A stretch of DNA of 64,000 bases. It comes from Haemonchus contortus (lineage: Eukaryota; Nematoda; Chromadorea; Rhabditida; Trichostrongylidae). Made by a program: the position numbers and the translations under genes. The stretch is from positions 27,686,959-27,750,958 of the forward strand of contig LS997564.1 of NCBI GenBank assembly GCA_000469685.2, written 5' to 3'. Below are positions 1-64,000 of the stretch, piece by piece. The notes under the pieces are model-generated. The model searched no databases and was not told where the DNA came from. It saw only the letters and a list, made by a program, of their open reading frames with translations. The first letter of the stretch is position 1, and every line of letters begins with the position of its first letter.

Positions 1-1015
1 GTAAGCTATATATAGGGGGTTCTAAAAGCCTTTTCTACTCTAACATCAACTCAAACAAACCACGAAGAGCCTTAGAGAGTGGAGATTTTCAAAAAGAAAC
101 GATGAGTATAGGAGATAAAGTGGATGACCCACCGAAACGCCGGCTCAAGGACGCTGTAGAACTTCACCGCCATTTCAGGATTCTTTTTACGACTATTTTG
201 AATCACGTCGTTCGCAATGTAAATTAAATTCACAATTTGAGCTGAATTCGTTTCTTTTCGTACTTCCTATAAATAAGAATAAGAAGTACAGGTAACTTGT
301 AATGATCAAATAAGAATATCGACCGAACCTTCAGCCATATTTGTACAATATCGTCGGTATGTCGATGGTGATGCATTAACCACAGCGATAATGTATTAAT
401 GCAGTCCTGCTGAGGCCTAAGTTTACTTAGACGTTCCCGCATTGCCGTCTCCGAGAAACCGGACATCTGAAAAGGACCATGTGCATGTATAATAAATTGG
501 AAAGACAAATACGCGATAAGTCGCGATAAAGACTGCACTACTGTCGAGAAATAAAAAACCACCAACTTCTACAAATTCTATCAATTGCGTGCAACACGAA
601 GAGAAGAGCAAAGGATAACAAATTAAAAATAAATAATGATTAATAATGAGTAGGCCTTGTGGAAATTTGTGATCTACATGTAGACAATATCATGTCGGGA
701 TTTATCGTCATATGAAACATCCAAAATATCGTCCGGTTTTATAAAGATATCATAGCTCAACTATATATGCCAAGGCTAGAACGAATGTTAAAATAGCAGC
801 GATATCGCTTTTTCAGATGAAACCGCAATATAGGCGTCAAATAAAATCCAAACTGGTCGCAATTGCACACATGGAGCGTCGTTCGGATAGGTGTTGGAGT
901 AGGTCGTGCCCGATAGCGTCTAGGACATATTAGTTGAAGATATATCCTAACAAAGATCGGAATTGCTCTACTTACGCAAGTGAAGAAGAGAATCCGAGTT
1001 TCGAGCTCCGTCAAC
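1..1015. other. Leading stretch with no recognised gene
   Basis: The sequence is AT-rich. Open frames reach only about 110 codons, on the minus strand at 230-565 and 757-1077, and show no family motif, signal peptide or splice pattern. I see no gene here. Confidence 0.5.
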
Positions 1016-1335
1016 GAACGAAGATGAGGGTTGCTGTTGAATACACCAAGAAATCGAATATTGGGTGATAGGATCATGCTGACCGTTGGATAATGACGGT
1101 TACAGACTGGATCCTTCAGGACATCAAACGAACAGCAGTACGGCCGCCACCGCGATGGTCGGACTACTTCATGAAAGTCTGGATAAAAGGGTGCTGTGCC
1201 TCGTGTCCCTCAACGATCCACTGGACCACCTTGGCTCGCGAATGGGACGGATAGAGACGTTACTGGTGCCCGCTCCGAAAAATCGATGATCAACGGGACG
1301 ACAGGTGATATCCTAGCGATCGAGCGCCCTCATGT
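1016..1335 (+). mobile_element. RTE retrotransposon fragment, 3' end of the polyprotein
   Basis: Reading across frames gives KMRVAVEYTKKSNIGW, then TDWILQDIKRTAVRPPPRWSD, then WTTLAREWDG. This is the characteristic C-terminal stretch of nematode RTE polyproteins, where a tail of the form 'W..RDIKR..GRPP.RWSD' is followed by 'W..LAR.RD.W'. Stops at the 'GW*' position and after REWDG, plus frame changes, mark it as dead. The endonuclease and reverse transcriptase parts are missing here. It is a 5'-truncated copy, as expected for target-primed reverse transcription. The family call rests on remembered RTE tails and is fairly secure. Confidence 0.7.
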
Positions 1336-1790
1336 CCTCATACTCGGTCAAAAGCCGCTGCGTACGGTCCAGTATCACATTCCACCTCGGTAGCCATGCC
1401 GCCTTCTACTATTGTGTGTTCTCTGAGCCTATTCATTTTAAGTGATGACAACGACGGTGAAAGGCGTTACAGGACCTGCACCTTTTCCCAATTTCTCGTC
1501 GTCAGTGCAGCGAAAAAAAACCACTCATGTTCAGCAAAGAACCGAGTTCGGGATGACTCGCAACGAGCGCGCAGCAAGCCCTTGTTAGCTACATTGAACG
1601 CCAGTCAGTCAAATCTGACTTCTGCGCAAAAATAAAACAAACAAAAAAAAACAACCACTGCCTGCTCTTCGTTGTTCCTCAGCAGTACATGCCGGTCGGG
1701 CCTTCGCTCCTACCCCACAAAGTGCAGACGAGACAACAAAAATTAAGTCGTTCAGCGATTCGAAAACATGAAAAGTTTGAAGGATAGTCT
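1336..1790. other. Unassigned sequence
   Basis: This is probably the 3' flank of the RTE fragment. An A-rich run at 1632-1652 could be part of a retroelement tail or chance. No coding signal is seen. Confidence 0.35.
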
Positions 1791-1794
1791 CGGG

Positions 1795-2050
1795 GTTGAA
1801 CCCGTCTCGGGTATGCACCCCCGAATTCGGGTTCCATTCAGAATAGTGGAGCAGTGAATGTGTATTTGGCCTGTATAATGAATGGCGGTGGCCAGCCGAT
1901 GAATAAGTCAGTGCTATTACCTGCTAGGCTTGTCTGGCACCAATACCCGACCTCCGAGATAAGGAAGACTTAGTTGGCCTTGGCGCATATCAATCCAGGA
2001 CTCTACCATAGACCACGGGCTTGTGGCGATTACACTACTTGCACTACACC
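1795..2050 (-). repeat. SINE-like dispersed repeat, copy A
   Basis: This copy shares an ordered series of blocks with 6340-6615. The blocks are the GTTCCATTCAGAAT block, a GGTGGCC/GATGGCC block, a CAGTGCT block, a GACC-GAG block, the TTGGCC...GGCGCATATCAATC block and a final block ending in a cryptic pol III-like box. In the reverse orientation the unit starts with a tRNA-like head. The copies are strongly diverged. Confidence 0.5.
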
Positions 2051-2373
2051 ACCTACTTCGAGATCAATACATGTTGTAGAATCAGTGAATATATATTTTG
2101 CAATGCCTTGCAAGCTCCAAAAGGTAGAAGTGTAATTGAACTGATAAATATCATCTTCCACCATGCACCCAACAACGCGCGTTAAACAGCTTTCATGACT
2201 AGTGTGAAATTGCTTTTGAATGTTTTCATTTAAATTTTTTCTCCTCTGTTCCTTTCGAAGTTTTCGAGAATAACTTGTGGCCCCGAGAATTTAGTCTGTT
2301 TTTCACCGTTTCCTTGTGCCGCGTCGCTTTTCCGTCCCATGCTTGATGGTCTGGTAGAGATAGGTAAAATTCA

Positions 2374-2468
2374 GTTGTGTTGCGTAGTAACTGGGCCATC
2401 GAGGCTTACTGAGGGGACACGGGGTCCCCTCAGTAGGCCTCGAAGGCCCAGTTACTACGCAACACAAC
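2374..2468. repeat. Near-perfect 95-bp hairpin (foldback)
   Basis: The left arm begins GTTGTGTTGCGTAGTAACTG and the right arm ends with its reverse complement, CAGTTACTACGCAACACAAC. The arms are about 45 nt, closed by a short CACGG loop. Only a few mismatches are visible (for example ATCGAGGCTT against AGGCCTCGA). Such a structure is typical of a foldback or MITE-type element. No coding sequence is present. Confidence 0.85.
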
Positions 2469-2469
2469 C

Positions 2470-5400
2470 AAACAAGGACACCAGTCCAATCCGAAGATTT
2501 GCCTCATGACCTTTTTTCGGTGCGTTGCATATGTAGCGTTATCAGAATGCGTGTATTAAAGTAGGATTAAGTCGCAGAATGAAATATGTTGTTCGTGAAA
2601 TGCTGCGTGTGTTGCATTTCATTTCACGACAAGATCACTGTAGGAAGCAGGTTTCTGCCTAGAATTTTCGTGACTGACTATTGGTCTGGTTGGGCGCACC
2701 TATGTCGGAGTAACTCTCATCAAGAACCACGGAGAAATGTCCAGTTTGGTTGGTTTGGAACATATTGTTAGGAAAGGTTTCATCAAAAAAGGATAGGACA
2801 CGTACAAGGTTATTGAACAACTAAAATATTCTCAGGCGAACCAATTACAATAGTAATATTATATCTTCAGGGGGTTCGAAATGGACTAACGCAAGTAATC
2901 GCGTAGGGTTTTGTACCCTATGAAGGCTGTGCCCTTGTCTCTGAATCCATGCCTCAATAGCGATTTGGTGAGCTTTTATAGGGCCCCTAGGGGGAAGAAA
3001 GGCTTTAGGAATTAGACGTAGTAAAGCTCTCAGAATTCTCAGAATTCTAAAACTCTCAAAATTCTTTAAGCTATTCAAGTGTAGTTGTCATGCCAGAGTA
3101 GAACTTACGTTTTCAATTGCAAGGCAACAGATGTATGAGCCAGGTAAATTAGTGCATCAGGAATGAAGTAGCTGTACATGACTATTTTCCACATAAGTGA
3201 CTCTCAAAAACTAGTATTATACTGCTCGATCTAAGCATACGAAAACCGAAATCCCTTGATAAATGCCGCTAGAACCACGCTGTTGCGACGAAACCTTCTG
3301 GTTCCAGACGAAACGGTGGCTGTTCTTCCTTAAAAATTCCTCATTTTGATGTTGAACTCGGCTGAGCTCAGGCAGCCATACTTCTATGTGAGATTACTTG
3401 TGAGAGTTGTGAGAGATGCACAAAAAATTAATGCACTAAAAGTATCCCGCCCCCCTCCCCCTGTCGATGTGACAGTCTCCCTAACAGGATCGGGAGATAT
3501 TCGAACGCTGTACATCTCAAAACCTTTGTTAAAGGCACAGTTGACGATAACTCTGTGACACCCTGTCAGTTGAAAAGCGGAAGTGTTGGTGAAGAATTGT
3601 TCATCGATGGCGAAGAGAGCGAAAAAAACACACAACCCACGAAATATAGACCTTTCAAAAATAGTGTGAATGGGATGTACGAGTTTATCTGACAGGGATG
3701 TCATGAAAGGGATACTTGAAAGAGGTTTCAGGCATTGCGCTCGCGTATAGTGCTGGCTGCAGAGAGTCCAAGTGTCAAAATTGGGCTTCCACTGTTGCTA
3801 TAGGTCACGAAATGACTAGTTGTTGGAACTTTCAGGCGTTCCTGTGTGAATGGTGTAGCCTTCACAACGCCGAAAAGTCTCCGTCTTTGGGTGTGGACGT
3901 AGACAAAGCGGGTCTTTGGATCCTTACTGTACTTGCCTAAGCCGTTTATCAACCCGACACTGCTCCATATGAAATACATGGAAGCCGTAAGTTCGTTGTA
4001 GTTGGAAATCTCAGAAACTTTATTGCGAATTGCTCCTTTGATCTCTGACAATGTTACAGTACCTTTTTCAGAAACAATCGAACCTTCATAAAAGCTATCA
4101 AATGTCTATATCAATGCCAATACAATGCTTACAACAATGTCAAATAGAGAAATAGCGAGGGAGTTGTTCGACGAAGGGCTTGTGAGGTTTGTTGACCGAA
4201 GCATGGATGAGGTAAACCGATGGCACCAAGATAACGCTAGCTTCACAGGTTTGTTACTGTCTTAGTTGATTCTTTACTGAAAAGCTGTTCCCTTGAAGTT
4301 CTTCCTTTACATCCGTTTTCTCGTTGGCTAGCTGCAATGTAAGGTTCACTAATGGGGAATCAAATAAAAACTCGTAGAATTCACACTTCAAAGGTAATAA
4401 TGATAAATGTAACCTTCAAAACTTCCGAAAAGAATAACTTGACATTTCATTACTGCAGTAGACGATCATTATTCCTTCTACGTGCCGATCTTATTGTTTT
4501 TCTTGCGCCTTTTCGAGAATGAGCCGTACTTGCTTTTTCCGTAGCATTCGGCTCTTCACAAAAAGTTGGTTGGCGATTGCTTTTTCGCTGCTCGGTGACG
4601 TCCCATGACAATCCACATTCTCAACAGATCTAACACTTCGCAAATCTCTTTTTCATCACTACATGGGAAAGGGATTAGGTCCCCCTTTGAATGCGGGTAT
4701 CCTTCTTTTCCCATTTTCATTTACACTTCGTCTTATGGTGTATGTAGATTCTAATCAGTTCGGCAAGAACCGATCAGTCTGACTCCGAGCGACCAACCTT
4801 CCCCAAAAAGATGATGAGTAAAAACAGTGACCAGTATCTATTACCAGGAACTCAGGACACAGACTTGGCTGTAAACGTAGCGCCTTCATTGTTTATAAGA
4901 AATAACTGTACCACCATAAACAACGTAGCTTGGTGCTGTTTGTGTTTTGAGCTCTCACGGTGTTACGATCAAAACTTTATTAGCTAACATTTCGGCGGTA
5001 TCAAATTCTTCAGAGCCTAAAATGGACCAAAAACAACTAGTGGATATCCGATCAAACGTCTCCACAGCCCTACAGAAGTTCGATGTAGCCAAATCATAAG
5101 TTATCTACGATGGTCCGCTCCTGCATCGACATGAACTGAATTTTCCCATGCCCTTTACTAGTGTGAGAGAGTTTTATGCTCACGAGAACACCTCACGATA
5201 CGTCTTCCGGCTGTCTCATCACGAAAGCATCGACTCTGGCCAATCAAAACCTTCGATCCATGCTTGTAAGACCGAACTGTACACCCTCAGGGGATGCTGA
5301 ACTGCTATTTGGATGGCTCTCAAAAAATATTCAGGTAATTGTTGCTGGTCGCTTCGTAAAATACCTGCGACGATAACAACTACAGGCTAAAAGGGTCGCT

Positions 5401-5585
5401 AGTAGTAGCTCAATGACGCATTTTTTTTTCATGGCTTCGATCACTACGATGCCGGATAGTCACTTTTTATGAAAATGGGCTGGGTCAAGGTAAAATATGT
5501 ATGCGGCAGTAATGCTAATCGGACGATTCTTTCAACCTGCCCACTTTACCACGCCTCGAAGAACAATCCGTGTTCAAAAGAAAAC
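2470..5585. other. Three kilobases without a recognised gene
   Basis: The only structures seen are a short imperfect tandem of a CTCAGAATT-type unit at about 3024-3065 and a GGCACAGTTGACGATAA block at about 3534. The latter recurs in diverged form near 63559 (GGCACAGTTCACGATAA), so it is probably repeat-derived. Open frames of about 107 codons (3384-3704 and 3728-4051, minus) have no motif or splice support. Confidence 0.4.
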
Positions 5586-5589
5586 TGAG

Positions 5590-5725
5590 GAGAGAGGCTG
5601 TGGACAGAATTTCTGTCTCGGACGAGACTTGAACCCCTACTTGTGCTCAGAAAAAATGCGATCGTCTCAAAATGCCTACCAATTGCCCGGTATAGTGGAA
5701 TGGCATGATCATGGTGATCATTGTA
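5590..5725 (-). repeat. Possible tRNA-derived repeat
   Basis: On the minus strand an A-box-like GCAATTGGTAGGC is followed by a B-box-like GGGGTTCAAGTCTCG. That is the spacing and order of pol III internal promoters, but the whole does not fold into a convincing tRNA. It is probably SINE-derived rather than a functional tRNA gene. Confidence 0.35.
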
Positions 5726-6339
5726 TGGTAAGTTCATTGTATAGGTATCAAAAAATTTAAATACAAATAACAAAATTGACAAACGGTAATGAAAATTATA
5801 CGATAATGCAAAGTATGCAGGAACATACCAGGAAAGTGATACACAAGCTTTTATAACCTCTCAGGTCAAGGAAGGAAATTGTTCACGTTCTACCACATCG
5901 AGTTCGAAGCCATGCGAAAAATCGCCTATAAGGTTAAAATTCCATCTTCTGCTTTAAAATAACTGGACTGGAAAATTACTCTGTAGGCGAAGATAGGTAA
6001 GGTTAGAAAGCAAAACGCTCATAGAGCTAAATATTTGTCATGGCAATTCCTTACAGTGAATCAGCCAGCTATCCAAGTCTTCCTTTGAACACTTCTTGCA
6101 GGTGATCCCTTCTTGTAGGTTAATAAATAACATTAGGAGCTACTAGATATAGTTTGAAAATATTTCATCTGATTACCAACCTTTTCGAAAATTGGGATGG
6201 CGCTGCATCTCATTATACTTGTTTGGGCAGTAACTAAATGTGTCGGATCATTGGTTGGTCTGTAGGACTGTATGTTTATCTGTGGGTCTGGCCGTGTTGG
6301 AAACCTTCCATGGTCGTCTAAAGGATAAAAGGATGAAGG

Positions 6340-6615
6340 CTCCAGGACATTATTCAACCCCGTCTGAGGAATGCACCGCTCATTCGACTTCCATTCAGAA
6401 TCGTAGCGGCCTACTGAATGCGCATGTGGCTTCAGTGACTTGCGATGGCCACCCTATGCACATGCCAGTGCTTTTATACTCCTAGACGAGTCCGCTACCA
6501 ACTAACCGACCCCGGAGGAATGGGACACTTGGTTGGCCCAGGCGGATATCAATCAGGGATTCGAACCCGTGACCATGCCTGTATGATTGTGCGCACTTTC
6601 ACTATATCACCTCTT
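6340..6615 (-). repeat. SINE-like dispersed repeat with tRNA-like head, copy B
   Basis: Read on the minus strand, the unit starts with GGTGATATAGTGAAAGTGC (A-box-like), then CGGGTTCGAATCCCTG (a good B box and T arm). A body containing GTTGGTAGCGGACTCGTCTA and GGAAGTCGAATGAGCGG follows. Related copies lie at 1795-2050 and, in pieces and the opposite orientation, at 29490-29735. The tRNA-like head and dispersed copies suggest a tRNA-derived SINE. Its family name is not known to me. Confidence 0.6.
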
Positions 6616-8745
6616 CCCCTTATGACTAAAACTCATGGCGAACAGCGATGGTAACACTCAGGAGGATGTTCCGAGGAAATAGCGATTCTACACAAGAGTA
6701 TAGGGGCGGTGATTTCGATCGATTGATAGCTATCAATATCGATTGGCGGCGTAACTCAACAACTATTCAATACAAGCAATAAACTCCCTTCTGTACTGGA
6801 GCAGCTACACAAAATGGAGAGGGTTGCATGCCAAGAAGGGAGAACTCGGAACTCTGTTATCAAAGGGTACTGACGGGGCACTATACTGATGGTATCAGTC
6901 GGTATCAAAACAAATGGCAACTTCCTATCGTTTGTGATGCAAGACTCGCAGTTAAAAGCATGATGACTTGGTTCTGTTTGAAATCATAAGGGCCTATAAA
7001 AGAGCCCTAGACAGCCTCATTTACTCATCTGATCTCATGCGTGTTTGTCAGTAGGTTTTCCGTATTTGTGGAGAAGGACTGGCTGATTTAAAACTAGCAA
7101 GGTTCGTCTTGTATGCTGTGACAGCAGTATTGGGGAAGTCACAAATCAGCCCCACACACATTTTTCCAACCACAGCGAAAAAACATAATCATCAGAGGAA
7201 TGCTTATGAAGCTGATCGATAATGTTTAGAATCTCATGCGATCAGACAACATTCACCAGCCGTGGCTTCCTTCGAATCGTCTTGACCGAGGTTCTCATCT
7301 TAATCATCAGGCGACAACATGTATCTCTTTGATTGCCCAGCTGCTGTTCAGCTCAAAACTGGTCCATTCCACTGCCTGATGTCCATAATGTTTTTGTCAG
7401 TAGCTCTCTTGGCCTCATTTTCGATTGAACCTGTTTTGAACTCCTATATTCCAAGGAGTAGTCGCTCATTATAGTGGCTCTGGCTGTGGGTATACATCTA
7501 CAAAGCACACACGTTGTTCCTCTGTTCTATTACTGGTAAGTGAGTGTGAGGGTGTACAGGCTTCTGTAGAAAAAAAGTGTTCTATAGTCTCTTTGTTCGC
7601 TCCTATTTCTCTATTCCCTCCTCCTAATTACGATACTGGAAGGAAAAACTCGTTGAGAATGCTAGCAGAAATCCCTCTTTCCATTGAAAGTCTCTCCCTT
7701 GTTCTGAAGTGGTGTGGTAGCAAAAGGAGCAACCACACACGCATGATGAATCTCGGCTCGATATACCCCGAGTATAAACAAGTCCTATCCTTCTGGGGGT
7801 CACTTAATTGGTATCTTACCAATTAGTTGTATAGGAGGTTTAAGCAGTGATTTATAGATAAACTGCCTTTGCAACTTATTGTCATGTCATACAACCCGCC
7901 CACCACTACGATTCCGAACAGAAAGCGAATGCGGGGCGAATCCCAAAACAGGATCGATCCACGCCAAAAAATCTTTCCTACTATCTTTCATTTTTATATA
8001 TCAGAATATTTAGGGTGCAGGTATTCCATCACCTTATCAGGGTCGAATTTAGCGACTCGACGGATAGCAAAAAGAGGTTATTCTTGTGTACACTTTGTTC
8101 TCGAGTTCATTTTGTCGAAAAAGAACTCCTCAATATTAGCTAAACCAACCAGAGAGTTGGTATACCATCTGTCTGTTCACTGTCAGTTGAGTTCAGAGGG
8201 GAGAACCAGGCATGAAGAGGAAGGGACTAAGTCTTGAATTGACCTTCACTTAGATCCAGAAATTTTGTTTGTTTGAATTTTGTAGGTGTTATAGACTGAT
8301 CACCAGAATCAGCTTTATTTTGTTGTATAAATTCTAGAGCAAATACGACATCTACCAGAATTTTGCTGCAAAGATGCAGGCTGTTCCGATGAGGATTCGC
8401 TCCCAATTTTCCGCTCTTACGTTAACAACTTCTTCTTGCATACTGTAGCGGCGAAGAAAAGTAGGCCTCAACATGACGCACATACTAGTGCGTTTTTTTG
8501 TATGACTAATCCGGTTTCCAGTTTCGCCTCCTATAAAAGAGGATCTGGCGCTCATCCCCATCAGGTGTTACGCTGCAACAGAATGGCTCATGGATCATTT
8601 TTGTTGTTTTCTTCTATACCCCTGTTGATTCATCTGTGATCTTCTTTTTATTTTCATGGTGCTTTCGGATTGCGAACTTAGAAAGGCTTCCTCCCTCTTC
8701 CTCCATCTGTTCGGAATATTTAGTTTATTAGAGGAAATAAACGAT
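6616..8745. other. Unassigned sequence upstream of the DUF148-type gene
   Basis: No gene is recognised. The 122-codon frame at 7869-8237 (+) has no motif. A TATAAAA box-like string at 8532-8538 lies about 215 bp before the start codon of the next gene and could belong to its promoter. Confidence 0.4.
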
Positions 8746-8752
8746 CATTTAG
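8740..8752 (+). promoter_or_regulatory. Possible trans-splice acceptor at the start codon
   Basis: A T-rich stretch ending in CATTTAG directly abuts the ATG at 8753. In nematodes a spliced leader is often joined right next to the start codon, so this could be the trans-splice site of the DUF148-type gene. It is a single weak motif and the call is inference. Confidence 0.35.
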
Positions 8753-11700
8753 ATGCTGGCTTGGTTGGTTTGCTTGGCGTTCGTCGTTCTGGCCTCAGCG
8801 CAGGGGAAAACTGTAAGTATTACTTTTGATAAGAGAAACGGAAGTGAAGCCCATTTTATGGGCCTTAATCTTGTTCTTGAGAGTACACAACGTATTCGAC
8901 CTAAATCCAGAACCGTAGAATCACTTGAATGCTTGTTCGGTCTGCTCAGCGAAAATTGTATAGGATAGGAAGAAAATAGGAAGGATAGGGACCAATCAAC
9001 GGCTATCTGATACCAAGCTGAGCATTCAGTTACCATCTAAAATGCATTCGCCTAAGTTTTACCCCTTAGTGGGGCTACGAAGGTGTTGTGTGTAGGAGGT
9101 GGGGGGGTCGCTTTTTGATACATTTCCAGCTACAATCGTGTAATACCAGGGAACCGGCTCTGAAGGATAAGTGGCCTAATTGGTCTGAGCAGATGCTGAT
9201 CTGCTAGTAGCGTACGTGCGTTGCATCACAACTAGCGCAGGTGTAAAGTAACAGCACAGGAATAACTAGATCTGCTTTGCGGGATAGAAAGCGAAAGCTG
9301 TGTTGTTGGAAGTGAACGAGTAGATAAAGCGAAAAAAGATTATGGTATAACAATACTAAATTGATGGGTACAGGTTTTGTCACGGTGGTTTCACTATTTA
9401 TGGTTCAGGGAAAGTACATTTTGCTAGGTAGTAATGGGCCAATAATATGACAGGATTACGGTCCGATTACTACCTCAATATCAGAATATCTGAAGCGCAG
9501 TATAGAAAGAAATGGGGTCGTGATGGATCAGAGTAAGGGAAATGGGACTCAGCTTTCTGGGTGTCCGCAAAGTGTCCACGAATTGTAGAGTATGTATCAA
9601 AAAGGACACGGGGCCTTGCATAGGATGGGCATGCATGCTCAAATAAAGGCACTCAGGGACTGCACCTCTCACTATTCGGGACCTCGGGACTCCTTCGAGG
9701 TCTATCTTGCGCTGATTTGACTACGATGTTCTCGGGATCAGGTGCAAAGTCGCATCAGAACTTTGCTGAGCATCACTAATATTGAGAGAATCAGCTTGTG
9801 TTTGGGATCTAGGAGTGGGTAAGATGTCTTGGAATACTGTTTCTTGAATGCACCTTCGATTCAAGGACCCGCATCACAAAGGATATTATGTCCAAACAAA
9901 ATAAGACTTGCAGAAATCATGTGTGTCGTGTGTGCAACCAGACCATAGCCTAGTTACCTAAGTTACGTACTAGTAGACAACGGATGGCTCGAATAGAACA
10001 CGGTTCTGTGACGCCAGGTTGAGCCAAGCCTTTATTTGCTGTCCCGTCCGTTCCTACCCACTTTCCCCAGGCTCGAACAATTTTCAAATAAACAGCACTT
10101 TTTGGTAGAGAGATTATTTCTTGTAACAAATCCGTTGAATGTTCTTTAACCATCAGAGAATTCCTTGTGGACTCCCGCCGTTCACTACAAAGTTACCAAA
10201 CAAGCAAGCGGACCAACTGAGAGAAGTAGGCCATTGACTTTTAAATTACTCCGATCCAAAAATCGATACCAATTGAAAATGATTGAAGGTCTGGGCGAAT
10301 TACAAAAATGGGACCGAATGCATGAACGAGCAGAAACGGACGTTTGAAATAGTGGCCTCACTTACCGAAGCGGAACGTGCCGCTGTGTTCGAGTTCAAAG
10401 CAGAACCAATCACAGGTACTGTACGTAGATGAGGTCTGATTTCTGCTGAGGCTGGTGAATGTCGCATCGAAGTTGATGGCTGAAAATGAAAGGAGGAGAA
10501 TGCATTTATCCAGCAATCAAATGTTCAGTTGATGACCACTTCGATACCACCCCACGTTTTATCAAAATGTTGCCTCTGAATGTAAAGGAAGGGTTCGATG
10601 CTATTTGGATGAACGACACATTGGTTGATGCTGAAAAGGTGAGTCCCATTCCTCGGCTTTTGTTTGGCTATCTCCATTTCTTGGATCGTCTCAAGAACAT
10701 CCACTGCGAAAATAGGTATCACTAACACTAATAGATATCAAATTCTTTTCCCAGATACTACCACTTTACAGCTTGTCGATTTGGGTCAAAGACCACTGAG
10801 TAACTCGAAACCGATCCCGAGATTTGGACATACCGTGGGTTGGTATGAGTGACTCAGTTCAATCACTGGGGGTATAGGTTAGGTTACATACCGATCAGGG
10901 AACATTGATGAGTCCAAATGGCGAACTATGCACATCGCTCAGGAAGAGAACTTCTATAAGAAAAGCCTAGGAGGACACAAGCATCAAAGATTTGAACATC
11001 CATCCCTACACAACCGAGACGCCTACACATTTCCATAGTTGCCAATCTGGGCAACCATAGCTAGTCTTGGTAGAGAGGGTAAAGAGTGCGCTGTGAGCTA
11101 CACATCACTGGTCGAATGGAGGACTTCATTATCTTTATCTAACTAACTATTCATTCGACTATCCTTTCTCTTGATAGGATTTTTTGGTGATAGTGTGCGG
11201 GTCTTGGCTACTGCCTAACGTTATCCTTCGAGCTTGCGTACAGTGGGGCCTTTGCGATTACACCCTCTCTAGCTCTCTCCATTTTTATAGCTTAGGTATC
11301 TTCTGTCAGCATTACTTTTGCGGTTATCGACTCAACCGATAATGTGAAGAAGGAGCCGCTTGGCAGTCAGATTCGACAAACGAAAAGTATGCTGCTATCC
11401 CTTGGAGGACATTAGCGATTCGAACACTGGTGAAATAAAAGAAAAGGGGAAGTATAGCAATGGATTAGAAGTTTTTCGGAGACCCATGGGGACTGCTTTA
11501 TGCTTTCTCCGATCTCTGCACTTGCCTGCTTATCCATACGGCTGTCCATATCTATACAGATCTGAGCAGAAATCCCATGATCACTGTTCACATCTGTCGT
11601 CGAGTGTACTAGTGGAAAAGGCTTATAGAATGTGTCACTGTAAAGAAAGCGCTTAGTTGCGAGGTGATCAACCATTAGAGTCATCGCTGCTAGGCCATAA

Positions 11701-12266
11701 CATTCACTTAAGAAGTTTCATTTCAGGAAACTGCACGATATTGGTGTTCTTTTTGTACTTCAGCTTCACTGGTGAGGTACGTCTCGGTATTGAACTGACT
11801 GTCACTAATTTTAGCACAAGCTGCTTCGAGAGTACGCTGACAAGAACTTCAACACCGAGCAAAAAGCAGGCTTTGAAGAATGGTTAGCTGAGGTGATTTC
11901 AATTCTCACAATACGAAGAAGTGCACTGAACTTGCGCTATAGCGTATCCACTTCAGATAGTGAAGGCGAAAAAAGCTATGGATCAACGAATCGGTAAACT
12001 CAGCGCTAAGTCAAGAGAGCTGTTCGACAAAGTTGTAAAGGTAAGAGTTCGTACTCGAATTGTGCTAGAAACAGCTTAATGTCGGTGTAGAGGAAACTTT
12101 TTGGAGATAGATGAAAGCTGTTTAGTCCCATGATTCAGGCTTCAAGAGGGACTTCAACTCCCACTGCCCATTTTTGTATTTGACTTCCTTTCCGCAGCTT
12201 CAACACTTCTTTCATACCCATTACAACATGGTCATGGAAATGAAGGAAGTGGCGCGTGAGAAGTAG
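8753..12266 (+). CDS. Small secreted DUF148 (SXP/RAL-2-like) protein, about six exons
   Basis: Exons: 8753-8812, about 10289-10415 (start uncertain), 10529-10638, 11815-11892, 11957-12040 and 12198-12266 (TAG stop). Every intron has GT/AG ends. Phases agree: introns 1, 3, 4 and 5 are phase 0 and intron 2 is phase 1. Exon 1 is a textbook signal peptide, MLAWLVCLAFVVLASAQGKT. The mature part is charged and helical, with FEEWLAE, AKKAMDQRIGKLSAKSREL and a C-terminal EMKEVAREK. The 'F.EW..E..KAKK..D.RI.KLS..S.ELF.KV' pattern is what DUF148 proteins show. These are nematode-specific secreted proteins including SXP/RAL-2 antigens, and their molecular role is unclear. Predicted length is about 175 residues, normal for the family. 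The gene itself is more certain than the family name. No AATAAA lies close after the stop. Confidence 0.72.
8813..10288 (+). other. Intron 1 of the DUF148-type gene
   Basis: It starts with a strong GTAAGT donor after the signal-peptide exon. Its 3' end is uncertain: phase-0 acceptors are possible at 10289, 10331 or 10334, all with poor pyrimidine tracts. No further exon was recognised inside. Open frames at 9470-9672 (minus) have no support. Confidence 0.4.
10639..11814 (+). other. Intron 3 of the DUF148-type gene
   Basis: It is bounded by donor AAAG|GTGAGT and acceptor AATTTTAG. Exons on either side are both phase 0, so no intervening exon is needed. The 98-codon frame at 11360-11656 is not supported as an exon. 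Confidence 0.5.
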
Positions 12267-12522
12267 CGCACTCGTTTTCCTGAACTCCTGATTCCAATCC
12301 CATTCTCATCCACGAATCCATCCATTCGCTCCTTACAAACTGGTTGGCTATATCCATCGAAAAAAAAAAACGGGTGACTGCTCAAATCTCGAATAGGGAT
12401 GGAATATGATATGCATATTGAGGGTTCGATCAGTCGCCATAAGTTGGTATTTCCCATGTATCAAAGGCACAGACGAGTATGTTACGATTCGAACGCCCGA
12501 GCGCGATTGCATAGAACTGGTT

Positions 12523-12780
12523 GGCTGCTTTCATAGTCCGCCGGCCGGCACGCCGGCGTGCCGGCGTGCGTGCCGGCGGAGGCAGTGCTAGGGGGGAGGA
12601 GGGAGGCAGACAGTGTAAGGCAAACAGTCCACGCCCCTTTGAAGGTTGTTTTTTTTTCAACCCCTCGAAGGGGCGTGGACTGCTTGCCTATCTGTCTGCC
12701 TCCCTCGCCCCCCCCCTAGCACTGCCTCCGCCGGCACGCACGCCGGCGCGCCGGCCGGCCGGCGGACTATGAAAGCAGCC
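12523..12780. repeat. 258-bp GC-rich foldback element (large inverted repeat)
   Basis: The left arm starts GGCTGCTTTCATAGTCCGCC and the right arm ends with its reverse complement. Arms of about 120 nt carry CCGGC/GCCGG runs, a GCAGTGCTAGGGGGG block and a CAGTCCACGCCCCTT block. The centre is a short T-run loop between GGTTG and CAACC. The GC-rich arms contrast sharply with the AT-rich surroundings. This is the structure of a foldback or MITE-like element. Overlapping open frames here (for example 12521-12772) are artefacts of low complexity. Confidence 0.88.
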
Positions 12781-12789
12781 GTTGCAATA

Positions 12790-14180
12790 CACTGCCTGCG
12801 TGCAACGTGAGGGTCCCGGCGCGAGTGGTTCAACCTCTACAGTTTTTGTGACATTCAACAACTCGTCCGTCTTCAGTGTATAGGTCGGCTAGGCCGGTTT
12901 TGGGGCGCTTATTACGCCATACGTTGCCTTTTGACTTTTTCGACCCGCCTCCCGTAGGCTATCCTTGGGCTTTGAGGGTCATACATAGTATCATATTGAG
13001 GATAGGTCTCAGGAACCATTTCAACCTGAACTGTGTTTTAAGGTGCTACAGGTTCGCAGAAAGCCATAATTTGATTCGAAGCATACATGAACAACAAAAG
13101 ATCGGAAAAACTTGCATTTTGCAGAAAAAAAAACCCGATGGTGCGGGAGAAAACCTGCCTGTCAACGGAACATACTTACATCACAAACATTTGGCCTTGT
13201 ATTTCAGATACGTGAAGAGGAACGAAAACTCTTGCAATCCATCACACCAGATATGGCAGAAGAACTGTCCGGCCTCATCTGAAATCCAGATTTCTAGTAG
13301 TGAAAGATTTTCTGTTGTTTGATGCTTTAAAATCGGAGGTAAAGTGAAAAACATTGTTTTTGAACTTGTATCTGTATAGAAATAAGCCTAAAATGGCATT
13401 GGAACCAAAATACAGCTTGATACATGCAGAACACGTGAGATCAAATTATACAGAGACTCTGAGTTCTACTAAACGGTTCTACGCTACCAATCCTAGATGT
13501 TATAGCGAAAACGCTGACATCGTTCAGCGTCCCTGAAGTGGTGGTGCTTATATATGTTGAAGTTCGGAAAAAATGGTGCTGAAAATTCGTCATCGCGAAG
13601 AAAGGCGTTACCTACTTATGGCCCGTCAGTTTGAATAACATTTCAAATGCGATACATCGACTTCGAACACCTAAGGCTCAAGGTAGTTCTACGTTCTGAA
13701 TGAACGAGCACTTCGTTTCAACGGGTGGAACTTACATTACGATGCGATTGAAAAGAGAGGCTGTTTAAACATTCATTCTTGTTCGAACTGCATGTCTTGA
13801 TCTGCTTCATTCACTCGGTCTAGTAGCAATATGCAGATTTATCTATTTATTTATCCGCGCACACGCTCTAAAAAATTAGGTTACTTCGGAGCGGGGAGTT
13901 GCTAGTGGTAACAAGCTACCAGTCAAGCCGTTGATTGGCAAAAGCCCGATAAGGAATATATCAGGGATGAGGAATCAGTCCAGGAGGAGAAAAGTGCGAG
14001 TCTTCATGAGTGCAATTACCAACGACCCGCATCAGCCAGCAAGGGTGCCCGATCGCCACACAAGGGGTCATAGGGCCAGCCGGAACTTCGAGACACGGGT
14101 ATACCGACAGCCCCCGTAGAACAGATAGGCTGGGCGAGTGCCACAAGCTAGCCGCTGGAAAGCCCCCGGTCTGGACTTGA
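12790..14180. other. Unassigned sequence between foldback and CR1 remnant
   Basis: The longest frame is 12876-13322 (+), 148 codons. It shows no family motif, and a lysine-rich run crosses an A-tract, so I do not call it a gene. Confidence 0.4.
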
Positions 14181-14226
14181 CACCTTACCCTCTTCCTTGA
14201 AAGCACCTTACCCTCTTCCTTGAAAG
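14181..14226. repeat. Exact 23-bp tandem duplication
   Basis: The unit beginning CACCTTACCCTCTTCC and ending TTGAAAG occurs twice in a row, at 14181-14203 and 14204-14226, with no difference between copies. It looks recent. Confidence 0.9.
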
Positions 14227-14639
14227 GCGCATAGGACGTAATATGAACAATGCGTCAATTAATGTTATGCTAAGTATGACCCGGGTCGGGTTAGGGCAAT
14301 AGTGCCTTAAAACCAAGTCGCTTGACTGGCAAGCCAGCCGGGGTACACCAGGATACATGACAGACAAGTAAGTACTGTCTTGGGAGAGATCATCTATGTC
14401 GAGGAAGTTCAGTATGTAAATTTTTTTAGTAGAAGTTTTGAACTGTTTTGAGTCTTTGAGTCCTACGAGCCATGAAGGCAGCAACTCCAACCACTTGGCC
14501 GTCTCTGACCTCTCTAAGCTCTCTCCGTCACCTGCCCATTTTGAGATGATGGGTTCCAAGGTGAACTGTTCGCCAAGAACGAGGTCGAAACGTCCAGTAT
14601 CTCGATGATTTGCTCCGAAGCTCGCCCTTGAGAAGTTTA

Positions 14640-17135
14640 AACGCTAGAATGCCAGAATTAAATCAGATTGAATACGCCTATAGAGAAGGCTTCTCAATTT
14701 CATTACTTGGAGACGGGTTTGATATGGGGGCAGCGATCGCAGATAGTCCGCATTGGGAAAGAACCGACAGAATAGAATTTGGGTAAATGTTGCTTGAACT
14801 TTCTCAATTTTCTGAATATTTTGCTTCAGGGAAGGGCTCCAAAGAGAACTACATATCAATCATATCAACGATATCCTACTCCGGAATCTTTGAGATAGTC
14901 CGTTTGCTTTACAACCACCAAGCGTATGTCAAGCTGAGGAGAACCCCATGAAAGCATGCAAGTTTTTTCGAGGTTGACCACCAGCCCTCTGCGAGCATAT
15001 TCTCGATGGCTTCGGTTAGAAGGCCTTGTGCTCCATCCTCATTTTCTCCATCAAACGCTACAGATACCTTTATGTCATCCGCGTATGCCGCCACATGAAG
15101 CTCACTATTTTTACGGAGAAATCGCACAAGATCATAAGTGTATATCAGGAATAAAAGAGAGGACAAGCTGCCTCTTTGGAGAACCCCTGAGGTATAGGTT
15201 CTAGGAGAGGACACGTAGTTACGGAAGCGCACACTCAGTTTCCAGTCTGCAAGGTAGGATTGGAACCATCTAAATTCCCTCTCGTGGACACCTATGTTTT
15301 CTAGTTTGTTGTCTAGTTTTCTAGTAAGTAGGCTAGATCTAGTCAGGGTATCAAATGCTTTACTCAAATCAAAGAAAATGGCGCTGACTTTTCGCCCGGA
15401 GCTGATTGCTTCTATCCAGAAATGTGTGCAGTCAATTTACTGCGTACATGTGGAGGAGTAGGGGAGAAAGCCATGCCCTTCGAGCGGGATACGCTGGAGC
15501 CAAGAGACCCATTCTAGCAGAGCGCAATTGCTTATTTTCTCCAAAACGCAGGCAAAACACTTGTGGGTCGAAAATTTGAAATTAAACTGGATTCAGTGGA
15601 TTTAAGGATAGGCGTAGCAATGGCGTGCTTCTAAAAGGATGGAATCTGCCCTAGTAGAAAGGTCATACTATATATGTGAGCGAGAGGGACGGAGAGCTCC
15701 TTCGCGAGTGTTTTGAAAAGTCGTTGCGGTGATCCATCAGGAGGTAGAGAAAGAGATGCTTCTAAGGAGCGCAAGATTTTATGCATCATTTCCGAAGTTA
15801 CGATTGGGAAGTCCAGGTGATTATTTGTGATGGTAGCTTGGGTACTTGCGGAGAAAGGGACGAAAACACTTCCAAAATAGTAAGCGGGAGCTTCAGCCTT
15901 TTCCTTTTCTGTAGAGTACTTTTCCCCGTTGCGGCCCTCAAGAACATGTGAGACTGGTGACTACTTGAGAAACTTGTTAGCATAAGCTGCCAAGTGTTTG
16001 ACGTTACCTTCTTGAACCAATTTCTCAATCCTGTCAGTCTGAAAACGCTTTAAGTGATGGTCCAGCTTACTGCTGAATTCAAGAAAAGCACTTGAAGTCG
16101 AGGGATCATCGGTCATGCGAAAGAGTCTTTCTCGTTGCTGGGCCAGTTTCATTATGTGACGAGGATAGTTCACTTCACGACTTGAAATAAGTTTCAAAGG
16201 AACAAACTGATTCATTATAGCGTGCGTGACGCCACAAAACCTCGTACAGATATCATCTAGGCTGTGGTAATTCGAAAATAACATCATCCAGTCAATGTGT
16301 GCAATGTGTATGTAATGGCACCTTTGTTCATCTCACTAAAGTCCCTTGATATTCGAGTTACTTTCTCTTTCCGATAGCCCACCAAGGAAAATGTCACAAT
16401 GTTGTGATCGGAGGAGTATAACGGAGGCAGGGCGCAGACTTGAGAAACACTACGCTGGGGTGCTAAAACAATATCTAATCTTTTGGCGAGTCTAGTGGGG
16501 ATCTCTTCGAATTGTGTGAGCGATAAGGCATCGAATATCGACAAAAATTTTTCCGCAGTGACAGACCCTGCAGTGTGGGTTTTCCAATCGGTGTCATGAT
16601 TTAGGTCCCCACCACTGTTGTGGAGAAGGGCACTGAACACGCCAGATCAATTAAACTCGATACAAGGTGTTCATCCTGGGCACTCGTGAATTTGGGTGGA
16701 CGATAAATCAATCGAAAGCGGTGCCTGGATTGCAGTAAGGTGTCAAAACAAAACACATCAGACATTAAGTGACCGGCATAGAACATTATTTCTTCAAACG
16801 ATTCTAGACAGTGGATTAGGACGCAAACCCCACCTGCTTTACGGCCGTACCTGTTTCTCTTGAGTACAGAATATGTCAAGCCGTAGGAGATTTGGAGTTG
16901 GAAACTTTGCTACCCAACCGAGGTTCAGTCAAAAACACTAAATAAGGTTCTGAAGTACGTAGCAAGCGATGCAGATGTGGCACCTTGATGACAAGACTGC
17001 GAGCGTTAATCATTATGCACTTGGAACTCAATGTAGGTCCGAGACGTGATTTTTGGGAAAAAAAGAGTTGTTTCGCTTGGCTGCGCGAATGTCACTTACT
17101 CTCATGAGCTGGCCTTTGCAGACTACATAAACGAG
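14640..17135 (-). mobile_element. Decayed CR1/Jockey-type non-LTR retrotransposon
   Basis: Reading on the minus strand from about 17130 the parts come in order. First is an apurinic-type endonuclease start (INARSLV.K near 17010, then FLTEPRLGSK). Next are endonuclease middle and end pieces (GRKAGGVCVLIH, VVGT, DLNHDTDWKTH, PPLYSSDHNIVTFSL at 16879-16350). Then comes reverse transcriptase with MSKAFDTLTRSSLL, GVLQRGSLSSLLFLIYTYDL and the catalytic AYADDIK at 15367-14909. Last is the RT thumb tail, SLWSPSLKQNIQKIEKVQ, at 14859-14644. Frames switch repeatedly and stops interrupt it, so it is inactive. The 'LFLIY..DL', YADD and 'SSDHN' motifs fix the class. CR1 versus another Jockey-superfamily clade is not settled. 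Confidence 0.8.
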
Positions 17136-17159
17136 CTCACCATAGTGCTCCTTTTGATC

Positions 17160-17630
17160 CAACTCACGTGCTTGGTTTCTTAGCTCTTTCTCTTTTTTGC
17201 GCTCCTCAGGCGTTGTCGTGGCTTACGCCCGACTTATTAAAGGGCCACGCCTGGTCGGCCGCGCAGGGGTCTCGGCGCGCACAGCGTATCGGTGCCTGCG
17301 CGTCGGCTATACTCGACGCACGCTCTGGCCTAACACCATCCGGCAGTGTGTCTGCATCGATCGTCGTAGCCGGCCGCCACTGCCCAACGTCCTGTCGTCG
17401 TACCGCTCGAGCCTGGAGGCGTGATGCAATCGATGGAAGTCTGATGCAATCCGATGGAAGATAAAGTGATCGACTTGGGCATGGAAGCCCAAAGGTGCCG
17501 AGCGGTCTCGAGCCACGTCGCCTCCCCTCGTGAGATTAACGTACTGGGTTCGTACCACCTGAGACGTAGGTTGCTGGTTTTCATCGTAGTTTATTTTCTG
17601 ACGTATTTCATGTTCTTTCTTATGTATGTA
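17160..17630. repeat. GC-rich segment with tRNA-like boxes
   Basis: This block is much richer in GC than its flanks. GTGCCGAGCGG (17495-17505) resembles an A box and GGGTTCGTACC (17546-17556) a B box, about 40 nt apart as in a pol III gene. The cloverleaf is not convincing. It is probably a tRNA-derived repeat. Overlapping frames of 60-98 codons come from the base composition. Confidence 0.35.
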
Positions 17631-18300
17631 TGTATGTAACAGGCATTCCCTTTTTACTATTTCTTTTCATTGTCGTATTGATATTTTCTTGTTTATTGGC
17701 GTACCCATGAAGACTGCGTACAGTATTGTGTTAGTAGTTAAGATCGTAGACGGTGATGCCGTGAAGGTCATATCTGGTTTGAACGTTGAGGTTAGGCTGT
17801 GGTAGGTTATCCCGGGTCATAGGAAGTAGCACGCGTAGGGTAGAAGTAGGAGTGCAGGGACAGCGTAGGGGCCGCTAGGGCCAAAGTAACATCCCGCGTG
17901 GCAAATGGGGCGAGAGCGAGCGCAGCGTAAGACCCCGATCAGGCAATCACGCCGACGGCGACGCCGCTCCTAAGCGGCGATCACCGATGCCAATGCGAGG
18001 AGCAGGGCGTCACCGCCGGCGCGACAGGCGTCATCTCATCAATTTCCGAATGTAGATCTCCTTGAAGGCAGGGATGGCGTGCAATCTACTCAACCTTGTT
18101 ACTGCCGAGCTATCTAATGTCTGTCGATGGACATTATCAGCTTCCACCCGCTTTAACAATGGTCAAGAAGTCAGCGTCACGCAGTTGAGGAGTCGGGCAT
18201 GGAAGTTCAAAGATTCCAACGATGTACGGAAGCCTTGCAAGTTCGGAAACGACGTGGCTCGAACATGGCGCCTTGATTTTAAGTTTCTTCGAGACTAATG
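17631..18300. other. Unassigned, partly GC-rich sequence
   Basis: A short TATG microsatellite runs at about 17620-17637. A GC-rich block follows at 17930-18030. CGACGTGGCTCGA near 18250 is nearly the inverse of CTCGAGCCACGTCG near 17509, so both could belong to one diverged repeat. No gene is seen. Confidence 0.3.
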
Positions 18301-18928
18301 TTATGTATAGTGAACTGATGTGAAATTTGCTATGGTCGAGTATGACAATAGTAAATGTTGGACTTGTTCCCTCTGTTCTTGTTGAAGCAATGAAGTATAC
18401 TGAAGCTTATAAAGCCTCACATATTTTTGTACAGCGGATTTGTGGTGAACCTGCCTCCATTCATGGATATGTTGTTGAAGATCGAAGAGGATTTCAGCAG
18501 TCTTGAAGATGCACTGGACATAATCCACGTTAATGCTGACTCGGAGACGAAATCTCACATCTCAAAGCTAGGAACTACGTTGGTCGTCTAGAAGCCAATG
18601 AATTGACCATTTCTCCCCAAATAGTAATGAACTCTCTAGGGAATACCTCACTCCGGTCTGCACACATCACCGTTGCATTACGTAGTATGCCTGCGCCAGT
18701 AGTCAACAAATTGCACATGATCATACCATGACATTTGATCCCTGAGAATAGCCGTATAGCCACACACTCTCCTTCCATCTCTTGGATATGTTTTGAAGCA
18801 AGTTGAACGAATATCTGAAAGTTAGGCTGCATGGAAATCTGTCCTCGGTCTACTGCAAATGTTAAGTAACCAAGGTGTGAATATTCATCCAATAGTATGG
18901 ACTCTGCTAGGGCTCTGTTTACCAACAA
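18301..18928 (-). other. Two successive unrecognised minus-strand frames
   Basis: Frames of 117 codons (18575-18928) and 85 codons (18301-18558) follow each other on the minus strand, separated by 16 bases. Their composition is ordinary for protein: few low-complexity runs, and QQHIHEWRQVHHKS and EQREQVQHLL look helical. I recognise no family. They could be exons, a decayed transposon gene or chance. Confidence 0.25.
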
Positions 18929-18929
18929 T

Positions 18930-21900
18930 TATATAATGATCTCCTCTAAGCATCAGAAGCCTCGACAATTTGTTTGATGTTTCACATCTGTTTTTGCCGG
19001 ATGGCAGTAAGCAGCACGGTGATGAAGGATACCTTCGTCCTCCATAATAGGATCCCAGATTCATGCTAGTCTGCCAGTTGGGCTGCGCACGTCAACGCAT
19101 GCGACATATCACAAAGCGATCCGACTTGATTATTAAGACACTATAAGCAGTATCATTCCACTTTCTATTTTACAACATGCTCCTCACCCCATGCTAACAT
19201 GCGCCCACGTGACATTTCACAATCCTCACCGCGCCTACGTGACTTTTCACGGACAGACATACAAACCGACAGAAAAAGACACATAAAGTCAGCGCTATAT
19301 ATTTGGGAAGATTCCATTCGGCATAAAGCAGAAGAGGTCGAGTGAGTAGCTACATGAAGTGAATTGATGGTAGCTGTGCCACAGCAATCATTTACAATTA
19401 TGAATTCCATTGTCAATTGATGTCCAATCTTCTATCGTTACTCAAAATGTTATTACCATAGATCGTTATTCGAGCGTACTCAATGCTACTTATATGATTC
19501 GCTAAGTGTGTTTGTTGGTGTGCTTGTTTGTAAATGTCTTCGTCTGACCGGAAATTCATAGCTGCTGTTCCACTCGACCGAGGGCGCTCAAAATTGGTAG
19601 GAGACAGGATGGGAACACTTATGGTAGGTGGCATGACCAAACTCCACTCACAAGGGGCGGGACTCGCGCGAAAAATGACAATTTGGGCCTAGAGCGCTCG
19701 GGGGCTTAGCGTGCGTAAAATGAGCGTAGAATTTTCAGTGAATTTCGCAGTCAAGTCAAAAAACAGAGATGGAATATTTTGCCTGAACACAAATGTGTTG
19801 ATCAGAACCCTGCTCATGATGGGCATGGGGGCTCTCACGAAATTGTCAGGTGTGTGTGTATTTAGCCAAAATCTTTAACCCGCTCTCTTGTTCCAGAGCG
19901 TCCGAATTTGGAGTGTACGTGGGAGACAAGTCATTTTCACACGAAATGGAGAAGCGCACGGCATTAGCGCGAGGGCGAAACTCACAATGCATTATTGAAC
20001 TTGCAGCCGCAGCGCAACACGGTAGCGTGCATCGTGCGTGCGCCTTCAAAAGAGCATAGTTAATCTTTGCCGAAGGCGCGAAGGCGAAGAAGGCAAACGA
20101 CGTCAGTGAGGGCTCGGCTCCTATTATTTGAATGATCTCCCTACTTGGCACTATAGGCCGGAAGATTAGGTTGTGTGCTCGAGTTTAGTGGTATTGCGTC
20201 ATGTATATTTGTGCTCAGTATGTATATATTTATATCGTGTATTATCTCGTTAGTGTTTATATCTACTATTCCGTCCGTTATTTTTTGTATTCTGCATTAA
20301 GCCAGTCTACCCAATCGATTATAGCTTCTCACGGGACCAAGCCATAAACATGTTTGGTTAATTGTAGATGTAAATGAATACAAGATACAAACCCGAATGG
20401 GTGACACAGATGCGTGGATCACAAAACACCAGCACCTTCGATACTAGGTTCAGCAGTGGCACTTATCGCTATTCATAGCATGTCCTTGAATGAATCCTAT
20501 GTTTCGATTTTCAAGGCTTTCGCATTATTTCATAATACACTTTGCAGCACCGTTGACAAGAAGATTCATTCGAGCGATAATTCGCTCCCATTCCTGCCTT
20601 CATTGAAGCATTTTTCGCGAACAAAGTGAAGGTATAATCGGCCCATTTCAATACTTAGTGGGCTAAACTACGAAGGGCGTAGGAGTCATAGTTGCAATAC
20701 CATGTGTTTTGACTTGATTGCGTCAACTATTCCAACAGGATACCCATGAAATGATGAGCAAATCGAGCCATGTGGATTCTATTTGTCTTATGAACTGGAT
20801 CCCGGTCCTCCGTTCAAGGGTGCATAAATTTAGCTTATTCTGATAGGAAAGTATTGAGTGTTGTGCAGAGAGTGCAGCAGAGGGGAATTAAACTGATAAA
20901 AAACAAAAACAACACTCTACACGAACAGCAACCTGCAAACTGAACACAAAAATATTAAAAAAATAATATCAATGCTCAAAATCAACAAATAATGCGCAAC
21001 CCGTGAGAAAACAAAAACCCTTACAAGTACAGAAAAACCAAACACTAACTCTAGCCGGCCATCATCGCTGCTGGTCAACGTAGTTGATCAGCTGCTCAAA
21101 AACTGCTATATAAAACTTTGCCATAATCCGGATGGGAAGAGAATATTCTGAAATAACTTCGAATTACTAGAACGCTATATAATTCCGATCAATTTCAGCC
21201 CTCTCCTTCCTGTAACCCACTTTGATTTGATCATGAGCTGACCTACGCAATGAGCTTCAAGATTTATCGAATTCTACAAATTCCCTATGAAACTGCGTCT
21301 GATCTTACTGTTACTGCCGGTTCAAAAGGGCTGGGCACGTCAAGCAACTTTGAAATGTATTTGGATCACATACCTCGGTATATAAAGGGAACACCGAGGC
21401 TAGCGTCGTAGGTGAAATAGAGGGTCCTTCCCACAACACACCAATGCTCTGATCATTAAGAATGGTTCCACTCGTGTGAGAAGGTCCGAAAGACTGCACT
21501 GGCTCTAGGAAGAACGAATGAATACATTACTTTCGTCCGTTTGAGCGCATTGTTGATCAGTAAGGCTACCTATGACGAAGGCAAACTCATATCTCAAATA
21601 CGTTCGATTTTGCCGTCAGGAGCAGCGGGCTTCCCTAGCAGGTTGTGTCCAGCGTTCCAGTTGGCTCGCAAACAGGAAGGATATTCCAAAATAGTGATCC
21701 TTGCAGTGGCAGGCGATTTCTGCTTCGTAATGTTTCTCTTGCTTAATTTCCGGACTATCTTTGTTTGCTATTCATGTCCCCACTTCCCCTGTATTTCTAT
21801 CTAGCTACGTTACGTCAAATTATCCTGTCAACATGCTCTTCTTCGTGTTGTCTTCGTTCGAAGTAAACTTACTTTCATCGATTGTTTGTTTATGTGTCTA

Positions 21901-22140
21901 ACAGGTCAGTCCTGCGAGTAATTGTGTTTTGAGCAATTAGATCTTGAGGAGAAATCCTATAAATAAAAATAATAAAAACAAAAACAAAATCAAACGCTTG
22001 ACAGGCTTGACACTGAAGGTAAAAAAATACTCCATGGCAGTAGCCCTTTGTGTGTCAAGCGAACATAAAGGCCACACACAGGCCTGTTTTCCGAATTCGC
22101 TGAAATCGTTTAGAACTCTACAGGTCAGCTCTCTTAGTGG
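18930..22140. other. Three kilobases without a recognised gene
   Basis: Two related CGCCYACGTGAC-type blocks sit at about 19203 and 19233. The stretch 20890-21060 is A-rich. The 101-codon minus-strand frame (19846-20151) has no support. Confidence 0.4.
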
Positions 22141-22141
22141 C

Positions 22142-24319
22142 TTAACCCATTGACGACCGCGTGGCCCGTATACGGGCCACGCCCTGTCGTGCTCCCGGGA
22201 CCGCGTGGCCCGTATACGGGCCACAGCATTGTTTTGTATGTATAACACTCATTTACGATTTTTTTGACCATTTCAAGTATCGAGCAGGTTTATGACCTAC
22301 TATAGAATCTTGACGCGCAGTGGTCCGTTGAACATTTACTTCCGTCTTTAGTGATAAGGATAAACAAAGTTACTACTGTGGGCATTGGTAAAGGAGCAAA
22401 AAAAGGCTGTCAACAAAAAAATTACACGCGTTTAGGAAACATTCCATACAAAAGCATTTGTGGCATTTGCTGCACCTTGACGAGACTTTTTGCATGGTTC
22501 ATGGCATAAGAGCGACCTTTCTCCTCTCGTAGTTCCTTGTAGCAACCTGTGCATCTTCTCCTGCTTTCTTTCGAACCGCTCTCAGATCTTTCCAATTTAT
22601 GAGTCGTTCTTGGAGAGGAGAACTCACTGAAGATATCTTGAAGTGAAGATTCCACAATCATTTTGAATTTATTGAGCTGAATAGTTCCTTTTGTGTCACA
22701 AAAAAGTCTCCACGAGTTGACGACTGCTCTTTGCACGACAAAATGAAAGAAAGTTCTCAAATACCATTTCGTTGTACGACGCATGGAGAGTAAGCTGACA
22801 TCTGATCCCTCTGATCAACGAATCCTTTTAGTTTGTTGTAGTCTTCAACTACTTTAGGTTTGTTTGATGAGCCACGTTCACAATCATGCGAAGTTTATAT
22901 CGTCATGAGGTCTCTATTATCCTTCCACTTCAAAACAAGAATACCGTCCTGATTTTGTAGGCAATATAGCTCCCCTCGTTTTAATTTCTTCTCTTTCACG
23001 AGTGGAGGAAGTTCGCCACGATTCTTTCTCAAGGTAGCAACCAGGTGGGTTCTTCTCTCCAAAAGTTTTTTGCCAGTCCAATCGAGCTGTACCAGTTATC
23101 ACAAGAGAGCTGTCTGCCGCTGTCTAAGAGACCATTCATCAGGAGAAAACGACAGTATTCGCAAGCGGTCCTGTACGTGTGGTCTTGCCTGCGTAAATCA
23201 TTGATCTCTACGTGTAGCCTCCTCTCGTGCAAAGTTTGAAAATCTTGATACCATATCTGTTTCTTTGACGGTATATACTGTCGGAAAGCAACATGTCCTC
23301 TGAACTGTACAAGCGACTCGCCTATGGTTACTTCTTTTCCAGGACGAAAATTTCTTTCACAGTTGCCATTGAATATGTCAACGAATTCCTTTATCTTATA
23401 CAGTCGGTCACCGTCTGGTGCGCTGTTGTCACAGAAATGGAGAGAGCGCAGCAGTAGCTCAAATCGACCCCTAGGCATAACCTTGCAGGCAAATGCATGC
23501 CCTCCTAGCGCTGGGCGTGCGCTCCAATACTCCCGTAGTTTGGGCACTTTCACAAGTCGCATCTGAATGCACAGAGCGATGAACTTCTTCAATTCCTCTT
23601 TATTAGTGTCCACGAAGCTGGAATCTTTCTGCGACCCGTATCTATTTGTTTCCGTTTCCATAAGCGTCAGAAGGGTGTCATCGATGAATTATTCGGAGAA
23701 ATCCAACGGAGCAGAGCATGCTGACACCGCATTGCTCAGCCCTTGTTGTTGAGTGAAGTTCGACCTAGTGTTAGCTTCAACACCACTTGTCCACTTTTCG
23801 CTGTCGCTGTCTTCACTGTCAAGCGCGGCCATTGATCCAGAATCTGAAGCAGAATCTTCTCTTGAGCGAAAAGTTGCTTGCCAATTGTGTCGAATCATCT
23901 GTGTCGCCGCCTTCGTTTTCAGCATCGGAGTCCAACAGTAATGCTCGGAAATTTTTATCCATATCGGCATCATCACAGTAACTGGGATCCATTATCCTAT
24001 GAGGAAAAATACAACCTCTACTTGAAGTGCTTGACCAAATTTATAAAAAAAGGATGTAAAGGGACTTTGCTGAGGTATCCGATGATTCGAAACATGCCAT
24101 TCTCATCCTTAAACGCATTTTACCAGAAGGGCAGCAAAGAAGGCATTTGACTCATGTGTATATTACTATACGGAGAGAGAATCCGAAAATAGCAAAATAT
24201 GTGTAGGCAGTAATCATTGCAAACTGCAACTTTTCACAGGCTTCTTGAAATATAATCGTGAGAGAGCAGTGTGGCAGTGCATTAATTGGCTTCACATCAG
24301 CAACAAATCATGGGGTTAA
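22142..24319 (-). mobile_element. piggyBac-like DNA transposon, inactivated
   Basis: The transposase region (22422-23976, minus) is flanked by TTAA at 22142-22145 and at 24316-24319. Inward ends read TTAACCCATTGA and TTAACCCCATGA. piggyBac elements insert at TTAA and often start with CCC. The right end carries two 26-bp direct repeats (22155-22180 and 22199-22224), each holding the palindrome GTGGCCCGTATACGGGCCAC. The left end lacks them, so the left boundary is less sure. Length is about 2.2 kb. Confidence 0.75.
22422..23976 (-). pseudogene. piggyBac transposase pseudogene (DDE_Tnp_1_7)
   Basis: The N-terminal acidic region (SASDSGSMAALDSEDSDSE) ends in an in-frame TAA at 23689-23691. The same frame then continues at 23661 with METETNRYGSQKD. 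The core carries family hallmarks: LREYWSARP, FELLLRSLHFCDN, a first-acid block with ESLVQFRGHVAFRQYIPSKK, and the second-acid block SCDNWYSSIGLAKNF. A frameshift near 23030-23100 leads into GTARLDWQKTFG, then a stop at 22917. Later pieces KPKVVEDYNKLKGFVDQRDQM and KWYLRTFFHFVVQRAVVNSW fit the third-acid region and following helices. A C-terminal cysteine stretch (RRCTGCYKE) is reduced compared with the usual zinc-binding tail. At least one nonsense codon and one frameshift make it non-functional as read. Confidence 0.82.
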
Positions 24320-25390
24320 GCAGTAGGTGCGAGATCTAATAGTGGCTATACAAATACAAAGATGGCTAAACTCATATATACCATCAGTTATAAGAATTAG
24401 AAAACCTCTTGAAAATTTTCTGAGAAATTCTTTGAAAACCTTCGAGTCGTTCGCTAGCTGTAAACATTTTAGAGAAATGGTATTGATTGGTAAAAGGGAA
24501 AAAAGCTCTAAAGGAAAATGAGGTCTGCCTATATGTGAACTCACCTGAGATCGATATGTTTGCGCATACGTAGATCCATGGGATGGATGGGTTCCATACG
24601 TAATGTGAAAGACATGGCAAGGCATCGTCAAAAACTAAACCACACATTTGTATTCAAGGTAATGGGACAGAAGAACAGTCGATATGAGTCAGCAGCAATC
24701 AATAGTCTCTTTCCAAGGAAGTGTACAGTTATTGCTTCGAAACCTCCTCTCCTACCAGGTTACCCGAACTATCCAGTTATTTCTCAAATATCTAGTGAGC
24801 AGGAGCAATCGGTGTTGGTTGGTGAGCCCTGCACCTGTTCTCAGGCTGATTTTTTTGAATCATTACTATTATAATTATTGCTCAAAGAACCTCGCCATAG
24901 CCAGGCTTAATCTGTTTACTCCTTCAATCATTACTCGAGTTTAGTTTAGTTTTGTTTTACAATGTTTTCTGGCTTTTCCAAGTGTAATCTTCTCAGCGCA
25001 ATCTATATCTAAACACCTCACGGCTCACCTTTTTGCCATTAGTCGATAGCTCGCTCCTTGGGTGCAAAGTAAATAAGTAAATAAATAAATAAAACGATGT
25101 GAGAAACGATAGAGCGTATCTACACCGACTTGAGGCTCTGAACACACCGTAAGAGCAGGTAGAGGAGCTTGTTTTGAATGCTTCGCGAGTGAACTAATAA
25201 TTTCGATAGAGCGCTAACAAAGCTTCGTAGCAGAAACCGCATCTTTCGCATTTCAAGCCATGAAACCATCGGAGCAAGCCTAATACCCCTCCGCATTTTT
25301 GCATCCCGTTTATGCTCGATGTTAGTACTTGTACACTCATAACAGAATTGAGCATGGATGTCACGTTCATTTTAATGTTTGGAGGTTCCA
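24320..25390. other. Unassigned sequence between two DNA transposons
   Basis: Frames of 104-107 codons on both strands have no motif. A TAAA/AAATAAAT microsatellite lies at about 25066-25093. No gene is seen. Confidence 0.4.
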
Positions 25391-25396
25391 TAGCAG

Positions 25397-26544
25397 ATGA
25401 TTCCATCGATCATCCAACGCAGTCAGTTCAGGAACTCCGTTTGCAATGCTGAGAAAATGGGAAGACCCAGATGTAGCTCACCAGACCAGGACAAACAGAT
25501 CACACCTCCGTCAAAGGCTGGCCCTCGTCTCACTACGGCTGTCATTGCCGCTCGAATCAGCGCGAGCGATGGCACCAATTTTAGCCTGCGGGCCGTAGGG
25601 AGACTCCTAAACAATGGTGGTACTCATGGGAGACGTTCAGCTAAAAAGCCGCTCATCGTTTCAAAAAAAGCTGGAGCAAGTTCGCGCGCCGTCACTTCAA
25701 CTAAACTTCGACGTACTGTAGTGGAGTTCCTATTACGGCGAGAGCAAGTTCATTTAGTTGGGAAGCGGTGGTATACGGTACGGACGACGTCCATCTGGGG
25801 AAACTTTCAATCCAAAGTGCCCCAACCGCAAACAAGCATGGTGGAGGAAGTGTGACGGTATACGGAATGATCTCTTGTTTGAACATTGACGGTACGATGA
25901 CAGGACATTACTACAAAAATATGATTGTCGATATCGTCTTGTCGTGGGCAGAGCAGCACGTGCCAGCAGGATGGATTCTGCAGCAAGATAACGATCTGAA
26001 ACACACCTCAATGATCGTGAGCGAACTGCGAATCAGGCTTCCGGAATGGCCAAGCGACTCATCGGATCTGAATCCCATAGAGTACATGTGAGAGGAGCTC
26101 AAAAGGCGCTTTTCGATCAACCTTGTAGGAACACTGACGAAAAATTCGCAAAGAAGCGAAGGAGTGAAACGCCATGCGAGTGTCTACAATTCAAAAACTA
26201 ATCGACTCGATGGCTTCCCCTTGCGATGCTGTCATCAGAAGTCGAGACTTTCCTACTGGTTATCGATGTTATCGGTGTTTTACATGTTGCTATTTCGAAA
26301 TGAGGCGGTTTTTTAAGGTTAGTACTATCTTTATTTTCCACTGAAATTGATTTAAATCTCATTAATGTACCCTGAACAATAGCTAATTGCAGTTTAATAG
26401 CGGTCAGTATTCAAAATATCAATATCTAAATATCAATTCAATATCTCTTTGATTAACATACTAAAATTTCATGTGATTTTATGAAGTAGGAAAAAAGTTA
26501 CAACTGGAAAAGCGTTTCACCGAAGTCTTTTATCCGCTACTGTA
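25397..26544 (+). mobile_element. Tc1-like (mariner superfamily) transposon fragment
   Basis: The first frame (25397-25855) carries a Tc1-type DNA-binding part: GRPRCSSPDQDKQI, SLRAVGRLLNNGG and GRRSAKKPLI. The second frame (25768-26091) carries the catalytic part: NKHGGGSVTVYGMIS, WILQQDNDLKHTS (second D) and WPSDSSDLNPIEYM (third acid), then a stop where the family has tryptophan. The frame change between 25700 and 25790 removes a clean first-acid block. TACTGTA at 26537-26543 may be the right inverted-repeat end at a TA target. I found no matching left end, so it is 5'-truncated or rearranged. Confidence 0.78.
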
Positions 26545-26579
26545 TCAGGTAGGAGCACCCAGGTAGCCCGAGGCTTCAA

Positions 26580-26900
26580 CTACTCAATTCAACAGCCTTC
26601 AAAGGCCTTCTTTAAATCGAAGAGTGTGAGGCATAGCGGCATCGTGTTCTCTCGCGATACCTCCGTGACACTCGAGACAGTGTGGATGTTATCTACGGGG
26701 TATCTCAGAAACCACCCTGATCGTGAGCTGTGCCTGTGAGCGGCCTTAAGTAATGATCCACGGCGAGTATTTGAATGACCGTTCACAGTTTTGTATAACC
26801 ACACGGATCGACTAATACCTCTCACCCAACTCTTTACACTTTTCGTTTCATGCCAATAAAGTTGAGACGATTGAAGATCCGTTCTGTGCTAACTAACGAA
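26580..26900 (-). mobile_element. RTE retrotransposon fragment, reverse transcriptase part
   Basis: On the minus strand the frame reads DNIHTVSSVTEVSRENTMPL followed by CLTLFDLKKAFEGC. This matches the RTE reverse-transcriptase stretch 'IDHIHTVSKLIEVSREY..PLCLTFIDLKKAF' that holds the first catalytic aspartate. It is cut off directly after KKAF. It belongs to the same family as 1016-1335, 57550-57830 and 61071-63560. Confidence 0.75.
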
Positions 26901-28730
26901 AATAGGAAATCCGGCTGATGCGAACTGGCTTGTCGGAGTCTCCAGCACACTGTGTTTACTTTCTACGAAAACGTTTTTGAGTTAGGCCTGCAATGCTAGC
27001 AGGATACCAACACACCCATATCAGGGTCTATCGATATGAATCACGAAATGCGGCTGATTTGAGGTGGAACAGAAAGAACAACCTAGGTCTATCATACACA
27101 AGTTGTATTCGCTGTTCCTTCTGTCGTTTCCTCCACCGACTTCTCAATTACAGTTTGCCGGAACTTGCTCTATCCAGGAAGGAGAAAGAAAGTGTCGAAG
27201 TAGAACCACGAAATTCATGGGGTTATTGATCTATCTTGAAATTTATGATTGAAATATCTTGTGCCGTGCGAGATTGTTAGGTGGAACAATTTATCAATTC
27301 AACGGCCTAACTTTTCGACGCTAGCGTCTGATTCAAAAACAGAATTCGTTGCCACATTCGCCAGAGGGGGTAATGAAATTTTTGGGTACTGTGCGAATCA
27401 TCTCGAGTTGCTTTAGGCGTGTGAAGAATACGATAACGTCGAAACGTTAGGTCGCTGATTTAATAAATTGTTTCACCTAAAAAGTAGCACACCATAAGAA
27501 TATGTTAATCATAAAAAACTATGCCGAGGTTAAAGGAAGAGAGAAGTTATAAACTATCTCAAAATTATCATCCCAAAAGCTGAAAAAGAAAGTCGTCATT
27601 ATGTTTGGGTTTTGTGCCATTTGAAATGGAGATGTTCGACTCGTCGAACCATTCTCCTTGGGGAAACGTCCATAGAATAACCCCTTTCACCATCTCTGAT
27701 TTTTTCCAACTTTTGTGACATCATCGAGCAAAGTTTTGATCTCTTTGGGTCATCTGTTTTCAAAACTCTTCGTCCTCTATCAAACTAGACCCCAGCTCCA
27801 TTTATGAGTTCAGCTTTTTTCCTACTTCTGTGCGGCTCTGAAGCCAGGTTGTGGGTTCTGTAGAAAGCGTCCTATGTTCCCGCTACCTGTAGGGAGGATT
27901 GGCGCTGAATGGTGAGCACGCCTGAAGCATTGCTACCCTCATTCAACTGTTTTTGGGGCTATGAACCAACCGGCTCATGAGCACAGATATCACCACCCGG
28001 CTAGAACAAGCCTTACATGTGAAAATGAGTCTGCTTTATCTGACCTAGGGTCATTGGCTTTTTCAAAAAAAAATGATTGTTGCAAAATTGGCCACTAGCT
28101 TCCTTTGTCTCACTTCCAGTTCCGCCATGGGCTGAGCTTCTGCTTGTTTTCCGCGGCGTCATCGACATCTAAGAGCTAAGTTGTGAATTTCCATTGGTTG
28201 TGTCCTTCCTTCAAGAGTCCACCACACCCACTGTAATAGGGGCTGCCAACACTTCTGTTATGTCAAGTGTGCTTGAATATCTGCTGTAACATTTGCATAC
28301 GAGCACGCTTATGCTGAGCCGCACATTGTCGTAACGAATTACGACTTTGTTATACTCCCAGACCGAAGGACTAACCGGAAGGATGCCTTCCCATTGGATC
28401 ACAGGGTCCCAACACGAAAGACTTGGCGGGGCACCCTCGATGTCCGGCGGCGAACGCGGCGAACTGGTCATATTTGCACTAGCTCATTGTCATTATACAC
28501 CTGCTTATCACCTAACTATATATACTATTTCTTTTTCACTAACTTTATTGGTCTCCACGAGTCGTCCAGTCCTACTATGAAATCTGTCAAACGGAAACTG
28601 GAAGTACGCAGGCGTCCCTCAGCCTTTCCCATCTATCACATCTACGCTTTGAATGAGTACTATTGAGCATATCATTATTTATTGATCTTTGTGAAGTGTG
28701 TTAATCAGCTTTCTATCAATTCCGAACTAT
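26901..28730. other. Unassigned sequence
   Basis: No gene or clear repeat is recognised. Frames of 77-90 codons at 28211-28666 overlap each other on both strands and are not supported. Confidence 0.4.
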
Positions 28731-28735
28731 ATGAA

Positions 28736-28818
28736 GATGTATTGCCTTGCCATATATTTAGCCTCGCCATATGTTAGCCTTACCATAATATTTAGTCGTG
28801 CCATAATGTTTAGCCTCA
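28736..28818. repeat. Degenerate minisatellite, unit about 19-20 bp
   Basis: Four to five imperfect copies of a unit like GCCATATATTTAGCCTC follow each other: GCCATATATTTAGCCTC, GCCATATGTTAGCCTT, ACCATAATATTTAGTCGT, GCCATAATGTTTAGCCTC. Copies differ by small substitutions and indels. Confidence 0.8.
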
Positions 28819-29485
28819 CCGTTATTCGTGCAATGAGAAGGTAAATGTATAATGATTTGTCAGCGTAGTGTGAGATATGTATAATTACTTAACAAGAAAA
28901 CACTGTCAGTGCCCATTAGGGCAACCAATGCCACGGTAACACGGGAGAAGTGACCAGGCACTAAGTAAATTCCTGTATTTTGTGGTGATGAGGGTTAAAA
29001 GCACCGATGCCCCGCCTATTGCGGGTACCCTGCCACCACACCCACTAAGAAAAGCCCTTCTATTCCTATCGCAGTACTGCTACTCAGGGTAATTCATCTT
29101 TTGGATTGCTGACCCATGCCGACGTTGCATTACGAGCTGTATGACTGGTTTGATGGAAGCCAGGTGTAAACAAAATTGCGCGATGAACCGCGCACGGTGA
29201 GCCTTTGGCCAAAGAAGTGAGATAACCCATTCTTTTTATCCGCCATGGTAGCCATAGTAGGCGCTCCTATGCATGCATTGTAGATCTCCCAGTGCCTGTT
29301 TCACAGTGAATATATTTGGATAACCCTAATGATTCTGCTAAAAATCAAGTCGATATTCGCCTAGGCTAACCAAGCCTACCATCCCTGCAAGGTCGACTGA
29401 TTTGTACCAGACTCGTCTGGATGGATGAAAGCACTGACTTGGTCATCGTCTTTCCACCGTAAGTCATTGCATGTTCAACATACGC
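28819..29485. other. Unassigned sequence
   Basis: A small hairpin-like block GCCCCGCCTATTGCGGG lies near 29008. No gene is seen. Confidence 0.35.
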
Positions 29486-29489
29486 ACCC

Positions 29490-29735
29490 ATACGCCATAT
29501 TTGGGAGGATAAAAGCATTGAACTGTACTTTGAGTGGAAGTCGAATGAGTGGGCACATTCCTCAGACGGGATTGATCAGCGCCCCAGGGCTCTATCGTTT
29601 GCTTGAGTGATTTTGCTATATTTGGTGCATTTTAAGAGCAGTTTTCCTCGGTGATTCTCCGTTTTAGAGTTGGTTCATCGGTAGCACACTCGTCTAGAGG
29701 CCTAGAAGCACTGGTTTGCTTTGGCCCGACGGGTC
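29490..29735 (+). repeat. SINE-like dispersed repeat, copies C1 and C2
   Basis: The block at 29500-29600 (GGATAAAAGCATTGAACTG, then GTGGAAGTCGAATGAGTGG and CATTCCTCAGACGGGATTGA) matches the tail half of copy B on its minus strand. A second partial copy follows at 29655-29735 (TTCATCGGTAGCACACTCGTC, then AGAAGCACTGG). Two partial units therefore sit head to tail, in the opposite orientation to copies A and B. Confidence 0.5.
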
Positions 29736-32700
29736 ACTGTGTAGGTTAAATATGTACGTGCAGATTCAAGCGCAACTAAAGCATTGGTTGAAGGGAATAT
29801 GAATAAATTAGAAGAGAAAAGTAATATAGCTAGAAATTGATTTATTTGATGGCATCGCCTTACACTGTGGAAACCAGTAGGCTGTAGCGAAATACGGTTA
29901 AAATATAAAACTTTTGACAGAACGTGACTTTCTCCACTTTTCACGAAGAAGAAAATTTCATTATAGACTGCTGAACTGTAAATTTTAATTGCTGTATTTT
30001 CTGGCATTTAGTACCTGATTTAAACAGTGGCGGAGATGTGCCACATAACTCAGGAAGGACATATCGAAGGGACACATTGTAAAGCAAACGGTAAAGATAA
30101 CGAGCGAAAAATGAGTAAGGAAAGCAGTTAAGTAGTTGTTCGTGCCATATAGGTATGAACAGCTAAGGATAGTTCAGAAGTAAGAAAGTCCTATGGTGCT
30201 AGAGACAAGAGGATCGCAGTGGAGCAAGATATCTCGAAGGGTCAGGCAAAAAAGAAGCCGTACCCGTAGAAAGTCACCGAAGACGATCGTGGATACAGTA
30301 ATACACTAGAACAAAATCAATAATTTGGAGGAAATTATAAAGGTCTACTGGATCAATACAGCAAAACTGATAGAGGGACGAGCAACAGGATGAAAGCATA
30401 TGCCTTTTGGCTACGAGAGCAGACGGCTTTATTACCCCAATTGTTTTCGGCTGAGTCGTTTCGCAGGGCAGAAATAATAGTTCCGTCCGTCCGTTGCTAC
30501 CGCATTACGGCTGATTCATCGTCCGAAAGGTAGTGCTTCAGTCAATTGCATTTCGAAATGGAGTCGCAGTGGCTTCGCGAAACGATCGGATCTCAAAACA
30601 AAGTACGGGTCGTTGTGGAAGAGATCTGAGATAGTACACTCCAAATATCTTTCCCAGATAACCCCGAAATAGGGTGAGTCAAACCCACGGCACTTGCCAA
30701 GAAATCCATGCAAGATCGAGATCGATTACAAGACAAGACAATGAGTTTCCTCCCTCATTTCTGTAAATATTGAAAGAAAGAGTTTCGCCCAGTCTTCTAA
30801 GAAGGTAAATAGAAAGGTAAATTACTTGTTGAAAAGGTAAAAAGGTAAATTACTAGTTAAAGCCGAATTCAACAAAAACTTATTCAGTTGTTAGTTAAAG
30901 AGTAACTACAAACTCTCTTGGAATTGAATCCAGAAGAATCAAGAAGAGCCTGGCAGCCGACCGGTAGTCTGTACGATAGAATGAAGCAGAAAGGACCCTG
31001 GGATGGAAAGTTCGAGGGGATGGGTTCCAAAATTACGTCGAAAGGTATGAAAGGACCAACCAAGACGTGTAAGGTGCTGAAACAGCTGCAGAGTAGTCAA
31101 TTATATTGAAGACACTTCGAGGAAAATGGACGACAGCAGAAATTCAGACTGGAGAGGATGGCAGCCGACGCCAAAAAGATAAAAGGACTGAATTTTATGA
31201 CTGGTTACCAAGCTGTAGGGGTAACAGACACAAAGTGGGAGAATAATTGAACATGGATTGATATTGATTGGAGGGAATGTAATGTATTATATTATACACG
31301 CGCCTTTTCTTACTCCTTTCCATCAGAAAGCAGTTATGCGGGAAAGTGGAAATTTACCAGTTCTATTACTTCCGAAAAACGATGCCATGAGTCACAAACA
31401 GGAGGAAGTGGAAAAGAAGAAGGCCCAATCAGGACAAATTGGGTTCTCCCATGATATGCCACGGAAATATTGAGCGGAAACAACTGCCTTGATAATCGCG
31501 AAGAATAAATTTGTTAAATAAAACTTACAAATTCTTTAAAAAGTTGTTCCAAAGACTTTGAAAAGATTTCAGCAGATCGCAAACGGAAAACGTCTCAAAG
31601 TCGTGGAGGTGTTAATGAAACTGACAAGGTTTTACTTAACATAAAATCGGTAAAATCCCACAAAACAGAAAGTGTTCCATACGACGTTCGCTTGGAAGAA
31701 TAACGACATCAGTGATAGAAAGAGAAGTTCATAAATTGTTGCCGTAGCCAGTGTCGGAAGGGGTAGTCAAAGGAGATGTGGCTTAGTGAAAAAAGGCATC
31801 TGTCCAGTCAATTACAAATGTCAAACTCTTTAATAAAACACAAAAGAACACGGCTAAAACGATGCCGACTTTCTTGTTGTTGTCAGTGTAAAATCGTTAC
31901 AATCAACCAGTGATCAACGCAGCCCTAGTGATCCTAGTGAAGGATGATCCAGCAGCAGAAAACATGAGGGACAGTTTAGGGACTGGAATACCGGTAAGAC
32001 TTCCCTCAGAAGAGGCGGAGCAGTAGATCAAATACGCGACCGGATCAGCTGACGGAAGCGAATGAGTCAGCGCGGACGTTCGCCCGGGGTTTTTGATAGG
32101 GACGGCCGACGGCGGCTCTTTTCATCTCATGAATTACGGTAGTGGCGCTAAGTCTCACATTAAACAGCACACGTTGCCTATCATCGATCCAACACCTAGC
32201 ACCTCCTCGACGACGACCTACACTAATTACTTCCTGCACGTCACTAATTAGCTGCCAGGTGGCACTTTTTACATTCTCTTTCATCAATTCACTCAAAGTG
32301 ATACTTGTCCATTGACTGGTATGTTTCCTGTAGGTTTTCTTTGAGCTTTCTTGACAAGGACTGGACAGTCTGCCTCCTCCATGATCAGGGATGGGTGAGC
32401 TCAACTGGGTGATGTAAGACTACAGTAACCCTACCGTGTGGCTGATAAGGTCATCATAAAGCAGTGCCCATTTCTGGCGGACCACCACAAGCCTGGGCCG
32501 ACCTGACTCCCGAGGGATCGGTACACCATCGACTACCAGTATGTCTCTGTAACCTGCTCACAAAGCGGAGCGAATTCCTTCCATCCCAACCGTTCTTTCT
32601 GCGTTTGCCTCTCTACTGGAGCTCTATTACTGATGGTCCATTTCCGCTATCGAACAGACCGTCTCGTCCATCCCATGGACCCTATTCAATGTGCGATGTT

Positions 32701-33010
32701 GCCAGTTTCTTCTGGTAATGCGACTCATAACTATCGGGAAATGGCATAGGTTTTCAAAACGCGGCGGTGATGTCGTTGCAGTGCAGTGAATGCGGGTTTA
32801 TCGTCTCGTAATCGTAGGCCTGAAGCGAGTCTCAATGAGCCGCTTCGTAAATCACCGATTACATGGAAAAAATCATAATTGCAGAGCTATTGGATGACTG
32901 GATTCGTTCACTGCATCCAGGGATTTTCAAATCGACTTGGAAAAACTATGTGTGTGTGTGTGTTTTCCAGTTAGTGTGTACACCGCCCGCCCAGAACAAG
33001 TTACCTTGTC
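29736..33010. other. Three kilobases without a recognised gene
   Basis: GGTAAATTACT-type short repeats run at 30785-30858. A 119-codon minus-strand frame (32045-32404) contains WTSITLSELMKENV and GGARCWIDDRQRVLFN. No family or splice support was found for it. A TG microsatellite lies near 32950. Confidence 0.35.
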
Positions 33011-33011
33011 G

Positions 33012-33563
33012 TCACGACGATGAGGCACCACTGTTCGCGATTACTTTTGTTCTCCGGTAAGACACCCCAATGGCAAGTTCTTCCGCATGCGTAACAAGCA
33101 ACGAAAACATCTTATTACGTGTGTTTTTCATCGTCTTAATGGCTGCATCTAAGAATGGAAAGGGTGGTCGACGAGAAAATGTCGCGTCGAGTCGTAGCCC
33201 AGCGATTTCTGGCGCAATTCTCATGCAATTAATGACCCAATGAAGGCGAGATTTCCAGCCAAAGGGTGGCCGTTCGGCCGGGTGGCGGCAGTGTTCGGTA
33301 GGACACCTGGTTGGCGATAAAGTTGAACGGGGCGCGTTCGTCGCGGCTGCTATTAAAGGAGCGGCAGAAGAATAATTGCGACTTACCGAGAATATCAACC
33401 GTCTTCATCAACGTCGTTAGCACCTCGGTGAGGCGATTGAAGTGCGGATTGTCAGCCACGGATCGTTCAGGGACATTTCTATAGTTGCCGGTAATTATAA
33501 ACAGTTGCGTCCAGGCGTAAAACAAGTAATCGCCACCGTATACCTTTTTTCGATCTAATGAAA
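33012..33563 (-). CDS. Possible two-exon 3' part of an unrecognised gene
   Basis: On the minus strand a candidate exon at 33563-33387 has acceptor ACTTCCCAG and a perfect donor CG|GTAAGT. It encodes 58 residues including GGDYLFYAWTQLFIITGNYR and NPHFNRLTEVLTTLMKTVDI. It enters and leaves in phase 1. A following acceptor, TTCCATTCTTAG, at about 33153 continues in the right phase with AAIKTMKNTRNKMFSLLVTH and reaches a stop at 33012. The split codon is then GAT (Asp). Phase agreement and protein-like composition support a real gene, but no 5' exons were found and I do not recognise the family. A repeat-borne chance frame is the alternative. Confidence 0.35.
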
Positions 33564-33569
33564 CTGGGA

Positions 33570-36500
33570 AGTATCCCCATGCATGCAGTATTCGTGAGAT
33601 ATGGGAGGTCTCATAAAAACCCGTGCTCCCAGAAAAAACCCGTGCTTCGTCCCTTTGGCCCAGTGAGCTAGAACCCCTTAAATTTTTCCGGGGAATCAAT
33701 TCTTCGGTGGCCTTCGAGAAGTAAAGCAGGGAGACTGTAATGGCGAAAGGCAGCCCTAAAAGGCCGTGCCACCTCTGATAGCCTGAGACAAAAGCTCCTA
33801 CTCTTCGATGAGTTTGAGATATTCGGGACCTATAGTAGCGCATCACGGTCTAACCTAAAAATCTCCATTGGCATTCATTTTCGAATTCTTGAGAACAGTA
33901 GGGGGGAAATTCTATAGGCAGAACCGGTTGTGTACTGGGTGCTGGAGAAGAGGGTTCACTCAACACACACCCGTTCAGAAAGGTTCTAAATAGTTGAGTA
34001 CATGGCGTTGATGTTTATCGGCCTCTCGAAGGAAAAACTAGGATATACAAAGTAGTCCACAACGTTTTTAAGACCTCATCCATGGAGTAATTTCCCTTCC
34101 CCTTCAACGGAAAACCTCAATTTCCCAGCAAAAGGACGCCTTTTGGTAGTGCCATTGGCGGAATCTCGGGTGGTCTGCTCAATTTCATTCACGGGACTTC
34201 TTCGGCAAGATGAAAGGCCCTTCAGACAAGCCATTTAGCCTCCGCTTTCCATGCTAATTTCTTATAACATGGTCGTAAAGAGATTGAAATGGATAAAAAC
34301 TGCCAGGTCAAATTCAACGACCGACCACCCAGCGACCATTGTCAACCCTATTTCGTACGTACCCTTTTCAAGACCAGCTCTGGGCAATTTTTCATAATTT
34401 CCACATCACTTTGCCTTTGAATTGTTCCGATCTAGTCATATCCCACGATTTCACGAACTACATATTAAATATTTGAATATAAACATGTGTTTAATTAAGG
34501 TTAATTATCTGTGCGCCAGTACAGTAGTTGGTAGTCGATGATGTAGGCGGCCGGCATCCTTTGATGAGAAACTACAAAAACACCGCCCATTACCCGAGCA
34601 ACGACGAATTCTGTTTGAAAATTTCGATGGTATTTCGGTTTTTGCTACGGTCACAGTTCCACTTCTAATCTTTGTAGAAGTAAAGCAATGCCTCACTCAA
34701 CCTCCGTAGTGCGCCATGCACTTCAATTCCTTTTCGAAATGTGAAAGGCTTTGAATGCGACTTTCCTGTGGGCACTAGATATTGTAGCAAATTAACGCTA
34801 TAGGCAGTATCAGAACAGAAGTTTGATGTCAGCAAACCGTAGCGGTTGTCTCACAAAGATAGCTATTTGTGGGCAAAATACCAAACTCACAGGGATGGCG
34901 ATTTGTGGGCAAAACGTCAGGTCAAAACTTACGGGTTGTGTCGAGAGGCGAACCCAGTAGGTGCAATGCATGTCAGCAACGAGCACTCCATTCTCTCGCT
35001 CCCTTTAGCTTGTATCGTAAGATACCTGCATCTTCAGTGCGATATGAATCGTGCTCGCAAGTGAGGTTTAAACCGTTCTCATACTCGTATTGAGAACCAA
35101 ACGATCCGAATTTGTTCAGAACACTTCAAATCACCTGCTCAGGGACTTTAATTTTGTAGTCCCTAACAAGCTCCGTATTGCCAGTGATAGACAGCCTGGT
35201 CTATGGAAACTTCATCGTTGTGGTTCATCTTAAACATCCGATGCGCCACTCAAAACGGCTGTTCATTCGAAATGTTGGACCCAATATCATATGCCATCTG
35301 TATATCCACTGATGAGAGTGGAAATGCCCCTGAGCTAGCCAGAGTAGAAGGTTTGCCTGAAAGGGAATAGTGGCCATGTTGCTAAGCTTAAGTCCTCAGT
35401 GACGCAGAGATTGGGTGTAACCTTTCCTCTGGGGCTTATAAGGCAACAGGAAGACTAGATACGTCACATGCTTCAGTGATGCTAACATAAAAATGCCTGC
35501 TTGCCCTCGAGTGACAGTTCCTTGAAATTATGTGGGAACAGGCTCAAACACGGAATCACATTCGTGTGTGGCCAAATCGCCTATGAGCTCTTCAATAGTC
35601 AGTCCACGGATTTCATTCAGATTGCTTAGTGGATTGCATGTAGGAAGGCACAAATCATATATGAAATAGCAACTCCTCGAAGATCACTTCAGGACCACAC
35701 TTTACGGTATGTAGCTCCTTCCCAACAACTTCTACGGAAGTAACCGCGTGGCCTACCTCAGAGAACACTTGCGAATTGCATTCTGTTCTACCTTTCTCAT
35801 TCATTCAAAACCCTGGTTTTCTACAGCAAACAAGATATCGAAGCAGTCGAAACTCGTATGGATCAAAAGAGAAAGGAGGGAGGCTGAAACAAGCGAGCAT
35901 GGTAAGAATGGATATCGATTGTTTGTGAGAATGTTGATGTATTGATGAGGGTTATTCTGGGAAGGGAAGTGTGTCACCCTGGTGGTTGGTGTGAAGGGAT
36001 ATATCATTTCACTTATTTATTCGCCACGGTATAACAACTAAGGATTTCGTATTATCACAGAAATACGCCTGTCTTCAACAGAGCTGTTGCGTTCTTCCGA
36101 TGACAGCTTAAATGTTCTTGAGCTCTCTACCATGTACTTCTCAAACTTTTCCTGTATTTGATTCTCTTTAGATTTGCTTGTATTAGTTGCTCCTTGAACA
36201 TGGATTTATTGGTACCTGTACATTAGGGGGGACAGATTTCCTTTGTCATCTCTTTACACTAGGGAAGGATCATATCCCGCTCCATGTTGTTGAGGCGTTT
36301 TCTCGCTTTGGCTGTGGTCTGCTCGGTATCAACATGTTTTGAAAGGCAAAGGAGTAAATAAAGGTCAGTGGCTCACACTTCACGTCTCTGTAGAGCCGAG
36401 TGAATGCTTTCGCAAAAGTGAGTGATTTCTGGAAATGATAACTTGTTGATGGCCCATCTCTTGTTAACCCCTACCTTACGATTGTCGACTTTTGCAATTT

Positions 36501-38000
36501 TTCTCACCCATGGAATTTATTCTAGATCAGTTAACAGAATTCGTGATGCTTGGAGGATCGTTTGTGATAAATTCTTTATTGCATAGCCTTTTACTTCTAC
36601 ATATCTTTTTCAGCATCCTAAAAAGGGGCCCAAGCAAGGATTCAAGACTTTTTTCATCTGCAGCAATGCAGTCTTGTGTTCAGGGGTCAATTTCCTTCTA
36701 TATTGTATGTTTCATTTAAAACTTCACTTCAAATTCAGCATGCATTTTTTTCTGATTTCCGGTGACACTATTTGTTTTTGCTACAATGAGCTTATTTTAT
36801 CAATTTCCTTTTTCCGTGTATGGATATCTATAAAAAAAAGTTTGAAGTCCAGCAGAAAGGTTGCGACGTCAGAAGATGCCTCCGACAGTTTTCTGACTTT
36901 AAGAATGTTCTGTTCAAATATTGACTCTCATTTAGAATTGAACGAGTTCTTTTTGTGTATTTTTTCCATTCTCCTGTATTTTCTAGATTTCCTTTATTAT
37001 CCTAGCTTTATGCAGGAAATAATAGTCAGTTAATATAGATTCTTACCGGCTGTACCTTCTCCTTCTAAATGCCATTTGATCCATCCGTGGCTTTTGATTT
37101 TTCTTTGCCTATGCTCTCATATCTCTCATTATTTGGACTTCGGAGTACCTAATATAGAAAACAACTGTGGTCAGCAGTCAACAGGGAACAGACCTCACTT
37201 CCTCGGTGATTAGGTTGTAATTTTGTTGGGTTGAAAGAAACTGTATACCTCAAGGTTTGAGCCAAAAAGATTGGTATTCAGGGCTATTTGCACCCATTTC
37301 GAACAATAATGGCCAACTAGAGCAGTAAAACGAAGTGACCACTGACGGTGAATAGTTGAATTTCACTTATTCAGCTCAATCATGTCGATTCTACGTTGTA
37401 AATGGCTTCAAAAGCCCTACGCGAGTTTGACTGGAAGTTGGTTACACGGCGCACTCCATAAGGATTGATTAAAGAAAGATGTCAGAATTTTACCTTATTC
37501 TACAACTGTTTGCGTAGCTTTTGCTTCTATTGGCAATTAATCGTAGGGCGAATACAAGCAGGATGTAATACAGGAAAGGCCATAACCAAATTAAGGGTGG
37601 TCAGTCTGGCCAGTAAGGTTTTGAGCAAAGTATAGCCGATCCTCTTCAACGCTGATCCCTTCTCAAGCATTCTTCTCTTCACTCCATAACTTTGTTTAAC
37701 CACTCACTTTATGGCCTCGGCAGTTTTCGATGAGGTCTTGGTCCCTCCTTTTCGTGTCCTCATTTCATGCATTTCGCTGGCGCCCCCTGTCGAATAGATG
37801 GACGGAACCTTCTCGCTTTAGTAGGGAGCGCGTGGACGCCGCAGTTGCCGGCCATCTGCATGCATCTGCTCTTTTTCGGCCACCGACTTCCGCTCGAGTT
37901 TTACGACCATGGTTTATAGTCGTGCTAGTCATAATTATGCCCGTAGCTCGATTGTTGCCATGTTATAATGATTTTAAACTGCTGGCAGATGTGATGTGTT
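33570..38000. other. Unassigned sequence
   Basis: No gene is recognised. 36490-37035 is T-rich and gives spurious hydrophobic frames on the plus strand. Minus-strand frames at 34505-34696 have no motif. A possible 5' continuation of the 33-kb gene fragment could not be placed. Confidence 0.35.
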
Positions 38001-38006
38001 GTCAGT

Positions 38007-38690
38007 TTGACGACATCGAGACCTTTGGAGTCAGGACGAAGTTTGAATGATAGTGATTTTCTGGCGTCATTTCGACCGCTCCTTCCACTAGTTCGAAACG
38101 GTCAAGAAGCTCACGTCGTGAGAGCTGATCATATCTCTTCTCCTTTCAATCTCACTATCTGGTACCAGACATTGCTAAGAAAGTCGAGGGCAAAGGTCTT
38201 CCTAGCGCAAGGATTTATTAATATTGATATTAATATTAACATCCAATCAGGGAACTATTTGCTCAAAAACAATGCTGTTTTGAAAATAGGTTCATGGCTT
38301 ATTCTTGAGCTTCAGCAGACCCCGAATTCCTTCAGTAAACACGGATCGGATCCCGCCTTCTGCATGGTTCTCGAAGAAGTATTGTCGATGGCCAATGCGA
38401 CTTTGCAAATTGTCGTGCTCTCGCCGTCGCAGAGCAAAAGGTGTCGTAAATCTTCGGAACGATCCGAAAAAGCGTTCAACTACTTGGCATGCACTCCTGA
38501 TGACGGCACGTGCGTACTGTATTCTGGATGGAGGGATGGATACAGGTTCAGCTTCTGCAGTCACAATTCTGAGCTCCCATACTTTCCCATGTTCCATGTG
38601 GGGATACGATGCATTTCCCTTGTTCAGCTGTTGTGACCGCCAACATTCGGAGCCATGTTGGTCAAATTGCGGAAGTCCCTGAAGTCATAA
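38007..38690. other. Overlapping long open frames on both strands, origin unknown
   Basis: A 209-codon plus frame (38007-38636), a 125-codon plus frame (38305-38682) and a 101-codon minus frame (38292-38597) overlap. The minus frame has VIRSACQVVERFFGSFRRF, which faintly recalls the 'VE.AFG.LK.RF' block of Harbinger-type transposases. That resemblance is too weak for a call. An ATTAATATTAA-type stretch near 38220 could be chance. Confidence 0.25.
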
Positions 38691-38694
38691 TCTT

Positions 38695-41100
38695 TCAATC
38701 TGTACGGCACGAAGGCGACGAAGCTTCACCACCCAAGACGCCCGTCCATAGAAAAACTGCAGTCTGCGATTGAGTGTATATTTATTGCTGTTTTTTGTTG
38801 AGCAAGCAGCGGCGTTCCTCAAAAGCAGACACTTTTCACAAAAACTCCTCCTTCGGCAGCAGCAACAGCAGCGTCAGTGCCACGGGCACACCTGCTCTGT
38901 GAATTACAGTAAGATTCTGATTACAAAAAATTCAATGATAAACTGGTCATTGAAGTATACAACGAGCGTTCTTGAGTGATTCCACAGCGAACAAACCTTC
39001 ATCGTTCAGAGGAACTAAACCGAGACCGTTCACTACACTGGGACCGCTCGTGGTGTATTTCTGGCGTGACTGGCGTTAGATTTCTTAACATTTCGGGGAT
39101 AGGTTGAACCACTTCTCGTCGACGATCGGCAACTGCAAGCAACTTGTTCAGCCGGCTTCCATAATCAGCCGCTCACACACTCGCTCTTCTACCCCACCAT
39201 TACCGTAACCCACCCAGTGGGGAAGGGTTGTACGTGAAAACAAGCGACTTCCTCTCGGTCCAGCTTTTGCCCTTTCTTCTGTGCTCGTGAGGCACTCTCT
39301 ACGACTCGTACACACTCTTTCCATTTGATTTATCTTCTTCTGAGTGGAACAGGTTCAGTCCGGCCTTTGATGTTGCCGCTTGTCGCTCATCGCCCCCTCC
39401 CCCAACTTCTACCTCGCCTCAAGCCTTATGTATATATATTTATGTGTATATATATCGCTTTGAAAATGAAATTACTACTAGGTACCTTTGCAGAGCGTTA
39501 TCAGTAGAGCTGGCTAAGTTTGACTTGCTTTTTAGTGGTTTATAGGCAGTTTTTGCATGGAGAATGGAGTGGGAAAACAAGAAATTCCTGGGAATCCCAG
39601 GTTACCTAGAGCCATAACCTACCTTACCAAGTCCTGAAGCTCAGGGATATCTTTGACATTTCGTTGGTAGAAACCTTCAAAGAAATTGAACCGTTAGGTC
39701 CCGTCGATAAAAAAAACTCATCGTTGAAGTTTTTTCTTGTAAAATTCCGCAATAGCACTGCCAATCATACTCTAACAATAATATAAAGCTTATATAAATC
39801 AATTAAAATTAGAAAATATTCTTAAATGCCAGCCATTGGGCTGATATATCACAACATAATGGTTCCTATAAATCTTGGTGGTGATCAGGTCTCACGAGTG
39901 TGTGTAGCATTTGCTTCATTAATTCCAAACATTTGTATGTATTTCATTTTGAACCCCATTTACTTTCAGAATTCAAAAATGTTTACATCATAATGTAAAC
40001 AATGCTAAACCATAGTGATAAAACCATTTTTATGCTAGGAAAACGATGTTTCTCGAAACCTCCACTGATGTAAATCGATTAGAGCAGGAAAGGGATGAGA
40101 AGGGAAGTTCTTTCCAGCATTTCACGCTTTTCATGGTCAAAAAATGACTTTCGGATGTGTTCCATCACTTTTTGTATAATTCGTCAAGTTTTTTGATTTT
40201 TTTTTGGATTTTTTTCGATGCCGAATTTTTTTTTATAGGTTTTTGAAGGTTTGTCGGCTGAGTTTGTCATGAAAACGTTGTCGAGTCCTTAAATTTTGAA
40301 AATGAATGGTTCTTGGGTTACTTCGAGTACAAATAGAAAATTAATCAATATATCAAAAAATCGATATAGCGGGTTATCTCTAGTAGTTGTCAGAAATCCA
40401 TGATAAGGTCCATGAGGTCCTTAGGTAGAGTTGAAGGGTGAAAGTTTACCATCAGAATCACTCCACATGCTCCCGATTTGAAATTCCTGAAACAACCTTC
40501 TTTACTTTGAACACTGAAGGAAGTCTGACTACCGTAATTCCAAGAAGTCAAGTACTAGTACATAATATGGCTTTAGAACCTTGTCCGTCGGGCTCTTTTG
40601 GGAGTTACCACTGATATAAGCGATGGATTGCTTTCTTATTTGGTTCAGTATCAGTTACTGAGTCTGAAGTCCACGTCTAAGCAATCTCAAAGAGTCTGAG
40701 CATTCTCCAAGAAGTTTTTCTTACCATTTACATACCTGCTTTTTCATCCAATGTTAGCTTCCTTTTCCGGTCTCGCCGTCTTCGATTATATACCTTTTTT
40801 CTGGACAGGGACATTGTGGTTATTTTCCCCCTCTATGCATTAGTCTCCTGTGATAGCCCATGAAAACGACTAACGATATAGACGAGAATGAGAAATGTTT
40901 TCTGAATGTAACGATGTCATTACTGCCACTTTTTTAAACGATCGTCACTGTTCAGTTGCGATTTCAACGGTACGGTACTTCCCCAATCGAAAGTTAGACT
41001 CTCCAATCTGATGTAGGAGCAATTAAAATCCCGGAAGTTTAGTTGGTCCTCCCTTGTCATTCGAATCTTTCCGATGAATAGGTGGATGACTTTACGGGAC
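38695..41100. other. Unassigned AT-rich sequence
   Basis: A CAG-type run at 38858-38874 and TATA microsatellites at 39430-39452 are the only structures. 39700-40400 is strongly AT-rich. No gene is seen. Confidence 0.4.
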
Positions 41101-41104
41101 GGGA

Positions 41105-44100
41105 TTGATTCCTTGCTTTTTCAGAAAATCGACAGACGACTGTTTTTTTGAAGTTGTAGTTTCGGAATTTAGCGAAACGGCACTCGTCACGGTATCACTA
41201 CAACGATTTGAAATAAGTTTGGTTGTTCAATATTTTTCCACCTGCCATGAACAGTCAGAAACCTTCGACCTTTCCCATGCAACCCACTTGTTCATATGCT
41301 GTAACCAGAAGCGTCTGGGAACCCAGGACTTACTCTCTTCAGGTGTTTTTTTCGTTGATTTCCTACTCTCTCAGGCTAGTGGCTCGTCTTCCACGGTCCT
41401 GAATGTCATTGAATCGGTCGTCTCGGTTGGCTTCTGTCCTTGTTCGGTATTCACATTCAAATCATTCGCCAGCCACCCGTGGCTCCCCCATCGTAAACCG
41501 TATGCGTGCGCTCGGTTGCGAACTATTGTTGCATACCATCATCACCACCACCTCGACACGACTACAGTAGTAACTTTTCATCACATTTCGTTCTTCTATG
41601 TAACCTTCAAAGTACATTTACGGTCATTGCTTATTCGACAAACTGCCCAGAACCACTCGATTGTGCCCTTTTCGTTCCCATAGCTGTCCCCTTTAGAGTA
41701 GCCTTCCATAGTTGGTAGCGGAACCCACACCTAGGAAGAAGTGGATATTGAGATGAGATGGGAACCTACCCTGTCCGTGTTGTTGGTAACAGCTGAAGGA
41801 AGAACTAGGACTCAAGGAAGTGCTCACATCGGGGACGTATGGGTTCGACAACTGAGCTGAATATGGGAAATGGTGTGTTCCTCCCAGTACTTTCCCTGTT
41901 GTATCCTCAGCTCATCTTCCTCTCTTCACTTATTCATTTCTTGGGCCTTGAGGAACATCACATAGGATCCTCTGTTGGAAATTGGAGGTTTTGGCATTTC
42001 TCTGTTGTTTATTTACAGCAGGAACAGGAGAACCCTTCAAGAACCTGATGGTGTCATCCAGTATATCAACCCGACGACATGGGCTTGTCAGAATGTTTAC
42101 TTATTCTGCCTGCCCTTCACGAATCGATAACTCTCTCACAAACTACTGTAAAAATCGGTTCAGAACTGAAATTACCGCGAGAAAAACCGTCGAATATAGC
42201 GAGAAGATTTAGAAAACTCTCAGCAAATTGATGTTTTGGATACGTACTTCCTATGTAAATGAAAATCGATCCGTTTGGTAGTGAAATTCTTTACTGCACA
42301 ATTACCGTAACACCTACGTTTGAAGTTACTTTTTGATAAAGGTCTTGAACCCCTGTCTTTTGAAGCCTTTGCCGAACTTCTCCGTCATTACAGAAACCTC
42401 GAAGAAATAGTTATTAATTTTTTGAATTATTATGATAATGGCCTGATCGACCAAATCACCGTCATCAACGTGATCCTTTCGGGACGTCCTTCCTTGACCA
42501 CTGCTATCATAGCATTGAGAAATCTCAAAATTGTTTCCATATGCTAATTGTAGGGTTGATTTAGAGAGAAATGAAAGAATTTTCAAAAAAAAATAGCTCA
42601 AAAGACTGGCATGAACTAAAGTTTGATTTGAGACAGTCAATCTTCTCGTGCTGTTATGTTTCTGTATTTTTGTCAATTTTACATTGACTAAAATTCTTTT
42701 TTTGCCGACAGCTTTTGATCTGATCTGTCTTGGTTGAACTTCTGATCTAGCCTTCCTTGGTTGAGCTGTTGATCTGATGCTCCAGCTTCTTTTGAGTTGC
42801 CGTGGTCTCGAGTACGCTATTGCACAACGTAGAGCGTAGAATTTGACGACCTTTTTATAGCCGATTTGTGGTGATTGATGATCAGCGTTGAGCTGTTGAC
42901 GATCTCGTCTCCTCTCGTAGGTTTATGATCAAATGAGCCACTTGTGTTGTTCACTTTTATCATCCTCAACAGCTTTTCACTTTGAAATTTTGTTTGGCCA
43001 CCCCATAGCCTCTTCTACTTTCAAACTGCACCTTTTGAAAACAACAACGCACCCCTTTTCATAGCGAAAGGAAGAGTAGGACGATTTGCACACCACACCT
43101 GGAATTTACCACACACACAGCTTTTGCATATGGCTAGAGGAACGAAAAAAGGTAGTTTACGACCGGCCCACACGTGCGATTCTGATTTATCTCATCCGCT
43201 TTGCATTGAAAAACGTGCCGGAGCAGGTATTGTTGTAAGATCCCCGTGATATATGGAACAGTCCACGTTCATTCAATCGAAAACCCTTATGGGAGACAGA
43301 TTCTCAAATCGCCCAGTTCAATAGGAGGTTCATCGATATCCCATCTATGTTCCGCTGTCGTTAAGATCTCTTGCACTCATCAAGTTCTTCGCCATTCGGG
43401 AAACCCTAAGACGCCTCCATGGACGCATTTTTGAAAACCTCTCTTGAAACTGAACGGGAGACGGTCCTTAAATGCACAGCACAGGTGAACCGCACTTGGG
43501 ATTGGCCATCAGGAATCCTTGCACGTTCATGGGAAAGCCTCATTACAGCCATAAAGCCGTCTTCAGCCCAAATTGTGGCCATGAGAGCGACAGATAAATA
43601 CTCAACTTGAGATGGAAGCCAGTCTTACACCAATCCTTTGATCAATCCAAGAGCGTGGATCGAATTTGCGTCAGAACGGTCGTACGCACCTTTTACCAGA
43701 AGCGGGAGCTATTGTTGGAATGGCATCTCTATCGTTGATCAATCTACCTTTCTCCAGCCTAAACCTTCTGAACTTGAGTCAGATTAGGATCACCCTTTTC
43801 GGAAAAAAATCCAGGAGAACCGTGCTCATTAGGGAAAGTCTGACAGCGCTATATGTCATCCTTTACTGATCCCATCGGTCCTCAAACAGAAACTCTTGAG
43901 GTAGCATTTTATACTCTGAAATGTCTTTGATTGCAGATATCTGACGCCGGGGAAGTGTTGTGCCCTCGGCCGTAAATCGTTTTTACGACTCCCACCTGGA
44001 TCGGCTGTAGGCTTTCATCGTGGCCGCACACGCTACTCCCACCTGTGCTGCTTACCGTAGATGCGATCAACTGCCAATTCACACCGTCATTTCGTCTTTG

Positions 44101-46190
44101 TAATATCTCTTTTCACGCTTTCCCCGGGGGTTTTTCGAATTTTTCCAGAACCTTCTGACCTCAGCCGTCAGAAAGGAGCATAGATTCGCTGTTTTCGAAT
44201 GCTTAGACGGGTTGGCAAACTCCTAGTCCTAGAGTACCTTTTTGCTGTAGTGTTTTCACCACACCACACCACACGCCACGGATGGAGGCCTATAATTTTG
44301 TTTCTCAGGTGTGCGCGCCGAGTGAAACCATATGCGATCTCGACCCGCTCTGGTTAGCACACTTCCTCGTCGTCGTCGTGTACTCCCTCCCTTTGAGAAC
44401 ACCTATAATTCATTCCCCCACCATTTCGGCCTTCACTTTCCTTTCCACTTTGCTACACTCTTATTTTGCCGTTTAGTGTCGGTCGGTGTCGTCGTTTACC
44501 CCATGCATCATCTCCTCATGTGTTCACCAATCCATACTACTTTATACGGTGTTCGTTTTACAATTCCATTATGTGAAGTATGTGAAGTTGTTGAACAGCT
44601 TTACGGACCGACCGAATACCGTAATCATTCGACGGAGGTGACAAGAAAAATGCTCCATTAAATCGCGCTCAAAATCGATGCACATAGCGTCGTGGCGCAC
44701 GCGCGCGGCTGTCCTAATACTATCGCAAAAAGATGCATCGAATGACCGAATTTTCTCCCATTAACATGACGATTCAGCTGCTGAACATGTGTCCAATAGC
44801 AGCGACTTGGGTGGCCCCGATATGTGCCCGAGAAAAGCCTCAAGCCTTAGCCCAAATCTCCAATTTGTTCACTCTGAACACTAAAATTTTTCAATTTTTT
44901 TTTGTAATTTCAAGGGGCTCCATTCTGATTCAAGCATTGCCTCGATGGCAGTAAGAGCCAACTGCGACGGATGTCCTGATGAAGTGCACCGGGGTGAACT
45001 GCCGTGTGATGGGTGATCACATTTAGATAACCCGACTGCCGCCCAGTAGTCGGCGTCTTTTAAGCGTCCGGCTCAAAACATACCGCGAATTAGTCGAATT
45101 CGAATTTGACCGAGTTTGGCTAAGGAGAAAGTCAAGGAACAGATATCACAGACAATAAATGACCTTTTTGAATTGGTCATTTAACATGGCGCAGGTGTCG
45201 TCGTGTTCGTTTTCCACTTGGTTCAACAGCTACCTACTAGAAGCCCTCATTAAGCAGTGTAGGAGAAACTTATTCGACATGATGAAGAAAAAAAAAGGGC
45301 AATGGGAAGGTAGAGAACAGGGACGATGGGCAGCTGACTCGAAAAAATGCTATGCTTGTATGTCCCCAAAACTTCTATTGTGACTAGACCTTTCTGAGGT
45401 CCCCAAAAGGCGTGATACCGTGAGCCCTTCCCTCCTTTTCCGGCGCAAGAGTTGAGGTTCTTCAACCCATTCGTGGAAACTACGTGGTTATCCTGAATTG
45501 GTGATATTCTGACCCACAACATTCTGACCTCGACCTTATTTCCGGGTCATCATGACCACTTGCTTCGAAAGTCGAGTGCTGCAAAATTTTTCGCGAAGTG
45601 CGGAATCGAACCATCGATGGATGACAAGCGGGCGTGCGCGAGCGAGCGACGTTGTTGGCGCTCGTGGCGTCGGCACCTTCAAAGGGGGGACTACTGTGGA
45701 TTAAGCTCCGCCTATGGGGTGGAGAGAGCCGAACGCGGGCGACGAGACGACGACCACCAGGGCGCACCATCGCCACCCATCATTTGAGTACCTATTCGGG
45801 TAATCTAACAAGCTCGTTAAAAAGCTAAATGTCTGACATTAAGCGTTTTGGCACTTCTCACAGATTTCGTTCCACTCAACAGCTCCTTAAACGACGACGA
45901 TCGTACTATCAACCCTCTTCTTATGGATTTCATCCAAAACTGATATTGATAAGCTTGTTTCTCCGAAAAATGTTATAATAATCGCTCCTGACGTGGTGAT
46001 CATCTTGTACTAGGCCATGTCTAAAAAAAGTCGAAAAAGATCCTGGACCTCTTGGCGCTTTCCTGTGTCCGTTCTCTATCATAAATTCTTCTCTCTTTTT
46101 CCCAAAAAGTTTCTTCATCCAAGGGGCCTGTTTTAATGAAAGCGCTTGTATCATTTAATACCTGGAGGTGGAGTTGTTTTCAGGAGACGG
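41105..46190. other. Five kilobases without a recognised gene
   Basis: The 192-codon plus frame 41105-41683 has a run of five histidines from a CATCACC microsatellite and no domain, so it is not called. Smaller frames at 42320-42676, 43419-43610, 44332-44661 and 45560-45828 have no motif or splice context. Confidence 0.4.
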
Positions 46191-46239
46191 TTGGATGAGA
46201 ACCCTTCATCATGGCTTGAATCCCTGGCTCCTACTTACC

Positions 46240-46645
46240 CAAATCCAGGTCCCAGCTATCCCCTTGCTCCTTTAGCCTGACGGCTGTGGGACCTTCCCAC
46301 TCATGTAGGAACCTTCTTATTCCAAGCTTCTTCCTTCTTACAGCTCATCCCTTCTTCTTCAATCGTCAGATATGGTCCACAGCTTTCTGACGCTGACGGA
46401 GTTGAATTCCATCTACTTCCAGGGCTTCCATCTGTACTTCCTTTACCTTCCATGATTTTGGAGGTTCCTGAGCCTCCTCTCCTCCGGGCTTTTGCTGTGT
46501 TTGAGCACTGTCAATCATTTTTCTGGGATAGCGACGACGTCATTTGTGATTGCTTAACATTTTCCATGGACATCCGTACCGCTTTGCTCGCCGCTGAACA
46601 CAGCACGTCCTCCCGCTCTAATTTGCATAGTCGTAAACCTTGAAA
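46240..46645 (-). pseudogene. Coding-like minus-strand remnant with stops
   Basis: Read on the minus strand, one frame gives SWKVKEVQMEALEVDGIQLR then QRQKAVDHI, a stop, RLKKKG, a stop, then FLHEWEGPTAVRLKEQGDSW. The protein-like composition runs through the stops, as in an old gene or transposon remnant. I do not recognise the family. Chance cannot be excluded. Confidence 0.25.
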
Positions 46646-46649
46646 TGCG

Positions 46650-48011
46650 ATTTGATGTGATTCAGAAATATTGATTTTTCCTCAAGTCCATGCCATGAAA
46701 AGCCGTTTATCAAACGATTTTTTGTGATTTACAAAGCAGCCCTTGCTCACCATAGAAAGCCTAGAAAGCCGAGAATGAACAAATCAAAGGGAAGCCATGT
46801 TTGAGTCACATTTTGGTAATATTTGTCAACGAAAGGGCGGCAATATAGAATAGCAATTTGGGCTTTCACTTTGAATTTTTTCAAGTAGCTGGTACGGCAT
46901 GAACATTCTCTCCGAGCCTATGGTGTTAAAGCGTTTTATGATATACAAACATAACTTTGTAAACAGCACACCTTGGGTGGCCCAACTGGGAAACGAGCGT
47001 CACTTGCAGCTCTTCTATTCCTGAATCCGTTTCGTTTTGCATCAGTCTGATGTTGAGCAAATCAGTTTCTACTTCAGCTCAGTTGCCAGAATTCCTTAAA
47101 AATTGCAAAATAGAGAAATAGCGTTAATTGGGGATCCCGAATTCACCGGATGGGCAGGGAAAACGTACCTGCTGTGGGTGGACGAAGATGTGGTAGGCAG
47201 CTTGGCTTGGACGGTTGACGTCGCTCCACTGACAACGATCATTCGACGTCGTCGTCCGCATAGGTATGGAGGAGAGGCAGGGAGCGTTCTCTAATAGCCG
47301 CCATTCGAAATGATCGTAAAATTCGAACGGCCATCCAAATGCCCTCATTAGAAAGGTTCAAACTAGCGCACGATGCAATACTACGTATTTCTTTCAAATA
47401 ATTTGCCCCATTCTCGCAACAACTCGCAACATCCGTAGTAGTGTAGCATCGCCGGGTCGTTTGAATGTTGCGAATTATTTATCACTCAACGATTCGACGG
47501 CGGGGGTTACTCTTTGAGCTATGACGAACTTGCTTTCCTCACTGTGACCATTTTATTCCATTTCTATCTCAGTCTCAGAGCCACTACTTCGCCGATAGCC
47601 TTTACTTTTCTTACTCATCGTTCGTTCGGAAATGACCTAGCTGATTTACGGTGTCATAAGCAGAAACGTCTCAACAAATTTCATTTCATATGTGTGTCGT
47701 TCGTTCGTTTCTGCTGGTTTGAACCGTTATTCATGTAAAATTACTTCGGCGGCACTTCCATCGGAATTTATGGCCATCACAAATCAAACACACTTGTCAC
47801 CTCTCTTTGTCACACAGAATTGTTGTTAAGTTCATATGAGATGGGGAATTTCGGACGATTTTTAACATCCCATTACCTATTTCATGGCACATTTTCGTGG
47901 TTGCTGCAACGGCGCAGTTAGCTCATCTGTCTCCTGCCGACTTTCAGCGAATCACGGCCCTCGGCCACGCCCCCACGAATACGGTAGTGTCGCGCAGGCG
48001 CCGAACCTCAG
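46650..48011 (+). other. 5' flank of the Hox gene
   Basis: This non-coding region directly precedes the egl-5 start codon and presumably includes its 5' UTR and promoter. I see no TATA box or trans-splice site I would trust. The short frames at 47103-47294 and 47514-47738 are unsupported. Confidence 0.4.
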
Positions 48012-49941
48012 ATGAATCCCGCCACGCTGTCATCGGTTGGCTTCGATTTTGGAGCCTCTGGCAGTCAGCCAGAAGCAAACGATCACCTTCAGGTGAGCCA
48101 ATGATTCCTTTACTTCTAATATCACTTCAATACGATCCTGATAGCACACATGTGTGATTGACTGTGTGTCAGTTCACTCGCCTACTACGAACACCACATT
48201 ACATGCGTCATCATTGCGGATCATAATTGGTAATGGGGCCCATTGGTGAAACATTAGAGCCCTAAGTGCCTCATTGGGCCGGCGTATAACTCTTCCACTC
48301 GGCATATTCATGAATCGCAATCCTGTGAATCCACTACGACTGGGAGGCATCAGCATTTAGACGTCCCTGCGAGCTCCAAGAGCTGTACCACCCTAATCTC
48401 CTTTCCTCCAAAATGCCGTTAAGCCTCGATCGAAGCCATTTTCGTTTATCCTTTCTTTCCCATAGTGAGTGCCAGTTACTTAGAATAGATCAGTTTTCAA
48501 GTGAAATAGGAAAAGTAAGAGAATGCACTTGTTTCAGAGGCTAGCTGCCATGACCCAAGGGGTAGGAAAGGATGATCATGATCAAGCAGCAGCTCCATCG
48601 ACAGATGCCGCCTTATACACAGGTGGACAGTGTAACAGTGTAGAAAAATTTCCGATCTTTACCTTTATCTACATTTAGGTGCAGCAGCTTATATGCCTGG
48701 ATATGCAGGATGGCCAAACTATTACCAACAGTTTGGACAACCCTTAGCTCCAGCAGCATTTTCTGCTTGGCCACCTCAGTGCTATGCTGCACCACATTGG
48801 CCTAATTATGGTGAGTTTCATCTGATCCTCCAATCAAATCATATCTATAGAATTTGGCGAACTCCCCTTTCCAAAATCACCTCATCTCTCCCCGTGGGCG
48901 ATCTCCTATTGAGTGTAGTCATCGGATCATGGCCACAAGATTCTAATTTCTGTACTGCCAATTTGGGTAGGATGAGATGGTTTGTACCTGTACCCTGCCC
49001 TATCATTAGCTTCTCAATTTGCTGCATCGATTTTTCTACTGCGTGAGGTCTCCTGAAGAGCGACATGAGCTCTTCCGTCTAATAGCCACTTACGATCGTT
49101 AACGCGGCTCTTTGTGATTTATGTCATGTAACTGCAGAACTACCATAGTAACGCTCGCCTGCTCGCCCTTTGCATTTATGCCCTTTATACTTTTATACAC
49201 TCACCGAGATTACTCCGAATAGTACTTAATTGTCATAGGTGGTCCTGAACAGCAAAACAAAAAAAATGTACCGTAGTAGTAGTGGCGAAAGTCGATCGAG
49301 TTGTGACTGTTGTGCTAGTGTGTGTTTCCTCTGTTTATTGTGTGGCATGATGACCACCGTACACAAATAGCAAGTACTTCGTACATGATCTTGAACGATT
49401 GTCCGATTATCGATCCGATTCGGTACGATCGTGTACGATGTACAAGCGGCGATGCGCTGCAGGCAAACACACGCGGGCAAAACAAGCAATAAGTGATTAA
49501 GTAAATCTTGGACCAACTATGAAGTTCAAGCGTTCGTTTATACTTTCCGCTATGATCCAGACCTCCACCTGACGTGTGTTTGTTTCAGCTGCGTCGAAAA
49601 AAGGCAGGCAGACGTATCAACGATACCAGACGAGTGTGCTCGAGCAGAAATTCCAGCAATCAAGTTATGTAAGCAAGAAACAACGTGAGGAACTACGACT
49701 ACAGACGAACCTTACGGATCGGCAAATCAAAATCTGGTTTCAAAATCGACGGATGAAAGCCAAGAAAGAAAAACAACGGATAGATGATCATGGCGAACAT
49801 GCTCCACTCCTGCCGGCAAATCCGCCAAAAACACTTCTAGATGATGATGATAAGAAATGGCATATGGGTGCAACCCAACAGGCTACTGCATGGCCTCCAG
49901 CACCTCCGCATCCATACCAATATCCATTATGTCCCCCTTGA
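48012..49941 (+). CDS. egl-5: EGL-5, posterior (Abd-B-group) Hox transcription factor
   Basis: Four exons: 48012-48092, 48538-48622, 48679-48810 and 49589-49941 (TGA). They sum to 651 nt, or 216 residues, close to the C. elegans protein. All introns have GT/AG ends and phases agree (0, 1, 1). The start is the first in-frame ATG after an upstream TAG. The N-terminal part is Ala/Tyr/Trp-rich with WPNY twice (exon 3). Exon 4 holds the homeodomain from SKKGRQTYQRYQTSVLEQKF through SSYVSKKQREELR to [18 protein letters not shown], with Q50, N51 and M54 of sequence-specific Hox proteins. The C-terminus is acidic, then Pro-rich (LLDDDDKKW, ending YPLCPP). In C. elegans egl-5 patterns the tail and posterior neurons. 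An Antp-like homeodomain follows on the same strand and may share exons 1-3. Confidence 0.93.
48679..48810 (+). CDS. egl-5: egl-5 exon 3, candidate shared exon of two Hox products
   Basis: Acceptor ACATTTAG and donor TATG|GTGAGT bound this 132-nt exon. It encodes an aromatic, Ala/Pro-rich linker with AGWPNYYQQF and PHWPNY, tryptophan motifs that may take the place of the cofactor-binding YPWM hexapeptide. It ends with one base of a codon. Both downstream homeodomain exons (49589 and 50858) begin with two bases, giving GCT (Ala) or GTT (Val). Exon 2 also ends with one base, so exon 3 skipping would keep the frame too. Confidence 0.85.
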
Positions 49942-50857
49942 AGTAGAAGTGCTAACACGGGTCTTATGTTTTCTTACGAAACTGTTCAATTCGATATCTA
50001 TTGATTCTGTGCGGTGTGAATTTTGTGTGTAAAGTATTTGTGCAAACTGCTTTTTGTGTTCACTGATTCCTACCTAAAACAGCTCGATCGTCATCACTAC
50101 CATGTGGGGTGCAATCTAAGCTCCAAACCAAATCCTCAACTTACTTGTGGTACAAGTAATTACAGTAGGAAGCCCAGAACCAGAAATCCTTCCTACAGCC
50201 TCGAAACTTTCTGATTTTTCTGGCGACAATGATAGGCTCACTTATATGACACTCGGGAATCCAGCTGTCAGGAGTCTACTCCGGGAATTTTCCTCCATCT
50301 GATAGGGAATGGATTGTGGCATTGGCCTACCCACACCTATTGCTAGTTGGAATATTTCTTCTTGGCAACAGAATCTCAAGTCATGGTGAACCTCAGAAAA
50401 GCTTTGAAGTACATCTCTAGCCTTCATCTCAGCCTGTACCCATCGTCATCAGTGACGGTGACTGAAAGGAGGCGTCATTTGGTCTAACCGAGCTCTAATT
50501 AGTCTTGTAAGCTTCAACACATCAAGCCCAGTCGATCAGAGCTTGGCGTCCGCGATTGCAGACTTTTTCTAGACGATTCCGGTTTTGCTAGTTCACAATG
50601 CTGAATCCTTCTGGCAGCCGGCCACGCTGCTCTCCAACAACGTTTTTTCTTGACGCTGCACTGGGAACGGGTAACATGCCTAACAACGTCGCAGATCTAG
50701 CCCACCAACAGAAAAACATCGAATAGTACGTAACAGCATCTACTGGTCCAAGGCAGCCCAAGGGTGGGTGACTGTCTAGTAGCCACCTAGCTCCAAGTTG
50801 TCTTAGAAAGAGAACTCGTTCCATTGTTTTGACCTCAAAACTACAAACCGCCTTTAG
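49942..50857 (+). other. Interval between the two homeodomain coding regions
   Basis: It holds the egl-5 3' UTR if transcription ends here, but I see no AATAAA in it. No start codon with an exon ending in the required phase before a donor was found. The part 50220-50850 looks like inserted dispersed sequence. It ends in the short acceptor ACCGCCTTTAG, weaker than the TGTTTGTTTCAG in front of the egl-5 homeodomain exon. Confidence 0.5.
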
Positions 50858-51153
50858 TTCCGGACGCTTGTAAGAAACGTGGAAGACAAACGTACACTCG
50901 TCAACAAACGCTCGAACTCGAAAAGGAGTTTCATTACAACAAATACCTCACGAGAAGGTAAACTTTTTGCTCATGTTTATGACAGAATTTCGATTTTTCC
51001 GAGCTGATCGCTCTCTTTTCCAGGCGGCGAATTGAATTAAATCGAAGTCTGGGATTGTCTGAACGTCAAATCAAAATTTGGTTTCAAAATCGTCGAATGA
51101 AGCAGAAAAAGGAGAACAAATCACAAAATGAACATCGTAGCGACTGTGCTTAG
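50858..51153 (+). CDS. Antennapedia-like Hox homeodomain, two exons (partial gene or alternative 3' end of egl-5)
   Basis: Exons 50858-50957 and 51024-51153 (TAG stop 51151-51153) join with a 66-bp intron inside homeodomain codon 29. The homeodomain runs [40 protein letters not shown], then [20 protein letters not shown]. These are typical Antp/Hox6-8 residues, including [24 protein letters not shown] and Q50. Only about 11 residues follow. There is no Met before the homeodomain and the exon starts with two bases of a split codon, so an upstream exon is required. egl-5 exon 3 (or exon 2) fits. It resembles Antp more than the C. elegans MAB-5 homeodomain as I remember it (I32, RRRR, KENK). A filarial Antp-type gene called ant-1 may be the orthologue, from memory. 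mab-5 is the alternative identity. Confidence 0.9.
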
Positions 51154-52196
51154 CTAGAAAGCAGGGCTGCCTTTTGGCTTCGGATAGTATCTACGGTCTT
51201 CCATCCCCTAGTCAACTCCCAAGTCTCTAGTCGAATTAGGTATAGTTGCTGGTATGAAAAGTTTTATAGGTGTTGATCTCTTGAAATACGCTTTTCTCTA
51301 TTGTATCACTTGCAATTTGTTCACTTTTGTCTTTAGTTGTCCCAATAAGTTCCTAGATCACGCTAATCACACATTGGAACCAAGTTCCCGTAGATCAGAA
51401 AATGATATTCTGCAATAATTGGAAGTACTATGTACTCTATCTTACTACGTCACCGTCGTCGTACTGTAAACGAATATAGTTAAATGGTTTATTGAATTCC
51501 GTGACAGTTGATCGACAAAGAGTACGCAGCACTGTGAGATACCGTAACCACGACGACGGCATAGCGCTCGTGTACAGCAACATAGCAGGCAGTCTACGTT
51601 TTCGATCCATGACCAAAAAAAAACGGTATTCCTTTAAGATGACGCCGCAATTTCATGTTCACGACGTTAACTTCAATCGAAACGAATAAAGCACGTTCAT
51701 TCGTTGACAACGATTCGAGTAGTGAGCGATAATGATCTCAGAGATAGGGCAGATGCAGCGGAATGAAGCCGAAACCTTCTCGTACCGCTTCGATACTGTC
51801 TCCCTCAGAACTTCACACGACATGTTAGCGACTGAAATCGATATTTACATAAGCATCGTGGAAAAATCGTTAAATGCCATGAAGAAGTCGTCAGAAATGT
51901 GCGAAATAAGGTGGAATATTCGAGAAAAGGCAAACATAGCGAATACACATATGCATATCGGCGCCCCATGATTGAGGTGACACAGGAAACGTTGGACCGG
52001 TTTGATGTTCTGTTTACACAAATATTTAACTACCGTACCCCATAGAGAGAGCTAGAGAGAGAAAAGCGTTCGTTTGCGTTCGTTCGCTCAGGCTAGCTAC
52101 CGTAGTCCATGACGACAACTACCTTATTCATTTATCTCCGAGCGGAAGACGACGAGCGCAGCAGCCATTTTCACCACTGCAGCCGAACTCATACTT
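51154..52196. other. 3' flank of the Antp-like exons
   Basis: An AATAAA at 51685-51690 lies about 530 nt after the stop and could be its polyadenylation signal. AATAAG near 51342 is a weaker candidate. The frame 51732-51971 (79 codons) is unassigned. Confidence 0.4.
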
Positions 52197-52266
52197 CCAT
52201 TTATGAAGACGTTGTCAGACGTCTTCATAAATGGGGATGGGCGAAAAAGGCGGATGGGCGAAAAAG
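52197..52266. repeat. Perfect hairpin followed by a 17-bp-period tandem repeat
   Basis: Arms CCATTTATGAAGACGT (52197-52212) and ACGTCTTCATAAATGG (52219-52234) are perfect inverses around a 6-nt loop. GGATGGGCGAAAAAG occurs at 52235-52249 and again at 52252-52266. The hairpin is too short to be an ordinary microRNA precursor. Confidence 0.85.
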
Positions 52267-52269
52267 TAC

Positions 52270-54290
52270 AGGACTGTGTGAAATCATCTGTGAAAAACTG
52301 CTTTCCTTCCCACTACAAACACATTAGCCTTAGTGGATCGCCAATGCCTTCCCATGCACACACTAACAGAGCAGCCTAGCCGAGAAATCGCGACTCGATC
52401 TCATCTTTTGTCCGATCTACAATGCCGTTCGTATGAACTCTAGAGCGCTACCGTAACCTACTACTAATACCGTACTTGATTTGTGGATGTGCAGCTTGTG
52501 CGCATCGGTTCATTTGTGTGCATGTGCGCGATGGTCCCAGGCGTCTCGTTGTCTATTGATATTCAGAAGGAGAGCGACTGGGAACCAACTGTGAATTAAA
52601 CGATAAATCGCACGCGGTTTCATGTGATTTTCAATGGGCCCATAAATGGGATGCATGAGAGCATGACGCGCTTAGAGGTTTCAGACGTTCAGAAAAGCCA
52701 AATCCAGCTAGACCTGCTGGAGTAGTGCTTGATTTGTGCATGGAATAGGGAACGATGCATAAGATCGAGTATTCTTCTCGGAATTATCACAAATGAAAAG
52801 GGGGTACATTTTGGGATGGCAGAAAGTCGAAGGGAATGGCAGGCCACAGAGAAGACGCCGAGTTGCAGCTCGGCTTAGGAGTGGAGGCTTCACCTTCTCG
52901 TGGATGGCCCTTGAAATTTTCACTGTCTCGCTGGAGAGCTTTGATGTCAACACTGTTGAAATCTTACGGTCTCCAAGGAAAATGTAAACATCATTATTGC
53001 GATGTACCGCTCCTAGAAAACCTATCATTTCTATTGTCTTTCTCATACCCATATCGGCATTCAAAACACGGGTGGTCTTTTTCAAAGTTTCACGAGACTT
53101 ACATACTGTCAGTCTTAAATTTTGGGCGAAACTGGTTAGCTTCTCTATTCAGAATATACAACCATTGTTGGACTTCAAATGAAATTCCGAGAAAGTTTCA
53201 GTTCCAGTGAGAGCCTCACTTCCCAAATCGGTACTCTCTCTTCATTTCTCTCAGCCTGCCGAAGCTCCACATTGCTCAGACACTCAATTGACTCCCATTT
53301 GTACGAACTTATGTAAGCCGCCAGCTTCAGCTTAGGCTTATGTGGATGGCTTCAAGATTGCGGAAGAGCAGGATAGAAGCTTTCTGCGAAGTCCTTTCTA
53401 TAACTGTCAGCTTGGTTCATGAAGCTATAAGAGTGGGTCTGGCATTGATAGGTGGAGTATGCTACTTTGTTATTGAAGTTGTACTCTAGAAATCCGTTCG
53501 GCTTTTATCCACGGCTCTGCTTCAAACGATCTGTCATTGGTCGTGTTCGTTCGGCAACCGAACCCGATATCGAACCTCCACTGAGACTGGGAGAATCGAT
53601 ACTCCAATCGATATGGTCGACGACGCCATTAGGTTGGCCCATTAGGCAGCTCCTCATGTCGGACCGGCAAGCCCACACAACGGAACGGATCTACGCAGGT
53701 TGGTGACGAAAGCAAAAGAAGAAGAAAAACTCGAGGGAATAGCCTATGATTGATGGAGTGGCTTCAAGATGGCGTTTTTGAGAGCCTTCTACCAATGAGA
53801 TCAATAAGTACAGTGGCCTAGGTTTCCGGTTCAGTTCCTCTACGTGATATCCCTTCTTTTGTGGATTGTGATTACGGTATGATTGCTCCGTGAAAGGGTT
53901 TCAGCTGCTGTCCCTACGAAAAGAATCTGCGATCAATAACGATCGGATTTCTGCTGTCCTCACTAATAGACTGTACACGATGGTTTTTCAATCGAAAAGC
54001 GTGCTGAATGTCTGATTTTTTCGCTCTGGCGCTAGGTAGGTCGGCGCCATGTAATTTCGCCACGCGACAAGGTCGACTCACGAAAAACAACCTTACTTCC
54101 TGCTGAACACGGGGTGGTCTAGGGGGATGTGTTGGATGAACGCACGAAGGTCGCTTAGAGTCATCGTAGTGTTTCTGATTTCGGGATGAACATGCTTCTC
54201 AAATGAACCCATTGATTCATGAAGGATACAGACTGTCAAAAGAGCAGATGGCTATCACCACATGAACTTTCTCATCAAGCGTTTCCCCAT
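52270..54290. other. Unassigned sequence
   Basis: Opposing frames at 52708-53085 (minus, 125 codons) and 52836-53210 (plus, 124 codons) overlap. The minus one includes GMRKTIEMIGFLGAVHRNND. Neither has recognised motifs or splice partners. Confidence 0.3.
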
Positions 54291-54297
54291 GTTTCTT

Positions 54298-55069
54298 CTA
54301 CTGTGGTTCCGGACTTCTGGTAGAGTTCAAAAAGTAAATGCTGACGAAGTTGAGAAACGCCTCCGCCGTTGTTTTAAAGTACCCTTTCTTTGCGCTGTCT
54401 GTCAGGATTTCTGAGAAATCCTCCCATTCGTCTTTTTAAACAATGGTGGGGCAGAACAAATGCTCTTTTGAGGAAATCGGTTCAACCAATACAGCCATGA
54501 TCGGTTCAACAAATACAGCCATGAATGCCAGCAGAAGCTCTGACATGCCACGTGAGAAGTTCTGCCAGATTATGGCCCCGTGTATTGGAAATCAAAGGGG
54601 TCGCCAGTGGGACGGAGCTTTTTCAGGGTCGGTTACGTGGAAACATGGTCCGTTCCACTCCTTCTTGCTGTCAACTCATCGATCTACTTTCAAAAGCCTT
54701 TGCTTCCATCTCGAGGAGTTTCGTCCCAACACTTCGCCAGAGTTTTTGCGAAGCTGTTACTGGAAGATGACGTCTGGGGAAAATGTCTTTGCACCATTTG
54801 AACTTTTCATCTCATCTCCAATAAGTCTGAAGTTCGAAATTAAAGAAACGATGAGAATTTTTCCCATAAAAGGAGCAATACAGAATGTCACGTCGTCCGC
54901 GTCGCGATCTCTCTATCTCTCTTCCACCAGTGCAAGGACAAACTTGAAATTGAAAATCGAAAAAACCGCCACCAATACCGTAATCCGGAATGAGGGGAAC
55001 GATGACGGGGGTAGAGAGAACGTTTCGCTCTTGCCTGCCTGCCTGCTGTGCTGTGCTGTGCAGATCTAA
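54298..55069. other. Long open frame and possible antisense exon, unrecognised
   Basis: A 208-codon plus frame (54443-55069) begins with a tandem GSTNTAMIGSTNTAMN caused by a 24-bp-period repeat at about 54478-54525. It ends in a TGCC/TGCTG microsatellite. Its composition is not persuasive. Just outside it on the minus strand, 54298-54438 reads DEWEDFSEILTDSAKKGYFK then TTAEAFLNFVSIYF, which looks more protein-like. I do not recognise either. Confidence 0.25.
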
Positions 55070-57370
55070 TTATGAAAACGAGTGAGAATCGATTTGCGTG
55101 TAAGCGAACGAGGGAATTCATTTAAAATAGATCATAACATGACCGTAAAATTGCGCTCGTTTCGACACATTCGATTCGTAGGTATTAATTACTTTGCTGC
55201 TGCTACATGGTGTATGTGATTACTGTAGTTGGTGTGGGGAGGGAGGGGGGACTATGGGTAAGGACTACCGTATACCAAATCCAGAACAATATGCGTATTG
55301 CAAATGCAACACAAACGTATGGATTATGCATTGCTAGTGCGACTGCACAACGCCAAGCGGCTACTCTCGACATTCGGGAGAGTTGCGCCAATGAAAGAAA
55401 TCCACCCGCCATCAGAAGCGTTCCAAGAGTGGGTGATGGGAAAACTATCGGGGAAGTCCATCTATAACTATCGCAAAACTTCTGCAAAGAAGCTTTCAGC
55501 GAGAAAGATAACTCAGAAAATCAAAAATCACCCGAAAATGATACCTAACATGGGGGAAAGTTGTTGAAAAATTCGAACGAAGGATGACACGAAGCAGCGA
55601 TGGAGAAGCGAGGAAAACCAACTATACGGCTGAGTGCGGAAATGCGAGTGTGTATAAAGCGGTGCCTGCCGCGCCGAGCCAATACCATCCATCCAGATGA
55701 ATTGTATTGCCTCAACCCTGGATATGAGGTTTTCTGATGCTAGTAGAGCGAAATCGATTGATTCCAGCTGCAGGTGTTCATTGTCTCCTCAATGTGGCTA
55801 GGACAGTTGCGCCTAATTAAACGGAGAAGATAAGTCTTATGGAACTGAGTTGTTCAGCCTGTTGAACGGCAAGGAATGTCGCGTCACAGTGGAAGCTGTC
55901 GGGTTCACATCAACATCAATATGTACAAGTTATTTATTCGCTCATTAAATTCATTCATAGTGAAGAAAGTACAATCAGGACTGTAGGACAAAACAACAAC
56001 GACCGACAACAACAACAACAACAGCAATGACAACAACAACACAACATTCGAGTGTTTTACTGGTTGATGACCTCTTGTACACGTTTAGTAACGAAATTAT
56101 TGGGAGCTACCGTGATGGGAATAATAAGAAAAATGAAAAGATACCGTACCAATCGATTAATTTCATAATTACCCACCCTAAACTTCAACGCAGAATGGTA
56201 CAGAAAAATTTAGTGCGCAGTGATTTGCTTGATCGATGATATTCCGACTTATTTTTCAGCTCCGGGGCAGGTTTGGTAATTGATAAAAGATTGCGATTGA
56301 CGGAAGCTGAAGAAATTCGTTCCCATAGGCGATGCAACCAGTAACGGGCGCTTCAGCAAGGTCACTGAAGATTACCACGACAACTCTTTGTAATGAGGAA
56401 AGTTTTTCTGAAAAAGACAATTCGGCAACAACATGAACCATGAAAACCCTTTACGTTCGCGGACAACACGTCCAGAAGGCTGACAAAATCGTTTCCAATC
56501 TGAATGTTATACATATATCGGATGTATTTAATCGCTTAGAAACGCGGTACTAGTTGGAAATATTCAAAAAATCTTCGGCGTAGGTAACCTCCTTACATTG
56601 CTGTTTGTGAGTCGAGCACGATACCCGGAAGATCGGGTCAGTGACCAAGGCTATCATAGTGGATTTGACTTGCGGTAGACATTTTACCCTTTTGGGACGT
56701 GAGAGTTGGTATATGGTTTGGACCCGATCCATCAGAAAACAGTAGTTATATTAAATAAATAAATAAATAAAATATTCAATCATCCTCAACTTCAATTGCC
56801 CCAATGAAGAACTCATCGCACGTCAGGCCTTAAACTTCACCAACTTTTCAAATGAAATCTATGCTTTCTGGAGTTCCCATACGAACGCACGGATAACGCT
56901 ATGACAATGGTAAATTTGATAACAGGATGAACTAATTTGTTTGCCAATTCCCACGAATTCAACCTCTGGGTCTTTTTCTTCGCCTTGCGGAGGCCGAGGG
57001 TGATTTCCATGTAATTTTATGTCATTTCGCGTGCAGTTTGTAACCTTGAAACATACAGCAGGTGTTTTGAGGTGTACCCTGACGTTGCCAATCGACTGCC
57101 AACATCCAATGAATGGGTTTCAGGGACGAGTTTCCTACATTTGTTGGAAAGAGTGCTGGCACAGCCTTGTGACTCAGATCACAATCCTGTTTCTGTCTCG
57201 AACCTCCAGTTGCTATGGACACTGACGTGTTCGCCGAATTTTTACGACTTCTTCTTGCATTAATGCGCGCTTTTATGTAGACGATGAAGGCGTCACATCA
57301 TGAATGCCTGCGCATTAAGGAACCAATGCATTTAGGAATGTTAACTGTACTGGTGTAATTGTCCAGAACG
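55070..57370. other. Unassigned sequence with simple repeats
   Basis: A CAACAA-type microsatellite runs at about 55987-56043 and AAAT repeats at about 56753-56772. No gene is recognised. Confidence 0.4.
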
Positions 57371-57549
57371 GAAAAGTGGTGAAGCGATTCGAGTTCAAAA
57401 TTTTCTTGAGACACGCCCCTTATCACCCACCTATCACCTTTTTCTTTTTGCTCGAACGGGAGCATCAACCTCTTCATTCATCCCTGTCGCAGGCTTTCAC
57501 GATACAATGCAGCCTTCTTTCTCGAGGAACACGAGGCATACCATTCTTG

Positions 57550-57830
57550 TCGTTTGAAGCTCACAAGAGGACTGTCCATCAGGCTGACGATTCGTCCTTG
57601 TTTCAAGTGCCGGACACGTTCGACATCTGGTTCCGCGCCCCATCTTTTCAACACTGTGGTCCTTCCTACTTTGACAAACGCCTCAGGGACTTGGACTCTA
57701 CGCAAGCGAGGTGAGGATTCGTTCAAAGCGGAGCACTACTCTTTCCACATCGCTTTGAATTCAGCGTCCCTTAAAGTGATGTGGAAAAGGCAGTGATCCG
57801 CTTTTCCCGTTACAGGAGAGTGCAGAAGAA
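57550..57830 (+). mobile_element. RTE retrotransposon fragment, region after the RT domain
   Basis: One plus frame reads RSTSGSAPHLFNTVVLPTLT, then NASGTWTLRKRGEDSFKAE. This matches the RTE stretch 'RLRAHLFNTTVLPALTYASETWAFRKQEE'. Frames shift before and after, so it is a dead fragment. It is probably part of the same family as 61071-63560. Confidence 0.7.
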
Positions 57831-58385
57831 ATCCAAAGTTCCCAGCTCCATCTGCGAACGAAGGTCACGAACGTTGTTGTTTATCCTGAGGAATCGATGA
57901 TTAGGTGCACCGGTCACCTCACGGGATTTTGTGATTGCGAACGAAGGCGGCTACACATGTCTTAGAGAAATTAAAGTTTCAAAGGCACCACCAGATGTAT
58001 CTGGTAGCGTGTAATCCGAAAAAAGAAGAGCAATCTTGTTCGTCCTACATTAGAGTGACAAGGTCATTACTCTACTACTTCTCATACTGCTCCTATCAAC
58101 CTATCCGAGAGGATAATGCCAGGAGCTAGGGCTCACGTAACGGCTTGAACTTTGTTAAAGTAGTTTATTTTCTGATTTGATGCCACTTTGAGAAGGAATT
58201 TCAGTTCCATGAATGAAGGACAAAGCGCTCACGTCTGTCTCTCTGTTTATTTGTCTGTACGGAAATGTGATATTATCTGAAGAAGCACTTGCAGAAGTCG
58301 AGTCATGTTTGGGGCATAGGCCATGACCAACAGAGCACATGTAAGCTCACTGCTCACTCCTGTGCATGTCCACTCACAGGGGCAA
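57831..58385. other. Unassigned sequence
   Basis: The first part may still be decayed RTE 3' sequence. No gene is seen. Confidence 0.35.
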
Positions 58386-58389
58386 AACA

Positions 58390-59440
58390 TCTAAATTGGG
58401 TTTCATAACAGCCCAGACGCCAGGAAAAATGGCAAAGGTGAGATATGGGTCAACAAGTGTACTGAAGGAGACTCACCAGCGATCAGCAGAGCGTTCCCGC
58501 AGAGGGCGGTATTTTCCACATAAGTTCATAACACGATTAGGCGATGACGTGGAGACCAGATAAAAATAGGAGTAAGTAACCCCTTATACACGCTGGGTAT
58601 GCCTAAACTTGGCGAGACTCCGCCTACGGCAGGCGGGGCGTGCGTTCAAATGCAACATATGTATTTGAATGGAACCATACATGTTCTTGAAAACGTGCAT
58701 AGTTCTGTTCAAAAACGTTCCAGGAATTTGCAGAGGTAATAGAAGGAATGTGACCAAATTTCTGAGATGTGTGGGGTTTGCGCCAAGGTAGGGGGACCAA
58801 ATTCAGGAATTCATAACCCTGTTCAATAACATTCTAGAAGGCAGGAAAAATGTGGTTAGAGGTTATAGAAGAGATGCGGTTAAAGTTACAATGTAGGCGG
58901 GGATCGCGCCATCGTGAGCGGGACTAAGATAAAGAATTCTTAACACTGTAAAGACGTTCCAGAAAAAAATAGGCAGAAAGCTAAGAGAAGGGCGGTCGAA
59001 TTTCACTGCTGGGAGGAGTCTGCACTGAGGTGTCGGATTAAGATTAAGAATTCACAACTAAGCCCAGCTGAGGTGGGGACTATGACTTAGAATATGACTT
59101 AGAATTCGCAACGTAGCCCAAAGACGTGCTTAGCGTTCCAAAATCGTTCTATATATGTAATCATCATCATTACTTGCTGACTATGAAATCATCATCTACA
59201 TATACTTGCTATATGCAAACAATTCGCTTCCGTCTCTTTCACAACAGAACATCTGTCGCAAAACTCAGTATTACTTGAAGAGGTTGGTCAAGGGTGAGAT
59301 GCTTGGAGCCTCGAGGAAGTTCATAATTTCGCTTCAAAAAGCCCAGACACCGGGTGAAACGGGCAAAGGCTAGAAATAGGTCAACAAACGAAAGAGACTC
59401 ATTCGCAGTGAGCTAGACGTTCCGGAAGTTTTTGCATGAT
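58390..59440. repeat. Degenerate tandem repeat array, unit about 110-130 bp
   Basis: A GTTCAAAAACGTTCCAGGAA-type block recurs at about 58709, 58824 (GTTCAATAACATTCTAGAAG) and 58951 (AAGACGTTCCAGAAAAAA). Each is followed by a purine-rich core and an AAGAATTC.TAAC/ACAAC-type end. AGCCCAGACGCCAGG...GGCAAAGG near 58409 returns as AGCCCAGACACCGGG...GGCAAAGG near 59339, so the array is bracketed by related units. Copies are strongly diverged. Confidence 0.6.
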
Positions 59441-59689
59441 CTCATAAAACACCACAGCCTACAGCCAGATTCTCGAGTGGTGAAGTTCAGATCAAGAACT
59501 CATTTCTACCTGACATGTTCTCTGTTGTGAAGCACAGATTAGTGTGCGATTGGTAAATATTCAGATGTAATTTTTGTCTACATGTGATAGGGTACCAGAG
59601 TTTTGCTACAGAATGAAGCAGGTCAGTGGTAGAAAAAGGTATTCAGTCCAAACGGAGCTTAAATTTTGCCGCGCTTGACAATGCGGTGC

Positions 59690-60340
59690 TTGTCGGTATT
59701 ATTTCAGAACTAATATAGTGAGCAATCGATTGGGAAAAATTTCCTGATCATCCCTAGTTAAAACTACTCCCGCTAAGTTCAAATCTGGTCTCCAGAATTG
59801 AGCCTGCTCTAGCTTTCACAGCTTTTTAGGAATGTGGTCCTAGGATAGCAGGAGGGGGGGGGAGGGGGGTAAGTAGATACCTGAGCATAATGCCATAGAA
59901 ATCGTTCTGGCACATACATATACAGTGCGTCATACTGGGAGTATAGGGAATCTCAAGTTCTTTGATGGTTTGCTCTACTAACCAGGTAAGTATCCCAACC
60001 GAAGCGGCCAGATGAAATAAGACCCATACTGCTAGACGTAATTTTTGATGCTGATTTCAAACCTGCTTTCTATATTTCCAAGCGACGCTCTGAATGGAGT
60101 CATGAGGGTGGTTTCAGATGAGATTTACTATAAGAGAACTTGAATAACACGGTTGTACCTTGCTCTTCAAAAAAAGCTTGGAACAGTGGTGTGGGTGACG
60201 ATTCATATGCGAGAGACTAGGGATCGGGTTTGTGGGAGGACGAATTTTTGCATCGCATAAAATTTTTTCCTTAAGGACTAGAAAATACTCTCATGTTGAT
60301 TTTATCACGCAATATGAACTTTTGATGCTTCTGCTGATAC
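59690..60340 (-). repeat. Left arm of a large inverted repeat (RTE 5' region, minus orientation)
   Basis: Blocks here reappear as reverse complements in 61071-61730: GAGCAATCGATTGGGAAAAA, a CCTAGGATAGC block with a G-run, CATAATGCCATAGAAATCGT, a GGGATCGGGTTTGTG block and CCTTAAGGACTAGAAAATAC. Identity is high but not perfect, with small indels. The G-run at 59849-59868 corresponds to the C-run at 61547-61560. Confidence 0.85.
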
Positions 60341-61070
60341 CTTCTCTCATCTACCTACCTCTTATCGAGTGGAGTATTCTTCCGTGCGCAAAGTTCGGAG
60401 GTCCGGGCAAGTAAAACGCATATCATGAGCAATGATGATGCTAATCCGGGTGATGATGCTAGAATGGGTGCGATCGTGCGTAGCAACTCCAAACTCACCA
60501 AACCGGCTCTGTTGATAGCGGACTCGTGGACATCGTTCAACGACCATAAAGCAATTCATGTTTCTCACCTCTACAAAACCAGGGGAAGGTAATGAACGTC
60601 CCTGCTCGAGGCTACCATGACGCTCATACAGCCGCTAGATGTTCATTTCTTCTTGCCTTTCAACAGTATGATTAACCGCATCCCATCAAGTGTAATTGCT
60701 CATAATCTCGCCTTTGCGTGTACAATCGAGACTCCACTCTTCGCTCACTATCGCTTGTCTTCTTTCAGTTTCGTGCTGTTAGATTTAGGACATTTCTCTC
60801 TTATTCATGGCTGCCGCCGGCAAGCGCTCGGGTGATTTTGAGGAGCCCACACTATCATGTTTTTCTTCAGATTTGGTGAATAACTGTGAAGAAATGGGCT
60901 GTTATGAGTTTTTTTTATCCATCGCTCCCATTGTGAGAAGCTTCTTGTTTAGCACTCCATGCTAGAGCATCACATTTGTTCATAAAGTGGTAAAAGTTAA
61001 CCTACTGTGAATATACAGCGCATGGACATGCGATTAAATTTGAAGCGGTATTGCTTCGAGTGGACAAATA
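60341..61070. other. Spacer between the inverted repeat arms
   Basis: About 730 bp. A SINE-like piece is suggested by TGTTGATAGCGGACTCGTGG near 60513, which resembles the GTTGGTAGCGGACTCGTC block of copy B. No gene is seen. Confidence 0.45.
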
Positions 61071-63560
61071 TTGGCAAAAGCACCAAAAGTTTATATTACG
61101 TGGTAAAATCATCATGAGAGTATTTTTAGTCCTTAAGGAAGAAATTCTATGTAATGCAAAAGTTCGTTCTCTCACAAAACCCGATCCCTAGTCTTTCGCA
61201 CATGAAGCGTTACCCTTACCAAAGCTCCGGGCCACCAATGAAGAGCGAGGGATATCCAAGTAATTTAAGTTCTCTCATGTTAAGCCTCCTCTGGAATCAC
61301 TCTCAAAACTCCGTTCAGAGAGTCGCTTGGCAACTTTAGAAAGCAGATTTGAAATCAGCATCCGAAAACACGTCTAGCAATATAGGTCTTACTTCATACA
61401 GCCACTTCGACTTGGGTTCCATCCCTGGTTAGTAGAATAATCCATTAAAGAACCTATAGTAATGGAACATGAGGTTCCACATACTTTCAGTATGAGGCAC
61501 TCTATATGTATGTGCCAGAACGATTTCTATGGCATTATGCTCAGGAACCCCCCCCCCCCTCTCCAGCTATCCTAGGACCACATTCCTAAACAGCTGGAAA
61601 AGCTAGAACAGGTACAATCCTGGAGACCAGATATGATTTTAACGGGAGTATTTTTAACTAGGGATGACCAGGACATTTTTTTCCAATCGATTGCTCAATA
61701 TATTAGTCTTGAAATGATACTGACAAGTTGTACTTTCAACGCACAAACGCCTGTTTCAGAAAAGTATATCGAAGGTCTGGTGATGCAAGCCAGGAAGATC
61801 GAACACAAGGTCAACAGACTGTACGAAAAGAGAATGCGTCGCCCTTTGCTTGCGGTGTTTAAGACTCGAGGCGATGCTGGTTTAGGTGTACAATATGCAC
61901 TTGGTCATGAACAGCGATTCGTACAAAACGTTGACAACCCTAATCGCACGTTTGCAGTTGAAGAGATGTAGCTCAACCCCACCTCTAACCATCTTCGTTG
62001 CCTACGCACCAATATCAAGCTACGAAGAACGGAGCTGGGAAAGTTTTATATAGATATAAGAAAGCTCTTCAGAGAGGACCACACATTCTTCAATGTCATT
62101 GTTGATGATTTCAACGCCCAAATTGCTTTAGAAGAACGACTGAAAGCAACATATCCTGGCTCACGAAACGAAATGGAACGGCGATCCATACTATCCATGG
62201 CAACTCGCTATTTCAGAAAACTTTCACTTGGGTATGAGATGAGTAGATGATGAGTATGGGATTCACCCGCTGGATAAACCATAATGAAATAGGTCACATC
62301 ACCTCCAATCAAAAATTTTGCCTGAATGATGTTGCTGTTGCTCCGAAGTTCTACATGGAATCAGACCACTGTCTCATCCGCGCTGGATTCTATTGTCCAG
62401 AGGGTGAAGAGAGAGGGGCGAAGTTCAGGAATCGAAGCCCCAAGACTGTTGTCAACTGAGATCACTTCGCTTCATTTGCGAGTTTGTGGTTTGTCCGGTA
62501 ACAACAGCATCGATGATAAGTACGTCTGGCTCGTCGAACATCTTTACGATAGTGCCAGGAAAGCAAAGGGTCTCAAAGATGCCAAGAAGCGTCTATCTCC
62601 AAAGACTCCCGAGCAGATGCGCCAGCGTGGAATCGCGAGAGGTGCAGGCAGTAACCAGCTGAAGTCCGAACTTGCGAAACTATGCAGAGAAGTGATAAAG
62701 AAGAACAGGAGTTTTGGTCAAAGCTGCAGGGTTTAGGAGGAAAAAGAGCCTTTGTAAAGCCCGTTGGAACACACGACTATGGCGACTTTCCTTTGTCGTC
62801 CTGATGGAACAATTACTGCATATCGAAAGGCAAACGGGAAGGTCGTCTAAAACTACTACGGATCTCTGACAGCTACGTCTACCTGCCTATATACTATGTA
62901 TATAGGCAATAGGACTACCCTTCAGTTCTCCCTTCGGAATTTAGACATGCCATCACGTCGAGGAATTGTACGACTTCCCGATAAGATCAGACCAGAACAT
63001 CTAAAATGTCTTACAAAAGATGTCAGAACTCTGGTTAGGCTCTTCACGCGATACCTATCGAAAGGCAAAATGTCCACGTCGTGGAAAACTAGCAAGACTG
63101 TGTTGCTGTATAAGAAAGGAGATCCCGACTATTTTTTGCCATCGCCCGAACTGTTTGCTATCTGTATCCTATAAACTTTTCTCATGCTTCAATCTCAACA
63201 GGATTGTAGGAATATTAGAAGAAGGACTGCCTTGCGCACGTGCAGCGTTCCGGTGAGGGTTCAGTACAGCCGATAACACCACACTGTCACAAGTTTCACT
63301 GAAGATCGTGAGGATACATGATGCCGTTATGTCTGACGTTCATCGATTTGAAGAAGGCCTTTGGTACTTTCGAGACAGAAGCGGTTATTGGTAGCTCTCT
63401 TCCATCTGCGATTGTCAGTAAAAGTCAAACATATTCATTCATGAAGAGCGAATTCGCTCTTCCACTAAGGCTTATCTTCCGAGAAGACTGAAAGAAAATG
63501 AGAGAGCAGTTAGTATTCAATTTGGCACATCTTCATACCCCATATTGCTGTACCTTGAAG
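61071..63560 (+). mobile_element. RTE retrotransposon, most complete but decayed copy
   Basis: The 5' part (61071-61730) is the right arm of the inverted repeat. The coding part begins with endonuclease: TSCTFNAQTPVSEKYIEGLV, MQARKIEHKVNRLYEKRMRR, then FVAYAPISSYEE and DDFNAQIA. Next come HHLQSKILPE-type pieces, KFRNRSP and a linker (LSPKTPEQMRQRGIARGAGS, ELAKLCREVIKK). The reverse-transcriptase N-terminus follows: LPDKIRPEHLKCL, VRLFTRYLSKGKMSTSWKTS, KTVLLYKKGDP and LNRIVGILEEGLPCA. It breaks off near FIDLKKAFGTFETEA at about 63370, before the YADD motif. Many frameshifts and stops make it inactive. Confidence 0.82.
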
Positions 63561-64000
63561 GCACAGTTCACGATAATTTTGAATAATCCAGATTATGACA
63601 AAAAATGAGAGATAAGATGGAAAGTAGTGCGATGAAGGCCAAGGAACTGCATCAATCGGTGTTTCCAAAGTAAAAAAAGGCTTCGTAAATTCGATAAAAA
63701 AGAGACTGGACGAGAACGAGACCAGAAGAATGATGAAGAGTGGGGCATTTGGACGATCTTTACAACGTGGGTCAAGGCGTACGTGTAGTCCTGGTGCAAA
63801 TAGCTGGCTGCGGTAGGCAAAAATGCACTCATAAGCATAGGTGCACGAAAAAACCCTAGTGACAGTAAAAACAGCGCACCTTTTTAGCCTCTGGGTAGGA
63901 AATTAAATAATGGATCGCGGCAGCAAAAAGAATAACAAAGGAAAAAAGAGTGGGAGAAAAACGTCGTCTTATCACTCGGCGATCAGCTGTTTGTGTGTGG
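63561..64000. other. Trailing sequence with no recognised gene
   Basis: The sequence is A-rich. The 81-codon minus-strand frame (63593-63838) has no motif. The GGCACAGTTCACGATAA block at 63559 recurs near 3534 and may be repeat-derived. Confidence 0.4.

Follow-up and report, generated by a model that had tools for sequence, protein, structure and literature searches.

Two Hox homeodomain sequences lie in tandem in the window, i.e. the whole 64,000-nucleotide stretch of DNA analysed: egl-5 and, directly downstream on the same strand with 916 nt between them, the ant-1 homeodomain. The two homeodomain-coding ends are referred to as heads, and the features that bear on their expression are the following.

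48012..48092, + strand: exon 1, with the ATG start at 48012 and the donor CTTCAG/GTGAGC; its product matches P0001 of Necator and P0003 of Strongylus vulgaris
48538..48622, + strand: exon 2, acceptor TTTCAG, donor ACACAG/GTGGAC, ending in phase 1
48679..48810, + strand: exon 3, 132 nt, entered and left in phase 1, donor ATTATG/GTGAGT, with three W motifs
49589..49941, + strand: head 1, terminal exon with the EGL-5 homeodomain (60/60 identical to Necator P0001), the C terminus and the stop
49942..50857, + strand: interval between the heads, 916 nt; none of 15 kinds of poly(A)-signal hexamer occurs in 49943-50857
50598..50670, + strand: a rival candidate for the first exon of the Antp-type head; acceptor 50573, ATG 50598, 24 codons, phase 1
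50858..50957, + strand: head 2 part 1, Antp-type homeodomain exon without start codon, acceptor CCTTTAG
51024..51153, + strand: head 2 part 2, remaining Antp-type homeodomain, short tail and stop ending at 51153

Elsewhere the window holds mobile-element fragments at 14909-15436 (-), 23029-23688 (-) and 25394-26091 (+). Matches to mobile elements include an RVT_1 reverse transcriptase (E 8e-12) and a DDE_Tnp_1_7 transposase (E 5e-37), together with Tc-type pieces (HTH_Tnp_Tc3_2, DDE_3) that fall below the curated cut-off. Two open stretches on the + strand, 61576-61971 (131 codons) and 62326-62736 (136 codons), match no Pfam family at E 0.01 and may be exons of a downstream gene. The Rfam gathering search and ARAGORN (bacterial code) returned nothing over the whole window.

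Scripted splicing of the window gives 298 nt for exons 1 to 3, leaving exactly one base over. With 49589-49941 attached they encode EGL-5, at 216 aa; with 50858-50957 and 51024-51153 instead, the product has 175 aa and its homeodomain is of the Antp type. Neither frame is interrupted and all junctions used are GT-AG, confirming the preliminary description, which had the exon 3 donor at 48810 leave one base and enter both heads in frame. A frame match by phase has about 1 chance in 3 of arising anyway, so the phase match alone is a weak argument. The exon 2 donor also joins either head in frame, and the exon 1 donor is out of frame with both. Because exon 3 spans 132 nt and exon 2 already ends in phase 1, exon 3 could be skipped in frame before either head. 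The shared N terminus has its three W motifs all in this exon, so either product would lose them by such skipping. Pfam finds a single homeodomain in each joined protein, with an additional overlapping Homeobox_KN match below cut-off in EGL-5. The protein encoded by exons 1 to 3 differs at three positions from Necator P0001 and at three from Strongylus vulgaris P0003, which marks the worm as strongylid-like.

The three W motifs lie at residues 67, 86 and 96 of the joined Antp-type protein, the W96 motif being separated from the homeodomain by eight residues. Abd-B-group Hox proteins contact PBX-type cofactors through a W motif of this sort. A YPWM-like hexapeptide before the homeodomain is typical of Antp-type Hox proteins, and P0079 carries FPWM. 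No PWM hexapeptide is present in the joined Antp-type protein, which has the three W motifs of another kind instead.

Compared with solved homeodomains, the Antp-type head scores highest with Drosophila Antp (103.8 bits), followed by Ftz (94.8), Ubx (93.3), abd-A (92.9), Scr (88.0) and Abd-B (66.9). Residue identities, from a comparison that took in 24 of the 237 collected proteins, are 60/60 with Necator americanus P0016, 59/60 with Angiostrongylus cantonensis P0174, 55/60 with Loa loa P0027, 49/60 with Anopheles Antp (P0109) and 33/60 with the EGL-5 of the window itself. Conservation at 60/60 in Necator and 49/60 in mosquito Antp argues that this head is maintained and is not a relic. A reading of the Antp-type exons as remains that have ceased to be expressed would agree with the several losses of the Antp-like locus among nematodes described in the accessible part of PMC5531438 and with the lack of any joined or expressed product among the best 120 matches listed per protein search. 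Such decay is hard to reconcile with 60 and 59 homeodomain residues out of 60 retained between genera, or with an open frame, GT-AG sites and a stop that are all intact, and we regard it as very improbable.

The EGL-5 homeodomain is identical at 60/60 residues to Necator P0001 and at 58/60 to BMA-EGL-5 isoform c (P0018). Its scores against solved homeodomains are 67.3 bits with Ubx, 64.5 with Antp and 55.4 with Abd-B, Abd-B not being the closest, so that the name EGL-5 (Abd-B group) rests on orthology and on the available text of PMC11603191.

The two heads differ at 27 of 60 homeodomain positions, among them residues 1 and 3 of the N-terminal arm, helices 1 and 2, and residues 56 and 60, and are identical over residues 43 to 55, in the recognition helix. 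Judged from these residues, the recognition helix contributes less to the change between the heads than do the arm and helices 1-2. The proposal that splicing switches DNA specificity was thus overstated. A splice choice between the heads would swap the arm and helices 1-2, and would leave the W-motif cofactor contact, and the recognition helix for the most part, as they are.

Read upstream without splicing, the frame of the Antp-type head is closed by a TGA at 50830 with no ATG before, and the first in-frame methionine of its own exons is residue 158 of the joined protein, i.e. homeodomain residue 54. The exon at 50858 therefore has no start codon and is entered within a split codon, as first described. 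A nematode operon of the SL2 type has a short spacer, about 100 nt, behind which the downstream gene begins with a start codon of its own. The 916-nt spacer and the Antp-type exon without start codon depart from that organization, the candidate exon at 50598 being a possible exception.

In view of this candidate exon, the statement that no alternative 5' exon was found between the heads is not confirmed. The candidate would make ant-1 a gene of its own, with 50598-50670 as first exon, a leader trans-spliced at 50573 and a product of about 100 aa carrying its own 24-aa N terminus. The acceptor TTTCTAG/50573 fits the consensus at 7/7 positions, the ATG follows 25 nt on, and the frame is open through a phase-1 donor into the Antp exons, in frame with 50858. 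Sets as good as this one (acceptor 7/7, donor at least 5/7) arise in 3.25% of 400 dinucleotide shuffles, and the stand-alone model of Necator P0016 has a similar length (102 aa). Against this, among 138 tiles, each of 915 nt and taken on both strands of the window, 7 hold an equal set, the candidate's own tile included, and 44 do when the acceptor is relaxed to at least 6/7; the 7/7 rule was itself fixed only after the candidate had been noticed. The donor at 50670 (GG/GTAAC) fits 5/7, and the 24-aa peptide is unlike the N-termini of all seven ANT-1 models compared (scores 8 to 19, the 95% point of a one-pair null being 22). B. malayi, moreover, is stated in the available text of PMC11603191 to use a shared exon. 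The candidate exon may be a chance occurrence, and an independent ant-1 gene appears improbable to us.

Other sources of an N terminus between exon 3 and the Antp-type head were sought in 48811-50857. Weaker phase-1 candidates with 5/7 donors lie inside intron 3 (49121-49127 and 49438-49492). With donors of at least 6/7 this region contains no own first exon for the Antp-type head, an absence that says little since shuffles expect just 0.51 and 0.67 such exons in its two non-coding parts. It contains no inverted repeats of at least 12 able to bridge a splice choice. The N-terminal extensions of P0016 and P0021 gave no convincing match to the window in tblastn (best E-values 0.90 and 0.23), the best P0021 match lying behind ant-1, at 53130-53204.

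The 3' end was approached through poly(A) signals. Tests of the interval covered 49943-50857, beginning one base after its true start at 49942. Eleven hexamers tested against shuffles gave 0 occurrences against a mean of 2.43 (P 0.08), a weak result; windows devoid of all 11 number 33 of 631 on the + strand and 21 of 631 on the - strand. An AATAAA lies behind ant-1 at 51685..51690 (+), the sole one found between about 49900 and 53000. The missing hexamers together with this signal would suit a single common 3' end, a weak indication, and at P 0.08 we set the hexamers aside as evidence for a shared 3' end.

Gene models of other nematodes were compared with the locus. Three protein searches with length limits gave 6321, 7891 and 3336 matches; among the best 120 listed for each, which include nematode ANT-1 models, no protein joins an EGL-5 N terminus to an Antp-type head. 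A pattern search with the ANT-1 alignment produced 71 genome-contig and 172 viral-contig matches and confirmed no relative. The comparison took in seven ANT-1 models that carry an N-terminal extension (P0016, P0174, P0021, P0025, P0027, P0176 and P0177). Their N-termini are short and mostly unrelated, with no common first exon: three of 21 pairs score above 22, the 95% point of the one-pair null, all of them involving Elaeophora P0025, and the top score of 31 joins two filariae. At the conserved edge, a codon able to end in CA followed by a codon starting with G would match a read-through CAG and entry into a phase-1 exon. Four of the seven models fit this pattern (P0021 S-V, P0027 A-D, P0025 A-D, P0176 S-D). 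The extra residues of the relative P0021 are located at the position of the Antp-type intron (50957/51024), as expected from a read-through intron. P0016, P0174 and P0177 are not explained by read-through and may, to judge from their sequences, have received an upstream exon from the gene predictor.

A partial model from Onchocerca ochengi, P0004, runs the EGL-5 C terminus straight into ANT-1, with both homeodomains in one protein, and so indicates the same gene order in that species. Taken literally, it suggests a read-through protein with two homeodomains, made from a donor inside the EGL-5 terminal exon spliced to 50858. The window offers phase-1 GT dinucleotides after 49633, 49663, 49684, 49867 and 49930, all five of which keep the frame open. 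The site equivalent to that of P0004, at 49930, reads TAT/GTCCCC, a poor donor; the model is only partial, and no strongylid example appears among the matches listed (best 120 per protein search). We consider such a protein highly unlikely in the present locus.

Our preferred reading is instead that egl-5 and ant-1 belong to a single transcription unit whose 3' end can be either of two homeodomains, and we give it a probability of roughly three in four. Counted for the sharing of exons are the frame, the phases, the missing start codon, the conservation of the second head, the B. malayi precedent and the gene order of P0004, as well as the want of a common first exon in the seven ANT-1 models, the four edges that resemble read-through and, as a weak point, the interval free of poly(A) hexamers. 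Counted against it are the candidate own first exon, the three unexplained models, the ordinary acceptor at 50858, the lack of a bridging repeat and the absence of a joined protein among the best 120 matches listed per protein search.

In this two-headed unit, a presumably shared promoter and exons 1 to 3 would supply the N terminus of both products. Splicing of the exon 3 (or exon 2) donor to the near acceptor at 49589 would yield EGL-5, and splicing of the same donor past the EGL-5 head to the far acceptor, at 50858, would yield the Antp-type protein. Scored against a simple consensus, the near acceptor (GTTTCAG) fits 6/7 and the far one (CCTTTAG) 5/7, a value that 924 of 3931 AGs on the + strand equal or better. 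The difference suggests that EGL-5 would be the default product and that ANT-1 would depend on regulated skipping.

The closest known parallel is Brugia malayi. The available text of PMC11603191 (2024), which cites Aboobaker and Blaxter 2003 (its ref. 29) for the B. malayi splicing, states that alternative cis-splicing joins one 5' exon to the homeodomain exons of either egl-5 or ant-1. It bears out the remark that a linked egl-5/ant-1 arrangement has been discussed for filarial worms and agrees with the idea that the two homeodomains use the same 5' exons; that idea is probably the best reading of the anatomy, although it had been put forward with the rival first exon overlooked. As in B. malayi, the Antp-type gene follows egl-5 and the heads fit the same 5' exons in frame. 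Phase-1 entry into ant-1 also seems common to filarial relatives, to judge from residues of their gene models. Unlike B. malayi, a clade III filaria in which the available text has the splicing demonstrated, the present locus belongs to a strongylid-like clade V worm and is known here from its DNA alone; also unlike B. malayi, as there described, three coding exons could be shared.

Shared exons in a clade V worm are possibly new: the available text of PMC11603191 has no statement on them, that of PMC6956190, PMC2749850 and PMC3890508 has nothing on egl-5/ant-1 splicing, and a search of mostly non-subscription literature found no recognisable treatment of shared egl-5/ant-1 exons in clade V. 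The presence of ant-1 itself in clade V worms had already been reported in PMC11603191, whose available text places the Antp-type locus in the crown lineage of Rhabditomorpha, with the exception of Teladorsagia circumcincta and Nippostrongylus brasiliensis, and reports ant-1 from Caenorhabditis monodelphis. The two-headed kind of gene is thus known from B. malayi, and what may be new is that a strongylid-like worm of clade V would have it as well.

More distant parallels are found among Hox neighbours that are transcribed together. The bicistronic Ubx/Antp transcripts known from myriapods, crustaceans and an onychophoran (PMC2938723) resemble the present locus in co-transcription and in splice variants, yet there both genes lie on one RNA, and the available text describes no homeodomain swap behind one N terminus. 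One promoter likewise gives several products via alternative splicing in the polycistronic Hoxc4/Hoxc5/Hoxc6 cluster of mammals (PMC1831499). According to the part of that source available, such clusters are defined by a shared non-coding exon, so that each Hoxc protein would retain an N terminus of its own.

Should the junction prove real in clade V, worms related to C. elegans would make Hox proteins with Antp-type and EGL-5 heads from a single promoter. A wider proposal, which we advance tentatively and rate somewhat below even odds, is that a two-headed egl-5/ant-1 was ancestral to clades III and V, perhaps also to IV. The repeated 'Hox loss' in most Caenorhabditis and in Pristionchus would then have removed no more than one of two alternative 3' ends, the egl-5 of C. 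elegans would be what remains of a two-headed Hox gene, and predictors that do not share exons between loci would have misstated the ANT-1 models across nematodes. If true, the repeated loss of ant-1 would be that of an alternative exon and not of a gene, and several nematode ANT-1 models would need correction. With N terminus and expression the same for both products, the locus would also provide a natural test of the contribution made by a Hox homeodomain.
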